Positions 1-64,000 of a DNA stretch of 64,000 bases are shown here, piece by piece. The translations under genes and the position numbers were made by a program. Each line of letters starts with the position of its first letter. The first letter of the stretch is position 1. Source of the stretch: Methylotenera mobilis JLW8. Lineage in GTDB: Bacteria; Pseudomonadota; Gammaproteobacteria; Burkholderiales; Methylophilaceae. The notes under the pieces are model-generated. The model did not search any database. It worked only from the letters and a program-made list of their open reading frames with translations, and had not been told where the DNA came from. Location: assembly GCF_000023705.1 (NCBI RefSeq), contig NC_012968.1, positions 682,001 to 746,000 on the forward strand. Direction: 5' to 3'.

Positions 1-3000
1 TTGCCATGAGGCTTCTAGCTGACTAATCAGTGAAGGTAATAGTTTCTTATTTTGATGATGGGCGGCAGATTCTATTTCGCCATAAATCCGTTGCAATTTA
101 TTGATGGATAAATTAGCGGCGACCCCCTTTTGTGCATGAGCTAGTGCATTTAATAATGCAAAGTCATTGGTTGTGGCTGCCAGCCTTACTTCTTCTAATG
201 CCTGTGTGTGCTGTTGAATAAATAATTGTAGCTGAGCATAGTAAGTTTGCTCACTACCCCATAATGCAATACCGCGATCAACTCTAAAATCAGCCTCAAG
301 TGATTCTTTCTCAAAATCTTTTTTTTGTGCTTGGGTGTCGTTTACATTAAGAACGCGAGCCATTTCTCGAGTGAGGTTCGCAAGCTCAATTGGTTTGGTG
401 GAGAAGCCATCCATGCCAGCTTCTTTTGCGGCTACTCTATCCTCTTCAAGCACGCTCGCAGTTAATGCAATAATCGGTGTTTTGAGTGTATTGTTTTCAA
501 GTTCTAAGGCTCTAATCCTGCGAGTAGCTGTTAGCCCGTCTACTTTTGGCATTTGAACATCCATTAAAACAATATCAAATGGATGGCTTGCGAACTGCTC
601 AAGCGCCTCTTCACCGTTGCTAACTAAAGTTACTTCGTGCCCATCTCGGATTAAGATGATTTTTAGTAGTTCACGATTCTGTGCAATATCGTCTGCCACT
701 AGAATACGCATAGGTGGAAGTTTACTAATCAAATCTAGCGTTAACAGCTCTTTTTCTTCTCCTTTTTTTAGTGGAAGATTAATGCTGAAGCAACTGCCTT
801 TGCCTAACTGGCTAGTAGCCTTGATTGTGCCTCCCATTGCTTCGACGAGTTGTTTGCTGATTGTCGTGCCTAGTCCGGTTCCACCAAAACGGCGGCTCAT
901 AGATGCATCTGCCTGAGTAAATGGTTCAAATATGGCATCAAGCCTGTCAGCTGCAATTCCAATTCCTGTGTCGACGACATCAAAATGAATAACATCCTGA
1001 TTTTGGGCATATACTTTCAATTTTACTGACCCTATATCGGTAAATTTAATGGCATTGCCAACTAAGTTCATTAATACCTGACGAATGCGATGGGAGGGGC
1101 CGTAATAATAGCCGGAGACTTCATCGCAGATTTCGAGTTGCAGATCCAGTTCTTTTTTACGAGCTTGCAACCAAAGTGTTGATATCACACTATCTACAAG
1201 CGTATTCATAGAGAAGTCAAAGAACTCTAGTTCCAGCATACCTTTTTCCAGCTTTGCACTATCTAAAATATCATTGAGTAAGTGCAGTAGAGACTTAGCT
1301 GAGTTGTTGATGGTCGAGACGTAGTTTTGCTGATCCGGCTTCATTTCTGTGTCCAGCATCAATTCGGTAAACCCAATAATTGCATTCATTGGTGTACGAA
1401 TCTCGTGACTCATGTTTGCCAAAAATGTAGATTTAACGCTGGCGGCTTGTTCTGCTATATTTTTTGCTTCACGTAGATCGTTCTCCATTTTCTTGCGCTC
1501 AGTAATGTCAATCATAAACATAATGACTTTGTCTATTTTGTTGTCAAAGTCCTTTACTGGGCTATAAAACGCATTGATCCACACCTCACGTCTATCTTTC
1601 CCTAGGCGTAAGAATTCTCCATGCACAAACTCACCATTTCTTAGTGATCTCCATTTGTTTTTGTATCGAGCAGATTTTGCATCCTCTTCAGAGCAGAAAA
1701 TAGAGTGATGCAGACCTATCACCTCTTCTAGGGTATAGCCTAGAAGAGAAAGGAAATTTTGGTTCGCAGTCAGAATCAGGCCGTCAACCGAAAACTCTGC
1801 AATGCTCGTAGAGTAGTTAATCGCCCTTACAATACCTTGGTATGCCGCGTTTCTGCGCTTAGATTCTGTGATGTCAATAATGACACCATCCAACATTACA
1901 ATATTGTTATTTTCATCGTAAATGCCTGAGCCAAACTCACTCACCCATTTTTCTTCGCCATTGCGGTCGGTGATTCGGTATTCCACATTGTAGTGCTGGT
2001 GATTTTTGATGGCAGTTTCTATCGTTGGGGTAACTTTAGCCAGGTCATCTGCATTGGTGATTTTCGGAAAATGTATTGTCCCATCCAAGAAGTCTTGTGC
2101 TTGCCAGCCGGTCAGTTGAAATACTCGGTTGCTAATAAATTGCATGCTCCAGTTTATGTCATAGTTGCAGCGAAACGCTATACCAGGAATATTTGCTATC
2201 ATTGATTGCAATTGTTCGTCTTTTTCTCTGACCGCTATTTCCATTTCTCTGCGAGGTGTTAAGTCGGTAATGAAGCCTACAAATAGAGTTTCATTACTTA
2301 ACACTACCTTACCAATCGCCAGCCGGATGGGGAATAATGAGCCATCTTTACGTAAACCTTCCACCTCTCTGCCTACGCCTATAATCTTAGCCTGACCGCT
2401 TTTTAGGTAATTATTTAGGTATTCATCATGGTTGGAGTGATGTGGGTTAGGCATCAATATGTTGATGTTTCTTCCAATGACTTCATCTGCCGTCCATCCA
2501 AATAACTGCTCGGCAACGGTATTGAAAGATAATATATTGCCCTTGGTGTTAATGGTAATGATGCCGTCGATTGCAGTATTTAAGATTGTAGAAAGCCTCG
2601 TCTCGCTTGCCTGAAGCGTCGCTAAAGTTTGTTTATATCTTGCTAGAGCATTCACGGAGGCTGCTAATATCCCAATCAATAGGGTTACTAAAGTGATGCC
2701 TAATGACATGGATACGGTATGCCCATCAAACGCATCAGGCTGGTTGCCGTTGGCTTCTCCAATAAATCGAGCAGAGGCCATACCAGTATAGTGCATGGCG
2801 GTAATAGCGCTTCCCATCACTAGGCCGCTGATAATCACACCAGTAGACTTAGGTAGTTTACCCTTTTGATGATTGAGGGTTGCTCCTAACCAAAGAGATA
2901 AAGTTGCTAAAGAAATTGCAACAATAATGGATAAAAGCACCCAGTTAAGATTAAAGCGTAGAAGTGCGCTCATCTGCATGGCGAACATGCCGGTATAGTG

Positions 3001-3417
3001 CATCAGGCCGATACCTGCGCCCACGATGATTCCTCCTGCAATAATGCGCTTATGGCTCAAGTTGTCTTCAGACAGCAGGTATAGAGCGTAATAGCAGGCG
3101 AGGGTGCCGGGAACCATCGAAAAAATTGTGATGAATGGATTGTATTTAACTTCGGTGCAGATATTGAGCGCAAGCATGCCAATAAAATGCATCGCCCATA
3201 TGCCTGCGCCTAAAGAAACCGCGCTAGATAAAAGGGAAATAGGTTTGCTGATGGAGGATGACTGGTCTTTGGCTAACCTTAATAGCTGAAAGGCCAATAT
3301 GGATGAGCAAATCGCAATTACATAAGACAATATGATTAACCAAGGCTGGTAAGTACTGGTTAAGAGCGATGCCAGGCTGTCATCGCTGACGATGTACGAC
3401 TTAAATAATTCTATCAT
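1..3417 (-). CDS. MHYT-PAS hybrid sensor histidine kinase (3' end outside window)
   Basis: Inner-membrane hybrid kinase expected to sense a signal and pass phosphate through its own receiver and Hpt domains. The 1139 visible residues start at an ATG on 3417. Residues 1 to about 235 are an MHYT sensor with repeated motifs (AMHFIGM, then two MHYTGM copies), a family proposed to bind copper and sense gases. Three PAS domains follow (about 265-640). The kinase core has the H-box SHEIRTPMN with phospho-acceptor His671, an N-box (NLVGNAIKF), G1 (DTGIGI) and a GGTGLGTT G2 box. The receiver has Asp953 in LMDVQMP and Lys in STKP. A C-terminal Hpt domain shows His1094 in AHAQKG. The gene has no stop codon before position 1, so the C-terminus is missing. 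It is divergent from exbB. The ligand and output are not visible. Confidence 0.93.
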   Translation of the reverse strand, partial: MIELFKSYIVSDDSLASLLTSTYQPWLIILSYVIAICSSILAFQLLRLAKDQSSSISKPISLLSSAVSLGAGIWAMHFIGMLALNICTEVKYNPFITIFSMVPGTLACYYALYLLSEDNLSHKRIIAGGIIVGAGIGLMHYTGMFAMQMSALLRFNLNWVLLSIIVAISLATLSLWLGATLNHQKGKLPKSTGVIISGLVMGSAITAMHYTGMASARFIGEANGNQPDAFDGHTVSMSLGITLVTLLIGILAASVNALARYKQTLATLQASETRLSTILNTAIDGIITINTKGNILSFNTVAEQLFGWTADEVIGRNINILMPNPHHSNHDEYLNNYLKSGQAKIIGVGREVEGLRKDGSLFPIRLAIGKVVLSNETLFVGFITDLTPRREMEIAVREKDEQLQSMIANIPGIAFRCNYDINWSMQFISNRVFQLTGWQAQDFLDGTIHFPKITNADDLAKVTPTIETAIKNHQHYNVEYRITDRNGEEKWVSEFGSGIYDENNNIVMLDGVIIDITESKRRNAAYQGIVRAINYSTSIAEFSVDGLILTANQNFLSLLGYTLEEVIGLHHSIFCSEEDAKSARYKNKWRSLRNGEFVHGEFLRLGKDRREVWINAFYSPVKDFDNKIDKVIMFMIDITERKKMENDLREAKNIAEQAASVKSTFLANMSHEIRTPMNAIIGFTELMLDTEMKPDQQNYVSTINNSAKSLLHLLNDILDSAKLEKGMLELEFFDFSMNTLVDSVISTLWLQARKKELDLQLEICDEVSGYYYGPSHRIRQVLMNLVGNAIKFTDIGSVKLKVYAQNQDVIHFDVVDTGIGIAADRLDAIFEPFTQADASMSRRFGGTGLGTTISKQLVEAMGGTIKATSQLGKGSCFSINLPLKKGEEKELLTLDLISKLPPMRILVADDIAQNRELLKIILIRDGHEVTLVSNGEEALEQFASHPFDIVLMDVQMPKVDGLTATRRIRALELENNTLKTPIIALTASVLEEDRVAAKEAGMDGFSTKPIELANLTREMARVLNVNDTQAQKKDFEKESLEADFRVDRGIALWGSEQTYYAQLQLFIQQHTQALEEVRLAATTNDFALLNALAHAQKGVAANLSINKLQRIYGEIESAAHHQNKKLLPSLISQLEASWQ

Positions 3418-3748
3418 TCTGAGCTACTCTAACTAAACGCAGGCGTCTGTGATGCATCTGCCTAATATTAATAGCAATAATTAATTGCAATGTATGGTTT
3501 TTAACTTTCCTAACAGGCGGCGAGTTGCTCGATTGTTCTAAACGCTACAATACAGATAAGTCTATCAGTTGTGTATCTATAATATTGCGCATCGATAAAT
3601 TGTTTATCTGAAATTGCCTGTCTGCCATTTAATGAATGACGCTAGCGCTTGCCCAAAAGCACACGACAAGCTAAAGTATCGCTGGGCCTGATATTAAGGT
3701 ATTTGTCATAGAATTTTATTGCGTATTAGATTTAAGGGGAATTTCACT
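3418..3748. promoter_or_regulatory. Divergent intergenic region, candidate exbB promoter
   Basis: AT-rich spacer between the divergent sensor kinase and exbB. A possible sigma70 promoter for exbB is TTGCCC at 3649-3654, a 17-nt spacer and TAAAGT at 3672-3677; both boxes are imperfect. The stretch upstream of about 3640 shows no gene or clear repeat. Confidence 0.35.
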
Positions 3749-4354
3749 GTGTGGGAAATCATTCTAGCTGCTGGTTGGCCTATCTGGCCGCTTGTTATTG
3801 CATCAGTTATTGCTGTGGCAATCATAGGCGAGCGTAGTTTTGCGTTGCGTGAGAACATTGTCTCTCCTAAAAATCTATTACCAGAACTGCAAGCTTGGTT
3901 GGCCAAAGGTGGTATCACTAAAGATACGATTACGCGCCTAGAGCAGCACTCGATGTTAGGCCGTGTGTTTGCAACTGCACTTGCTAATGCTAAGAACTCA
4001 CGTGAAGTAACCAAAGAGTCTATTGAAGAAACTGCACGTGCGGTTGCACATCAGATGGAAAAATATCTTTCCACGCTAGGCACGATTGCAACCGTGTCGC
4101 CATTGCTAGGCTTGCTGGGTACCGTGATTGGTATGGTGGAGCTATTTGGTGCATTTACTACCCAAGGACACGATGTGGCACAATTTGCACGTGGTATTTC
4201 AGTGGCCTTGTATAATACCGCCGCTGGTATCGTGGTGGCTGTGCCGGCGATGATTGCTTACCGCTATTTCCGCACCAAAGTAGATGCGCTGCTGATTGAG
4301 ATGGAGCAGCAAGCCATTAAGTTGGTTGAAATCATTCATGGCGAACGTCAGTAG
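3749..4354 (+). CDS. exbB: ExbB/TolQ/MotA-family proton channel protein
   Basis: Inner-membrane subunit of an ExbB-ExbD proton-driven motor that energises outer-membrane transport through TonB, or an equivalent Tol function. I place the start at the GTG on 3749 rather than an upstream TTG at 3719: AAGGGGA lies 8 nt upstream and the protein then begins with the family's WEIILAAGWPIWPL helix. The 201-residue product has one N-terminal and two C-terminal membrane segments; the latter contain the conserved GLLGTVIGMVE and NTAAGIVVAVPA regions. exbD follows after 28 nt. No tonB or tolA lies next to it, so the partner is not defined here. The order exbB-exbD-msbA-lpxK recurs in betaproteobacteria. 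Confidence 0.9.
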   Translation: MWEIILAAGWPIWPLVIASVIAVAIIGERSFALRENIVSPKNLLPELQAWLAKGGITKDTITRLEQHSMLGRVFATALANAKNSREVTKESIEETARAVAHQMEKYLSTLGTIATVSPLLGLLGTVIGMVELFGAFTTQGHDVAQFARGISVALYNTAAGIVVAVPAMIAYRYFRTKVDALLIEMEQQAIKLVEIIHGERQ

Positions 4355-4382
4355 TTAGCGCGATAGGTTAAGGGAACACCAA

Positions 4383-4799
4383 ATGGATTTTCAGCGTGGA
4401 AAAAAACACGAAGAACTAGAAATCAACTTTATTCCGTTGATCGATGTGTTATTGGTGATCATTATCTTTCTGATTGTCAGCGCTACATTTTCGCGCACAA
4501 ACGAGCTGCAGATCAATCTGCCAACTGCTGAGGCTAATGCCCCTCAGGATAAGCCGTTGACGATTGAAGTGGCGGTAGATGCCACAGGTAAATATCTAAT
4601 CGACGGCAAGCCTTTGGCTGACGGATCTGTGCCAGCAATCAGTGCTGCATTGCAGGCAGCAGCTAAGGCTGGCAACCAAGAGCCAACCATCGTGATTAAT
4701 GCGGATGCTAATACTACCCATCAGTCTGTAGTGAATGTGATGGAAGCATCACGAGTAGCTGGCTACTCAAAAATTACATTTGCTACTCAAGTACAATAG
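4383..4799 (+). CDS. exbD: ExbD/TolR-family biopolymer transport protein
   Basis: Partner of ExbB in the proton-driven motor. It has a short cytoplasmic start, one membrane helix (about residues 19-38) and a periplasmic domain. The channel aspartate is in NFIPLIDVLLVIIIF, the typical ExbD/TolR signature. At 138 residues it has normal length. A ribosome site (AAGGGA) sits 8 nt before the ATG. It is co-directional with exbB and followed after 64 nt by msbA, so the group is probably one envelope operon. Confidence 0.92.
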   Translation: MDFQRGKKHEELEINFIPLIDVLLVIIIFLIVSATFSRTNELQINLPTAEANAPQDKPLTIEVAVDATGKYLIDGKPLADGSVPAISAALQAAAKAGNQEPTIVINADANTTHQSVVNVMEASRVAGYSKITFATQVQ

Positions 4800-4863
4800 G
4801 GTATTGAGTTTCAAATACTCAATCCCTATGTATTCTCCTTCAATTCTAAATAGACGTTAGCCC

Positions 4864-6636
4864 ATGTCTAACTCAAATCCTAAAAAGTCCAAATCTAAAA
4901 CAAACACCGCAGTGCATATACCAAACGCAAAGATTTTATATTTGCGTTTGTTTCATTATGCGTGGCAATACAAATACATTTTTATGGTGAGTATTTTCGC
5001 GCTAGTGTTACTGGCTGGCAGTAATACCGCTTTCTTGGCGTTAATCAAGCAGGTGACAGACGAAGGCTTCGCTAAGAAAGCAGAAAGCCAGACCATGTTA
5101 TTGCCGTTGTTGGTAGTGGCCTTAATGGTAGCAAGAGGTATTGCTGGTTTTATTTCAGATTACTGTATGCGTGTGGTTGCAAGGCGTGTAGTAGAAGATT
5201 TTCGTCGCGAAATGTTTGCCAAACTCATGTTGTTGCCTGTGCAGTACTTTGATGCAAGGTCGGCTGGCTCAGTGGTTTCTAAGTTTACCTATGATGTGGA
5301 GCGTCTCTCCACTGCAACGACTCGTTCTTGGATGAACGTGTTGCGTGATGCGCTGACAGTGGTCGGCTTGATTGGCTACATGCTGTATCTCGATTGGCGC
5401 CTGACACTGATTTTTGCGATTGTGTTGCCTTTTATTGCAATGTATCTAAAAAAGATGACGCCTAAGCTTAAGTCAAATGCCAAACAGGTGCAGCATAGTG
5501 TGGGTGAAATGACAAAAACGGCAGAAGAGGCGATTGCCGGGCAAAGAATTGTGAAAATCTTTGGCGCACAGGATTTTGAATTTAACCGTTTTGCGCAGAT
5601 TATCGCCAATAATCGCAGGGTTGAGTTGCGGGTGGCGCGCATTGCCGGGCTTAGTAGCTTTGTGGTGGAGTTGTTCGCAGCCTTGGCTTTAGGCTTGGTG
5701 ATTTATTATGCGATTGGTAATTTCAGTGTAGGCGAGTTTGCCGCCTTTGTTGGTGCATTGTTGATGTTGATCTCACCGATTAAACATATCGCTGCAGCTA
5801 ACGAAGATTTGCAGGTAGGTTTAACTGCCGCGCAAAGTATTTTTGAGGTTGTCGATAGTCAGCCTGAAGTAGACCAAGGTGATGTGACGATTGCGCGTGC
5901 AAAAGGCGAAATTGAGTTTAAAAATGTCACCCTACATTATGCAGATACGCCCAGACCGGCACTGGACAACTTGAGCTTTAGCATCAAAGCAGGCGAGAAG
6001 GTGGCGTTGGTTGGCCGTTCTGGCGGCGGTAAAACCTCACTGGTCAATTTGCTACCTAGATTTTATGCTTTAGAGCAAGGCACAGTGTTGTTGGATGGCA
6101 TCGACTGCAGCACCATACAGCTTAAAAATTTGCGCCAGCAATTTGCGTTGGTTAGCCAAGACATTATTTTGTTCAATGACACCATCTTCAATAACATTGC
6201 CTACGGCGTGCTACGCGATGCTACTGAGGCGGAAGTGATTGCAGCGGCAAAGGCTGCGCATATCTGGGAATTTATCCAGCAGTTGCCAAATGGCCTGCAA
6301 AATGAAATCGGCGATCGAGGTGTGAAACTGTCCGGTGGTCAACGCCAGCGTCTAGCTATTGCACGCGCTATTCTTAAAAATGCCCCGATCCTACTATTAG
6401 ATGAAGCAACCTCGGCGCTGGATACCGAATCCGAACAACATGTGCAGCAGGCTATGGATGAGTTGATGCGTGATCGTACTAGTATTGTCATCGCGCATCG
6501 CCTGAGTACGATTGAGAATGCAGATCGCATCATGGTAATGGAGCATGGCCATATCGTTGAATCAGGCTCGCATCAGGACTTGATGGCGCTTGATGGTTAC
6601 TATGCCAAGTTATATCAAAAGCAATTTAACGCCTAA
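4864..6636 (+). CDS. msbA: Lipid A export ABC transporter MsbA
   Basis: Homodimeric flippase that moves the lipid A core across the inner membrane using ATP. The 590-residue half-transporter has an N-terminal six-helix membrane domain (about residues 30-325) and a nucleotide-binding domain with Walker A (GRSGGGKTS), Q-loop (SQDIILFND), signature LSGGQRQRLAIARA, Walker B (ILLLDEATSALD) and the switch His in IAHRLSTI. Identification as MsbA rather than another exporter rests on the adjoining lpxK and kdsB. The stop is 2 nt before the possible GTG start of lpxK, so the two are probably translationally coupled. Confidence 0.92.
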   Translation: MSNSNPKKSKSKTNTAVHIPNAKILYLRLFHYAWQYKYIFMVSIFALVLLAGSNTAFLALIKQVTDEGFAKKAESQTMLLPLLVVALMVARGIAGFISDYCMRVVARRVVEDFRREMFAKLMLLPVQYFDARSAGSVVSKFTYDVERLSTATTRSWMNVLRDALTVVGLIGYMLYLDWRLTLIFAIVLPFIAMYLKKMTPKLKSNAKQVQHSVGEMTKTAEEAIAGQRIVKIFGAQDFEFNRFAQIIANNRRVELRVARIAGLSSFVVELFAALALGLVIYYAIGNFSVGEFAAFVGALLMLISPIKHIAAANEDLQVGLTAAQSIFEVVDSQPEVDQGDVTIARAKGEIEFKNVTLHYADTPRPALDNLSFSIKAGEKVALVGRSGGGKTSLVNLLPRFYALEQGTVLLDGIDCSTIQLKNLRQQFALVSQDIILFNDTIFNNIAYGVLRDATEAEVIAAAKAAHIWEFIQQLPNGLQNEIGDRGVKLSGGQRQRLAIARAILKNAPILLLDEATSALDTESEQHVQQAMDELMRDRTSIVIAHRLSTIENADRIMVMEHGHIVESGSHQDLMALDGYYAKLYQKQFNA

Positions 6637-6638
6637 GT

Positions 6639-7652
6639 GTGAGCGAAATGGCTGATTGGTTGCAAAGGCAGTGGCTTACTTTTACGCTGTGGCATTTGCT
6701 GTTGCTGCCAATCTCCTGGCTTTTTTTTATTATCACTGCTTGCCGGCGCTTGCTATATAAGCTGGGTTTGTTAAATAGCCACCGTTTCTCTGTTCCCGTT
6801 ATCGTTGTCGGCAATATCAATGTAGGCGGTGCAGGTAAAACGCCAGTAGTGATTTGGCTAGCGGAGCAGTTAAAACAAGCTGGATATAAGCCGGGTGTGA
6901 TTAGCCGTGGCTATGGCAGTAACTTAGTTGGCATTGCATCCGTATTGCCAACCAGCAGCCCAACTGAGATGGGGGATGAGCCAGTGTTGATCGCAATGCG
7001 TACTGCCTGCCCCGTTTTTGTCGGGGCGCAGCGCGTAGCGGTGGGCTTGGCTTTGTTAAAGGCGCACCCTGAGTGCAATGTTCTGATTAGCGATGATGGC
7101 TTGCAGCACTACGCATTACAAAGAGATGTGGAGCTGGTGGTTGTTGATGGCGTAAAAGGCTTTGGTAATGGTGCGCTGCTGCCAGCTGGTCCGCTACGTG
7201 AGTCGGTCAGTAGATTGAATGCAGTAGATGTGGTGATTAGCAATGGGGCATCATCCAATTTGCAAGGGTATGCCACACCAGTATCGGTGCAAATGCAATT
7301 AAAAGCGGCGACCTTTTATAATCTTACGCATCGCCAGTCTGTAGCGGTGCCAGCAGATTTTTCAGGTAAATCTATTACAGCAATCGCCGGTATCGGCAAT
7401 CCAGATAGATTTTTTAACCAATTAAGTGCGATGGGTTTGAATTTTAAACGCAAGGCATATAATGATCATTATCAATATTGTGCGCAGGATTTTGATGAGC
7501 TGAAAACCGATATTGTCATCATGACAGAAAAAGATGCGGTGAAGTGTGCCCTCTTTGCTCAGTCCAATTACTGGGTGTTGCCGGTAAGCGCCGAGATTGA
7601 TGCGCAGTTAATGACTATCATATTAAATAAACTAGATAAATTGAGAAGTTAA
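6639..7652 (+). CDS. lpxK: Tetraacyldisaccharide 4'-kinase LpxK
   Basis: Phosphorylates the 4' position of the lipid A disaccharide precursor at the inner membrane, the sixth step of the Raetz pathway. There is a hydrophobic N-terminal anchor (residues about 12-35), the P-loop GNINVGGAGKTP and the DDGLQHYALQRD motif characteristic of LpxK. Length (337 aa) is normal. Two in-frame starts are possible: GTG at 6639, which follows the msbA stop, or ATG at 6648. The downstream 60-codon gene begins directly after its stop codon. Confidence 0.93.
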   Translation: MSEMADWLQRQWLTFTLWHLLLLPISWLFFIITACRRLLYKLGLLNSHRFSVPVIVVGNINVGGAGKTPVVIWLAEQLKQAGYKPGVISRGYGSNLVGIASVLPTSSPTEMGDEPVLIAMRTACPVFVGAQRVAVGLALLKAHPECNVLISDDGLQHYALQRDVELVVVDGVKGFGNGALLPAGPLRESVSRLNAVDVVISNGASSNLQGYATPVSVQMQLKAATFYNLTHRQSVAVPADFSGKSITAIAGIGNPDRFFNQLSAMGLNFKRKAYNDHYQYCAQDFDELKTDIVIMTEKDAVKCALFAQSNYWVLPVSAEIDAQLMTIILNKLDKLRS

Positions 7653-7835
7653 ATGGATGCAAAGCTTTTACAGATTTTAGTCTGTCCAGTCACCAAAGGA
7701 CCTTTGGTTTATAACAAAGCAACTAACGAACTGATTTCCAAGTCAGCGCGTTTGGCATACCCTGTACGTGATGGTATTCCGGTGATGCTGGAAGATGAAG
7801 CTCGTAAACTGACGGATGATGAAGAAATTGCATAA
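7653..7835 (+). CDS. Trm112-family (UPF0434/YcaR-like) small protein
   Basis: Sixty-residue member of the Trm112/UPF0434 family, commonly found between lpxK and kdsB. The typical sequence [14 protein letters not shown] and the [16 protein letters not shown] tail are present. Many relatives bind zinc with two cysteine pairs, but only one cysteine (ILVCPVT) is seen here, so zinc binding is doubtful. In eukaryotes and archaea Trm112 proteins activate methyltransferases; the bacterial role is not well settled. The ATG abuts the lpxK stop and the end overlaps the kdsB start by 20 nt. Confidence 0.88.
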
Positions 7836-8604
7836 TCGCTCAGAAGCCGTCCCAGAGTTTCATGTAGTAATTCCTGCACGTTATTCAAGTACTAGATTAC
7901 CTGGTAAACCTCTGCTAGATATTGCAGGCAAGCCGATGGTAGTGTGGGTGGCAGAGCGCGCCAAGAGTAGTGGTGCTAAGCAAGTAATTGTTGCTACAGA
8001 TGATGAGCGGGTTGCTACTGCTGTACGCCAGCATGGTCATGCTGCGGTGATGACGGATGCGCATCATGTAAGCGGTACTGATCGGATTGCGGAAGTGGCC
8101 GCGATTGAAGGTTGGCGTGATGACGCAATTGTGGTCAATGTGCAGGGTGATGAGCCGCTGATTGATGCCAAACTTATTATTGAAGTTGCTACAACCTTAG
8201 CTGCTAGCAGTCACGCAGTGATGGCAACTGCCTGTCACACTATTACAGAAAAGGCTGACTTTACTAACCCTAATGTGGTTAAAGTCGTAACGGATGTAAA
8301 TGGTCATGCCATGTATTTTAGTCGTGCGCCCATTCCTTTCCCTAGAGATACATATAGCAGCGCAAATGAGTTGGTGTCAGGTATCCCAGCTTATAGGCAT
8401 ATAGGTATATACGCATATCGCGCCAGTTTCTTAAAGCAATACGCCAGTCTTGCACCTGCGGCGATAGAGCAGTTTGAATGTTTGGAGCAATTACGTGTCT
8501 TATATCAAGGCTATAAAATTGCAGTAAGTGTTTCAGAAAATGCACCTGCAGCAGGTGTCGATACCGAAAGTGATTTGGCGCGCGTTCGTGCATTAATGGC
8601 TTAA
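7816..8604 (+). CDS. kdsB: 3-deoxy-manno-octulosonate cytidylyltransferase
   Basis: Activates KDO as CMP-KDO, the donor for addition of KDO to lipid A. The nucleotidyltransferase signature [17 protein letters not shown] lies near residue 18, and the metal/CTP motif NVQGDEPLI near residue 110. The C-terminal part [11 protein letters not shown] is also typical. The 262-residue length includes an N-terminal extension; ATG codons at 7816 and 7819 are both possible. The gene overlaps the preceding Trm112-like frame and closes the envelope operon. Confidence 0.93.
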
Positions 8605-8690
8605 TTTAACTAAGTCGTTAATCTATATAGAATTTACCGAAGTTAGTTAAATGGCACGATTGAATTTAGCATAAATTCTCACAATAGTTC

Positions 8691-8719
8691 TTGCAGAGGC
8701 CTCCTGTCTTTGCTATAGT
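8691..8719 (+). promoter_or_regulatory. Candidate promoter of tRNA-fMet
   Basis: TTGCAG at 8691-8696 and TATAGT at 8714-8719 are separated by 17 nt and lie about 44 nt before the tRNA. The -10 box is good, the -35 box only partial. Confidence 0.5.
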
Positions 8720-8762
8720 CTCACCTCTCGACGCGACATGTATTAAACAGCGTTGAGCCGGA

Positions 8763-8839
8763 CGCGGGATGGAGCAGTCTGGCAGCTCGTCGGGCTCATA
8801 ACCCGAAGGTCACAGGTTCAAATCCTGTTCCCGCAACCA
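8763..8839 (+). tRNA. Initiator tRNA-Met (CAT)
   Basis: A 77-nt cloverleaf with encoded CCA. It starts with an unpaired C (CGCGGGA) opposite A, lacking a 1-72 Watson-Crick pair. It carries CATAA in the anticodon loop on a stem with three G-C pairs (CGGGCTCATAACCCG). Both are hallmarks of the initiator. It lies upstream of the rRNA operon but has its own candidate promoter. Confidence 0.96.
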
Positions 8840-9243
8840 AGTATTTTTGCTGTGTTATGCAGTCAATTTTAATTAGTTAGTATTGCAAAATTAAAGTTGA
8901 CGCGGTTTAAAAGCTCTGTATAATGCGCACCTCGTTAACGCAAAGCGTAACGACGGAAACGAAAAGTTCTTTAACAATATAACAACTGATAAGTGTGGGT
9001 GCTTGTGGATAAAGCAGCTGACTTAATCGCAACTAACTTGTTTTAGTGTTTACATTAAAATTTAACTTAGTTGATTGGCATTAAGTTCAGACTCAGAAAA
9101 TACAAGTGCTTACACTGAAATTTATGACAAGACTGTAGAAATACATTCCTTGGAAATGAATTTGAGTCATTACTTATTTATAAGTAATAAAGCAAAAGCG
9201 AAATAACCACCTCGAAAGAGGAAAAAAGTAATAGTCAGAAATT
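8840..9243 (+). promoter_or_regulatory. rRNA operon promoter, boxA and 16S leader
   Basis: A strong sigma70-type promoter is visible: TTGACG at 8897-8902, a 16-nt spacer and TATAAT at 8919-8924. A boxA antitermination site (AGTTCTTTAACA) lies at about 8965-8976. The leader segment 8983-9005 pairs with 10802-10824 behind the 16S gene across 23 positions, counting two G-U pairs, forming the stem expected to be cut by RNase III. The remaining leader up to 9243 is AT-rich and contains no gene. Confidence 0.85.
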
Positions 9244-10784
<1,541 letters not shown>

Positions 10785-10885
10785 GAGACGTCTTTAGTTT
10801 GCAAGCATTCACACTTATCAGTTGTTAGTAGTCAGCAGCATCAATGATTGACCAAACATTGGCGGAAACGCTAAGTAAACCTTGA

Positions 10886-10962
10886 GGGTCTGTAGCTCAG
10901 CTGGTTAGAGCACCGTCTTGATAAGGCGGGGGTCGATGGTTCGAGTCCATCCAGACCCACCA
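10886..10962 (+). tRNA. tRNA-Ile (GAT)
   Basis: A 77-nt cloverleaf in the 16S-23S spacer. The acceptor stem GGGTCTG/CAGACCC pairs fully, the anticodon loop is TTGATAA and CCA is encoded. Placement before tRNA-Ala is the usual proteobacterial spacer arrangement. Confidence 0.97.
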
Positions 10963-10977
10963 GATTCACCTGAAAAT

Positions 10978-11053
10978 GGGGGATTAGCTCAGCTGGGAGA
11001 GCACCTGCTTTGCAAGCAGGGGGTCAACGGTTCGATCCCGTTATCCTCCACCA
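10978..11053 (+). tRNA. tRNA-Ala (TGC)
   Basis: A 76-nt cloverleaf 15 nt after tRNA-Ile. The acceptor stem GGGGGAT pairs with ATCCTCC with one G-T pair, the anticodon loop is TTTGCAA and CCA is encoded. Confidence 0.97.
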
Positions 11054-11404
11054 AGTATTTGATGCTGTATGTAAGAAATTAGAAGCAAGTGTTGTTTGAA
11101 TACAATCTTTGCTTCTAGTTTTTAACTAGACTGTTCTTTAACAAAATGGAAGAAGTAAAGTGAATACATATTATTGTGATGATAAATGTGTATTCAAAAT
11201 GGGTAGTAATTGATTGCAAAATCGAAACATTTTGCTCGCATGAGTTTCAGAATGAAAGTTCTTGAAATAAATGTAAGTGAAATAAACCAGTCATTATTCT
11301 ATAACCTTGGAATAATGACAAAGTTGCTTTAGAAAAGCCTATGACGGATGTCTCATGCATCATGGGATCTGAATTTAAAAAGGGTTCAGGTTTTAACGTT
11401 ATAG
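11054..11404 (+). promoter_or_regulatory. 16S-23S spacer with boxA and 23S processing stem
   Basis: No gene in this stretch. A second boxA (TGTTCTTTAACA) lies at 11132-11143. The overlapping segment 11139-11161 is complementary to 14398-14420 behind the 23S gene with a single mismatch in 23 positions, the expected 23S RNase III stem. An A/T-rich section follows up to the 23S start. Confidence 0.85.
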
Positions 11405-14297
<2,893 letters not shown>

Positions 14298-14500
14298 ATA
14301 ACCTTAAAACTTGAGAACTTAATCAAGACTAATGGTTGTTTTAAAGCAAGATAATGTAATCAATAGCCCAATTTAATCCGATGTGAAAACATCGTAGACT
14401 TTACTTCTTCCAATTTGTTACAGACGCCTCATGAAAATGAGACGGCAACACAGCATAATCGCTTGTGTGTTTGAAGATTAAACACATGAGACACCAGTTA

Positions 14501-14616
14501 TGCTTGGCGGCCATAGCGGTTTGGACCCACCCCTTCCCATCTCGAACAGGGCCGTGAAACGAACCAGCGCCAATGATAGTATGCTTTTTGCATGCGAAAG
14601 TAGGTCACTGCCAAGC
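14501..14616 (+). rRNA. 5S ribosomal RNA
   Basis: About 116 nt, beginning TGCTTGGCGGCCATAGCGG and closing with GCCAAGC, which pairs with the 5' GCTTGGC. The internal block CCCATCTCGAACAG is the conserved 5S signature. It lies about 200 nt after the 23S gene and just before the operon terminator. Confidence 0.95.
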
Positions 14617-14626
14617 TATTTATACC

Positions 14627-14660
14627 AAAAGCCCTGTTACGTGAGTGACAGGGCTTTTTT
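14627..14660 (+). terminator. Intrinsic terminator of the rRNA operon
   Basis: The stem AAGCCCTGT (14629-14637) pairs with ACAGGGCTT (14648-14656) around a short loop and runs into a six-T tract. It lies 10 nt after 5S rRNA. Confidence 0.92.
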
Positions 14661-14798
14661 ACGTCTGTAGGGCGCATAGGGGCGCTGATAAGGCATCAAG
14701 TGCCGGCTATGGCCTTCAGCGGGCTCCTCTTTTATCTGAGCTTCGTTGAGAGGGGTGACGCAGGCGACGCCGCCAGGTGATGCTGTAGGTGTCAGGTG

Positions 14799-15188
14799 TT
14801 AAGCTCTCATTTTTATGCTATTTAGCATATGGCTGAGTTCAGTTCCTAGTAGATCTTCACTACCGGTGTTGAGTAGAATCAGTTTCCGTAGGTTGGTCAT
14901 ACTGTCTACATCCATATGCAATGCTTCTAAGCCGACTAGGCGGCCTGCATGGTGGACCACTTTACCTTGCATTGTGATTTTTTCACCATTATTGCCTAGT
15001 GTAAGCGTCATTAGGCAGCTACGCATTTGTATAAATGAAGAGATTGGCGTATCTGTTTCAACTAATGCACCTTTGAGTGATATATCAAGCAAGTGGGCAG
15101 TGTGAATATCCTCTAATAGACGGATATTGAGTTCGACTGCAGCGTTAAATTGGATGCGTGAATAGTGCCTAGACTCTGTGGTTAGCAT
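14799..15188 (-). CDS. PilZ-domain protein
   Basis: A 129-residue protein made of one PilZ domain, a cyclic di-GMP binding module. The two binding motifs are present: R-x-x-x-R in RHYSRIQF (residues about 7-14) and D-x-S-x-x-G in DISLKGALVE (about 36-45). No output domain is attached, so it probably acts by contacting a partner. It stands alone, convergent with the rRNA operon. The GGDEF-EAL protein at 20267 could influence the same second messenger, but a direct link is not shown. Confidence 0.88.
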   Translation of the reverse strand: MLTTESRHYSRIQFNAAVELNIRLLEDIHTAHLLDISLKGALVETDTPISSFIQMRSCLMTLTLGNNGEKITMQGKVVHHAGRLVGLEALHMDVDSMTNLRKLILLNTGSEDLLGTELSHMLNSIKMRA

Positions 15189-15887
15189 ATATACTCTCCA
15201 GCAAATAAATGAAAAAGAATAATTGCATCTTGTTGTGTATGCTTAATATACGCTTATCACGCATTTAAAGCACTCGCTCTTGTATTTCCCGTCATTGTCT
15301 TGCTGTGTTGTCCTGAAGTGGGTGAGTCGTCGCTACCCTTTTACTTTTGTGTGTGTTCTATCTTGTGCTGTTAATGATTGCTAGACTAGTAATTATTTGC
15401 AGGAACTTCCGCATGGTTGTATTGATTAATACTTGTTTTAGGCATTAAATTTTAACTTTTGCATGTAATCAGCTTCATTTTTAGTTTTATAACGAATGTT
15501 TTGCTAACTTACACAGGTTACATGCTGTTGCGTAATGATTTTAAAGTTGCATTTTTAGCTATATTTTTTGTATTTTAATGAAGATAGCTACATTTTCATG
15601 TGTTTTAAGTAATGGTTATCTAGTCTTAACTCTTATAGTAAATGTTGTGATTATGTATAAGATAGATGTGCAAAATGCCGAAAAAACGCGACTAAACTTG
15701 ACCAAAACCACTAAAAAAGCCACACTACTGTTTTATAAAAAATTAATTTACAACGCATTTTTGAATGCGCGGTATTTCAGACACGCTGTATTTGTTTTTG
15801 CTTGATTAGTCGATAGAAGATTGCGCCTGCGAAGTTAGGTGTACGATTAGGTAAGCGGGCAAGTGCGGCTCACGGAGCTACAACTGA
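15189..15887. other. Long AT-rich spacer before aceE
   Basis: About 700 nt without a convincing gene, between the divergent PilZ gene and aceE. A 75-codon frame at 15578-15805 looks like chance translation. It presumably holds the promoters of both neighbours and a long aceE leader. A small hairpin (CGCATT/AATGCG, 15754-15769) is visible, and GGAG at 15874-15877 serves the aceE start. No clear -35/-10 pair could be chosen. Confidence 0.5.
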
Positions 15888-18557
15888 ATGTCATTGAACA
15901 CACCTTTGAATAATCCCGATATTGATAGTCAAGAAACGCAAGAGTGGCTTGATGCTTTAATGGCCGTTATTGAGAATGAGGGCACTGAGCGTGCGCATTT
16001 CTTACTTGAGGCAATGATTGATAAAGCTCGTCGCTCAGGCAGTAACTTACCTTACAAAGCGACGACAGCTTATTTAAATACGATTCCTACACATTTGCAG
16101 GCAAAGCTGCCTGGTGATCCTGAAATGGAGCGCAGAGTGCGTGCGTTGGTACGTTGGAATGCAGTGATGACTGTGTTACGTGCCAATGAGAAGTCACCTG
16201 GTGTAGGTGGGCATATTGCGAGCTTCCAGTCGGCTGCAACACTTTACGATACAGGCTTTAACTATTTCTTCCGTGCACCGAATGAAAACTTTGGTGGCGA
16301 TTGTGTTTACTTCCAAGGTCACTCATCACCTGGCGTGTACGCACGTGCGTTTTTAGAAGGCCGTATTACAGAAGAGCAAATGGATAACTTCCGTCAGGAA
16401 ACTGGCGGTAATGGTTTACCTAGCTACCCACATCCTTGGTTAATGCCAGATTTTTGGCAGTTCCCTACAGTTTCTATGGGCTTAGGGCCTTTAGCCGGTA
16501 TTTATCAAGCACGTTTCTTGAAGTACCTGCATGACCGCGGTATCGCAGATACTAGCGACCGTAAAGTATGGGTATTCTGTGGTGATGGTGAGATGGATGA
16601 GCCTGAATCATTAGGCGCAATTTCATTGGCAAGCCGTGAAAAACTAGACAATCTGATTTTTGTGATTAACTGTAACTTGCAGCGTTTGGATGGCCCTGTG
16701 CGCGGTAACGGCAAGATCATTCAAGAGTTGGAGTCAGACTTCCGTGGTTCTGGCTGGAATGTATTGAAAGTAGTTTGGGGCTCTTACTGGGATCCACTAT
16801 TGGCGATGGATAAGGACGGCTTGCTCAAGAAACGCATGGAAGAATGCGTGGATGGCGAGTACCAAAACTTTAAACAAAAGGGTGGCGCGTATACGCGTGA
16901 GCACTTCTTTGGTAAATATCCTGAGCTGAAAGAAATGGTTGCTGCGATGAGTGACCAAGACATTTGGCGCTTGAACCGTGGTGGTCATGATCCACATAAA
17001 GTGTTTGCTGCTTATAACTCAGCTGTTAACCACAAAGGTCAGCCAACTGTAATTCTAGCTAAGACCGTTAAGGGTTATGGCATGGGCGAAGCTGGTGAAG
17101 GTCAAAATACTACACACCAACAAAAGAGCATGGATATTGAGTCATTGAAGAAATTCCGTGACCGTTTTGACTTGCCTATTACTGATGAGCAAGTAGAGAA
17201 CTTGAGCTTCTACAAACCAGCAGAAGACTCGCCTGAAATGAAGTACATGGCAGAGCGCCGTGCAGCGATGGGCGGTTTTGTGCCACAACGTCGCCGTAAA
17301 GGTAACGAGCTTACTGTACCTGCATTATCAGCATTTGAAAATATGCTGACCGCGACTGGTGACCGTGAAATCTCTACCACCATGGCGTTCGTACGTATTT
17401 TATCTACCTTGGTGCGCGATAAGCAAATCGGTAAATATGTAGTGCCTATCGTGCCGGATGAGGCACGTACTTTTGGTATGGAAGGTATGTTCCGCCAATT
17501 AGGTATCTATGCAAGCCAAGGTCAGTTGTATGAGCCACAAGACTCAGACCAGGTGATGTACTACAAAGAATCAAAAGATGGCCAGATTCTAGAAGAGGGT
17601 ATTAATGAGGCTGGTTCGTTCTCAAGCTGGTTAGCTGCGGCAACGTCATACTCCGTTACTGGCGTGCAGATGATTCCGTTCTACATTTACTACTCAATGT
17701 TTGGTTTCCAACGTGTGGGCGACTTGGCTTGGATGGCAGGTGACTCACGTGCACGTGGCTTCTTATTAGGTGCTACCGCTGGCCGTACAACTTTGAACGG
17801 TGAAGGTTTACAGCATGAAGATGGCCATAGCCATTTGATGTCTGCAACGATTCCGAATTGTGTTTCTTATGATCCGACCTTCTCTTATGAGTTGGCAGTG
17901 ATTATTCAAGAAGGTCTGCGCCGCATGGTGCAAAACCAAGAGGATGTGTATTACTACATTACCTTGATGAATGAGAACTACAGCCACCCTGCAATGCCTG
18001 AAGGCAGCGCTGAAGGCATCCTCAAAGGCATGTATAGCTTTAGTAAGTCTAAAGCTAAGGGTGAAAAAGTGCAGTTGATGGGTAGTGGCGTGATTCTGCG
18101 TGAAGTGATTGCAGCGGCTGAGTTGCTTGAGCAAGACTGGGGTATCTCTGCTGATGTGTGGAGTGTGCCGAGCTTTACAGAGTTGCGTCGTGAAGGTTTA
18201 GAGTGTGACCGCTGGAATATGCTGAACCCAGAAAAACCGCAAAAAGTGAGCTATGTTGCTGCTAGCCTGAAAGATGCAAAAGGCCCTGTGATTGCGTCTA
18301 CTGACTACATGAAGAGCTTTGCTGAGCAAATTCAACGTTTTGTGCCGAATAAGTTTGTAGCTTTGGGTACGGATGGTTTTGGCCGTTCAGATAGCCGTGA
18401 AGCGTTACGCGACTTCTTTGAAGTGAATCGTTACTACGTAGTGGTTGCTGCGCTTAAAGCGTTAAGCGATGAAGGTAAGTTGCCAGTGGCTAAAGTGGCT
18501 GAAGCCGTTAAAAAATACAGTTTGGATGCGAACAAGCCAAACCCAACGACAGTTTAA
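15888..18557 (+). CDS. aceE: Pyruvate dehydrogenase E1 component (homodimeric type)
   Basis: ThDP-dependent E1 subunit that decarboxylates pyruvate and acetylates the lipoyl group of E2. The 889-residue length matches the homodimeric AceE family. The ThDP motif is clear: GDGEMDEPES near residue 232, ending in NCN about 30 residues later. Other AceE blocks are NEKSPGVGGHIASFQSA and RTTLNGEGLQHEDGHSH. GGAG lies 10 nt before the ATG. aceF follows after 12 nt, so the two form one operon supplying acetyl-CoA. Confidence 0.97.
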   Translation: MSLNTPLNNPDIDSQETQEWLDALMAVIENEGTERAHFLLEAMIDKARRSGSNLPYKATTAYLNTIPTHLQAKLPGDPEMERRVRALVRWNAVMTVLRANEKSPGVGGHIASFQSAATLYDTGFNYFFRAPNENFGGDCVYFQGHSSPGVYARAFLEGRITEEQMDNFRQETGGNGLPSYPHPWLMPDFWQFPTVSMGLGPLAGIYQARFLKYLHDRGIADTSDRKVWVFCGDGEMDEPESLGAISLASREKLDNLIFVINCNLQRLDGPVRGNGKIIQELESDFRGSGWNVLKVVWGSYWDPLLAMDKDGLLKKRMEECVDGEYQNFKQKGGAYTREHFFGKYPELKEMVAAMSDQDIWRLNRGGHDPHKVFAAYNSAVNHKGQPTVILAKTVKGYGMGEAGEGQNTTHQQKSMDIESLKKFRDRFDLPITDEQVENLSFYKPAEDSPEMKYMAERRAAMGGFVPQRRRKGNELTVPALSAFENMLTATGDREISTTMAFVRILSTLVRDKQIGKYVVPIVPDEARTFGMEGMFRQLGIYASQGQLYEPQDSDQVMYYKESKDGQILEEGINEAGSFSSWLAAATSYSVTGVQMIPFYIYYSMFGFQRVGDLAWMAGDSRARGFLLGATAGRTTLNGEGLQHEDGHSHLMSATIPNCVSYDPTFSYELAVIIQEGLRRMVQNQEDVYYYITLMNENYSHPAMPEGSAEGILKGMYSFSKSKAKGEKVQLMGSGVILREVIAAAELLEQDWGISADVWSVPSFTELRREGLECDRWNMLNPEKPQKVSYVAASLKDAKGPVIASTDYMKSFAEQIQRFVPNKFVALGTDGFGRSDSREALRDFFEVNRYYVVVAALKALSDEGKLPVAKVAEAVKKYSLDANKPNPTTV

Positions 18558-18569
18558 GGATACACATAG

Positions 18570-19898
18570 ATGGCAGTTCAAGATATTTTTGTCCCGGATA
18601 TCGGTAATTTCGATAGCGTGGATGTAATTGAAGTATTAGTTAAGGCTGGCGATGTGATTGCCAAAGATGACTCCTTGATTACGGTCGAGTCTGATAAAGC
18701 TTCTATGGATATTCCTGCACCTTTTGCTGGTGTTGTGCAAGAAGTGAAAATCAAAGTTGGAGACAAGGCAGCGCAAGGCACACTGCTCATCACATTAGAT
18801 GTGAGCGATGCAGCCCCAGCGGTGGAAGTAAAAGCTGCAGCGCCAGCGCCTGCCGTGGTGGAAGCACCAAAAGCGGTGATTCCTGAGCCAACACGCCCAG
18901 CCCCAGAGCCACCAAAACCAGTACAGCCAGCGCAACAGCCAGTTCCTGTGGCTGAAAGCATCGTGGTTGTATCTGGCAAGCTGTCACATGCAAGCCCATC
19001 AATCCGTAAATTTGCGCGTGAATTAGGCGTGAATTTGGCATTGGTGAAGGGTACTGGTGCTAAGAATCGTATTTTACAAAGCGATGTACAGGCTTATGTG
19101 AAAGGCGAATTAGCAAAACCGCGTACTGAAAACATGGCGGCTGGCGCTAGTGGCTTGGCTACATTACCTATGCCAGTGATCGATTTCAGCAAATTCGGTG
19201 CGATTGAGACTAAACCTTTATCACGCATTAAGAAGCTTTCAGGTGCAAACTTACACCGTAACTGGGTAACTGCACCGCACGTGACGCAGTTTGATGAAGC
19301 TGATATTACTGATTTGGAAGACTTCCGTAAATCCATGCAAGCTGATGCTGAAAAACGTGGCGTTAAGCTTACGATGTTAGCGTTTTTAATTAAAGCTTCC
19401 GTCAATGCGCTAAAAGCTTACCCTAATTTCAACGCTTCATTGTCTGCTGATGGCGATGCGCTGATTTTGAAAAACTACTACAACATCGGTTTCGCTTGCG
19501 ATACACCTGATGGCTTAGTGGTGCCGGTAGTGCGTGATGTGCATCAAAAGGACGTGCTGGATATCGCACGTGACTTGATGGACTTGTCTGCTAAAGCACG
19601 TGAGCGCAAGTTGAAAGTAGAAGAAATGCAAGGTGGTTGCTTCACTATCTCTAGCTTGGGCGGTATTGGCGGTACCATGTTTACGCCCATTATTAATTGC
19701 CCAGAAGTGGCGATTTTAGGTGTGTCACGTTCATCTATGCAGCCGGTATATAACAAAGATACTAATAGCTTTGAACCACGCTTGATTTTGCCGATGTCAT
19801 TGTCATATGACCACCGTGTGATTGATGGTGCAGATGGTGCACGTTTCACTAGCCATATGCGCATGATGCTAAGTGATGTGCGCAGACTGTTACTGTAA
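18570..19898 (+). CDS. aceF: Dihydrolipoamide acetyltransferase, PDH E2
   Basis: Core of the pyruvate dehydrogenase complex; transfers the acetyl group to CoA. The 442 residues comprise one N-terminal lipoyl domain (1-75, lipoyl-lysine 43 in ESDKASMDI), a Pro/Ala-rich linker (about 76-130), a peripheral subunit-binding domain (ASPSIRKFARELGVNLALV, near 140-160) and the catalytic domain ending with SYDHRVIDGADGARF, which carries the active His and Asp. E. coli AceF has three lipoyl domains, so this is a single-domain version. Its lipoyl domain is almost identical at the start to that fused to LpdA at 23018. A terminator follows at 19950. Confidence 0.96.
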   Translation: MAVQDIFVPDIGNFDSVDVIEVLVKAGDVIAKDDSLITVESDKASMDIPAPFAGVVQEVKIKVGDKAAQGTLLITLDVSDAAPAVEVKAAAPAPAVVEAPKAVIPEPTRPAPEPPKPVQPAQQPVPVAESIVVVSGKLSHASPSIRKFARELGVNLALVKGTGAKNRILQSDVQAYVKGELAKPRTENMAAGASGLATLPMPVIDFSKFGAIETKPLSRIKKLSGANLHRNWVTAPHVTQFDEADITDLEDFRKSMQADAEKRGVKLTMLAFLIKASVNALKAYPNFNASLSADGDALILKNYYNIGFACDTPDGLVVPVVRDVHQKDVLDIARDLMDLSAKARERKLKVEEMQGGCFTISSLGGIGGTMFTPIINCPEVAILGVSRSSMQPVYNKDTNSFEPRLILPMSLSYDHRVIDGADGARFTSHMRMMLSDVRRLLL

Positions 19899-20266
19899 TT
19901 AGCTGAGTAATGCTGCGTATGCCTGAGGTTAGTAATCAGGCATCATCCCAAAAGGACTGATTTCTGTAGATGCAGAAACAGTCCTTTTTTATTTTTGGGC
20001 TGGCAACTTAGATGAAAGAGGAGATGGTTTTGTATAGATTGACAGGGTTTCTAATTTATTGGATTTTTCATTGAAATGGTTCGAAATCTCATTTATCACT
20101 TTACGATTATCTGCATGGAGAGATAGACTAAAACAAAAATGTGGGCTGATGCTGTAATATGACATTAAGTGACTGATACCACGATACATTGTGGCTACTT
20201 ATTATAGTTGTAGATTTCTCAATAGATGTGCATTCCTAGTGATGAACAAGTAATCGAGAGGGTAAT
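19899..20266. other. Spacer between aceF and the GGDEF-EAL gene
   Basis: About 370 nt. It contains the aceF terminator (listed separately) and then an AT-rich stretch. A 66-codon minus-strand frame (19989-20189) has fairly natural composition but no recognisable family and overlaps the terminator T-tract, so I do not call it. GAGAGGG at 20256-20262 is the ribosome site of the next gene. Confidence 0.5.
19950..19990 (+). terminator. Intrinsic terminator of aceEF
   Basis: AAAGGACTG...TTTCTG pairs with CAGAAA...CAGTCCTTT around a short loop and is followed by a run of six T. It lies about 50 nt after the aceF stop. Confidence 0.9.
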
Positions 20267-22777
20267 ATGGAGTGGTTTGGTCAAACGTTCGGGGAGCAGT
20301 CATTGCTTCCGCATGGATTTTGCCTCACGTGGAACCCATCCTTGCTATGGACGATGGTGGTTTCAGATGCGGTGATTGCACTATCTTATTTTTCAATTCC
20401 TTTTGGGTTATGGTACTTTGCAAAAAAGCGGCCAGATATTCCATACAGGTGGTTGATGGTGGTGTTTGGGGTGTTTATTGTTGCGTGTGGTGTCACGCAC
20501 ATTTTTGACATCGTCAACATCTGGTACCCCTCCTACTGGGCCAGCGCTTATGCCAAAGCTTTTACCGGCGTTGTTTCTTTTGCTACTGCCGTTGCCGTTT
20601 GGTGGATTATGCCTTTGGCGTTAAAAGCACCTTCTGCGCAAAGCTTACAAGTACTTAACCAAGCCTTGGCTCGCTCTCATGCCGAGCTGGAAACTCGCGT
20701 GCAGCAGAGAACCGCCGAGCTCACCTCTGCCTTAAATCAAAGCCATCGCTTAAGCGAGGCGTTGGATCATATCCCAGCCTTTGTCTACATCAAGGATATC
20801 AACGGTAAATATGTGTATGCGAATCGCATGACCTTAGATTTTTTCAAGTGCTCAGTTGATGATCTAGTGCAGATAGATGAAGGGAAATATTTTTCAGCGA
20901 GGACACTGGAGAAAAGTAGGAGTGTGGATAAGAGCGTTATAGAGCGGGGGGAAGACGCTTGCGAAGAGATTGAGGCCGTGTCTGACGATGATAAAAAGCG
21001 CACTTTTCTGCAAATAAAAACGCCTATTTATGAGAATGAGGCAGATCGCAAGATTTGGGGGCTATGTGGCATTTCTACCGATATCACTGCGCTTAAAAAT
21101 GCGGAGACATCTTTACGCATTGCGGCAACTGCGTTTGAGTCTTCCGATGGTATCTTAATTACAGATGCAGGGTGCTCAATTTTGCAGGTTAACTCTGCCT
21201 TCACCACGATTACCGGTTATTCTGCCGAGGATGTCGTGGGTAAAAACCCGAGGATTTTAAGTTCAGGCCGGCACGATCAATTGTTTTATCAAGCTCTATG
21301 GGATAGGGTGAATACCACAGGAACTTGGTGTGGAGAGATCTGGAATCGACGTAAAAATGGCGACATTTACCCTGAGCGTATCACTATCTCCGAGGTGAAG
21401 GATAAAGATGGCAAAGTCACCAACTATGTTTCTGTGTTTACCGATATTAGCGAAAGCAAGGCTTCATCTGAGCAGATTGAGCATCTGGCGTTTTATGATC
21501 CGTTAACTAATCTGCCTAACCGTTTATTATTGTTAGACCGCGTGCGTCAGGCATTTTCTTCAAGCAGCCGTACTGGTAAAAAAGGTGCATTACTATTTGT
21601 GGATTTAGACCACTTTAAAGTGCTGAATGATACCTTGGGGCATAGTACCGGTGACTTGCTGTTGAAACTGCAGGCTGAGCGACTAAGTCATTGTGTGCGA
21701 GCTGGTGATACGGTGGCGCGTTTTGGCGGTGACGAGTTTGTGGTGGTGCTTGAAGATTTAGACCGCAATGCGACCGAAGCGGCCGCGATTGCTGAGCAAA
21801 TTGGCAATAAAATTTTATCTACGCTACACGAGCCATGCCAGTTCGGTACGCATCAGTACCAAAGCACGTCTAGTATCGGCATCACCTTGTTTAGTGGCGA
21901 TGAGCATGAAATCGAGGATTTGCTGAAGCAAGCCGATATCTCTATGTATCAGGCGAAAAAAGCCGGTAGAAATACACTGCGCTTCTTTGACCCTGCCATG
22001 CAGGAAAAACTGAGCGTGCGTGCGAGCTTGGAGAGTGAGTTGCGATACGCGATTGAGAAGCAGCAATTAGCGCTCTATTATCAAGTGCAAGTGGATGACA
22101 ATCAGCGCATGGTTGGTGCCGAGGCTTTAATCCGCTGGATACACCCTGAGCGCGGTACTGTTTCACCTATAGAGTTTATTCCGATTGCAGAGGAGAGTGC
22201 TTTAATTCTGGATGTCGGGCATTGGGTGATTAATACTGCTTGCATGCAATTAGCAGAGTGGGCGAAAAGCGTAGAGAAAAAGCACTTAATGATTGCGGTG
22301 AACGTAAGCGCACATCAGTTCAGGGCATTAGATTTTGTGCAATCGACTCAACAGGCAATCGATCTGCATAAAATTGATGCTTCTCGTTTGAAACTGGAGT
22401 TGACGGAGAGTGTGATTCTGGAAGACGTGGACGATGTGATTGCGAAAATGCACGCATTGAAAGCGCTGGGGGTGAAGTTGTCATTAGATGACTTTGGTAC
22501 AGGCTACTCTTCTCTTTCTTATCTAAAAAAACTGCCGCTTGACCAAGTAAAGATTGATCAGAGCTTTGTGCGTGATTTGGCCTATGACCCTAACGATGCC
22601 ATTATGGTGAAAACGATTATCGACCTGGCCAATAACTTCCGTATTAATGTGATTGCTGAGGGTGTAGAAACCGAGCTTGAGCTAGACATTCTGAAGGGCT
22701 ACGGCTGTCGGTTGTATCAAGGCTACTTGTTTGGCAGACCTGTTCCTATAGAGCAACTGCAGTTTGCGGCGACCTAA
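20267..22777 (+). CDS. Ethylene-receptor-like membrane sensor with PAS-PAS-GGDEF-EAL
   Basis: Inner-membrane cyclic di-GMP enzyme (836 aa). Residues 1-115 form three membrane helices resembling the ethylene-binding domain of plant ETR1: Asp34 and Tyr41 in SDAVIALSYFSIPF, and Cys74 and His78 in VFIVACGVTHIF. Asp-to-Cys and Cys-to-His spacings (40 and 4) equal those of ETR1 Asp25/Cys65/His69, where Cys and His hold Cu(I). A short coiled coil (about 125-155) and two PAS domains (about 160-400) follow. The GGDEF domain has an intact GGDEF (about 486-490). The EAL domain has EALIRW, LTESVILED, DDFGTGYSS and IAEGVET, so both synthase and hydrolase activities look possible. The ribosome site GAGAGGG supports this ATG. 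The gene sits between aceF and lpdA. Confidence 0.93.
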   Translation: MEWFGQTFGEQSLLPHGFCLTWNPSLLWTMVVSDAVIALSYFSIPFGLWYFAKKRPDIPYRWLMVVFGVFIVACGVTHIFDIVNIWYPSYWASAYAKAFTGVVSFATAVAVWWIMPLALKAPSAQSLQVLNQALARSHAELETRVQQRTAELTSALNQSHRLSEALDHIPAFVYIKDINGKYVYANRMTLDFFKCSVDDLVQIDEGKYFSARTLEKSRSVDKSVIERGEDACEEIEAVSDDDKKRTFLQIKTPIYENEADRKIWGLCGISTDITALKNAETSLRIAATAFESSDGILITDAGCSILQVNSAFTTITGYSAEDVVGKNPRILSSGRHDQLFYQALWDRVNTTGTWCGEIWNRRKNGDIYPERITISEVKDKDGKVTNYVSVFTDISESKASSEQIEHLAFYDPLTNLPNRLLLLDRVRQAFSSSSRTGKKGALLFVDLDHFKVLNDTLGHSTGDLLLKLQAERLSHCVRAGDTVARFGGDEFVVVLEDLDRNATEAAAIAEQIGNKILSTLHEPCQFGTHQYQSTSSIGITLFSGDEHEIEDLLKQADISMYQAKKAGRNTLRFFDPAMQEKLSVRASLESELRYAIEKQQLALYYQVQVDDNQRMVGAEALIRWIHPERGTVSPIEFIPIAEESALILDVGHWVINTACMQLAEWAKSVEKKHLMIAVNVSAHQFRALDFVQSTQQAIDLHKIDASRLKLELTESVILEDVDDVIAKMHALKALGVKLSLDDFGTGYSSLSYLKKLPLDQVKIDQSFVRDLAYDPNDAIMVKTIIDLANNFRINVIAEGVETELELDILKGYGCRLYQGYLFGRPVPIEQLQFAAT

Positions 22778-23017
22778 CCGTTAGCAGGCTGCACGCTAAC
22801 CATGTGTAGAAAACACATGCGCCTGCAATATGTGCAGTTAACGACTTCTTAACTGGCTAATTGCACACCAGTCGGCGCTCCTTTTCCTTTTGCTATCTGT
22901 GTGGTTTAGTTGCCATTTTGCTGTATCGCAGCAAGGTTATTGCATGTTAGTAGGCGATAAAATGAGAGGTTTGATGTTAAAATTGCAACAAATAACCAAA
23001 GTTTACAAAGGGTGTGC

Positions 23018-24793
23018 ATGAGTAATTTAGTTGAAGTATTGGTGCCGGATATCGGTAACTTTGATAGTGTTGATGTGATTGAAGTGCTGGTTAAAGCTGG
23101 TGACACAATTGCTAAAGAAGATTCTTTGATTACAGTAGAGTCTGATAAAGCGTCTATGGATATTCCATCCTCACACGCAGGTGTTGTCAAAGCAATTAAC
23201 GTTAAAGTAGGCGATAAAGTCGCAAAAGGCTCACTCATTTTATCCGTAGAAGCTGCTGAAGCAGCTGCGCCAGTGAAAGCTGAAGTGCCAGCTGCAGCTC
23301 CTGCAGCCGTAACTCCTGCAGCTGCACCAATTGCAGCGCCGGTTGCTGCAGTGACTGTTGGTGATAGCGATATCAATACACAAGTTGTGGTGTTAGGCAG
23401 TGGCCCTGGCGGCTACACCGCAGCTTTCCGCGCAGCAGACTTAGGTAAGCAAGTGGTGCTGATTGAGCGCTATTCAACCTTGGGTGGCGTTTGTTTGAAC
23501 GTAGGTTGCATTCCATCTAAAGCATTGTTGCATACGGCCAAAGTGATTACCGAGGCTGAAGAGTCTAGCCATCACGGTGTGAAGTTTGGTGCGCCACAAG
23601 TAGATTTAGAGCAATTGCGTGATTGGAAAGCCAATGATGTGGTTGGTAAGTTGACCGGCGGTTTAGCAGCAATGGCCAAGCAGCGTAATGTAACCGTGGT
23701 ACAGGGAGTAGGTAAATTCACCAGCGCTAACCAAATTGCGGTGACCGCGGCCGATGGCAAAGTAACTACAGTAGGTTTTGAGAATGCAATTATTGCTGCA
23801 GGCTCACAAGCAACCAAATTCCCGGGTGTGGAAGCAGATGAACGCATTATGGATTCAACCGGCGCCTTGGCGTTAGCTGATGTGCCTAAACGCATGCTAG
23901 TGATTGGCGGCGGCATTATCGGCTTGGAGATGGGGACTGTATACGACGCCCTAGGCTCAAAAGTGAGCGTGGTAGAGTTTACCGACGGCCTGGTTCAAGG
24001 CTGTGATCGTGATTTAGTGCGCCCATTACAAAAACGTATGGAAAAGCGCTTTGAAGCGATTATGCTTAGCACCAAAGTGGCTAAGATGGAGCCTAAAGCG
24101 GACGGTATTCATGTCAGCTTTGAAGGCGTAAATGGCAATGAAGATGCTCCAAAAGGTGTTGAAGTATACGACCGCGTACTAGTATCGATTGGTCGCCGTC
24201 CCAACGGTAAAAACATTGGTGCAGAGAATGCAGGCGTGGCCGTGGATGATTATGGCTTTATCAATGTAGATAAACAAATGCGCACCAACGTACCTCATAT
24301 TTTTGCGATTGGCGATATTGTTGGTCAGCCTATGTTGGCACACAAAGCAACCCATGAAGCTAAAGTAGCGGCTGAAGTGATTGCTGGCGAAAAAGTAGAG
24401 TTTGTTGCATCTGTGATTCCATCAGTTGCTTATACCGACCCAGAAGTGGCTTGGGTGGGCGTGACAGAAACTGAAGCTAAAGCCAAAGGCATGGCTATTG
24501 AAAAAGCCAGCTTCCCTTGGGCGGCAAGTGGTCGTGCGCTTTCTATCGCACGTACCGAGGGTGCAACCAAGCTAATCTTTGATAAAGAGACCCATCGCTT
24601 GATTGGCGCGGGTATTGTTGGTGTGAATGCCGGCGAATTATTGGCGGAAGCGGTATTGGCGATTGAAATGGGCGCAGATGCACATGATTTAGGGTTAACG
24701 ATTCATGCCCACCCAACTTTATCTGAAACTGTGTGTTTTGCGGCAGAGATGAAAGAGGGTACGATTACCGATCTTTACATCAAAAAGCGCTAA
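23018..24793 (+). CDS. lpdA: Dihydrolipoamide dehydrogenase with N-terminal lipoyl domain, PDH E3
   Basis: Flavoenzyme reoxidising dihydrolipoamide of the pyruvate dehydrogenase complex with NAD+. It carries an added N-terminal lipoyl domain (residues 1-75, lysine 44 in ESDKASMDI) and an Ala/Pro linker. Then come the FAD motif [18 protein letters not shown], the redox disulfide [13 protein letters not shown], the NAD motif [10 protein letters not shown] and the catalytic HAHPTLSE near the end. I start it at ATG 23018 because AAAGGG lies 5 nt upstream; a GTG two codons earlier is unlikely. It is separated from aceEF by the GGDEF-EAL gene and a terminator, so it has its own promoter. Lipoyl-E3 fusions are known in several betaproteobacteria. 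Confidence 0.95.
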
Positions 24794-24812
24794 TTTCTTG
24801 ATTGTGTAAATG

Positions 24813-24851
24813 TTGAACTGGTCTAGCATGTGTAATGCTCGGCTAGTTCAA
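24813..24851. other. Strong stem-loop after lpdA
   Basis: Arms 24813-24829 and 24835-24851 pair over 17 positions with two G-T pairs and one mismatch around the loop GTGTA. No T-tract follows on either strand, so it is more likely an mRNA-stabilising or pausing hairpin than a classic terminator. Confidence 0.6.
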
Positions 24852-24871
24852 ATTCAAAAAAGGCCAAGGCA

Positions 24872-25393
24872 ATGAAGATGTTATTTCAATATATTTCGCT
24901 AGCGCTGATGGTCAGTATGTTTAGTGGCTGTGCGTCACTCACCAAAGAAGATTATCAACGGGTGCAAATTGAAACATATTCAAAAGATAATGCGCTGATT
25001 GCCAACGCTAAATGTCGCGCCAGAAATGAGCGTGGTGATTGGCTAGTTTTTTCCTCTGGCCCGCTTACTGTACATCGCTCTGCGCAAAATCTATTGGTTA
25101 CTTGCGAGAAGGAGGGCGAAGCTACAGGTTATGCAACCCTAATTTCCCGCGTCAATGATGGTATGGTGGGTAACGTATTTTATGGCGGCGGCGTAGGTGC
25201 CATACTGGATGATTATAATGGTAACGGCTATAGCTATCCGGATTGGGTTAGGGTAGTGATGGGTGATAATCTGGTATTTGATCGCAAGGCGAATAAACGT
25301 GGTCAGGTGATGATTGGTGCACAGCCAGTAGAGCCGGCAATTGCCAGCGATAAAAAAACAGTTGTCGATAATCTTTTGTTCTTGTTACCATGA
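24872..25393 (+). CDS. Putative lipoprotein of unknown function
   Basis: A 173-residue exported protein. The N-terminus is a signal peptide ending in the lipobox-like MFSGC, with the acylated cysteine at residue 20. The mature part contains two more cysteines (AKCRARN and VTCEKEG) and a Gly-rich stretch (FYGGGVGAILDDYNGNGYSYPD) that could be a membrane-associated hairpin. I do not recognise a precise family; it resembles small lipoproteins with carboxypeptidase-regulatory-like folds. Its stop overlaps the next gene by 4 nt (ATGA), so the two are translationally coupled even though one is an envelope protein and the other a cytoplasmic oxidase. Confidence 0.75.
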   Translation: MKMLFQYISLALMVSMFSGCASLTKEDYQRVQIETYSKDNALIANAKCRARNERGDWLVFSSGPLTVHRSAQNLLVTCEKEGEATGYATLISRVNDGMVGNVFYGGGVGAILDDYNGNGYSYPDWVRVVMGDNLVFDRKANKRGQVMIGAQPVEPAIASDKKTVVDNLLFLLP

Positions 25394-26769
25394 CCAATAC
25401 CACTCAAGCTGCTTTTCTGCTGCAGTTGCAACACATTTTACCTACGGACCGCGTCTATACAGACCCTGTAGATTGCTATGCTTATGCGTATGATAATTCA
25501 CGTAATTACCATAGCCCAATCGCGGTTGTTTTTCCGCTCACCATAGAGGAAGTACAAGCCGTAATCGTGTTGTGCAATGAGCATCAAGTGCCAGTGGTGC
25601 CGCGTGGTCGCGGTACGGGTACCGCAGGTGGCAGTGTGCCCGAGGCTGGTGGTGTTGCGCTTTCATTAGAGCGTATGGATAAAATTATCAGCATAGACCC
25701 GGATAATCGTATGGCGATTGTGGAGCCGGGGGTGCTAAATCAGGTGCTGCAAGATGAGATAAAGCCGGTAGGCTTTTTCTGGCCGCCAGACCCTTCAAGC
25801 GCTGCTTATTGCAGTATTGGCGGTAATTTAGCGACTTGTGCGGCTGGGCCGCACGCGGTGAAATACGGTGTGGCGCGTGACCATATTCTTGGCTTAAAAG
25901 CTGTAACTGGTAAAGGTGAAATCATCAAAACCGGCTGTTATACCAGTAAAGGTGTCGTGGGTTATGACCTAACTCGTTTGTTGGTAGGGTCTGAGGGTAC
26001 GTTAGCTGTGATTTGTGAGGCAACGTTGAAGCTAACGCCTTTGCCTAAATTTACCGGCGGCATTACTGCTGAGTTTGTTGATACCGAAAGCTGTGCCAAG
26101 GCGATTGCTGCCATTATGGCGCAGCCTTATACACCGAGTGCTTTGGAGTTTTTGGATAACGGTGCGTTAACCTTGATTCGCAGTCGCCATCAAAATCTAT
26201 TGCCTGAAAATGCACGTGCTTATTTGATGATAGAGGTAGATGGCTCGCAACAGGAAATTACCGAAGCTACCGAGGCCATTTTGCAGGCGTGCCAAGTAGC
26301 TGGTTTGATCGAAGCTAAGCCAGCGCATGACACTAAGGCACTGTGGGCAGCACGCAAGGCCTTGTCGCCATTGCTCAAAGACATTGCCCCTAAAAAGATT
26401 AATGAAGATATTGCCGTGCCAGTTTCACATTTGCCGGCATTACTAACAGGTTTAGAGCAACTTGCGGCGCAGCACCAAATTTCAAATGTGAATTTTGGCC
26501 ATGCGGGCAATGGCAATATTCACGTGAACTTGCTGGTGAACCCGGATAATGCTGATGAAATGAAACGTGCCTACCAATGCTTGGATGAAGTTTTCAGCTT
26601 AGTGCTCTCGTTGCAGGGTACCTTGTCAGGTGAGCACGGCGTAGGCATGGCAAAGCGCCCATTTGTGCCGCGTGAAATTGATGCAACTACGATAGGTGTC
26701 ATGAAATCACTCAAGCTGACGTTTGACCCAAACAATGTGTTGAATCCGGGTAAGCTGTTCCCGGCATAG
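25390..26769 (+). CDS. FAD-linked oxidase, GlcD / D-lactate dehydrogenase family
   Basis: Flavoprotein oxidising an alpha-hydroxy acid such as glycolate or D-lactate. The 459 residues comprise an N-terminal PCMH-type FAD-binding domain with VPVVPRGRGTGTAGGSVPE and DPSSAAYCSIGGNLATCAAG, and a C-terminal FAD-linked oxidase domain with NFGHAGNGNIHVN and GTLSGEHGVGMAKR, where the histidines are catalytic. No glcE or glcF lies nearby, which favours a single-subunit D-lactate or 2-hydroxyacid dehydrogenase over glycolate oxidase. Substrate is inferred only to the class. It is convergent with the SPOR gene. Confidence 0.85.
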   Translation: MTNTTQAAFLLQLQHILPTDRVYTDPVDCYAYAYDNSRNYHSPIAVVFPLTIEEVQAVIVLCNEHQVPVVPRGRGTGTAGGSVPEAGGVALSLERMDKIISIDPDNRMAIVEPGVLNQVLQDEIKPVGFFWPPDPSSAAYCSIGGNLATCAAGPHAVKYGVARDHILGLKAVTGKGEIIKTGCYTSKGVVGYDLTRLLVGSEGTLAVICEATLKLTPLPKFTGGITAEFVDTESCAKAIAAIMAQPYTPSALEFLDNGALTLIRSRHQNLLPENARAYLMIEVDGSQQEITEATEAILQACQVAGLIEAKPAHDTKALWAARKALSPLLKDIAPKKINEDIAVPVSHLPALLTGLEQLAAQHQISNVNFGHAGNGNIHVNLLVNPDNADEMKRAYQCLDEVFSLVLSLQGTLSGEHGVGMAKRPFVPREIDATTIGVMKSLKLTFDPNNVLNPGKLFPA

Positions 26770-26802
26770 GCTGGCTTTAATGGGCGTGCTCAAGAGGCGC
26801 GT

Positions 26803-27471
26803 TTAAGCCGCGCCGCAGCTAACCTCTTTGAGTTCTGCTGCTGGGAAGCTTGGTTTTAGCTTTTTAATCTCGGTTATCTCATTCTCACTCAAGTTTTTGA
26901 GTAGTAAGCTGGAGTAGCTTTTACCTTGGGTACGCAAGGCTTTTTCTACGTTTTTAATCCCTTTGGCTTGCAGCTCTTTTTGTAAGTGGGCGGCTAATTG
27001 CTCATCGTTAAAAATACCAAATGAAATTGCATTTTTCCATTTAGGCTCTTGCACCACAAATACGTCGGTTACCCCCATTGCTTTAAACTCCGCAGCTTTT
27101 TTGAACGCTTCGGCGGTTGATTTAAATGGCGGCCTATATACCCAAAATCGTTTAGATGCTTGTATGGTCTGCTCTTTTACCGTGGCTTGTAATGAGAGCT
27201 TACCTAGCTCACCTTGTGCATTGGTGAGGTTAGCATCGGAAAAAACACTCCATTCAAAGCAAACATCTGCGATGGGCGCAGGTTTAACCTCTGCTACTTG
27301 TTGTTCTTTCTTGCTCATCGCATCAATTTGCTGCTGAGATAGCACTTTGATTTTTTCTGGTGAAATCTCTGCTTGCTGCGTTGGTGCTGGCTGCGGCAGG
27401 ATGACGTCACGATTAAAATAGCCAAATAAGCCAATGTTAATGAATGCGAATAGCCAAAAAAGGTATTTCAT
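26803..27471 (-). CDS. SPOR-domain membrane protein
   Basis: A 222-residue protein with an N-terminal membrane anchor (residues 3-20), a Gln/Lys-rich linker, and a C-terminal region resembling the SPOR peptidoglycan-binding fold (RFWVYRPPFKSTAEAF, then FGIFNDEQLAAHLQKEL). Two further cysteines, in ADVCFEW and EVSCGAA, could form a periplasmic disulfide. It follows coaX by 11 nt in the order birA-coaX-SPOR, a recurrent betaproteobacterial arrangement. Its role is inferred to be envelope or septum related; the link to the cofactor genes is positional only. Confidence 0.75.
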   Translation of the reverse strand: MKYLFWLFAFINIGLFGYFNRDVILPQPAPTQQAEISPEKIKVLSQQQIDAMSKKEQQVAEVKPAPIADVCFEWSVFSDANLTNAQGELGKLSLQATVKEQTIQASKRFWVYRPPFKSTAEAFKKAAEFKAMGVTDVFVVQEPKWKNAISFGIFNDEQLAAHLQKELQAKGIKNVEKALRTQGKSYSSLLLKNLSENEITEIKKLKPSFPAAELKEVSCGAA

Positions 27472-27482
27472 GACGATGTGCT

Positions 27483-28310
27483 TTATGAGTTGTTGTTCAT
27501 TGCCGGCTGCGCCAGTAGGTACAAGCCTTGCAATACTAAGTTATCTACGATGGTAGCAGTGATGGTAACAGTTTTTTTTCCGTCTAGAACGCTGCTGTCG
27601 CTGTAATCTTGCTGCGCGAGTGCTTGCTGTATTAAGCCTGCATTGCCACCACTCAGTATCAGGGTGGGTTTTTGGCCTTGCGGAGTAACTGCTTGCAACA
27701 TCTGTTTAATGGCACCCAAGGTGGCGTGAATTGCCCCGCTGACAATAGCATCGCTGGTGTTGTTGGCAAATGGCGGAATGCTGGCTTGCTGGTTAATGGC
27801 TACAGCAGCTTTGGGTAACAGAGCAGTGGCTGCACCTAGGCTTGTTTGCATTAGTGTTATGCCAGGCAATATCATGCCACCAATAAACTCGCCGTAACTG
27901 CTGTCTGCATTTTCTCGGCGAATAATGGCATCTATCGTGGTGGCGGTGCCTGCGTTAACTACCACACACGTTGCATGCTGCATGTGCCACGCTGCGATAA
28001 GCGCCGCCCAGCGATCCGTACCTAGTGACTCTGGAGTAGTGTAGTTGTTGACTACGCCAGCGGCTTTTTTGCTGGCAGTGACCCAAGTGATGGTAGCTTG
28101 GTATGGCGTGATGTGTTGTTGAAGCTGCTCCGCACGTTGTGCACCTGCAACATTAGAGATCACGATTTGAGTGCAGCTAAGCGTGTTTGGCAATAGTTTG
28201 GCGGTGGCAATTTCTGTATTTAAGCATGCGTCTTGATGGCAGATGTTTCCGTTCGCATCAAACAATGCCCATTTTGTTTTTGTGTTGCCAGCGTCAATTG
28301 TTAACACCAT
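27483..28310 (-). CDS. coaX: Type III pantothenate kinase
   Basis: Phosphorylates pantothenate in the first step of CoA synthesis. ASKHA-fold motifs are visible: DAGNTKTKWALFD at the N-terminus (phosphate loop), ESLGTDRWAAL (substrate binding, GxDR) and VVNAGTATTIDAI (Asp/Thr). I start it at the ATG on 28310, giving MVLTIDAGNTK as in the family; an upstream in-frame ATG at 28325 would add five residues. There is no strong ribosome site. It lies 80 nt after birA on the same strand. Confidence 0.93.
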   Translation of the reverse strand: MVLTIDAGNTKTKWALFDANGNICHQDACLNTEIATAKLLPNTLSCTQIVISNVAGAQRAEQLQQHITPYQATITWVTASKKAAGVVNNYTTPESLGTDRWAALIAAWHMQHATCVVVNAGTATTIDAIIRRENADSSYGEFIGGMILPGITLMQTSLGAATALLPKAAVAINQQASIPPFANNTSDAIVSGAIHATLGAIKQMLQAVTPQGQKPTLILSGGNAGLIQQALAQQDYSDSSVLDGKKTVTITATIVDNLVLQGLYLLAQPAMNNNS

Positions 28311-28390
28311 GTTTATGCGTGCCAATGCGAAAGAAATGAATGATTGCGTATTATTCTAACACTAAGTTTTTTTACCTCAGCGTTTTAACG

Positions 28391-29383
28391 TCAAGCGCTA
28401 TCTGCCTGTTTGGCGCTACGCAAGCTGATTTCGCCGGACATCATTTTTTGCAAGCCATTGGCGGTTTCTACAATTAAGGTGCCATTGTCACTAATGTCCT
28501 GTACTACGCCAGTCACTTCGCTACCATCCGGCATCAGCATGCGTACAGGTTGCTGATGATAGGCGTGATGCGCGACCCACTCTTCGCGTAATGCATCAAA
28601 GCCAGCTTGTTCAAAAGTGGATAACACCTCGACCATGTGCTCTAACAGCTTTGCCATCAGGGCGTTAGGGTTAACGTTTGATGGCGTGGCATGGTTTAAA
28701 TCTGTCACCGGCTGGTCAATCTTTTGCAATAGCTGTTCAGGTAAGTGTAGGTTAATACCTACGCCAATCACTGCGGTGCTGGGGCCATCCATATCGCCTT
28801 GCAACTCAATGAGGATGCCAGCTAGTTTTTGCTGGTTGACCAGAATGTCATTCGGCCATTTGAGTTGGGCTGCGCTTGCGTCTATCTCATGCAGGCCACG
28901 AATCAGTGCAACGCCTACAGCCAAGCTTAAGCCGGATAACGCAGCTGCTCCGCACTGAAAGCGCCATAACAGTGAAAAAGTCAGGCTCGCCCCCAAGCTA
29001 GCTTGCCACTCACGGCCGCGGCGACCTCGGCCATTGGTTTGCAGGTTGGCAATCACGCAAGTGCCATGTGTTTTGGCGCTCATGTTTTGCATCAGGTAGC
29101 TGTTGGTAGAGTCTATGGTGTCAAACACCTCTATATTCAGCCATGCGTGTTGCGGGCTTATGTGGCTGGTAATGGCTTGTTTATCTAGCAGGGCGAGTGT
29201 ATGCGCTAACTTATAACCACGACCACGCACAGAAAATATCTCAACGCCTAGACTTTCGGCATGTTGCAATGCATTCCACACCGTAGCGCGGCTCACGTTA
29301 AAATGCTGTGCGATGGCTTCACCAGAGTGAAACTTGCCATCTGCGAGGTGTTTTAATATCGGGAAAGTCAGGCTGTTTGTCAT
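28391..29383 (-). CDS. birA: Biotin--protein ligase / biotin operon repressor BirA
   Basis: Attaches biotin to the biotin carrier protein of acetyl-CoA carboxylase; the N-terminal helix-turn-helix suggests it is also the biotin repressor. Residues 1-65 hold the winged helix (GEAIAQHFNVSRATVWNAL). The catalytic domain has GRGRRGREWQA, the biotinyl-AMP loop, and KWPNDILVNQQKLAGIL. A small C-terminal SH3-like domain ends the 330 residues. It is the first gene of the minus-strand birA-coaX-SPOR group and divergent from glnS. Confidence 0.94.
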   Translation of the reverse strand: MTNSLTFPILKHLADGKFHSGEAIAQHFNVSRATVWNALQHAESLGVEIFSVRGRGYKLAHTLALLDKQAITSHISPQHAWLNIEVFDTIDSTNSYLMQNMSAKTHGTCVIANLQTNGRGRRGREWQASLGASLTFSLLWRFQCGAAALSGLSLAVGVALIRGLHEIDASAAQLKWPNDILVNQQKLAGILIELQGDMDGPSTAVIGVGINLHLPEQLLQKIDQPVTDLNHATPSNVNPNALMAKLLEHMVEVLSTFEQAGFDALREEWVAHHAYHQQPVRMLMPDGSEVTGVVQDISDNGTLIVETANGLQKMMSGEISLRSAKQADSA

Positions 29384-29577
29384 GGCCTAAGTTTAGCATA
29401 GGCATGTAGATAAGCTGAATTTGGCCAAGTTAGCAGTTTGTTTTTTAAAGTAAAGCATAGCGGTTAGTTAGATCGGGCGCTACATGCAATCAATTTCTAC
29501 ACTTACAAATACACACGCGCACATACAAGTAAGTAAGCTAGTGTAAAATAACGGCAACTTTAATTGAATTTGTTGCT

Positions 29578-31374
29578 ATGTCATCTGAAAAAACACCAAT
29601 CCCTGCTGCTTCTAATTTTATCCGCGCCATTATTGAGAAAGACCTTTCTCAAAGTAAATACGCCACCAAAAAGTGGGCAGGCAGCCCCGGTGATGCGGCG
29701 CATCAAGACACAGGTGTTGTTGACACTGCAAAAATCCGCACGCGCTTCCCGCCAGAGCCTAATGGTTATTTGCATATTGGCCATGCAAAGTCTATTTTCC
29801 TAAACTTTGGTTTAGCGCGTGATTTTGACGGTATCTGCCATTTACGTTTTGATGACACCAACCCAGAAAAAGAAAGCCAAGAATACGTAGATAGCATTTC
29901 AGATGCAGTGAAATGGCTAGGTTTTGGCTGGGATAACGCTAACGAAACCAACTTGTATTTTGCCAGCAACTACTTTGACTTTATGTACCGTGCGGCAGAA
30001 AGCCTAATTGAGAACGGCCACGCTTATGTCGATGAACAAAGCGCAGATGAAATGCGTATTAACCGCGGTACGCTGACAGAGGCAGGCAAAGATTCACCTT
30101 TCCGTAACCGCACCGTTGCTGAAAACTTAGCGCGCTTTCGCGAAATGCGCGATGGCAAACACGCTGATGGCAGCATGGTGCTGCGCGCTAAAATCGACAT
30201 GGCATCGCCTAACATCAATATGCGTGACCCTGCGATTTACCGCGTGCGCCGCGCGCATCACCACAACACTGGTGATCAATGGTGCATTTACCCAATGTAC
30301 ACCTTTGCGCACCCGATTGAAGATGCATTAGAGCGCATTACCCACTCTATCTGCACGCTGGAGTTTGAAGACCAGCGTCCATTCTATGATTGGTTATTGC
30401 TACGCTTGGCAGAGCCGACTGAGGACGTCGGCGGAAACAAAAAGCCTGGTTTGTTAGCTGAACCGCTACCAAAACAATATGAATTTGCACGTTTAAACCT
30501 CACCTATGTGGTGCTTTCAAAACGTAAGCTGATTCAATTGGTAGAAGAAAAGCACGTAAACGGCTGGGATGACCCGCGTTTACCTACCATTGCGGGTGCG
30601 CGCCGCCGTGGTTACACCGCCGCTGGCTTCAAACTGTTTACCGATCGTATCGGCGTGAGTAAAGCAGACTCCTGGATTGAGTACAGCATCCTTGAAGACT
30701 GCATGCGTGAAGTGCTGAATACAGACGCAGAGCGCCGCATTGCCGTACTAGACCCAATCAAGCTGGTGATTGATAACTACCCAGAAGGCCAAAGTGAAGA
30801 CTGCTTTGCCCCTAATCACCCACTCAAACCAGAGCTAGGTAAACGTACCGTGCAGCTCAGCAAAGAGCTATGGATAGAGCGCGAAGACTTTATGGAAACG
30901 CCAAGCAAAGGCTTTTTCCGCTTAACACCAGAGGGCATGGTGCGCCTGCGCTACGGCTATGTAGTGAAATGCACAGGTTGCGAGAAAGACGCAGATGGCA
31001 AAGTGACCGTAGTGCATTGCGAATACCTGCCAGATACTAAATCCGGCACACCAGGCTCAGATAGCGTGAAAGTCAAAGGCAACATCCACTGGGTAAGCGT
31101 AGCGCATGCTTATGAAGCAGAAGTGCGCTTATATGACCGCTTGTTTAAAGAAGCACACCCAGGCGAAGGCGACAAAGACTTTTTAGACGATATTAACCAA
31201 AACTCAGTGCAAGTGATTACTACGCAATTAGAGTTGAGCCTAAAAGACGCTAAACCGGAAGAAAGCTTCCAGTTTGAGCGCCATGGCTACTTTGTGGCAG
31301 ATAGAAAAGACAGCGTGGCTGGTAAGCCAGTGTTTAACCGCACGGTGACGCTTAAAGATGCTTGGCAGAAGTAG
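29578..31374 (+). CDS. glnS: Glutaminyl-tRNA synthetase
   Basis: Class I synthetase charging tRNA-Gln. The HIGH motif is in RFPPEPNGYLHIGHAKS (near residue 65) and the KMSKS equivalent is VVLSKRKL. The product has 598 residues, of which the C-terminal half is the anticodon-binding beta-barrel domain. Base composition is typical for the window. The next start codon lies only 9 nt after its TAG stop, and the AGGA ribosome site of that gene overlaps the stop, so the downstream kinase is read directly off the glnS message unless it has an internal promoter. Confidence 0.96.
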   Translation: MSSEKTPIPAASNFIRAIIEKDLSQSKYATKKWAGSPGDAAHQDTGVVDTAKIRTRFPPEPNGYLHIGHAKSIFLNFGLARDFDGICHLRFDDTNPEKESQEYVDSISDAVKWLGFGWDNANETNLYFASNYFDFMYRAAESLIENGHAYVDEQSADEMRINRGTLTEAGKDSPFRNRTVAENLARFREMRDGKHADGSMVLRAKIDMASPNINMRDPAIYRVRRAHHHNTGDQWCIYPMYTFAHPIEDALERITHSICTLEFEDQRPFYDWLLLRLAEPTEDVGGNKKPGLLAEPLPKQYEFARLNLTYVVLSKRKLIQLVEEKHVNGWDDPRLPTIAGARRRGYTAAGFKLFTDRIGVSKADSWIEYSILEDCMREVLNTDAERRIAVLDPIKLVIDNYPEGQSEDCFAPNHPLKPELGKRTVQLSKELWIEREDFMETPSKGFFRLTPEGMVRLRYGYVVKCTGCEKDADGKVTVVHCEYLPDTKSGTPGSDSVKVKGNIHWVSVAHAYEAEVRLYDRLFKEAHPGEGDKDFLDDINQNSVQVITTQLELSLKDAKPEESFQFERHGYFVADRKDSVAGKPVFNRTVTLKDAWQK

Positions 31375-31383
31375 GATAACTTG

Positions 31384-32730
31384 ATGGTGTACACGATTAT
31401 ACAAGAGCTTGGAAGCGGATCATTTGGCAAAGTTAACTTGGCAATTGATGAGCATGGGTATCAAGTTGCAATCAAAACTTTGGAGCCTAGCCCAGTTTTG
31501 CAACAAGCCGTTGCAAATGGAAATGTATCTATGGAAGATCTAGTGAAGAGATTTTCTAGGGAAGTGAAGTACCAAAGCAAAATTGCAAATCCTAATGTTG
31601 TCAGGATTGTTGGTCACGATATTTCAGCAATACCTCCTTATTTTGTAATGGAGCTAGCTGATTGCACTTTACAGCAAGAATTAAAAAAAGACAGAACACT
31701 AGGTAGTAAGCCTCAACAAGCACTTTTTGATATTCTTACTGGGCTAGAAGCTATTCATGAAGCTGGTATATTTCACAGAGATTTGAAGCCAGCAAATGTA
31801 TTGAAGTTTACTAGTGCTGATGGAGGCGTAAGGTATTCACTCTCCGACTTCGGGTTAATGACAGCATCGTTAGGTGAAACTACTACACTAACGCCAAGTG
31901 GCGCAGGAGGTGGTACGGTTAATTATGCCGCCCCTGAGCTTATTAATAATTTAAAGCGAGCAACTGCAGCGTCAGATATATATTCATTTGGAGTAATTCT
32001 TTTTGATATATTCGGAGGGGGAGCTAATAGAGTGCCCTACACAGAGGTGCAGCTTGGAGGTCCAATCGGTAAGATTGCCTCTAGATGTACTAAAAATCTT
32101 GCAGCCAGACGATATTCTTCAATAGCTGACTTAAGGGCTGATTTATTTGATGCATTATCCTCTGAAGATGTTAAATTCTTAAGTTCTGCGGAGCAAACAG
32201 TTATTGAGCTTTTGGAAAACAATGACTTATTAATTGAACAACAATGGGATCAGGTTTTTGTATTCATTGAGGATAATCAACAAAACCTAGCAAAATGTCA
32301 TCAAGTATTTAAAGCTTTTAGAAATAATCATTTAGAGCAATTAAAAAATGAGGCTCCTGACTTACTAGGAGCATTTGGCAGTGACTTTTGTAATTACATT
32401 ATTGAGGGTGAAGGCGGCTTCAATTTTGAGTATTGTGATGTTTTGTCGGATAAGTTGATGAAACTTTATGAGTTGGGTGATGTTGCATTAAAGTCTCTCG
32501 TTATTCTGAGTTTATTAAATTTAGGGGCATCACATAACAGGTGGGTTGTTGAAAGACGGTTTATGAATTTAGCTGGACAGGAGTTACCTGAAAACGTCGC
32601 AAATAAAATCGTTATGGATGTTGAGATTTTGGAGTTCGAATTCATAAGATTTATGTCCCATGTCGAGCGCTCAATAAATGCTAATAGTAATAGTCTGCAT
32701 CCAATTTTACAAAAAATAATAGTTCGCTAA
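31384..32730 (+). CDS. Eukaryotic-like Ser/Thr protein kinase with unknown C-terminal region
   Basis: Soluble Hanks-type kinase (448 aa). I start at ATG 31384, 7 nt after AGGA; a TTG one codon earlier is less likely. The kinase domain (about 1-260) is complete: glycine loop GSGSFGKV (10-17), Lys31 in VAIK, Glu60 in SREV, catalytic HRDLKPANVL (131-140) with Asp133, metal-binding DFG (Asp155), APE (183-185) and DIYSFGVILFD. Residues about 260-448 are a largely helical, Asn/Leu/Glu-rich extension I do not recognise. There is no membrane segment and no PASTA or other sensor domain. DNA is clearly AT-richer than glnS (hand counts of single 60-nt lines give 21 versus 34 G+C), and a PP2C gene follows after 3 nt. 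Substrates are unknown. Confidence 0.92.
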   Translation: MVYTIIQELGSGSFGKVNLAIDEHGYQVAIKTLEPSPVLQQAVANGNVSMEDLVKRFSREVKYQSKIANPNVVRIVGHDISAIPPYFVMELADCTLQQELKKDRTLGSKPQQALFDILTGLEAIHEAGIFHRDLKPANVLKFTSADGGVRYSLSDFGLMTASLGETTTLTPSGAGGGTVNYAAPELINNLKRATAASDIYSFGVILFDIFGGGANRVPYTEVQLGGPIGKIASRCTKNLAARRYSSIADLRADLFDALSSEDVKFLSSAEQTVIELLENNDLLIEQQWDQVFVFIEDNQQNLAKCHQVFKAFRNNHLEQLKNEAPDLLGAFGSDFCNYIIEGEGGFNFEYCDVLSDKLMKLYELGDVALKSLVILSLLNLGASHNRWVVERRFMNLAGQELPENVANKIVMDVEILEFEFIRFMSHVERSINANSNSLHPILQKIIVR

Positions 32731-32733
32731 ATT

Positions 32734-33435
32734 ATGCAAAATGTAGGATTTACAATTCCTAAAAAAGATTTAGATAATGGGGATAGATTTCTTGTTGAGG
32801 AAATTTCCCCAGCAACATATTTATTGGTTATAGCAGATGGAGTGGGTAGCTCAAGTCAACCTGGATATGCGGCTGAATTGGCGGTTAATAAAACTATTAG
32901 CGAAGTCAAGAATAACCCAGATATTTCCTTCTCAACTCTATTTAACTCTATTAAAGAGGTTTTGGTGTTTGAATCAAACAAAATCTCTTCAGTTTCTACT
33001 TTACAAACAACATTAACAGTTTGTATATTAAAAAATAATTACGCTAGAGTGGGGCATGTAGGTGATACCCGCCTATATCATTTGAGGAGCTCTGGTTTAG
33101 TGACGCGCACAGAGGATCAAACGGAGCTTAAAAAACTGGTGGATGAAGGTGTTATCAGTCCAATTCGTGCAAAAAACTATCCAAGAAAAAACGTTCTTCT
33201 TTCTGTGTTAGCAAGCAATAGAGATTTCGAACTTTATGAAAATGGATTTGATGTGCAAGAAAAAGATCGATTAATGCTAATTAGTGACGGTTTTTACAAA
33301 GTAATTTCTAAAAAGACAATAATACAAATATCAACAAAACATTTTTCAATCAATAATTTAGCTGATGAGCTACAAGAGTATGTTGTAGAAAAAGGCATTA
33401 ATGATGATTGTACGTGTTTGGTTGCAGAGATTTAG
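32734..33435 (+). CDS. PP2C-family protein phosphatase
   Basis: Metal-dependent Ser/Thr phosphatase of 233 residues, presumably reversing the upstream kinase. Expected metal-site motifs are present: NGDRF (Asp17), ADGVGSS (Asp35), GHVGDTRLYHL (Asp111), SDGFYKV (Asp185) and GINDDCTCLVAEI (Asp224/225) at the C-terminus. The protein is a bare catalytic domain without membrane or regulatory parts. The ATG lies 3 nt behind the kinase stop, so the genes are co-translated. The sequence is AT-rich like the kinase. Such kinase-phosphatase pairs occur in type VI secretion control, cell-wall signalling and some anti-phage loci; nothing here decides which. Confidence 0.9.
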   Translation: MQNVGFTIPKKDLDNGDRFLVEEISPATYLLVIADGVGSSSQPGYAAELAVNKTISEVKNNPDISFSTLFNSIKEVLVFESNKISSVSTLQTTLTVCILKNNYARVGHVGDTRLYHLRSSGLVTRTEDQTELKKLVDEGVISPIRAKNYPRKNVLLSVLASNRDFELYENGFDVQEKDRLMLISDGFYKVISKKTIIQISTKHFSINNLADELQEYVVEKGINDDCTCLVAEI

Positions 33436-33443
33436 TATAAAAA

Positions 33444-34022
33444 TTGACCTCAATTAACCTAACTCAAGCCTACCGCCTCCTAAACCACGGCCCAACCGTA
33501 TTGGTTTCTACCCGCCACGGTACTCAAATCAACGTGATGGCAGCCGCATGGAATATGCCACTGGATTTCGACCCACCTAAAATCGCTATTGTTATTGATA
33601 AAAGTACCTACACGCGTGAGTTAATTGAAGCTTCTGGCACCTTTGCCATTAACGTACCGTGTCGTGCGCAAGCAGAGATGGTAGTGCGGGTGGGCGCTAG
33701 CTCTGGCCGTGAGCTCTTAGGTAAGCAACCGGACAATAAGTTTGCCGCATTTGATTTACCTACCTTTGCTGCTAGCAAGATTGATGCACCTTTGCTTGAG
33801 GGGTGTGTGGCGTGGCTGGAGTGCAAGTTGATTCCTGAGCCGCATATTCAAAATACGTATGATTTATTCTTAGTCGAGGTAGTGGCGGCTCATGCGGATG
33901 AGCGCGTGTTTAGTGATGGTCGCTGGCATTTTGAAGGCTTTGATGACTTGCGCACAATTCATCATGTTGCGGGCGGTGCTTTTATGGCGATTGGTGAAGC
34001 CTTCACCACGCGAGCAGGTTAA
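33444..34022 (+). CDS. Flavin reductase family (FMN-binding split barrel) protein
   Basis: A 192-residue member of the flavin reductase-like FMN-binding family; relatives reduce flavin with NAD(P)H or act as unassigned flavoproteins. The typical core is visible: GPTVLVSTRHGTQINVMAAAWNM, then DFDPPKIAIVIDKSTYTRELI and TFAINVPC. The only start giving a full-length protein is TTG at 33444, 8 nt after the PP2C stop, without a recognisable ribosome site. Base composition returns to that of the housekeeping genes here. The poor start may mean the original upstream region was replaced when the kinase-phosphatase pair arrived, or that translation is coupled to PP2C. Confidence 0.82.
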   Translation: MTSINLTQAYRLLNHGPTVLVSTRHGTQINVMAAAWNMPLDFDPPKIAIVIDKSTYTRELIEASGTFAINVPCRAQAEMVVRVGASSGRELLGKQPDNKFAAFDLPTFAASKIDAPLLEGCVAWLECKLIPEPHIQNTYDLFLVEVVAAHADERVFSDGRWHFEGFDDLRTIHHVAGGAFMAIGEAFTTRAG

Positions 34023-34042
34023 CCTTTACATCAGGATTGAAG

Positions 34043-35161
34043 ATGAAAAAATCCCGTCCGCGTAAATCCAAAAAACAACTCTCTAAAAAAATCGGGATGG
34101 CGCCGGGCTCGCTCGTTTATGTGGGCAGTATGGATGCCAATGCTGCGCAACTGGCTAAGCCGATTGTGAGCGTGATGATTTATGACGCGGCTGAATTAAC
34201 TGAGCAAATATTAAGTGCTGAAGCGCTTGCCAACTTTAAACTCACTGACTATAGCAAAGCCGGCAAAAAGGTTTGGCTGAATGTGCACGGCGTGCATGAT
34301 GCCGCACTGATTAAGCAAATTGGCGATTTATTCCATTTACACCCATTGGTGCAGGAAGATATTCTCAATACCGAGCAGCGCCCAAAAGTAGATGAGTTTG
34401 ATGATTATGTGTTTTTAGAAACACGTTGTTTCCGCTACGACCAAGCCGCAATGACGATGGATTCCGAGCAGGTGAGTTTTGTGTTGGGGCGTGATTACTT
34501 GCTGACGTTTCAAGAGCGCGCTACCGGTAATTTTGAGCCGGTGCGTACACGCATGCGCGTAAGCCGTGCGCATATTCGTGAGCTGGGCGTGGATTACTTA
34601 GCCTATGCCTTGCTGGATAGCGTGGTGGATAAATACTTTAGCGTGCTGGAAGCGGTGGGTGATGCGAGCGAGGCGCTGGAAGAGGTGTTGCTACATAAGC
34701 CAACCAATACCGAGCTGCATGCGATTCACCAGCTTAAGCATGTGAGTATAGAGTTGCGTCGCGCGGTGTGGCCACTACGTGAGGTGATTAATACCTTAAG
34801 CCGTAATGAAAATGATTTCTTTAAACCCACCACCATGCCGTACCTGCGTGATGTGTACGACCACACGGTGAGTTTTATTGAGTCGCTGGAATCAATTCGC
34901 GATGCATTAAGCGGCATGATGGATATTTACATGGCGAGCGTGAGCCAGCGTGTTAACCTAGAAGTGCGCGCCTTAACTGTGGTAGCCATGCTGTTTATGC
35001 CAGCGACTTTAATTGCCGGTATCTTCGGCATGAACTTTCATGAGATGCCGTGGCTGGCCGATAAAGACGGCTTTTGGTGGGCAATGGGCTTAATGCTGAG
35101 TATCGCGCTGGTGATGCTCACTATCTTTTGGCGTCGTCAGTGGCTCACTAGCCAAAGCTAA
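34043..35161 (+). CDS. corA: CorA-family magnesium/cobalt transporter
   Basis: Pentameric inner-membrane Mg2+ channel. The 372-residue protein has a large cytoplasmic N-terminal domain and two C-terminal helices; the pore signature is GIFGMNFHEMP (the GMN motif) at the end of the first helix. A short Lys/Arg-rich N-terminal tail precedes the domain. ATG 34043 is chosen because AGGA lies 6 nt upstream; a TTG two codons earlier is less likely. It follows the flavin reductase by 20 nt. Confidence 0.93.
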   Translation: MKKSRPRKSKKQLSKKIGMAPGSLVYVGSMDANAAQLAKPIVSVMIYDAAELTEQILSAEALANFKLTDYSKAGKKVWLNVHGVHDAALIKQIGDLFHLHPLVQEDILNTEQRPKVDEFDDYVFLETRCFRYDQAAMTMDSEQVSFVLGRDYLLTFQERATGNFEPVRTRMRVSRAHIRELGVDYLAYALLDSVVDKYFSVLEAVGDASEALEEVLLHKPTNTELHAIHQLKHVSIELRRAVWPLREVINTLSRNENDFFKPTTMPYLRDVYDHTVSFIESLESIRDALSGMMDIYMASVSQRVNLEVRALTVVAMLFMPATLIAGIFGMNFHEMPWLADKDGFWWAMGLMLSIALVMLTIFWRRQWLTSQS

Positions 35162-35271
35162 TGACTCATCAAGCTTTACCTTTGTGTGACAGGTGAGCGG
35201 CTTTGTGTAGCATATTCAAAAGACCTTGGCTTGAAATGTCTGTGCTCAAAATATCTTGATTAATTTGCCAG

Positions 35272-35303
35272 ACAGATTAGCGACTTAACACGCGCTAATC
35301 TGT
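35272..35303. promoter_or_regulatory. Perfect inverted repeat at the purL promoter
   Basis: ACAGATTAGCG (35272-35282) and CGCTAATCTGT (35293-35303) form perfect 11-nt arms around a 10-nt centre. The right arm abuts TAAAAT at 35304-35309, a candidate -10 box about 40 nt before the purL ATG. The position suits a repressor operator or an attenuating hairpin. It does not match the E. coli PurR box as I know it, and lacks the T-run of a terminator. Confidence 0.5.
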
Positions 35304-35347
35304 TAAAATCTCGGTTTATTCTTGTCCTTGATATTTAGCTGAGTTTA

Positions 35348-38300
35348 ATGAGCCAATCTAATCCAAACACACAAATGATCAGCCTGCGAGGCAGCGCTGC
35401 TTTATCACCTTTCAGAATTGAAAAAATTCAAAATAAATTGAATGAAATATGCCCGAACATTGGTCATATTTACGCTGAGTTCTGGCATTTTGTATGGGTA
35501 GATGGCGCGTTAACAGCCCAGCAAGAAAACACACTAAACCAGATTTTGACCTACGGCCCAAGTATGCAGGCTGAAGAGCCGAACGGCGAGTTTATTTTGG
35601 TATTGCCACGTGTGGGTACGATTTCGCCTTGGGCATCGCGTGCGACTGATATCGTGCAGCACTGTGGTTTGCCTGAAGTGCAGCGCGTAGAGCGCGGTAT
35701 TGCTTACTATGTGCAAACCAAGAGTGGTCAGCCTTTAACCGCCAATGAGCGTCAATTACTGTTGCCCTTGATTCATGACCGTATGACTGAAAGCGTATTT
35801 GCCAACAAGCAAGACGCGGGCAAGTTATTCCACACTGATACCCCTAAACCATTAAGCACCATTGATGTATTGCAAGGCGGTAAAGCGGCGCTTAACCAAG
35901 CTAATAACGAAATGGGTTTGGCCTTGTCACCAGATGAAGTGGATTATCTGTTTGATAACTACACCAGAATGCAACGCAACCCAACCGATGTTGAGTTGAT
36001 GATGTTCGCGCAAGCAAACTCAGAGCATTGCCGTCATAAAATCTTTAATGCAGATTGGGTGATTGATGGCGAGCAGCAAGAGTTTTCACTGTTTGGCATG
36101 ATCCGCAATACGCACAAGTTGAACCCAGGTGCAACTGTAGTGGCGTATTCTGACAACGCTTCTATTGTGGCGGGTCAGCAAGCGAACGAGCCAACCAAAC
36201 GTTTTTACCCAGCAGAAAATGGTGCTTACCGCTTTGTTGAAGAAGACATGCACTTCTTGATGAAGGTGGAAACCCATAACCACCCAACGGCAATTTCTCC
36301 ATTTGCGGGTGCGGCAACGGGTGCTGGCGGTGAGATTCGTGATGAAGGTGCAACCGGTAGCGGTTCTAAACCTAAAGCAGGTTTGACTGGCTTCTCAGTA
36401 TCTAACTTGAATATCCCTAACTTTACCCAGCCTTGGGAATCAGACGCTTACGGTAAGCCTAACCGTATTGCTTCACCATTACAGATTATGGTGGATGGCC
36501 CATTAGGCGGCGCGGCTTATAACAACGAGTTTGGTCGTCCTAACATTACCGGTTATTTCCGTACTTTAGAAATTGAAGCGCCAAGTGCAAGCGGCAATAC
36601 CGAAGTGCGTGGTTACCATAAGCCAATTATGTTGGCAGGTGGTATTGGTAATATTTCTGCACAACACTCTAAAAAGAACCCAATTCCACCGGGTGCTGCA
36701 TTGATTCAATTAGGCGGCCCAGCAATGTTGATTGGCTTGGGCGGTGGTGCGGCTTCTAGTATGGATACCGGCAGCAATGTAGAGAACTTAGACTTTGACT
36801 CTGTGCAACGTGGCAACCCTGAGCTTGAGCGTAGAGCACAAGAGGTAATTGACCGCTGCTGGCAGCTAGGTGAAGACAACCCGATTTTAAGTATTCATGA
36901 CGTAGGCGCGGGTGGTATTTCTAATGCGTTCCCAGAGTTGGTGAATGATGCTGGTGTAGGCGCAATTTTCCAATTGCGCGATGTGAATAACGAAGAGCCA
37001 GGCATGTCACCACGTGAATTGTGGAGCAACGAGGCGCAAGAACGCTACGTAATGGCGATTGCGCAAGAAGACTTACCACGCTTTAAAGAGATTTGTGCAC
37101 GTGAGCGCTGCCCTTATGCGGTGGTGGGCTACGCCACAGAAGATCGTCATCTAACCGTGGCGGATAGTCATTTTGAAAACAAGCCAGTGGATATGGACTT
37201 ATCTGTATTGCTCGGCAAACCGCCAAAAATGACGCGTGACGTAAAAAGCGCCGCACCAGTGCTAAAAGCATTTGACGCAAGCAAGATAGATTTAAAAGAC
37301 GCTGCAGCACGCGTATTACGTTTGCCGGGCGTTGCAGATAAAACATTCTTGATTACCATTGGCGACCGTTCTGTGACCGGCTTGGTAGCACGTGAGCAAA
37401 TGGTTGGCCCATGGCAAGTGCCAGTGGCTGACGTTGGTGTGACGTTAGCTGGCTACGAAACTTACCGTGGTGAAGCGTTTGCGATTGGTGAAAAAGCGCC
37501 ATTAGCTTTGGTGAATGCACCGGCTTCTGGCCGTATGGCAATTGGTGAATCTATCACCAATATCGCCGCTAGTTTGATTGACGACATCAGCGATTTAAAA
37601 CTTTCAGCAAACTGGATGGCGCCTGCAGGCCACGTTGGCGAAGACGCTGCATTGTTTGCCACGGTAAAAGCAGTGGGTATGGAATTGTGTCCGCAACTGG
37701 GTGTAAGCATCCCAGTGGGTAAAGACTCGATGAGTATGAAAACCGTATGGAATGATGACGGTGAAAACAAAGCGGTGACCTCACCAATTTCATTGGTGGT
37801 GACCGCGTTTGCTGCTACGCCAGATGCGCGTAAAACCTTAACCCCACAGTTGCAAACCGGTGTTGCATCACAATTGATTTTAATTGATTTGGGTGCTGGC
37901 AAAAACCGCATGGGTGGCTCAAGCCTAGCGCAGGTTTACGGTGAAGTGGGCAACGTTGCGCCAGATGTTGATGACGCAAACCAACTGAAACATTTCTTCA
38001 ACACGATTCAACAGTTGAATAAATCCGGCAAGATTATGGCCTACCATGACCGTTCTGACGGCGGTTTATTTACAACCTTGGTAGAGATGGCGTTTGCGGG
38101 TCATTGTGGTTTGAACGTAGATGTATCTAGCCTGCCTGGCTACTTGGTAGAAGCACTATACAACGAAGAGTTGGGTGCTGTGATTCAAGTGCGTGCAGAA
38201 GATACGCAAGCCGTGCTTGCTCAGTTTAACGGTTTGGCACATGTAGTGGCCGAAGTGACCACCGCTAACCAAATTGAAATCAAACACAACGGCCAAGTAG

Positions 38301-39271
38301 TGTTTGCTGATACGCGCATTAACTTGCATCGTATGTGGTCTGAAACGACTTACCAAATGCAAAAGCTGCGTGATAACCCAGTAAGCGCACAGCAAGAATA
38401 CGACAGATTGTTGAACGACGCTGATCGTGGTTTGTTTGCAGAGCTAACTTTTAACCCAAGTGAAAATATTGCTGCGCCATACATTGCAACCGGTGCGCGC
38501 CCGAAAATGGCAATCTTGCGTGAGCAAGGCGTGAACGGCCATGTGGAAATGGCTGCATCGTTTGACCGTGCTGGTTTTGCCGCGTTTGACGTGCATATGA
38601 GCGATATTATTGCTGGCCGTGTTTCACTCAAAGACTTTGCTGGTGTGGTGGCTTGCGGTGGCTTCTCTTATGGTGATGTATTGGGCGCGGGTGAGGGTTG
38701 GGCTAAATCCATCTTGTTTAATGCGCGTGCACGTGATGAGTTCTCTGCGTTCTTTGATCGCCAAGATAGCTTTGCACTTGGTGTGTGTAACGGCTGTCAA
38801 ATGATGAGTAACCTGCGCGAGTTGATTCCAGGCGCGGCACATTGGCCACATTTTGTGAAAAATAAATCAGAGCAATTTGAAGCACGCCTTGGTATGGTGG
38901 AAGTGTTGGCATCCCCATCTATCTTCTTTAATGGCATGGCTGGCAGCAAAATGCCGATTGCGGTAGCACATGGTGAAGGTTTCGCGGAATTTTCTCAGCC
39001 TAATGCTGTCAATGAACTGTTGGCACAAAAATTAGTAACAATGCGTTTTATCGATCATGCATCAGCACCTACAGAGGTGTATCCGTTTAACCCTAACGGT
39101 TCACCGCAAGGGGTTACCGGATTAACCAGCACGGATGGGCGTTTTAGTATTATGATGCCACATCCTGAACGTGTGATTCGTAACGTGCAAAACACATGGC
39201 AACGTTGCGAAGATGCTGAAGATAGTGCTTGGATTCGTATGTTCCGCAATGCTAGAAAATACATTGCTTAA
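35348..39271 (+). CDS. purL: Phosphoribosylformylglycinamidine synthase (FGAM synthase)
   Basis: Large single-chain FGAM synthase (1307 aa) for the fourth step of purine synthesis: FGAR plus glutamine and ATP gives FGAM. Domain order is the N-terminal PurS-like part, the linker, two AIR-synthase-type halves ([19 protein letters not shown] near 305; [15 protein letters not shown] near 518) and a C-terminal class I glutaminase with nucleophile Cys in [11 protein letters not shown] and His/Glu in MMPHPERV. This is the long gammaproteobacterial-type form, not the split PurLQS. It stands alone behind corA with an inverted repeat at its promoter. Confidence 0.97.
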
Positions 39272-39400
39272 ACTATGCGTTAAGTAGCTAAGGCTCTGTT
39301 AGTAATGGCTTTAAACAGACATTAACAATCATTGTTTTGGTCTGTGCGGTTTGAATAGTGACAAAATAAATTTTAATAAATGACTTTGGAGAAAAGCAGT

Positions 39401-39886
39401 ATGAATTTTTTTAGAACACTGGTTTTAGCATTAGCCTTTTTTTACCCAATCGCATCTATGGCAGAGCTGAACGATGATGACCATATGCGTTATACAGAGG
39501 CTTTGCGTGATGGTAATGTAAAGCTCGTTAAAAAGTATTTGGATACTGATGCAAAACCAAATGACAAGTTCTTCGGTTGGTCTGCTTTGCAAATTGCCGC
39601 AGCCAAAGGCCAGCTTAAAGTGGTTGAGCTATTGATTGAGCGTGGTGCTGACTTGAACTATCAACACCCAATCAGCAAAAACACAGCTTTCCATATGGCG
39701 GCATTCGGTGGTTATAGTGATTTGGTTAAATTGCTGGCAGCTAAAGGCGCTGATGTGAATATTAAAATGCGTGCTGATGTTTCTATTATTCGTGCTATCC
39801 GTGATGAAGGTAACACCAAAATGGTAGAGTTGCTTACATCACTTGGTGTGCGAGATGATGGCTGTTTAGAAGAGAAGTGTTTCTAA
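39401..39886 (+). CDS. Exported ankyrin-repeat protein
   Basis: A 161-residue periplasmic protein. ATG 39401 has GGAG 9 nt upstream and gives a clean signal peptide (MNFFRTLVLALAFFYPIASMA, cut before ELND); an ATG 21 nt earlier would spoil it. About three to four ankyrin repeats follow (for example GWSALQIAAAKGQLKVVELL, then TAFHMAAFGGYSDLVKLL). A C-terminal pair of cysteines (DGCLEEKCF) may form a disulfide. Ankyrin repeats mediate protein contacts; no partner is visible. A second exported ankyrin protein lies at 48967. Confidence 0.87.
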   Translation: MNFFRTLVLALAFFYPIASMAELNDDDHMRYTEALRDGNVKLVKKYLDTDAKPNDKFFGWSALQIAAAKGQLKVVELLIERGADLNYQHPISKNTAFHMAAFGGYSDLVKLLAAKGADVNIKMRADVSIIRAIRDEGNTKMVELLTSLGVRDDGCLEEKCF

Positions 39887-39901
39887 TCACTTAAATCTGC
39901 T

Positions 39902-39936
39902 TCTTGGCACTGGCCGTTTAGACGCGGGTGCCAAGA
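39902..39936. other. Stem-loop after the ankyrin gene
   Basis: TCTTGGCAC (39902-39910) and GTGCCAAGA (39928-39936) form perfect 9-nt arms around a 17-nt loop. No T-tract follows, so it is a candidate 3'-end hairpin rather than a standard terminator. Confidence 0.5.
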
Positions 39937-40008
39937 TAGTCTGGTTGTAGGTTTGACGATTGTAAGTTTGATTAATTGTAGTGGTGTTTCTAACTTGATG
40001 AAGAGCCC

Positions 40009-40401
40009 ATGAAAACATTTATTCTAAATTTTATACTGATATCCTCAGTTGTTTTGCCCATACCGGGCAAGGCTGCTGAGGATTTTGTTTATGCAGGGCA
40101 GGGATTGCATACCCGAACGTTGGCAGCCTCTTGTGCAGCATGCCATGGCACCAATGGTAACGCGGTAAAAACCAAAGCCGAGTTTGATGCCACCACGCTT
40201 GCCGGGCTGGATAAAGCCTACATAGAGCAGCGTTTACTTGATTTCCGTAAAGGTGTGCGCCCAGCCACGGTGATGCACCGCCACGCGAGCGGCTTAACTC
40301 TGGATGAAATTAAGCAGCTTGCAGATTATTTCTCACGGCAAAAACCTGAGCAGCACACCATGCCGGAACCACAAAAACTAAAGGCGGTGCAGGATGAGTA
40401 A
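40009..40401 (+). CDS. Class I cytochrome c, probable sulfide dehydrogenase subunit
   Basis: Periplasmic monohaem cytochrome of 130 residues. A signal peptide (cut after GKA) precedes the haem-binding CAACH motif near residue 44; the distal ligand is probably the methionine in RPATVMHRH. The segment LDEIKQLADYFSRQ is typical of c553-like cytochromes. Its end overlaps the next gene by 8 nt; that gene encodes a flavocytochrome c flavoprotein, so this is likely its electron-accepting subunit (FccA/SoxE-like), although single-haem. Confidence 0.87.
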   Translation: MKTFILNFILISSVVLPIPGKAAEDFVYAGQGLHTRTLAASCAACHGTNGNAVKTKAEFDATTLAGLDKAYIEQRLLDFRKGVRPATVMHRHASGLTLDEIKQLADYFSRQKPEQHTMPEPQKLKAVQDE

Positions 40402-41677
40402 TCATATAACTGACTTTAATCGCCGTGATTTTATTAAAACGGTGGGCGTCATCGGTGCCTTGGCGTTTGCCCCACATGCAATCGCGATGGGAAAAAAGCC
40501 GCCGATTGGACGTGTGGTAGTCATTGGCGGCGGCTATGCTGGTACCAGTGCCGCTAAATATATTCGTATGTGGAGTATGGGTAGTATTGAAGTGGTGGTG
40601 ATTGAACCATCACCACAGTTTGTATCCTGCCCACTGAGTAATTTGGTGTTGGGCGGCAGTCAGCAAATTAATGACCTGACATTTGGCTATGATCTATTAC
40701 AAAAACATCATGGCATACGGTGGGTGCAAGATAGCGTGACTGCGGTTGATACCGATGCTAAAAAGGTAACCATGCAGCGCGGCGAAATCAACTACGACCG
40801 CTTGATTGTGGCACCGGGTGTGGATTTTATTTATGACCGCCTGCTACAACTGCAAAGTGCAGAAGCGCAAAAGCAGGTTCCACACGCATGGAAAGCAGGC
40901 TGGCAGACCGTTAATCTGCGTCAGCAGTTGGAAGCTATGCCCGATGGCGGTGTGTTTGTCATCACTATCCCCAAAGCACCATACCGTTGCCCACCTGGGC
41001 CTTATGAACGTATCTGCCAGGTCGCTTATTATCTGAAGGCGAATAAACCTAAAAGTAAGATCATCGTGCTGGATGCGAACGCCGAAATTGTATCTAAAAA
41101 AGGCTTGTTTACTAAAGTGTGGGCCAGTAATTATGCCGGTATGATTGATTACCGCCCCAATAGCGACATCGCTTCGGTGGATGTGTCAACTAAAACCGTG
41201 GCTACCGAGTTTGAACAGGTGAAGGCCGATGTACTGAATGTAATACCGCCGCAGCGGGCAGGCAAGCCAGCGCAGATGGCACATTTGCTCGCATCTGAAT
41301 ATCCGTGGTGCGATGTTGATTTTTTAAGTTACGAGTCTAAATTAGTGCCGAATGTACATGTGGTGGGGGATAGCGTGGCGTCAGGCTTGCCTAAGTCTGC
41401 ACATATGGCAACCTCACAGGCGCGTGTTTGCGCGAGTGCGATTGTGGAATTGATGCAGGGGAGAAGTCCAGATACTGCACCGGTGTTTGCCAACACTTGC
41501 TACAGCTTTGTAGATGATAAACAGGCCATGCATGTAGCTAATGTGTACCGCTACGATGCTGCCAAAAAGATTATGGTGTCGGCCGAAGGCGGCGGGGTTT
41601 CGCTTGCGCCTTCAGATAAAGAGGGCGCTTATGCCAAAGCTTGGGCACATAATATATGGTCGGATGTATTAACCTAA
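40394..41677 (+). CDS. Flavocytochrome c sulfide dehydrogenase, flavoprotein subunit
   Basis: Periplasmic FAD enzyme of the FccB/SoxF family, expected to oxidise sulfide to sulfur or polysulfide and pass electrons to the cytochrome encoded just upstream. The N-terminus carries a Tat-type motif (NRRDFIKTVG) and hydrophobic stretch, then the FAD motif VVVIGGGYAGTSAAKYIRMW. Family cysteines are present in SPQFVSCPLSN and PYRCPPGPYER, and the C-terminal domain (NTCYSFVDDKQAMHVANVY) is that of FCSD. Length is normal (427 aa). The genes are translationally coupled. No other sox genes are seen, so detoxification is as likely as energy gain. Confidence 0.9.
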   Translation: MSNHITDFNRRDFIKTVGVIGALAFAPHAIAMGKKPPIGRVVVIGGGYAGTSAAKYIRMWSMGSIEVVVIEPSPQFVSCPLSNLVLGGSQQINDLTFGYDLLQKHHGIRWVQDSVTAVDTDAKKVTMQRGEINYDRLIVAPGVDFIYDRLLQLQSAEAQKQVPHAWKAGWQTVNLRQQLEAMPDGGVFVITIPKAPYRCPPGPYERICQVAYYLKANKPKSKIIVLDANAEIVSKKGLFTKVWASNYAGMIDYRPNSDIASVDVSTKTVATEFEQVKADVLNVIPPQRAGKPAQMAHLLASEYPWCDVDFLSYESKLVPNVHVVGDSVASGLPKSAHMATSQARVCASAIVELMQGRSPDTAPVFANTCYSFVDDKQAMHVANVYRYDAAKKIMVSAEGGGVSLAPSDKEGAYAKAWAHNIWSDVLT

Positions 41678-41755
41678 GGGTAGCTTTGAGTTGGAAAAAA
41701 TACGGAGCTAGGGAAAGTACGGAACTAAGGACGAAACGGCATATGTGTCTGTACA

Positions 41756-41855
41756 GGCGAATTGCGCAGTAATCGTAAGCTCGCCGTAATTGCATACTAT
41801 CTCGGCTCCTGCGTTCCGTGCGTTTTGCACTGCACCTCGTTCAACGACCCGTTCC
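41756..41855. repeat. Dispersed noncoding repeat, copy A
   Basis: Shares GGCGAATTGC (41756-41765), a CTCGCsGTA block, and an ungapped 63-nt core (41793-41855) with copy B at 46754-46816. By hand count 44 of 63 core positions agree, with a perfect GTTCCGTGCG block in the middle, and most differences are transitions. It lies between two genes with no credible reading frame. Confidence 0.65.
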
Positions 41856-41927
41856 ATATTTTTAAAGTGAGCAGTTCCTTCTGTAGTGTGAGACGAAAAT
41901 TAAAAACGCATCATCTTTGGGGGAGTT

Positions 41928-43130
41928 GTGATTTCTACAGTTAAAAAACTTCATATAGTATTACTTACAGGCCTGATGCTATTTGCGGCGCGACCAGTGT
42001 TCGCCGCTGATTTGTCCAGTATTCGCTTGCCGGATGACTTTAAAATCGAGGTGTTCGCAGATTTTAATACCAAAGGCGGTGCGCAGTTGTCTGCCCCCAG
42101 AATGATGGCATTAGATGCCAAGGGGGAACTTTATGTGTCGGCGCTTGGCAGCAATAGTGTGCTCATGTTGCCGGATCGTAACCATGATGGCGTTGCCGAT
42201 GAGGTGGTGAGCCTTGTGCAAAATCTAAACGCGCCGCAAGGGCTAGCCTTTGTTGGTGACAGTTTGTTAATCGCCAACCAAGACGGCGTCGTGAAAATCA
42301 GCCCTGAACGCGAACGCTGGTCTAAACCGCAGGCGTTTATCACCAACCTGCCTACTGGCGGGCACACCCTTAAAAACATTCGGTTAGGGCCGGATGGATT
42401 TTTGTATATTAATGTGGGTTCTAGCTGCAATGTTTGTATAGAAAACGAACCAACTCGGGCAACTATGCTCAGATACACGGTAGAGGGCAAACCTGCAGGT
42501 GCATTAACTACCCTGGGACGTCACCAGCAATCAGCAATATATGCCCGTGGCTTACGTAACTCACAAGGGTATGCATGGCACCCGGTAACCGGCGCTATGT
42601 ATGCAACTAATAATGGTGCGGATAACCGCAGTGGCACGCAGGGTGGTGCGGTGAACGACGAGCTGCCACCTGAGCACTTAAACAAGATAGAGGCAGCTAA
42701 GCACTATGGCTGGCCGCATTGCTGGGGTGGCAGTAAGGAGATTGGTACGCAGTTTGAGGACCCTAACTTTAAGGGCGCTGCTGGTTTTTGTGGTACTACA
42801 CAAGCACCTGCAGTGAGTTTTAGGGCGCATACCACACCTATTGGGATTACCTTTTTAGACAAAACCAATTGGCCGTCAGCTTATAAGGCAGATGCGATTG
42901 TGGCGCTGCATGGCTCCTGGAACCGCAAACAGCCCGCAGGTTATCAGTTAATTAGAGTAAAATTCAAGGCCAATGAGCCGCAGGCTGTGGAAGACTTTGC
43001 AATCGGATGGCTATCTAACCAAGAAGCGTGGGGCCGACCTGTTGATGTTTTGGTTGGGGCGGACGGTGCGCTTTATGTATCGGATGATAAAGCTAATATC
43101 ATCTACCGTATTAGTTATAAAACGAAGTAG
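41928..43130 (+). CDS. Exported PQQ-dependent sugar dehydrogenase family protein
   Basis: A 400-residue periplasmic beta-propeller of the soluble glucose/sorbosone dehydrogenase family. The GTG start follows a strong GGGGGAG ribosome site. A signal peptide ends at VFA|AD. Family traits include LPDDFKIEVFAD at the start, ARGLRNSQGYAWHP, the NNGADNR loop, AAKHYGWPHCWGG and ALHGSWNRKQPAGYQ. Several cysteines (SSCNVC, PHCWGG, GFCG) suggest disulfides or haem/PQQ environment. Substrate is unknown; many family members lack proven activity. It opens a run of secreted-protein genes, with the next start 10 nt downstream. Confidence 0.85.
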   Translation: MISTVKKLHIVLLTGLMLFAARPVFAADLSSIRLPDDFKIEVFADFNTKGGAQLSAPRMMALDAKGELYVSALGSNSVLMLPDRNHDGVADEVVSLVQNLNAPQGLAFVGDSLLIANQDGVVKISPERERWSKPQAFITNLPTGGHTLKNIRLGPDGFLYINVGSSCNVCIENEPTRATMLRYTVEGKPAGALTTLGRHQQSAIYARGLRNSQGYAWHPVTGAMYATNNGADNRSGTQGGAVNDELPPEHLNKIEAAKHYGWPHCWGGSKEIGTQFEDPNFKGAAGFCGTTQAPAVSFRAHTTPIGITFLDKTNWPSAYKADAIVALHGSWNRKQPAGYQLIRVKFKANEPQAVEDFAIGWLSNQEAWGRPVDVLVGADGALYVSDDKANIIYRISYKTK

Positions 43131-43140
43131 GAAAAGCTGA

Positions 43141-43731
43141 ATGAAAATGAATGTAATTAAATTAGTTGCGTTGTTAGCCATAGGTGCTAGCGTTAACGCT
43201 TATGCGGCCGAGCCGGCTGATACTAAAGTGACATCTAAGTTACTGATGTATATTCAGCCCGTGGATTATAACAACCCTATCAAACTGTGGAGCCCTTACC
43301 AGGATTACTGGTTTTACCAAGGGCCTCTCGTTGAAAAAATTGCCATGTCCAAGCTCACTGCCGCCTATCATGATGTGAATGTTTGTGATGCTAACCAGTC
43401 CGGCAAGGCTGTGCTATGGCTACAGCCAGAATTGTTTTATAACCCGCAAGTCCAATTGTTTTACGCAGAAGTAAAAGCTAGTGCTTATAAAGGTGTGGGC
43501 GAGCATTTGGCTACTGTTGTAGGACGCTCGCAAGTGCGTGGCATTTTAAATATTAAGCCTGAATTTTGGATAGAAAAAGCATATAAGCTAGCTGTGGATG
43601 ACGCTGTAGCGAAAATGCAGGCAGATAAAACACTGCAAGCGTATATGAGCGGGCCAGCACAGGTCAGCAATACCCCGTGCAGTATGGTGACGCTGTTTCC
43701 AACGCCTAAAGTACGGGTGATGTCGTTTTAA
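43141..43731 (+). CDS. Secreted protein of unknown family
   Basis: A 196-residue protein with a signal peptide (cut after AYA, about residue 22) and no family I recognise. AGGA lies 8 nt before the ATG. Aromatic-rich segments (LWSPYQDYWFYQGP; WLQPELFYNPQVQLFYAEV) and two cysteines (VCDAN, TPCSM) are notable. The first segment and the alternating pattern suggest a beta-rich periplasmic or outer-membrane-associated domain. It lies 10 nt behind the PQQ-type dehydrogenase gene and probably belongs to the same operon. Confidence 0.75.
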   Translation: MKMNVIKLVALLAIGASVNAYAAEPADTKVTSKLLMYIQPVDYNNPIKLWSPYQDYWFYQGPLVEKIAMSKLTAAYHDVNVCDANQSGKAVLWLQPELFYNPQVQLFYAEVKASAYKGVGEHLATVVGRSQVRGILNIKPEFWIEKAYKLAVDDAVAKMQADKTLQAYMSGPAQVSNTPCSMVTLFPTPKVRVMSF

Positions 43732-43818
43732 GTGAGGGCGCGTGCAGGGTGTGTAAATAGTAAGCCGCATTAGTCGTAAATCGCGTGAATAATAAACGCA
43801 GTTATTTTTGGGATAAAC

Positions 43819-44805
43819 ATGTTAAAACAATATATAAAATTAAGCGCGTTGGTGATGGCGGGCATACTGATGGCAGGCTGCCAATCGACAAAGGCCATAA
43901 CGACCATGAGCTACACCACTAAGAAAATCACAGGCCTAAAAACGCCAGAGTCCGTGGTGCAGGCGAAAGACGGCAGGATATTTATCTCCGAAATTAATGA
44001 GTTTGGTAAAGATGGCGATGGTCGCATCAGTGTGGTGGACACGCTTGGCAATATCAGCGTATTTGCCAACGGCTTAGATGACCCTAAAGGCTTGGCGATT
44101 ATCGGAGATTATTTATACGTAGCCGATAAAACCAAGATACTCAAAATCAGCATTAAACAAGCCACGACACATAATGTCAGCATAAAAGAAACCAAAACAG
44201 TTCAGGTTAACATTAAAGAAACCACCCCTTCGGCAAGCGTTTTTGTACCTGCTGAAGCGTTTCCGAATGTGCCGCTTTTCTTGAATGACTTAGAGGCGGA
44301 CTTAAAAGGCAACTTGTATGTAAGCGATAGCGGTGATTTATTTAACACCGGAAAAGGCGGTGCAATTTATAAAATCACGCCGCGCGGTGAAGTGAAGTTG
44401 CTAATTAAAGATACGCAAGATGCACGTGTAAAAGCCCCGAACGGTTTGCTGGCGGATGACACCGGTAACAACCTGATTTATGTGGATTTTGCCTCAGGCG
44501 TGTTATATAGCTTAAATACTGCCACGGCCGCATTGACTGACTTGGCTGAGGGCTTTGGTGGCGGCGATGGAGTCGTGCATCACTCCAGTGGCGTGATGTT
44601 TGTGAGTGATTGGAAAAATGGCAAAGTCTTTAACGTGAATCTGATGGGCGATGTGCAACTGCTCAAAGCGGGTTACCAATCTGCGGCAGATATTGCCATT
44701 ACTAAAGATGAGCGTTATTTAATAGTGCCTGATATGAAAGCTGGCGAGTTGGACTTTATCCCGTTGGACCATGCTAAACCAGCGGCGACATCGCACCATT
44801 ACTAA
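43819..44805 (+). CDS. SMP-30/gluconolactonase-like lipoprotein
   Basis: A 328-residue lipoprotein: signal peptide with lipobox LMAGC (Cys21), then a six-bladed beta-propeller of SMP-30/NHL type (GLKTPESVVQAKDGRIFISE, GLDDPKGLAIIGDYLYVAD, FLNDLEADLKGNLYVSD). A repetitive Thr/Lys-rich insert (ISIKQATTHNVSIKETK, about residues 110-140) breaks the propeller pattern. Family members are lactonases or sugar-binding proteins. The neighbouring PQQ-type dehydrogenase suggests a periplasmic route in which a sugar is oxidised and its lactone opened; that is inference from position. Confidence 0.8.
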   Translation: MLKQYIKLSALVMAGILMAGCQSTKAITTMSYTTKKITGLKTPESVVQAKDGRIFISEINEFGKDGDGRISVVDTLGNISVFANGLDDPKGLAIIGDYLYVADKTKILKISIKQATTHNVSIKETKTVQVNIKETTPSASVFVPAEAFPNVPLFLNDLEADLKGNLYVSDSGDLFNTGKGGAIYKITPRGEVKLLIKDTQDARVKAPNGLLADDTGNNLIYVDFASGVLYSLNTATAALTDLAEGFGGGDGVVHHSSGVMFVSDWKNGKVFNVNLMGDVQLLKAGYQSAADIAITKDERYLIVPDMKAGELDFIPLDHAKPAATSHHY

Positions 44806-44893
44806 CAGTCTAGGCTGAAGGGTATAGGCTAAATGCAGTCTAGATTAACAAGTCCAACCTAGACTAAAGAGATTGAATGAACGGAAAGCATCA

Positions 44894-45682
44894 ATGCAGG
44901 AATTAAGGCAGGCAGCGTTGAGTTGCTTGGCTGATTGTCAGCTAACAAATAAAACGAGTGCAGTCACTGCACTTTATCAATCGTGGCAATCTGGTACGCT
45001 GCTGCTGGATAACGAGCGTGAGCTAGTATCTACGCAGCCGATTCCGGGACGCCCAGAACGTCCGCTGTTAGTTTCCCCGTTAGAGGTTGGTAAACGCTCC
45101 ATGCGTACCGAGGAGGGTCGTGCCGGTTTGATTCACGCCTTGGCACATATTGAGTTTAATGCGATCAATCTGGCATTGGATGCGGTTTGGCGCTTTGCTG
45201 GTATGCCGCAGCAGTATTACGTGGATTGGTTAAAAGTAGCCGCTGAAGAGGCTTATCATTTTGGTTTGTTGAATGCGCATCTAGAAACCTTGGGTTATCA
45301 ATATGGTGATCTCACTGGCCATAATAGCCTGTGGGAAATGGTGGAGCGCACGCAAGACGATGTGCTGGCTAGAATGGCATTGGTGCCGCGTACTATGGAG
45401 GCGCGTGGCTTAGATGCCAGCCCCGCGTTGCGAAATAAATTTGCGCAGATTGGCGATGTTGCCATGGCGGGAATCTTGGATATTATCCTGCGTGACGAGA
45501 TTGGCCACGTGGCGATTGGCAATGTTTGGTTTAATTGGCTGTGTACTCAACGTGAGCTAGAACCGATAGCAACCTATGCGGCATTGGCGGAGCAGTACAG
45601 TGCGCCAACCTTGCGCAAGCCTTTTAATTTAGAAGCTAGGCGCCAAGCGGGTTTTACTGAGGCCGAGTTGGCGCTGTTGTAA
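44894..45682 (+). CDS. DUF455 ferritin-like protein
   Basis: A 262-residue all-helical protein of the DUF455 family, ferritin-like with likely di-metal ligands (HIEFNAINLALDA, AAEEAYHFGLL, RDEIGHVAIGN). Biochemical function is not established for the family. The start is uncertain: ATG 44894 has GGAAAG 5 nt upstream, while a TTG at 44873 would add seven residues but has no spaced ribosome site. It is convergent with serB, whose stop lies 5 nt away. Confidence 0.85.
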   Translation: MQELRQAALSCLADCQLTNKTSAVTALYQSWQSGTLLLDNERELVSTQPIPGRPERPLLVSPLEVGKRSMRTEEGRAGLIHALAHIEFNAINLALDAVWRFAGMPQQYYVDWLKVAAEEAYHFGLLNAHLETLGYQYGDLTGHNSLWEMVERTQDDVLARMALVPRTMEARGLDASPALRNKFAQIGDVAMAGILDIILRDEIGHVAIGNVWFNWLCTQRELEPIATYAALAEQYSAPTLRKPFNLEARRQAGFTEAELALL

Positions 45683-45687
45683 TCTTG

Positions 45688-46527
45688 CTAGCTGGCAAAT
45701 AGATTAACGACGCCATCCAAACCCATGTGGTTGAGTGCATAGGTAGCCTGTGCTTGCACTACTGGCTTGGCATGGTAAGCTACGCCTACACCAGCCACTG
45801 ACATCATTTTCAGGTCATTGGCACCGTCGCCAATGGCGATGGTCTGAGTCGCGCTTAGGCCTAAACGGTCACGCAGCTTTACTAACTCATCTGCTTTAGT
45901 TTGCGCGTCTACAATATTGCCTAAAATCTTACCAGTGAGTTTGCCATCGATAATTTCAAGGGTGTTGGCAACCGCATAATCCAGGCCTAACATAGCCTTC
46001 ACGCGGTCGGCAAAAAAGTTAAAGCCGCCCGAAACCAATAAGGTGGTGATGTTATTTGCTTTGCAGTTATCTATCCATTGCTGGGCGCCTGGGTTGAGCT
46101 GTAGGCGTTCGTTCAGTACACGCATCAGGTCAGACTCATGTAAACCCTCAAGCAGTGCTACGCGCTCGCGCAGGCTTTGTGCAAAATCCAGTTCGCCTTG
46201 CATTGCGCGCTCGGTAATGGCTGCCACTTGCGGTTTTAAGCCGACCATGTCTGCAATTTCATCAATACATTCAATGCTGATCAGCGTAGAGTCCATGTCC
46301 ATCACGCATAAGCCAAAGTGTTGGATCAGCTGGTCGTTTTCTACGTATGCGCAATCAATTTGCTGTTCGGCGCAAAACTGCTGAACCGATGGGTTTATTT
46401 CAGATTGGTTGGCTAGGTAGTAACCATGTTGCGCGATTTGAACAAATTGCACGCTCGAGGCGCAGAGTTGATGAATATGAGCTAAATGTGCAAAAGTAAT
46501 GGCTTTGCCTTGAACAACTAAACGCAT
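45688..46527 (-). CDS. serB: Phosphoserine phosphatase
   Basis: Last step of serine synthesis, hydrolysing phosphoserine. HAD-superfamily motifs are present: DMDSTLISIECIDE with the nucleophilic aspartates, LLVSGGFNFFADRVK and IGDGANDLKMMSVAG. An N-terminal ACT-like region precedes the catalytic domain. The reading frame is open from an upstream ATG at 46593, but I start at 46527 (MRLVVQGKAITF). This matches my recollection of the family's N-terminus, and the longer version would place a TATAAT box inside the coding region. The product then has 279 residues, close to the family length. Confidence 0.93.
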   Translation of the reverse strand: MRLVVQGKAITFAHLAHIHQLCASSVQFVQIAQHGYYLANQSEINPSVQQFCAEQQIDCAYVENDQLIQHFGLCVMDMDSTLISIECIDEIADMVGLKPQVAAITERAMQGELDFAQSLRERVALLEGLHESDLMRVLNERLQLNPGAQQWIDNCKANNITTLLVSGGFNFFADRVKAMLGLDYAVANTLEIIDGKLTGKILGNIVDAQTKADELVKLRDRLGLSATQTIAIGDGANDLKMMSVAGVGVAYHAKPVVQAQATYALNHMGLDGVVNLFAS

Positions 46528-46883
46528 AAGTAAACAATCTGAACGTAAAGTTGCATTATACACGCGACTATCTACTTCATTAATGGCATCCATTTACATT
46601 ACTTTGCCAAGAAACACCGAGTAAATGGAGACGTGGGCGAATTGCTTCGTTGCGCGGTTTTTTGGTTTCGGCCGCCACTTCCAGTGGCTTAACATCGCAT
46701 TGCGAGTTAGCATACACTGCAACCAAAGGTTGTCGCAACCTCGCGGTATACTACATACTATCCTGGTTTCTGTGTTCCGTGCGCCTGGCACTTCATTCCG
46801 TTCGCTCACTTATTCCTTGTTTCTCTAGCGCATTTCTCTGAATTGCGAGAAAATGTGCATAACCTTTAAATCGAGCTATTTTT
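46528..46883. other. Divergent serB-sucC spacer containing repeat copy B
   Basis: About 350 nt between the divergent genes. A TATAAT sequence about 30 nt before the chosen serB start, read on the minus strand, is a candidate -10 box. The middle is occupied by the dispersed repeat. Short frames on both strands here have no family resemblance. The sucC promoter must lie in or behind the repeat, but no clear boxes could be chosen. Confidence 0.5.
46636..46816. repeat. Dispersed noncoding repeat, copy B
   Basis: Longer copy of the element at 41756. It starts with the same GGCGAATTGC (46636-46645) and ends with the shared 63-nt core (46754-46816), but has about 80 nt more between them. The extra part holds small palindromes: GCCACTTCCAGTGGC, and AGGTTGTCGCAACCT overlapping CAACCAAAGGTTG. 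It could fold into a multi-hairpin RNA. Confidence 0.65.
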
Positions 46884-48047
46884 ATGAATTTGCATGAGTA
46901 TCAAGCGAAAACACTACTTCAAAAATACGGCATTCCTGTGCCGCGCGGTCAGGTTGTTGCGGTTGCCAAAGAAACCGTAGGCGTGACTACCGAAATCGCT
47001 AGCGATGGCTGGGTGGTGAAAGCCCAAGTACATGCTGGCGGCCGTGGTAAAGCAGGCGGCGTGAAAGTGGTGAAATCTGCCGCTGAAGCGCAGAACGTGG
47101 CGGGTGAGTTGTTAGGTAAAACGCTAGTTACTTATCAGAATGCACCAGATGGGCAGCCTGTGAATCAGGTGTTGGTTGAAGAAACGCTACCTATTGCACG
47201 TGAGTTGTATTTATCTATGCTGGTAGATAGAACCTTGGAGCGCGTGGTAGTGGTGGCGTCAGTAGCCGGCGGCATGGATATTGAAGAAATCGCGCACACT
47301 AGTCCGGAAAAAATCCTGCAAGAGGTCTGCGATCCACTGAATGGCCTAGTCGACTTCCAAGCCCGTAACCTAGCATTTAAGCTTGATTTAAGCGGAGACC
47401 AAATTGGCGCGTTTACCAAGTTGTTAAAAGGCTTGTACCGCTTATTTAAAGATAATGATTTAGCCTTGTTGGAGATCAACCCATTAGTGGTCACTACTGA
47501 TGGCAAGCTCTATGCTCTAGATTGCAAAATGAGTGTGGACGACAACGCTTTGTATCGCCAAAAAGCGTTAGCTGAACAACGTGATTGGAGTCAGGAAGAT
47601 AGCAAAGAGGCAGTCGCGCATCATGCAGGCTTAAACTACATCGCACTTAACGGTAATATCGGCTGTATGGTGAACGGTGCTGGCCTAGCGATGGCAACGA
47701 TGGACTTAATTAAATTGCACGGCGGCATGCCAGCTAACTTTTTAGACGTGGGTGGCGGTGCAACGGCAGAAACCGTAGCCAAAGCGTTCAAAATTATTTT
47801 AGCTGACAGCAATGTGAAAGCGATTTTAGTGAATATTTTTGGCGGCATTATGCGCTGCGATATTATCGCCGAGGGCATTATTACGGCGGTGCGTGAAGTC
47901 GGTATGCAAATTCCTGTGATTGTGCGTTTAGAAGGTACGAATGTGGATTTAGGTAAAAAAATGTTACAAACAAGCGGGTTGAATATTATTTCGGCTGAAG
48001 GGTTAACAGATGCTGCACAGCAAGCAGTTAAGGCGGTGGTAGCATGA
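46884..48047 (+). CDS. sucC: Succinyl-CoA ligase (ADP-forming) beta subunit
   Basis: ATP-grasp subunit that interconverts succinyl-CoA and succinate with ATP. Family markers: [55 protein letters not shown] and [19 protein letters not shown]. The 387-residue length is normal. GGIMRCD fits SucC better than the malate thiokinase MtkA of serine-cycle methylotrophs, which has a different residue pattern there. It overlaps sucD by 4 nt. If the host lacks 2-oxoglutarate dehydrogenase, as many obligate methylotrophs do, the enzyme would mainly make succinyl-CoA; this is not visible here. Confidence 0.94.
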
Positions 48048-48925
48048 GTATCTTAGTCAATAAAAATACCAAAGTGTTATGCCAAGGGTTTACCGGTAAA
48101 CAAGGTACTTTCCACTCTGAACAAGCGCTGGCTTACGGCACGCAAATGGTGGGTGGGGTTACTCCAGGTAAGGGTGGGCAACTGCATTTAGGTTTGCCAG
48201 TATTCAACACCATGCGTGATGCGGTGCGTACCACTGGTGCCAATGCCAGCGTAATTTACGTGCCGCCAGCATTCGCGGCAGATTCAATTTTAGAAGCAAG
48301 TGACGCCGGCATTGAGCTGATTATCTGTATTACTGAAGGCATCCCAGTATTGGATATGCTGAATGTAAAAGCGGCACTGAAAGCCAACGGCACGCGCTTA
48401 ATCGGGCCAAACTGCCCAGGCGTGATTACCCCGGACGAATGCAAAATCGGCATTATGCCTGGCAGTATTCACTTGCGTGGCAAGGTGGGCGTGGTATCAC
48501 GTTCTGGTACGCTCACTTATGAAGCTGTACACCAAACTACTGCATTGAATTTAGGCCAAAGTACTTGTGTGGGTATTGGTGGCGATCCGATCAAAGGGCT
48601 TAACTTTATCGAGTGCTTAGAAATGTTTGAAGCTGACCCAGAAACTGAAGCCATTATTATGGTGGGCGAAATCGGTGGTTCTGATGAGGAAGCGGCGGCG
48701 GAATTTATTAAGAGCAATGTGCGTAAGCCTGTTGCTGCTTATATCGCAGGACAAACAGCACCTGCGGGTAAACGTATGGGTCATGCCGGTGCGATTATTT
48801 CTGGCGGCAGCGGTAAAGCGGCAGATAAGATTCGCGCACTCGAATTGGCGGGCGCAGTTGTCGCAAGTTCACCTGCTGGTTTGGGTGAAGCTGTGCTGGC
48901 AGCGATGCGTCAGAAGAGTCTTTGA
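48044..48925 (+). CDS. sucD: Succinyl-CoA ligase (ADP-forming) alpha subunit
   Basis: Partner of SucC; binds CoA and carries the phosphohistidine. CoA-binding motif [19 protein letters not shown] is at the N-terminus; the active histidine is in [13 protein letters not shown] near residue 245; [20 protein letters not shown] is conserved. Length is 293 residues, normal. The ATG overlaps the sucC stop. A 22-nt tandem duplication starts in its stop codon. Confidence 0.95.
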
Positions 48926-48967
48926 TTTAGAACGCGATAATTTAGGATTTAGAGAGCGATAATTTAG
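48924..48967. repeat. 22-nt tandem duplication between sucD and the ankyrin gene
   Basis: Two adjacent copies (48924-48945 and 48946-48967) agree at 20 of 22 positions, both ending in GCGATAATTTAG. The first copy starts inside the sucD stop codon and the last base of the second is the first base of the GTG start of the next gene. Confidence 0.8.
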
Positions 48968-49929
48968 TGAAACTTATGCAAACATTGGCGATGCGCTTAT
49001 TTACCCTAACGCTTACAGGCTTACTGGCAATGCCACTGGCCTATGCTGCAGAAGATATTGCCTATTTGCTGACTGCTGCTTCCAAAGGCGATGTGGCGAC
49101 CGTCAATGCCATGTTGGCGAGTGGCGCCAACCCTAATATTAAGGATGAAGAGGGTATCACCGCACTGATGTACGCTGCACGCAAGGACAACGCGGAGGTG
49201 GTGGCTGCACTTGTTGCAAAGGGTGCTAATATCAATGCCAAGGATAACGACGCTTGGACCGCCTTAATGTATGCGGCGAAAAAGAACCATGTGGCTACGG
49301 TTAAGAAATTGCTGGAGTTAGGTGCTGATTCTGCAGCGCGGGATGGTGCCGGTTGGAGTGCTTTCGGTTTAGCCGCCTCTTCTGGTTATGCTGCTACCGT
49401 GGCTTTACTGGTGCAGCATGGCGCAGATGTGAATATCAAAAGTGACGATGGCAAAACGGTATTAATGCACGCAGCTAAAAGCGGCGATGTGGAAACCGTA
49501 AAAGTGCTGGTAGAAAACAAGGCCGATGTCAGCATGCAAGACAGTTTTGGCATTACCGCCTTGATGATTGCGGCGCGTGAAGGGTACGCCCCAGTCGTAG
49601 ATTTTTTACTTAAACATGGCGCTCAGGTAAATCAAAAAGATTCAACCAAGTGGACGGCGCTCACATGGGCGGTTAAAAAAGCAAAAATTGAGGTGGTGCG
49701 CGTGCTGGTTATGGCTGGCGCTAATGTGAATAACCTTGATTCACAAGGTACGCCATTGCTACATATCGCGGTGGATAACGGCGATGCGGAAATGGTAAAA
49801 CTGCTCCTGGACCATCAGGCAAAGGTAAAAGCTAAAGATCAGTACGGATTAACGGCCTTGGTCTATGCCTTGAAGGGACAGCACACTGAAATCGTCAAAT
49901 TGATTAAGGATGCTGGCGGTAGCTATTGA
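48967..49929 (+). CDS. Exported ankyrin-repeat protein
   Basis: A 320-residue periplasmic protein: signal peptide (cut after AYA, about residue 27), then about eight ankyrin repeats that fill the rest (for example ITALMYAARKDNAEVVAAL, WTALMYAAKKNHVATVKKLL, TPLLHIAVDNGDAEMVKLL). The start is GTG 48967 or ATG 48976; neither has a strong ribosome site. No catalytic domain is present, so it is presumably a binding scaffold. It follows sucD by about 40 nt, occupied by the tandem duplication. Confidence 0.88.
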   Translation: MKLMQTLAMRLFTLTLTGLLAMPLAYAAEDIAYLLTAASKGDVATVNAMLASGANPNIKDEEGITALMYAARKDNAEVVAALVAKGANINAKDNDAWTALMYAAKKNHVATVKKLLELGADSAARDGAGWSAFGLAASSGYAATVALLVQHGADVNIKSDDGKTVLMHAAKSGDVETVKVLVENKADVSMQDSFGITALMIAAREGYAPVVDFLLKHGAQVNQKDSTKWTALTWAVKKAKIEVVRVLVMAGANVNNLDSQGTPLLHIAVDNGDAEMVKLLLDHQAKVKAKDQYGLTALVYALKGQHTEIVKLIKDAGGSY

Positions 49930-49993
49930 TGTCTAGGCGATTTGTTTTCATCTTAATTGACCTTGTTGTTCACCTTAACGTACTGACTTATCA

Positions 49994-51613
49994 ATGAAAA
50001 TTGCAATTGCGCAAATCAACTGCATCGTCGGCGACTTGGCTGGCAATGCAAAAAAAATCGTTGCTTATGCGGCTTCGGCTAAAGAGCAGGGAGCCACTTT
50101 AGTCGTCACCCCCGAGCTGTCTTTATGCGGCTATTCCCCTGAAGATTTACTCTTACGACCAGACTTTTTACGTGCTTGTGAAGATACGCTGCAGACGCTT
50201 GCGCAACAATTGTCAGACATTACCGTGATCGTGGGGCATCCACACCAAGAGGGTGAGCAATGCTTTAATGCCGCTTCAGTTTTAGAGGGGGGCAGCATTG
50301 TTGCTACTTATCATAAACAAGTGTTGCCTAATTATGGTGTGTTTGATGAAAAGCGTTATTTTTCCTCTGGTGCTGAGGCGCTGGTATTCAACCATTGCGG
50401 TGTTAAGGTCGGCGTTTTAATTTGTGCTGATGTGTGGGAGCCTAAGCCGGCACTGCTGGCTAAAATGGCGGGCGCTGAGCTATTAATTGCGATGAATGGC
50501 TCACCTTATCATATGAAAAAACAAAGCGCACGATTTGAGGTACTTAAGCAGCGCGCGGTAGAAAATAACCTGCCTGTGGTTTACGTCAACATGGTGGGCG
50601 GTCAGGATGAGCTGGTGTTTGATGGCGCCTCCTTTGTGTTGAATGCGCAAGGCGAGGTCGTTGCTGAACTGGATGCTTTTGAGTCGCAACTCGAGGTGAT
50701 CGAGTTTGACCATGCACAGCCAATCTATGGGGAAATTACCCCCAGCCTGTCACTTGAGGCTACTGTCTATAAAGCATTAAAATTAGGACTTGCCGATTAT
50801 ATTAATAAAAATGGCTTCCCTGGTGTGGTGATAGGTTTGTCCGGAGGTGTGGACTCTGCCTTAACCTTAGCGCTAGCGGTAGATGCCATCGGCGCAGATA
50901 AAGTACATGCGGTGATGATGCCGTCTGAATTTACCGCCGATATCAGTGTGAATGACGCCCGCGAAATGGCTGATATCGTTGGTGTGAAATATGAAGAAAT
51001 TGCTATCAAGCCGCTGTTCGATAGCTACTTAAGCGCACTGTCTCCGCAGTTTGGTGATATGCCGTTTGATGCGACAGAAGAGAACTTGCAAGCGCGTATT
51101 CGTGGCATGCTTTTAATGGCAATCTCCAATAAGTTTGGCAGTATCGTGGTTACTACCGGCAATAAGAGTGAAATGGCCGTGGGCTATTGCACGCTGTATG
51201 GCGATATGGCGGGTGGTTTTGCTTTGTTGAAAGATGTGCCTAAAACCTTGGTGTATCGCTTATGCGCGTACCGTAACCAGTTGTCTAGGGTGATTCCTGA
51301 GCGCATTATTACCAGGCCGCCATCTGCCGAACTGAGGGCTAATCAGGTAGATCAGGATAGCTTGCCGCCTTACGATGTACTAGATGCGATTATTGAAGCG
51401 TACGTGGAAAATGATTTATCGCGGGCTGAGATTGTGGCGCTAGGCTACCCTATCTCTGATATTAACCGTGTGATTGCCATGATAGACCGCAACGAGTATA
51501 AGCGCAGACAGTCACCGGTAGGGGTGCGTATTACGGATAAAGGTTTTGGTAAGGATAGACGTTACCCTATAACAGCAAAGCTGAGCGAGTATTGGAAAAC
51601 TAGATTAAACTAG
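49994..51613 (+). CDS. nadE: Glutamine-dependent NAD+ synthetase
   Basis: Final step of NAD synthesis, amidating nicotinate adenine dinucleotide with ammonia released from glutamine. The N-terminal nitrilase-type domain (1-260) has the catalytic triad region with Cys in VLICADVWEP, Glu in TPELSLCGYSPED and Lys in YHKQVLPNYGVFDEKRYF. The C-terminal synthetase domain has the PP-loop GLSGGVDSALTLALA. The 539-residue length is normal for the two-domain form. glnB follows after 120 nt. Confidence 0.95.
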   Translation: MKIAIAQINCIVGDLAGNAKKIVAYAASAKEQGATLVVTPELSLCGYSPEDLLLRPDFLRACEDTLQTLAQQLSDITVIVGHPHQEGEQCFNAASVLEGGSIVATYHKQVLPNYGVFDEKRYFSSGAEALVFNHCGVKVGVLICADVWEPKPALLAKMAGAELLIAMNGSPYHMKKQSARFEVLKQRAVENNLPVVYVNMVGGQDELVFDGASFVLNAQGEVVAELDAFESQLEVIEFDHAQPIYGEITPSLSLEATVYKALKLGLADYINKNGFPGVVIGLSGGVDSALTLALAVDAIGADKVHAVMMPSEFTADISVNDAREMADIVGVKYEEIAIKPLFDSYLSALSPQFGDMPFDATEENLQARIRGMLLMAISNKFGSIVVTTGNKSEMAVGYCTLYGDMAGGFALLKDVPKTLVYRLCAYRNQLSRVIPERIITRPPSAELRANQVDQDSLPPYDVLDAIIEAYVENDLSRAEIVALGYPISDINRVIAMIDRNEYKRRQSPVGVRITDKGFGKDRRYPITAKLSEYWKTRLN

Positions 51614-51721
51614 ATCTATATGAAGGCAGCGCCAGCAATTTTGGATAGCGTTACCGAAGAATAAAAAGTCAGTGTATTAAAGTAGTCAATTAATAAAATT
51701 ATAGAAATTAAATACTATTAG

Positions 51722-52072
<351 letters not shown>

Positions 52073-52077
52073 TTCTA

Positions 52078-52132
52078 TGCTGGGCAGGGCGAGTAAAGGT
52101 GCTTTGCAGCCTACTGCTCGGTTTGCCCAGCA
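52078..52132. other. Large stem-loop after glnB
   Basis: TGCTGGGCA (52078-52086) pairs perfectly with TGCCCAGCA (52124-52132). Inside it GCGAGTA faces TACTGCTCG with a two-base bulge. No T-run follows, so it is either a U-less terminator or an mRNA 3'-end stabiliser. Confidence 0.6.
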
Positions 52133-52212
52133 ACGCTGGTGCCATAGTCTTTCTTAGCCCACTTGGCAACAATTTTCGTTTGGTAAAAGTGCAAGCTTAG
52201 CGCCTCTAGTTT

Positions 52213-52554
52213 ATGCCCGTCATTGTAAAAACAATCCTACTCCTTACCATTTCTAACGTATTCATGACGTTTGCATGGTATGCCCATTTAAAAAATCTTA
52301 ATAACAAACCTTGGATTATTGCTGCGTTGGTAAGCTGGGGTGTTGCGCTGCTGGAGTATTTGTTCCAAGTACCGGCTAACCGCATTGGTTTTACTGTGAT
52401 GTCGCTTGCGCAGCTAAAGATATTGCAAGAAGTGATTACGCTGGCGGTGTTTGTCCCATTTGCAGTTTTTTATATGCAGCAGCCCATGAAGCTGGATTTT
52501 CTATGGGCAGGGTTGTGTTTGATGGGCGCGGTTTATTTTATGTTTAGGGCGTAA
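52213..52554 (+). CDS. DUF486 small membrane protein
   Basis: A 113-residue protein with four predicted membrane helices, of the DUF486 family within the drug/metabolite transporter-like fold. Conserved segments include MTFAWYAHLKN, SWGVALLEYLFQVPANRIG and LKILQEVITLAVF. Function is not established. It stands alone between glnB and a convergent flavoprotein gene. Confidence 0.88.
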   Translation: MPVIVKTILLLTISNVFMTFAWYAHLKNLNNKPWIIAALVSWGVALLEYLFQVPANRIGFTVMSLAQLKILQEVITLAVFVPFAVFYMQQPMKLDFLWAGLCLMGAVYFMFRA

Positions 52555-52628
52555 TCGTTTTTACCACTTATAGCTATGCCCACCACCTAACTCTCTAAGC
52601 CTTACCTCCTAGGCTTGATTTTCTAGTC

Positions 52629-53879
52629 TTACTGATGAGCCTTTAGCCAGTCGATTACCCCTAAGCCAGCGCTGCGGCCGGATGCAAAGCACGCTGTAAG
52701 CAAGTAGCCGCCAGTTGGCGCCTCCCAGTCCAGCATTTCCCCAGCACAGAATACGCCAGGCATGGCCTTGAGCATCAGGTGAGCATCTAATCCTGCAAAA
52801 TCTACCCCACCAGCGCTGCTAATGGCCTCATCAATCGGACGTGTCGAGCTTAGCTTAAGCGGTAACGCTTTAATGGCATGGCTGAGTTTAACTGGATTGG
52901 CATAGTCTTGAGCGGAGACTAGCTCTCGCAATAAGCCAGCCTTAATACCTTTGATGCCAAGCCGACTCTGCAGGTGGCTGGATAGCGAACGTGAGCCGCG
53001 CGGGTGGCTGACATCGGCAAACACTTGTGCCAACGGTCTGTCCGGCAGCAGGTCCAAGTGTACGGTTGCTTCACCTTTAGCCTCTATCGTGTTACGGATA
53101 TGGGCTGAAAGCGCATAAATCAAGCTTCCTTCGATACCGTGCTCGGTAATCATGCACTCGCCTTGTTTGTGTTGGCTTGCTGCGTGTTCATCCTGCATGG
53201 AGATGGCAATAGTTTTTAGCGGGACTCCGGCAAAGCGGGAGATAAAGTGTTCGCTCCAATTGGTATGAAAGCCGCAATTAGCTGGTTTTAACGGGGAAAC
53301 GGCGATGCCATGCTCGCTAAATACGTTTGCCCAAGCCCCATCTGAACCTAATCTCGCCCAACTGCCTCCACCTAGTGCGAACACAACCGCATCTGCTTCT
53401 GAAGAGGTAGTTCCATCTGGTGTATTGAATTTTAGTTTGCCACTGTCCCAGCCGGTCCAGCGGTGGCGCATATGGAAGCTCACCCCAGCCTCACGTAAGC
53501 GATGCAGCCAAGCGCGTAATAATGGCGCGGCCTTCATATCGGTCGGGAATACGCGGCCAGAAGAGCCAACAAAAGTATCTATGCCTAATTCGTGTATCCA
53601 CTCACGTAGTGTCTGCGGGCTCATGGTGTCGAGCAAAGGGGCAATCTGTGCTTGGCGCGTGCCATAGCGTGAGAGAAACTGCGCTGCCGCCTCAGAATGG
53701 GTGATGTTCATGCCACCTTTACCTGCCATCAGAAACTTGCGGCCTACGCTAGGCATGGCATCGTATAGATCTACGTGGATACCCGCGAGGCTTAAAGTTT
53801 CTGCCGCCATTAGCCCAGCAGGGCCGCCGCCAATGATGGCAACTTTAGGCGATTTGGCAATGTAGGATGATTGGGTCAA
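52629..53879 (-). CDS. HI0933/YhiN-type FAD flavoprotein (TIGR03862-like)
   Basis: A 416-residue NAD(P)/FAD-dependent oxidoreductase of the HI0933 family. The N-terminal dinucleotide fold VAIIGGGPAGLMAAETLSLAG, the family motif GRKFLMAGKGGMNITHSE and the C-terminal CAGEMLDWEAPTGGYLLT are clear. Substrate is unknown; relatives are linked only loosely to redox metabolism. It stands alone on the minus strand, downstream of feoB and a strong hairpin. Confidence 0.9.
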   Translation of the reverse strand: MTQSSYIAKSPKVAIIGGGPAGLMAAETLSLAGIHVDLYDAMPSVGRKFLMAGKGGMNITHSEAAAQFLSRYGTRQAQIAPLLDTMSPQTLREWIHELGIDTFVGSSGRVFPTDMKAAPLLRAWLHRLREAGVSFHMRHRWTGWDSGKLKFNTPDGTTSSEADAVVFALGGGSWARLGSDGAWANVFSEHGIAVSPLKPANCGFHTNWSEHFISRFAGVPLKTIAISMQDEHAASQHKQGECMITEHGIEGSLIYALSAHIRNTIEAKGEATVHLDLLPDRPLAQVFADVSHPRGSRSLSSHLQSRLGIKGIKAGLLRELVSAQDYANPVKLSHAIKALPLKLSSTRPIDEAISSAGGVDFAGLDAHLMLKAMPGVFCAGEMLDWEAPTGGYLLTACFASGRSAGLGVIDWLKAHQ

Positions 53880-53972
53880 GATGTAATGTGGCTGAAGTTT
53901 AGGCTAAATGATTAATATCAGATTGTAGGTTAGTTTCGCATCGCCAGTTAAGTCATGTGGGTGAGCCTAGCT

Positions 53973-54006
53973 TCTCAGTTAGCCATCAATAAGTGGCTAA
54001 CTGAGA
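53973..54006. other. Perfect 13-bp stem-loop behind feoB
   Basis: Arms 53973-53985 and 53994-54006 pair perfectly around an 8-nt loop, about 35 nt behind the feoB stop on the minus strand. There is no T-tract on either side. It is the strongest hairpin in this part of the window and probably marks the 3' end of the feoAB transcript. Confidence 0.65.
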
Positions 54007-54040
54007 GTTGGCAAGTTTGCAGCCAAAGCTGACGCAGAGG

Positions 54041-55831
54041 TTAGTAGCCGAGCAAGCGCGCGCTTTGGTAGAAGATAAAGCTGATCACCCATGCTAAGCC
54101 TAAAGACCATACAATCGAAAGCCACATAAAGGCTGAGCTTTTGGATTCATTTCTGATCGTGGCAATCGTAGACAGGCATGGCGTGTAAATCAGAGTGAAC
54201 AGCATAAAGCTCAAGGCTTGTACCCAGTCGATTTGCGTGGCCATTTGCGCCATCAGTGCGTCGCCTTGCAGGCCATAAATCACCGCTAGTGCACCCACCA
54301 CAATTTCTTTCGCAACAAAGCCGAAAATTAAGGCAATCGCCAGCTCATGATTAATGCCGATAGGGTCAAGTATCGGTGTGAAGAACACGCCGATTTGTCC
54401 AGCATAGGTGTCGATACTGGCAGGTGCCACATTGCTTGGGAAGTTAGTTAACAGCCATACCAATACTACGCCTAGTACAATGAACTTGCTGGCGCGGTTT
54501 AAAAAGTGTTTTACTTCATGCCAGCCACGCAGCACGATCTGACGCGGGGTAGGGAAGCGGTACGGCGGCAGCTCTAGAATAAAAGGCTCGGTGTTTTTAT
54601 ATTGGTTTTGAAATAAAAGCGCAGTTAAAAACATAGTGAAGAAACTCATCACGTATAGCGAGAACAAGACTAACGGTGCATGGCTAGGGCTAAATAGCGC
54701 CGCAATCATAAAAATAAACACTTGCATCCTAGCTGAGCACAATGACAGCGGGATCACCAGCATGGTCAGCAGGCGCATGCTACGTGAGCGCATAATACGT
54801 GTACCCATGATAGCCGGTACGTTACAGCCAAAACCCATCAGCATCATGACAAAGCTGCGCCCATCCAGCCCCATTTTTGCCATGATGGCATCCATCAAGA
54901 ACGCAGCACGTGATAGGTAGCCGCTGTCTTCTACCATGGACATGACGAGGAAGAATAGAATAATAATCGGCACAAATGCAGCAACCGTGGCTACGCCATT
55001 ATAAATACCATCCAGCATGAGTCCGCTGAGCCATGTCGGTGCGTTGGCAAATAGCGGGTTCAGCAAATCTGTGCGTAGTTGGTCTAGTAGCCAGGCTAAG
55101 CCATCCTGTATCGGGGCGCCTACGGCAAAGATGAATTGAAACAGCAAAAACATGGCGGCAAAAAACAGCGGTAACCCCAACCATTTGTGCAGTAATACCT
55201 TGTCTATTTTATCGGTAAGGTCATCGGTCAGTGTTACCGGAATATCCACATGCTGTTCAACCAGTGCATGCATTTCGGTTTCAATATCATGCTCTTCTTT
55301 GAGGAGCAGGCTTATGCTTTGCGGGTTGGTGGTGGTATCTTGCTGATTGATAATAGCGGTCGCAGCGGCTAATGCTTTTGGTAAGCCATCGCCATATTTT
55401 GCGCTAATCTGAATCACTGGCAAGCCTAAGGTTTGGCTTAAGCCGTCTGCGTCAATGGTGATGCCGGCGCGCTTTGCTTCGTCAGCCATGTTGAGCGCCA
55501 GCACAATTGGGAAGCCTAGCTTTTTAATTTGCAGTAGCAGGGATAGTTGGCGGTCAATTTGTGTACTGTTGAGTAATACCACCAGTAAATTGACAGGGTT
55601 GTTGGTGATGAAGTGTCTAACGACTTGTTCATCCTCTGAAAAACCATGCAGGTCGTAAATACCTGGTAAATCAATCAGCTCTACAATATTGCCGCCGAGT
55701 AATATTTTTGCACTGAGCAAATCGACCGTAATTCCAGGCCAGTTACCTACGCGCGCAGAGGCACCGCTAATGCGATTGAATAGCGTGGATTTTCCAGTAT
55801 TTGGCATACCGAGTAACGCAATACGCTTCAT
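54041..55831 (-). CDS. feoB: Ferrous iron transporter FeoB (short form)
   Basis: Inner-membrane Fe2+ transporter with an N-terminal G-domain: G1 GMPNTGKST, G2 PGITVD, G3 DLPGIYDL, G4 NMAD, G5 SAKYG. A helical spacer and two Gate-type permease halves follow, the first with PLSLCSARMQVF carrying the conserved cysteine. At 596 residues it is clearly shorter than E. coli FeoB (about 770); the frame is intact, so this is a compact natural form. feoA lies 10 nt upstream and a Fur-like box lies before that, so the pair is iron-repressed. Confidence 0.93.
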   Translation of the reverse strand: MKRIALLGMPNTGKSTLFNRISGASARVGNWPGITVDLLSAKILLGGNIVELIDLPGIYDLHGFSEDEQVVRHFITNNPVNLLVVLLNSTQIDRQLSLLLQIKKLGFPIVLALNMADEAKRAGITIDADGLSQTLGLPVIQISAKYGDGLPKALAAATAIINQQDTTTNPQSISLLLKEEHDIETEMHALVEQHVDIPVTLTDDLTDKIDKVLLHKWLGLPLFFAAMFLLFQFIFAVGAPIQDGLAWLLDQLRTDLLNPLFANAPTWLSGLMLDGIYNGVATVAAFVPIIILFFLVMSMVEDSGYLSRAAFLMDAIMAKMGLDGRSFVMMLMGFGCNVPAIMGTRIMRSRSMRLLTMLVIPLSLCSARMQVFIFMIAALFSPSHAPLVLFSLYVMSFFTMFLTALLFQNQYKNTEPFILELPPYRFPTPRQIVLRGWHEVKHFLNRASKFIVLGVVLVWLLTNFPSNVAPASIDTYAGQIGVFFTPILDPIGINHELAIALIFGFVAKEIVVGALAVIYGLQGDALMAQMATQIDWVQALSFMLFTLIYTPCLSTIATIRNESKSSAFMWLSIVWSLGLAWVISFIFYQSARLLGY

Positions 55832-55841
55832 TTATTTAACT

Positions 55842-56069
55842 TTATATTGCGTTGATTTGAATGCGGTCAGCTTCAGTGACGCGCAGAATGACATCTGTAG
55901 TGCCAAGACGCACATGTATCGGGCCATTAAAGCTGGCGCGACGCATAATGCTGAGTGGCTTGCCAACACGAAACCCCAGCGCGGTGAGGCGATGGAACAG
56001 GGTGTCTTCAGCTTCGATTGCGGAGATCACCGCACGTTGACCAGCTTTTAATTGTGACAAAAATTGCAT
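55842..56069 (-). CDS. feoA: Ferrous iron transport accessory protein FeoA
   Basis: Small SH3-like cytoplasmic protein (75 aa) that assists FeoB. The fold's typical segments are visible: LKAGQRAVISAIEAED, FHRLTALGFRVGKPLSIMR and GPIHVRLGTTDVILRVTEADRI. It is the first gene of the feoAB operon. A strong Fur-box-like palindrome sits 28 nt upstream of the ATG. Confidence 0.92.
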   Translation of the reverse strand: MQFLSQLKAGQRAVISAIEAEDTLFHRLTALGFRVGKPLSIMRRASFNGPIHVRLGTTDVILRVTEADRIQINAI

Positions 56070-56096
56070 ATAGATTTAGTGATGCACTCTATAGAT

Positions 56097-56115
56097 GATA
56101 ACAATTCTTATTATC
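56097..56115. promoter_or_regulatory. Fur box upstream of feoAB
   Basis: The 19-nt sequence GATAACAATTCTTATTATC has perfect outer arms GATAA/TTATC and agrees with the classic Fur consensus at 14 of 19 positions by hand count. It sits 28 nt before feoA, where a repressor would block the promoter. Confidence 0.8.
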
Positions 56116-56204
56116 GCATAATTTAAGAGAAAGCGCAGGCAATCAGCCAAAAATAACATTAAAAACAAGGCCAAAAGTCGGCCATAGTATCAATGTGGCA
56201 CAGT

Positions 56205-56234
56205 GAAAAAAGGCCCCATTGCTGGAGCCTTTTT
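56205..56234 (-). terminator. Intrinsic terminator of the peptidylprolyl isomerase gene
   Basis: Read on the minus strand, AAAAAGGCTCC pairs with GGGGCCTTTTT (one T-G pair) around a 6-nt loop and ends in a T-run. It lies 14 nt behind the stop codon of the gene at 56248. Confidence 0.85.
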
Positions 56235-56247
56235 GTCTGCATTTTAA

Positions 56248-57036
56248 TTACTTACTGATGTCGATTTTTGCTTTTGCGCGTAAATCGCTCATGAGTTTTT
56301 CTAGGTTATGTTGTTGCAGGTTTTTTTGTATGCCATCTTTTAGTTTTTCGTAAGGTAATGGCTGAGCCGGGCGGGTATCTACCAGCTTAATTACGTGCCA
56401 GCCAAATTGTGTTTGCACTGGGCTGGCTGATGTTGCGCCTTTTTGTAAGTTTGCCACTACATCGCTAAATGGTTTTACCATGGTTGCAGGTGAGAACCAG
56501 CCTAAGTCGCCGCCTTTTTCTTTAGAACCTGGGTCTAATGATTTTTCTTTGGCAATTTTGGCAAAATCGCCACCTTTGCCTAGCTGGGCAATGATATCTT
56601 TAGCTTCTGCTTCCGTTTTAACTAAAATATGGCGCGCGCTGTATTCTTTGTCGCCATAAGCCGTTTTATATTTCTCGTAAGCAGCTTTGGTATCTGCATC
56701 AGAAACCGGATGTTTTTTCACGTAGTCTTGCAGAAACATGCTGGTCAACAGCTTGCGGCTGCCTAGTTCTTCACGTGCAACGTAATCAGCTTGTTTATCC
56801 AAGCCTAATCTTTGCGCTTCTTGGTATACCAGCTCAGAACTGACCAGCTCATCAATAATTGCAGCTTTAGTGTTGGCATCAATCTTTTGGCCGTTTGCAG
56901 TCACGTCTTTAACGATTACGTCATAGAGTGATTGTTTTACTGGCTTGCCGTTCACTGTTGCTAGCGCATCAGCGGCAAATGCTGATGGAGTCATCGATAA
57001 AACAGCAACGGCAATTAATGTTTGTATTAATTTCAT
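56248..57036 (-). CDS. Periplasmic parvulin-type peptidylprolyl isomerase
   Basis: Exported PpiC/PrsA-like foldase of 262 residues. Signal peptide ends at AFA|AD. A SurA-type N-terminal helical chaperone region (about 25-125) is followed by a rotamase domain (about 128-225) with ARHILVKTEAEAKDII, GGDLGWFSPATMVKPF and FGWHVIKL, the parvulin signature. It likely helps fold envelope proteins. bolA lies 51 nt upstream on the same strand. Confidence 0.93.
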   Translation of the reverse strand: MKLIQTLIAVAVLSMTPSAFAADALATVNGKPVKQSLYDVIVKDVTANGQKIDANTKAAIIDELVSSELVYQEAQRLGLDKQADYVAREELGSRKLLTSMFLQDYVKKHPVSDADTKAAYEKYKTAYGDKEYSARHILVKTEAEAKDIIAQLGKGGDFAKIAKEKSLDPGSKEKGGDLGWFSPATMVKPFSDVVANLQKGATSASPVQTQFGWHVIKLVDTRPAQPLPYEKLKDGIQKNLQQHNLEKLMSDLRAKAKIDISK

Positions 57037-57087
57037 TCGTAAAACATCCTTAAGTATTAAATTTAGGTAGTAAATTTGTGACGTATT

Positions 57088-57342
57088 TTAAACTTCATCT
57101 GTTGCAATTGCATGAATACTAAGCGCATGAATCTTATGTGGTATTAAATCTGCGAGCACCTGATACACAAGGCGATGACGCATTATCTGTGATTTGCCGC
57201 AAAAATGCGAGCTGGTGATGTCGAGCTTGTAATGCCCGCCGCCGCCATTGCCTTGGTGGCCGGCATGTAGTGCGCTTTCGTCTATTAAATCCAACGTGGT
57301 AGGCTCCAGTGCCTGCAAGCGTATTTTGATTTGATCAATCAT
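57088..57342 (-). CDS. bolA: BolA-family protein
   Basis: An 84-residue BolA/IbaG-type protein. The family core is present: LDLIDESALHAGHQG, then HYKLDITSSHFCGKSQIMRHRLVYQVLADLI, with the helix-turn-helix-like segment and a C-terminal His (HALSIHA). Such proteins pair with monothiol glutaredoxins in Fe-S trafficking and stress response; BolA versus IbaG cannot be fixed from this alone. It belongs to the minus-strand group yciB-yciI-bolA-parvulin. Confidence 0.92.
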   Translation of the reverse strand: MIDQIKIRLQALEPTTLDLIDESALHAGHQGNGGGGHYKLDITSSHFCGKSQIMRHRLVYQVLADLIPHKIHALSIHAIATDEV

Positions 57343-57391
57343 CTATTCGGTTATCAATGCAAGTTAAATTAATGTTAAGTTAAGTAGCTAC

Positions 57392-57691
57392 TTAGGGTAG
57401 TGTTTTTCTAAAAGGTTTCACTGTGACGTGATGATAAACACCAGCAGTGACGAATGGATCTTGGTTGGCCCAAGCAGTGGCTTCCTCCAAGCTGGTAAAT
57501 TCAGCCACAATTAAACTGCCTGAAAAGCCAGCCGGACCAGGGTCGTTACTGTCAATACTAGGGAAGGGACCCGCCAGCAACAGACGGCCTGTATTTTGTA
57601 AATCTTGCAAGCGGCTCAAATGCTCAGGGCGCGCTGCTAAGCGCTTTTCAAGGCTGTTAGGGGTGTCTTCGGCAACGATGGCGTACCACAT
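57392..57691 (-). CDS. yciI: YciI family protein
   Basis: A 99-residue YciI-like protein with a ferredoxin-like dimeric fold: [13 protein letters not shown], then [23 protein letters not shown], with the conserved His and Asp positions, and [24 protein letters not shown]. Reaction unknown. Its ATG shares one base with the yciB stop, so the genes are translationally coupled. Confidence 0.92.
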
Positions 57692-58242
57692 TATTTTGCA
57701 TCTCCTTTATCGTCTTCTTTGGGTAAATACTTGCTGATCATAATGGTTTGCAAAATAATAAAGCCAAACATAATGCCGGTAATGCCGAATAGCTTGAAGT
57801 TTACCCAAGTGTCTTGCGAGTAATTAAACGCCACATACAGGTTGATAAAACCTAGCGCGGTAAAGAGTAACGCCCAAGCGACATTGAGGGCAGACCAAAC
57901 GTTATCTGGCAATTTAATCTGCTTCTCCATCAAGCTGCGCATCGGGTTCTTTTTGAAAAAGAGCTGGGAGCCTAGTAAACCCGCAGCAAACAGCCAGTAC
58001 AAAATGCTGGGTTTCCATTGGATAAAGGTCGGGTCTTTTAGCAGCAAGGTGGCGCCGCCAAATACGGTGATGATGATGCCGCTGAGCAACAGCATTTTTT
58101 CAACTACGCCATGTTTGATTTTGACATAAACGATTTGTGCGATGGTCGCGATGATTGCCACCGCGGTGGCGGTGAAAATTCCAAAAAATTTGAAAGCGAT
58201 AAAAAATAAAATTACGGGGAATAAATCAAACAGAAACTTCAT
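57691..58242 (-). CDS. yciB: Septation/envelope membrane protein YciB
   Basis: Inner-membrane protein with five or six helices, of the YciB/IspZ family, linked to cell envelope synthesis and septation. Conserved start [20 protein letters not shown]; later [12 protein letters not shown] and [15 protein letters not shown]. Start taken at ATG 58242, because the family begins MKFLFD; an ATG two codons earlier is possible. Product 183 residues. Confidence 0.93.
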
Positions 58243-58445
58243 ATTCACTCTTTGAAAATAAAAACCTAGGGTGCTAACACTTAGGGTGTCAACTTGACGC
58301 GCTTAAGTGCCAAACAATACTTTGGTGCAATGTGCTATTTTGCTATTATAGTTACTCGCCTGCAAGGCGTAATTTTTAGTGGACTAAATAGATGATTAGT
58401 TCCAATCAGCTGTTTTCTTAGGGGTTGTGCTGGCGCAAGTCGTTG

Positions 58446-59315
58446 ATGACCAATGGTTTAATGATAGATTTACATTCACACTCCAATATTTCTGATGGTT
58501 TGCTTTCTCCCACTGAGTTGGTCGCGCATGCGGCACAGCATGGGGTGAGTGTACTCGCGCTGACCGACCACGATGATATAAGCGGCTTGTCGGAAGCGCG
58601 ACAGGCGGCAGCGTTGCACGGTATTCAGTTAATCAATGGTGTGGAAATTTCAGTGACCTGGAAAAAGCGTACCCTGCATGTCGTTGGTTTAAACGTGGAT
58701 GTGGAGAATGAAGCGCTCAAGACCGGTTTGGCTGCGGTGCGCCAAGGCCGTCTGGAGCGTGCCAAACAGATGGCGGCAGGCTTGGAAAAATCCGGCATCC
58801 TTGGCAGTTTTGAGTGGGCCTCTGCCTACGCGGGACAGAGCATACTGACACGTATGCACTTTGCCCGCTTTCTGGTGGAGCGTCAGTATGCCAAAGACAC
58901 CAAAGCGGTATTCAAAAAGTATTTAGTCAAAGGTAAGCCTGGCTTCGTAGACCACCAGTGGATGGACTTGGAGTCTGCAGTGAGCCTGATTGTAAACAGC
59001 GGCGGTGAAGCGGTGTTGGCACACCCAGGACGTTATGACATACGCCGCACCAATATGTTGCTGCTGCTGGAGGAATTTAGGGCCTTGGGCGGCACGGCGA
59101 TAGAGGTAGTGACGGGTAGTCATACCGGTGCACAGTATGTTGAATATGCAAAATATGCACAATTATTTGGTTTAAAAGCATCACAAGGGTCTGATTACCA
59201 TGGTAAAGGTATCAGCTTTATGGAAATGGGGCGGTTGCCTGCGCTGCCTGGCAATTGTGTTCCCGTGTGGCAAGATTGGCCGCATGTACAGTTACCATCG
59301 GATTGCTCGCAATAA
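58446..59315 (+). CDS. PHP-domain phosphoesterase (YciV/RNase AM-like)
   Basis: Metal-dependent phosphoesterase of the PHP family, 289 residues from ATG 58446. Metal-binding motifs: IDLHSHSNISDG, LALTDHDDISG and GVEISV near the start; AVLAHPGRYD and QGSDYHGKG later. The E. coli homologue YciV (RNase AM) hydrolyses 3',5'-nucleoside bisphosphates and trims short RNA. An upstream TTG at 58425 is in frame but unlikely. It opens the conserved cluster yciV-yciO-M50-trpS-scpAB-rluB. Confidence 0.9.
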   Translation: MTNGLMIDLHSHSNISDGLLSPTELVAHAAQHGVSVLALTDHDDISGLSEARQAAALHGIQLINGVEISVTWKKRTLHVVGLNVDVENEALKTGLAAVRQGRLERAKQMAAGLEKSGILGSFEWASAYAGQSILTRMHFARFLVERQYAKDTKAVFKKYLVKGKPGFVDHQWMDLESAVSLIVNSGGEAVLAHPGRYDIRRTNMLLLLEEFRALGGTAIEVVTGSHTGAQYVEYAKYAQLFGLKASQGSDYHGKGISFMEMGRLPALPGNCVPVWQDWPHVQLPSDCSQ

Positions 59316-59350
59316 ATAATAAAGACAGTTAAGAAAAAGAACAGGGATAC

Positions 59351-59977
59351 ATGTCACAGTTTTTTAATATTAATCTGAGTAATCCTCAGCCACGTTTGAT
59401 TGTACAAACCGCAGATATTTTACGTAAGGGCGGTGTGATTGTTTACCCTACAGATTCAGGCTATGCCTTGGGCTGCATGCTGGGGCATGCGGATGCACAG
59501 GCACGTATTCGCCAGATACGCGGGGTAGATGATAAACATTTGTTCAGTTTGATGTGTCGTAACCTGAGTGAGCTAGGTAATTATGCGGTAGTAAGTAATA
59601 GCCAGTTTCGTTTGCTGAAGGCGAACACGCCGGGTGCTTATACCTTTATCTTAAACGCAACGCGCGAAGTGCCGCGTAAATTGCAGCATCCTAAACGCAG
59701 TACCATTGGTATCCGCGTGCCGCAGCACTCCGTGGTGCAGGCACTGTTAGAGGCAATTGATACGCCGATGCTGAGTATGACCTTTAGCCTACCTGATGAT
59801 GAAGATGTATCGCTGATGGAGCCTTGGGCAATGCGCGAACGCTTGGAGCGCGTGGTAGATTTGGTGATAGAAGTGGAGCATTGTGAGGCAGGAGCAACCA
59901 CGGTGATTGATTTAACCGATGAAACGCCGGTGCTGGTACGTGAAGGCTTAGGTGATTTAAGCCCGTTCTCTTTTTAA
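59351..59977 (+). CDS. yciO: YciO/Sua5/YrdC-family protein
   Basis: A 208-residue protein of the YrdC superfamily, related to threonylcarbamoyl-AMP synthase TsaC, which makes the precursor of t6A in tRNA. Motifs: GGVIVYPTDSGYALGCML, KHLFSLMCRNLSELGNYA and STIGIRVPQHSVVQALLE. The neighbours fit YciO rather than TsaC, whose activity in E. coli YciO is weak or uncertain. It follows the PHP gene by 35 nt. Confidence 0.88.
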   Translation: MSQFFNINLSNPQPRLIVQTADILRKGGVIVYPTDSGYALGCMLGHADAQARIRQIRGVDDKHLFSLMCRNLSELGNYAVVSNSQFRLLKANTPGAYTFILNATREVPRKLQHPKRSTIGIRVPQHSVVQALLEAIDTPMLSMTFSLPDDEDVSLMEPWAMRERLERVVDLVIEVEHCEAGATTVIDLTDETPVLVREGLGDLSPFSF

Positions 59978-60102
59978 CTTCACTCTTTCCGCTTGGAAAA
60001 TTAACTCCGGCAAATTAAGCTGAATTAAGTTGGATTGGGATTGATTGGGTTCATGCTTAATCAAAACACATCCTAAAAAATATACCTAAAGTAGAGCAAT
60101 TT

Positions 60103-60738
60103 ATGGAACTGACAATCATACAAAAAATAGCGGTTTATGCCTTGCCGGTGATTTTTGCTATCACGGTGCATGAGGCCGCACACGGTTATGTGGCAAAGTA
60201 TTTTGGCGACATGACCGCGTTTAATGCCGGGCGCATCACACTTAACCCTTTGAAGCATATTGATCCGTTTGGTACGGTGTTGCTGCCAGCGTTGACCATT
60301 ATGCTGGGTGGTATTTTATTCGGCTGGGCTAAGCCGGTACCGGTGGATTTTGGGCGCTTGCGTAACCCTAAAAAAGACATGCTGTGGGTAGCCGCGGCTG
60401 GGCCTGCATCCAACTTTGTCATGGCCGTGTTCTGGGTGCTGGCACTTAAATATGCGGCGTTCGCCCCTGATGCGGTTGCTTACCCGGTATCGCTGATGGC
60501 AGAGGCCGGCATCAAAATCAATCTGGTGCTCATGGTGCTTAACTTATTGCCATTGCCGCCATTGGATGGCGGGCGTATAGCGGTGAGTTTGCTGCCGTAT
60601 CGTTTGGCACGCTCCTTTGCCAGAATTGAACCATATGGTTTCGTGATTTTAATCGTACTTTTATTTACCGGCGTGTTGGGTAAGATCCTACAGCCATTAA
60701 TGAGTATAGTGGGCGGCTTACTGAGCAATCTTTTGTAA
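60103..60738 (+). CDS. Site-2-protease-like M50 metallopeptidase
   Basis: A 211-residue inner-membrane protein with the zinc-binding HEAAH motif (His23, Glu24, His27) in the first helix and the third ligand in NLLPLPPLDGGRIAVSLLPY (Asp of LDGGR). It belongs to the short PDZ-free M50B group, found next to yciO and trpS in many betaproteobacteria. Substrates are unknown; intramembrane cleavage is inferred from family. Confidence 0.9.
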   Translation: MELTIIQKIAVYALPVIFAITVHEAAHGYVAKYFGDMTAFNAGRITLNPLKHIDPFGTVLLPALTIMLGGILFGWAKPVPVDFGRLRNPKKDMLWVAAAGPASNFVMAVFWVLALKYAAFAPDAVAYPVSLMAEAGIKINLVLMVLNLLPLPPLDGGRIAVSLLPYRLARSFARIEPYGFVILIVLLFTGVLGKILQPLMSIVGGLLSNLL

Positions 60739-60809
60739 GCACTGAGTGATTGGTTTTACAGGCATAGTTAGTATAATAAGCACATATTTAATTTAGGGTT
60801 TTTCATCAC

Positions 60810-62012
60810 ATGGCAATAGAACGCGTTTTATCGGGCATGCGCCCTACCGGCAATCTGCATTTGGGGCACTATAACGGTGTGTTGAAAAACTGGATTCGCT
60901 TGCAGCACGAGCATGAGTGCTTGTTTTTTGTAGCTGACTGGCATGCTTTGACTACGCATTACGATACGCCGGAAGTGATTGAAGAAAGCGTGTGGGAAAT
61001 GGTGATTGACTGGTTAGCGGCTGGCGTAGATCCGGCAAGTGCGACCATTTTCATCCAATCTCGCGTGCCTGAGCATGCTGAGTTGCATACGCTGCTATCC
61101 ATGATTACCCCGCTGAGTTGGCTAGAGCGCGTGCCAACCTATAAAGACCAGCAAGAAAAACTCTCAAGTAAAGACTTATCTACCTATGGCTTTTTAGGTT
61201 ATCCATTGCTGCAAAGTGCCGATATCTTAATCTACAAGGCAACCCAAGTGCCGGTGGGCGAAGACCAAATTCCACACATTGAATTTACACGTGAAATTGC
61301 ACGCCGCTTTAACCATATTTACGGCAAAGAAAAAGGTTTTGAAGAAAAAGCTGAAGCCGCGATTAAAAAATTAGGCAGTAAGCGTGGCTCACTGTATCAG
61401 GAAATGCGCACCGCTTACCAACAAAGTGGTGATGAAGAGGCGCTGGAAACCGCGCGCGCCATGATTCAAGAGCAGCAAGGGATGAGCATGGGCGATAAAG
61501 AGCGTTTGCTTGGTTACCTTGAAGGCGGCGGCAAAATGATTTTGATTGAGCCTGACTACAAACTGACCCCGGCCTCTAAAATGCCGGGTCTAGATGGCCA
61601 GAAAATGTCTAAATCCTACAACAACACCATTTCATTGCGTGAAGATGTAGATAGCGTGGCTAAGAAAATCAAAACCATGCCGACAGATCCTGCACGTATC
61701 CGCCGCACCGACCCGGGTGACCCGGCAAAGTGCCCTGTATGGCAATTGCATGAAATTTATTCAGACAAATCTACCCAGGATTGGGTGCAAGCTGGCTGTA
61801 GAGGTGCGAGCATCGGCTGTATTGAGTGCAAGACCCCTGTGATTGAAGGCGTGCTAAAAGAGCTGAAACCGATTCAAGAGCGTGCAGCGCAGTATGCGGA
61901 AGACCCAACGCTAGTGAAAAACATCGTCGCCGATGGCTGCGAGCGTGCAAGAAAGCTAGCACGTGAAACCATGCGTGATGTGCGTGATGCGATGGGGTTG
62001 AATTACAGCTAA
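60810..62012 (+). CDS. trpS: Tryptophanyl-tRNA synthetase
   Basis: Class I synthetase charging tRNA-Trp. HIGH-type motif in SGMRPTGNLHLGHYNG near residue 8, KMSKS in DGQKMSKSYNNTI near 265. The 400-residue length exceeds the usual 330-340 and reflects an insert typical of betaproteobacterial TrpS (KKLGSKRGSLYQEMRTAYQ and following). It belongs to the yciV-yciO-M50-trpS-scpAB-rluB cluster. Confidence 0.95.
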   Translation: MAIERVLSGMRPTGNLHLGHYNGVLKNWIRLQHEHECLFFVADWHALTTHYDTPEVIEESVWEMVIDWLAAGVDPASATIFIQSRVPEHAELHTLLSMITPLSWLERVPTYKDQQEKLSSKDLSTYGFLGYPLLQSADILIYKATQVPVGEDQIPHIEFTREIARRFNHIYGKEKGFEEKAEAAIKKLGSKRGSLYQEMRTAYQQSGDEEALETARAMIQEQQGMSMGDKERLLGYLEGGGKMILIEPDYKLTPASKMPGLDGQKMSKSYNNTISLREDVDSVAKKIKTMPTDPARIRRTDPGDPAKCPVWQLHEIYSDKSTQDWVQAGCRGASIGCIECKTPVIEGVLKELKPIQERAAQYAEDPTLVKNIVADGCERARKLARETMRDVRDAMGLNYS

Positions 62013-62018
62013 CGCTTT

Positions 62019-62804
62019 ATGGAGATAGAAACTCAGCGCAATGCAAAGATTAAGGGCGAAGCGTTTACAACGCTCCCCAAAGATCTATATATCCCGCCCG
62101 ATGCGCTGGAGGTTTACCTAGAGGCCTTTGAAGGCCCGCTGGATTTATTGCTGTATTTAATCCGTAAGCACAATCTAGATATTCTGGATATTCCGATGGC
62201 GGATTTAACCCGTCAGTACGTGGAGTATGTAGAAAAAATGCGAGCCATCAAGTTGGAGTTGGCGGCGGATTATCTCTTGATGTCGGCGATGCTGATTGAA
62301 ATTAAATCACGCATGCTATTACCTAAACCAGCAGAACTCGCAGAGGAAGACGACCCGCGTGCGGAACTGGTGCGGCGCCTGATGGAGTATGAAGCAATAA
62401 AACTCGCGGCACAGCGCCTAGATGAAATGCCGAAGGTCGGCGATGGCATTAGTGTTGCCAGCGCTTATTTTGAACAAATCAGTTTGGTAAAACCACCCGA
62501 GGTCAGCTTGGATGACTTGACTGAGGCTTGGCGCAATGTGCTAAAGCGCGCTAGCCATTTCCAGTATCATAAAGTAGGGCGCGCCGAGCTTTCGGTGCGT
62601 GAGCACATGAGCCTGATTTTACGGCGCTTGCAATCCGCGCGCATGCTAGAGTTTACCGAACTATTTGATATCGCCCATGATGGTATTCCCAAGTTAGTCG
62701 TGTGTTTTCTCGCTATTCTGGAGCTTGCACGCGAAGGTTTATTACGCATAACGCAGCAGCAGGCTTTTTCACCGATATATGTACAAATAAACAGCGATGA
62801 GTGA
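62019..62804 (+). CDS. scpA: Segregation and condensation protein A
   Basis: Kleisin subunit of the SMC-ScpAB condensin complex, 261 residues. The N-terminal ScpA signature is clear (EAFEGPLDLLLYLIRKHNLDI, DIPMADLTRQYVEY), with LLMSAMLIEIKSRMLLP; the C-terminal winged-helix region follows. It starts 6 nt after trpS and overlaps scpB by 8 nt, implying coupling. Confidence 0.94.
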   Translation: MEIETQRNAKIKGEAFTTLPKDLYIPPDALEVYLEAFEGPLDLLLYLIRKHNLDILDIPMADLTRQYVEYVEKMRAIKLELAADYLLMSAMLIEIKSRMLLPKPAELAEEDDPRAELVRRLMEYEAIKLAAQRLDEMPKVGDGISVASAYFEQISLVKPPEVSLDDLTEAWRNVLKRASHFQYHKVGRAELSVREHMSLILRRLQSARMLEFTELFDIAHDGIPKLVVCFLAILELAREGLLRITQQQAFSPIYVQINSDE

Positions 62805-63336
62805 AGCCGGGAATATTCGTGAATTAAAAGATGTGCTGGAGGTGGCATTGCTGACCTCGCATCAGCCTTTGTCTTTGGATGATATGCTGCGTCTGTTTAG
62901 CGAGCGTATGGAGCGTGCCACACTGCGTATGTTGCTGGATGAGTTAAAGCATGACTGGGCAGAACGCACGATGGAACTGGTGCAGGTAGCTTCCGGCTAT
63001 CGCTTTCAGGCACGGGAAAAATATACGACATATTTGATGCGCCTACACCCTGAGAAACAGGTGAAATATTCGCGAGCAGTGATGGAAACCTTGGCGATCA
63101 TCGCGTATCGTCAACCCGTGACGCGCGGTGATATCGAAGAGATTCGCGGCGTGGCCGTCAACCCTAATGTGATGCGTCAGTTACAGGAGCGTGATTGGGT
63201 GGACGTGGTTGGCCAGCGCGAGGTGCCGGGGCGCCCCTCTTTATATGCAACTACTAAGCACTTCTTGAACGATTTCAACTTGCGCTCATTGGAAGAGTTA
63301 CCAGCCATGGAAGTGTTTTTGCAGCCTGAGGCTTAG
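62797..63336 (+). CDS. scpB: Segregation and condensation protein B
   Basis: Partner of ScpA in the SMC complex, 179 residues with two winged-helix domains. Signature segments: DVLEVALLTSHQPLSLDDML, ALRSK-type helix, then SRAVMETLAIIAYRQPVTRGDIEEIRG, and VGQREVPGRPSLYATT. It ends 212 nt before rluB. Confidence 0.94.
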   Translation: MSEAGNIRELKDVLEVALLTSHQPLSLDDMLRLFSERMERATLRMLLDELKHDWAERTMELVQVASGYRFQAREKYTTYLMRLHPEKQVKYSRAVMETLAIIAYRQPVTRGDIEEIRGVAVNPNVMRQLQERDWVDVVGQREVPGRPSLYATTKHFLNDFNLRSLEELPAMEVFLQPEA

Positions 63337-63547
63337 TCAGGGCATCGTAACAAACTTGGTTGCCCTTTTGTCGGTAATTGCATTACAAATAACGCAAAAG
63401 CTGCCCAACCTTAATCTTAGCAAAACTTAATTTAGAGAATCTGGGTGTGGCTACCCTCGTCATTACTGGCGATAAATCTATTTTATCTACTGCGATTTAC
63501 TTTATCTGCGGTAAAATTGCAATATTCAATCAAATTAGCGAATTATC

Positions 63548-64000
63548 ATGGCACGTCCTTTTAAGCAACAACGCGATCCGCAACGTCCCGTACGCAGACC
63601 AACCACCAATTTCACCCCGCTTGCCGTGGACCCGGATGCACCTGCCGCACCAACGCAGCGCTTGCACAAGCTCTTGGCATTGGCAGGTTTGGGTTCACGT
63701 CGCGATATGGAGGAGTTGATTGCCAGCGGGCGTGTGACTGTTAACGGAAAAGTGGCCGAGGTAGGCGCCGGTGTGACTGAACATGATGTCGTGCGTTTAG
63801 ACAGCCGTCCATTACGTTTGCCGTTTGAGCCTGAGTTGCCGCAAGTGTTGATTTACCATAAACCGGAAGGCGAAATCGTGAGTCAAGACGATCCGGAAGG
63901 TCGTGCTAGCGTGTTTGATAAATTGCCTAAGGTGAAGCATGGTAAATGGATTGCCATTGGTCGTCTGGATATGAATACCAGCGGTTTATTGATATTCACT
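63548..64000 (+). CDS. rluB: 23S rRNA pseudouridine synthase RluB (3' end outside window)
   Basis: First 151 residues of an RsuA/RluB-family enzyme that makes a pseudouridine in 23S rRNA. A basic N-terminal tail precedes an S4 RNA-binding domain (QRLHKLLALAGLGSRRDMEE, ASGRVTVNGKVAEVGAGV). The catalytic motif GRLDMNTSGLLIFT, which contains the active Asp, is reached just before the window ends. ATG 63548 lacks a clear ribosome site. RluB is preferred over RsuA or RluE because of the scpAB-rluB order. Confidence 0.9.
   Translation, partial: MARPFKQQRDPQRPVRRPTTNFTPLAVDPDAPAAPTQRLHKLLALAGLGSRRDMEELIASGRVTVNGKVAEVGAGVTEHDVVRLDSRPLRLPFEPELPQVLIYHKPEGEIVSQDDPEGRASVFDKLPKVKHGKWIAIGRLDMNTSGLLIFT

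Follow-up and report, generated by a model that had tools for sequence, protein, structure and literature searches.

Between glnS and a flavin reductase gene, the genome of Methylotenera mobilis JLW8 carries an intact Hanks-type Ser/Thr kinase of 448 amino acids and a PP2C phosphatase of 233 amino acids, as seen in the open reading frames (ORFs) and with Pfam. The window, that is, the whole stretch of DNA that was analysed, is 64 kb long, and the features described here are listed in Table 1. An earlier sequence-only reading had described two complete, co-directional genes 3 nt apart, AT-richer than both neighbours, 9 and 8 nt away from the flanking housekeeping genes and unaccompanied by any other system component. 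This description holds in all its parts. ORFs, Pfam and catalytic motifs agree on two complete genes, the ORF coordinates give gaps of 9 nt (glnS to kinase), 3 nt (kinase to PP2C) and 8 nt (PP2C to flavin reductase gene), and the interval comprises the kinase and the PP2C alone. The GC content is 0.377 for the kinase, 0.339 for the PP2C and 0.364 for the pair (GC3 0.272), compared with 0.487 for glnS and 0.496 for the flavin reductase gene. Nowhere in the 64-kb window does the GC content fall effectively lower than at the pair: values as low were found in a fraction of 0.0016 of 1239 sliding windows of 2052 bp, and all 28 sliding windows with GC below 0.40 lie at its position. The kinase starts with ATG, with an in-frame TTG 3 nt upstream, and its presumed ribosome site, AGGA (by eye), overlaps the stop region of glnS. 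With a gap of 9 nt, and with no terminator-like site found on the + strand in a scan of positions 31100-33700, it is plausible that the pair is transcribed from glnS.

Table 1 Features of the window and of comparison loci (L numbers; remnant coordinates are glnS-oriented).
Feature	Location	Strand	Basis and remarks
glnS	29578..31374	+	ORF; left anchor of the hotspot, conserved
Hanks-type Ser/Thr kinase	31384..32730	+	Pkinase E 4.3e-32; phrog_2361 serine-threonine kinase E 1.3e-52; motifs intact
Activation-loop stretch, residues 162-176, invariant T170	31867..31911	+	pLDDT <50
C-terminal all-helical domain, residues 263-448 (186 residues)	32170..32727	+	Alignments, AlphaFold2
PP2C phosphatase, putative antidote	32734..33435	+	PP2C_2 E 7.1e-11; phrog_5650 E 7e-26; conserved Asp residues kept
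Flavin reductase gene	33444..34022	+	Pfam Flavin_Reduct; right anchor of the hotspot, conserved
Shortened glnS 3'-end copies	L111:1391-1474, L120:1387-1470, L128:1408-1578, L121:~1394-1420		
AbiJ/Abi_C	L091		
PDC-S20 KAP NTPase	L094		
PDC-M36A	L103		Partial match, E 2.4e-11
Retron II-A effector and RT	L111 (1648-3521)		Behind zeta-like gene
HEC-01A+B	L120		
Unstab_antitox/ParE	L099, L108, L121		L099 antitoxin by eye
Zeta-like P-loop proteins	L093, L098, L102, L111, L120, L121, L124, L128		Pfam (L093, L102, L120) or BLAST (others), by sequence alone; frames broken or partial in L098 and L128
Short-kinase + PP2C pairs (phiES15, Flotzy, Rahnella plasmid)	L057:7168-8687, L058:4562-6066, L059:7246-8711		

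The kinase motifs K31, E60, HRD (131–133), N138 and DFG (155–157), which we take to be catalytic, are intact and are invariant in nine aligned kinases. The AlphaFold2 model comprises the kinase domain and an all-helical C-terminal domain, with a pLDDT of 86 for the whole kinase; for the isolated C-terminal domain, the pLDDT is 93 and the pTM 0.90. According to the alignments, the invariant residues of this domain are F348, C351-D352, H384-N385-R386-W387, A406, I431 and H439-P440, and its strongest conserved run is GxSHNRW. Pfam finds kinase domains alone in the 448-residue protein, with no match to the C-terminal domain, and in the PDB this domain has no fold match at E ≤ 0.001 and no sequence match at E ≤ 1. 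The top rows of the fold search with the isolated domain, none of which reached E ≤ 0.001, were for the most part 14-3-3 chains and helical repeats of designed or natural origin. A KEN/HEPN-like nuclease C-terminus was considered and rejected: IRE1 chains aligned over ~470 columns but with an rmsd of ~15, and the isolated domain was left without a PDB match at the same threshold. The sole stretch of three or more residues with pLDDT below 50 in the kinase is located in the activation loop. Its residue T170, invariant in all nine aligned kinases, is a candidate phosphosite.

The PP2C retains the conserved residues N15/D17, D35-G36, G110-D111, D185-G186 and D224, presumably catalytic as well, which are invariant in eight aligned phosphatases. 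It scores 123 bits against NCBIfam Stp1, for which the cut-off is 230, and its match in PADLOC is a weak one, to PDC-M21C alone (E 1.5e-6). No PP2C relatives were found by a pattern scan of genome contigs, which used few short patterns and will miss relatives. Of 150 genomes of the family, 97 have a PP2C match; among the matches listed, frames other than that of the window are mostly longer, at about 270-330 or 565 amino acids. In the M. mobilis genome itself, adjacent kinase and PP2C matches form a separate locus at about 187-188.6 kb (G000:C1:186976-188582), a frame of 565 amino acids at about 1.799 Mb (1798680-1799963) is matched by both kinase and PP2C queries, and single kinase or PP2C matches are found at further places. 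The C-terminal domain of the kinase was found in 1 of 52 genomes of the genus, 1 of 150 of the family, 1 of 369 of the class and 1 of 398 of the phylum, each time in the M. mobilis genome itself, the samples overlapping and some genomes being incomplete. These data bear on the view that the pair is an ordinary housekeeping regulator of type VI secretion or the cell wall. Such pairs exist, and further genes for kinases and PP2Cs are present in the M. mobilis genome. However, these further genes are separate loci, and the presence of the C-terminal domain in one of 52 genomes excludes, for this sample, a conserved presence in the genus. On account of this sporadic presence and of the separate loci, we rejected a housekeeping role as very improbable.

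The C-terminus of glnS, used as a query, was found in 46 of the 52 genus genomes, the own genome included. From 44 other genomes, 46 downstream stretches were taken, G131 and G156 contributing two each and G554, at a contig end, being left out. The flavin reductase gene lies downstream in 26 of these stretches, and the counts leave out the remaining 20, in which a contig end or different neighbours were met. Of the 26 relatives' loci, 6 have an empty junction, with at most 67 nt from glnS to the flavin reductase gene, and the junction is filled in the other 20 and in the window, with inserts of 0.5-3.1 kb. The GC content of the insert is lower than that of the flanks in 20 of the 21 filled loci, the window counted, with a mean difference of 0.086 and L108 as the exception. 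The main cargo ORFs, as listed, are oriented like glnS. Ranked by flavin reductase identity, the nearest relatives are G040 and G158, and they have different cargo at the same junction. Lateral acquisition of the pair, which the sequence-only reading had proposed, is supported by the empty junctions and by the single genus genome with the C-terminal domain; the same reading had called for a comparison of the junction, and in most relatives this pair is missing from it.

In four of the relatives' loci (L111, L120, L128 and L121), a truncated copy of the glnS 3' end separates one insert, which is zeta-like, from the next. The remnants are about 82-170 nt long in the first three and about 24 nt long in L121. 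A fixed att core is not supported, because the lengths of the remnants vary, over a range of about 24 to 170 nt. We infer that insertion is anchored by glnS homology at one side and joined imprecisely at the other; the truncated copies suggest that such insertion was repeated.

Recognisable defence or toxin–antitoxin genes are present in 13 of the 20 filled loci of the relatives. At least 8 of 38 junction proteins match PADLOC at E ≤ 1e-10, namely those of L091, L094 and L103, two each of L111 and L120, and the window kinase; 25 of 118 families were listed, so that the total may exceed eight, and the zeta genes, which in L120 gave no match in PADLOC, stand outside this count. Behind glnS, the genus repeatedly carries zeta-like P-loop kinases of two families, at the loci given for the zeta-like proteins in Table 1 and at L105. 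The other 7 of the 20 filled loci (L090, L092, L100, L101, L117, L118 and L127) carry unclassified cargo with no or weak matches in the scans. The cargo of L092 has a weak match to PDC-M14B, and that of L101, a P-loop ATPase, has weak matches to mad8 and DS41_1. The cargo of L118 resembles that of L117 by eye, the PADLOC scan listing 25 of 118 families, and the second gene of L128 is also unclassified. These genes are candidates for undescribed defence genes. Because 7 of the 20 filled loci carry unclassified cargo, position by itself is no proof of defence. The junction as a whole is a swap site for defence and toxin–antitoxin cargo, with the characteristics of a defence hotspot flanked by core genes: the same two flanks, a variable, defence-rich cargo and empty sites in some strains. 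A literature search, with most subscription papers and all preprints outside its coverage, returned no paper that links glnS, a hotspot and defense systems. Because relatives carry varied anti-virus and toxin genes at the same spot, the pair is probably an uncharacterised virus-defence switch.

For an order-wide control, glnS was found in 106 of 120 genomes; the 45 best-scoring other matches were taken and 5 near contig ends were skipped, which left 40 flanks. When one same-strand ORF behind glnS was taken from 39 of these flanks, none of the 39 matched PADLOC at E ≤ 1e-10. This is a rough control, as the ORFs were chosen mechanically, some lying more than 1 kb away or perhaps not being genes, and each flank contributes a single ORF, whereas the hotspot is represented by all its main cargo ORFs. 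In three of the 40 flanks, from the same family, a flavin reductase gene, recognised by eye, lies 1-10 nt behind glnS. In the remaining flanks, the listed ORFs are within about 0.06 GC of their own flank. A glnS hotspot throughout the order was not seen in the 40 flanks.

Homologous pairs were found elsewhere. Scans with few short kinase patterns, by which relatives will be missed, gave full-length kinases in L136-L139, which are viral contigs, and the domain in L140-L143, which are from four genomes. A PP2C adjoins the kinase in seven of these eight loci, which were found by kinase patterns alone; the exception is L143, from Myxococcus. In L137, the pair is located between a P2-like gpA gene (phrog_91) and a portal gene (phrog_68), on a contig that also has integrase, capsid and terminase genes. 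Rousset et al., in the part of their article consulted, describe the gpA–gpQ interval as the antiviral hotspot of P2 (PMC9122126). In L139, a contig of 4.2 kb, the pair is beside the portal gene, and the portal side alone is visible. The closest relative found is that of Curvibacter sp. CHRR-16 (L140), whose 54% identical kinase has a 4-nt overlap with the stop of glnS and a GC content of 0.465, compared with 0.614 for its glnS. We take Curvibacter to belong to another family than M. mobilis. Its pair is followed, within L140:4308-8261, by ORFs that by eye resemble antitoxin/ParE and other toxin–antitoxin genes. No glnS was found beside the other seven loci in the stretch available, which for several extends less than 2 kb upstream. 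The plasmid search found the pair, with the PP2C adjacent, on three small Acinetobacter plasmids, together with BrnT/BrnA, and it returned two further plasmid records, from Streptomyces and Rhodococcus, with 28% identity and a coverage of at least 80%. Pairs of a short kinase and a PP2C, which lack the helical domain, are found in two phages, phiES15 and Flotzy, near lysis or packaging genes. A Rahnella plasmid has such a pair next to phage tail genes, and a Vibrio plasmid has one next to the gene of a restriction endonuclease. The sequence-only reading had suggested looking for a recurrence of kinase–PP2C pairs in defence islands; the full-length homologous pairs are located at the antiviral hotspot of a P2-like prophage, on the BrnTA plasmids and, in Curvibacter, behind glnS.

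Distances between kinase domains and between phosphatases are correlated over 15 pairs including that of the window (Mantel r 0.90, reached by none of 5000 permutations); apart from the eight loci found by the kinase, the pairs compared were chosen as pairs. For the 11 long pairs, r is 0.92, again reached by none of 5000 permutations; plain joint inheritance would also give such a correlation. Adjacent and co-inherited genes, as looked for in a type VII-like toxin–antitoxin system, in which the antidote is an enzyme that modifies the toxin, are what these data describe (7/8 loci; Mantel r 0.90). The same locations would fit a selfish addiction module, in which post-segregational killing stabilises a plasmid, a prophage or the pair's own locus with little or no phage defence: homologues are on plasmids and in prophages, and the junction also holds plain toxin–antitoxin pairs (ParE with its antitoxin) and zeta-like genes. 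We consider such a module unlikely, since homologues are located in a known antiviral hotspot and a PP2C is, to our knowledge, not a typical labile antitoxin.

A system of comparable composition has been described by Guo et al. (2024; PMC11341870). In the parts of that article consulted, KKP (PfkA-PfkB-PfpC) is an experimentally established phage-defence system in which two kinases are jointly toxic and a PP2C is the antitoxin; inhibition of the PP2C by a phage replication protein leads to growth arrest. KKP also steers prophage production through phosphorylation, by its MvaU branch, according to the same account. By analogy with this branch, the pair could be a regulatory phospho-switch that tunes the behaviour of a mobile element or prophage, or a stress response, without killing, and several homologous pairs are indeed in phages or phage-like contigs. 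The pair of the window, however, is in a chromosomal interval flanked by housekeeping genes, and the ORFs of positions 27000-38000 show no phage gene by appearance; a purely regulatory role is therefore quite doubtful.

We favour, with some reservation, the reading that the pair is a mobile two-gene phospho-switch, most likely a toxin–antidote module of phage defence. The best reading by analogy is a KKP-like one, in which the kinase would be the toxin and the PP2C the antidote of an abortive-type defence. The defence-type role proposed in the sequence-only reading gains support from the position at the junction and from the locations of the homologues, both of which are sequence evidence. In such a toxin–antidote switch, the pair would be expressed from glnS transcription, and the PP2C would normally keep the kinase, probably at T170 of the activation loop, and the kinase substrates dephosphorylated. 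Infection would inhibit or remove the PP2C, or engage the helical C-terminal domain of the kinase. The freed kinase would then phosphorylate essential proteins of the host or the phage, and growth would stop before phage release. A more specific proposal, which we put forward only tentatively, is that of a new bipartite kinase–phosphatase immune module, in which the helical GxSHNRW domain would be an infection sensor or substrate gate. The module would travel as a promoterless cassette that inserts behind glnS, the 3' end of which would serve as a recombination anchor for swappable defence cassettes. Remnants of this end, of differing length, are found in four loci, and the Curvibacter pair is at the same junction.

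The best PADLOC match of the window kinase is Mad6 of MADS (E 4.1e-41), through the kinase domain. Membership in MADS was rejected, as the Mad6 score of 90 bits is far below the NCBIfam cut-off, which is 460, and the two genes are alone in the interval, with no other mad genes. Compared with mad6, PD-T4-6, Stk2 and PknB, essentially the kinase domain is covered, far below the NCBIfam cut-offs. An assignment to Stk2 or PD-T4-6 was likewise rejected, for want of similarity over the full length: the best PADLOC matches stay essentially within the kinase domain, although a weaker PD-T4-6 model extends as far as residue 337. PD-T4-6 is a single-gene system, and the pair differs from both of these single-kinase systems in having a PP2C. 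What they have in common with the window kinase is a Hanks kinase domain, which in Stk2 and PD-T4-6 is tied to phage defence in the parts of the sources consulted (PMC11341870, PMC11514479); Stk2, from staphylococci, is described there as a single-gene system as well (PMC11341870).

KKP and the pair share Hanks kinases or a Hanks kinase with a PP2C in one cluster, a distribution in prophages and mobile elements and, as would be expected for the pair by analogy, the logic of a kinase toxin and a phosphatase antitoxin. The definition given for KKP, in the parts consulted, is two kinase genes and one PP2C, with a CSD on PfkA and an FHA domain on PfkB (PMC11341870). In contrast, the pair has one kinase, in which Pfam finds neither CSD nor FHA and which has the helical C-terminal domain instead. 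The KKP search order is a PP2C and then two kinases, whereas in the pair the kinase precedes the PP2C, and the genes of the pair, of 1347 and 702 bp, fall outside the KKP filter of 900-1300 bp. By the published description, the number of kinases, the missing CSD and FHA domains and the gene order thus set the pair apart from KKP, so that it is a variant and not a member. Besides KKP, no kinase/PP2C defence module was recognised among the papers listed by the literature search, with the coverage given above. As far as the account consulted goes, KKP demonstrates that reversible phosphorylation can drive a toxin–antitoxin system of phage defence, for which two cooperating kinases are required (PMC11341870). 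If our reading is true, a module with one kinase, and with a helical domain of its own that recurs, would make it simpler to study how infection tips the balance of kinase and phosphatase. The glnS–flavin reductase interval is a small address, cheap to read, at which to look for further systems in the genus. Core defence hotspots (PMC10250203) and the P2 hotspot (PMC9122126), in the parts of these sources consulted, are likewise small intervals of high turnover with varied defence systems; the junction described here differs from them in its own anchors, glnS and the flavin reductase gene, and in the remnants of the glnS 3' end between tandem inserts.
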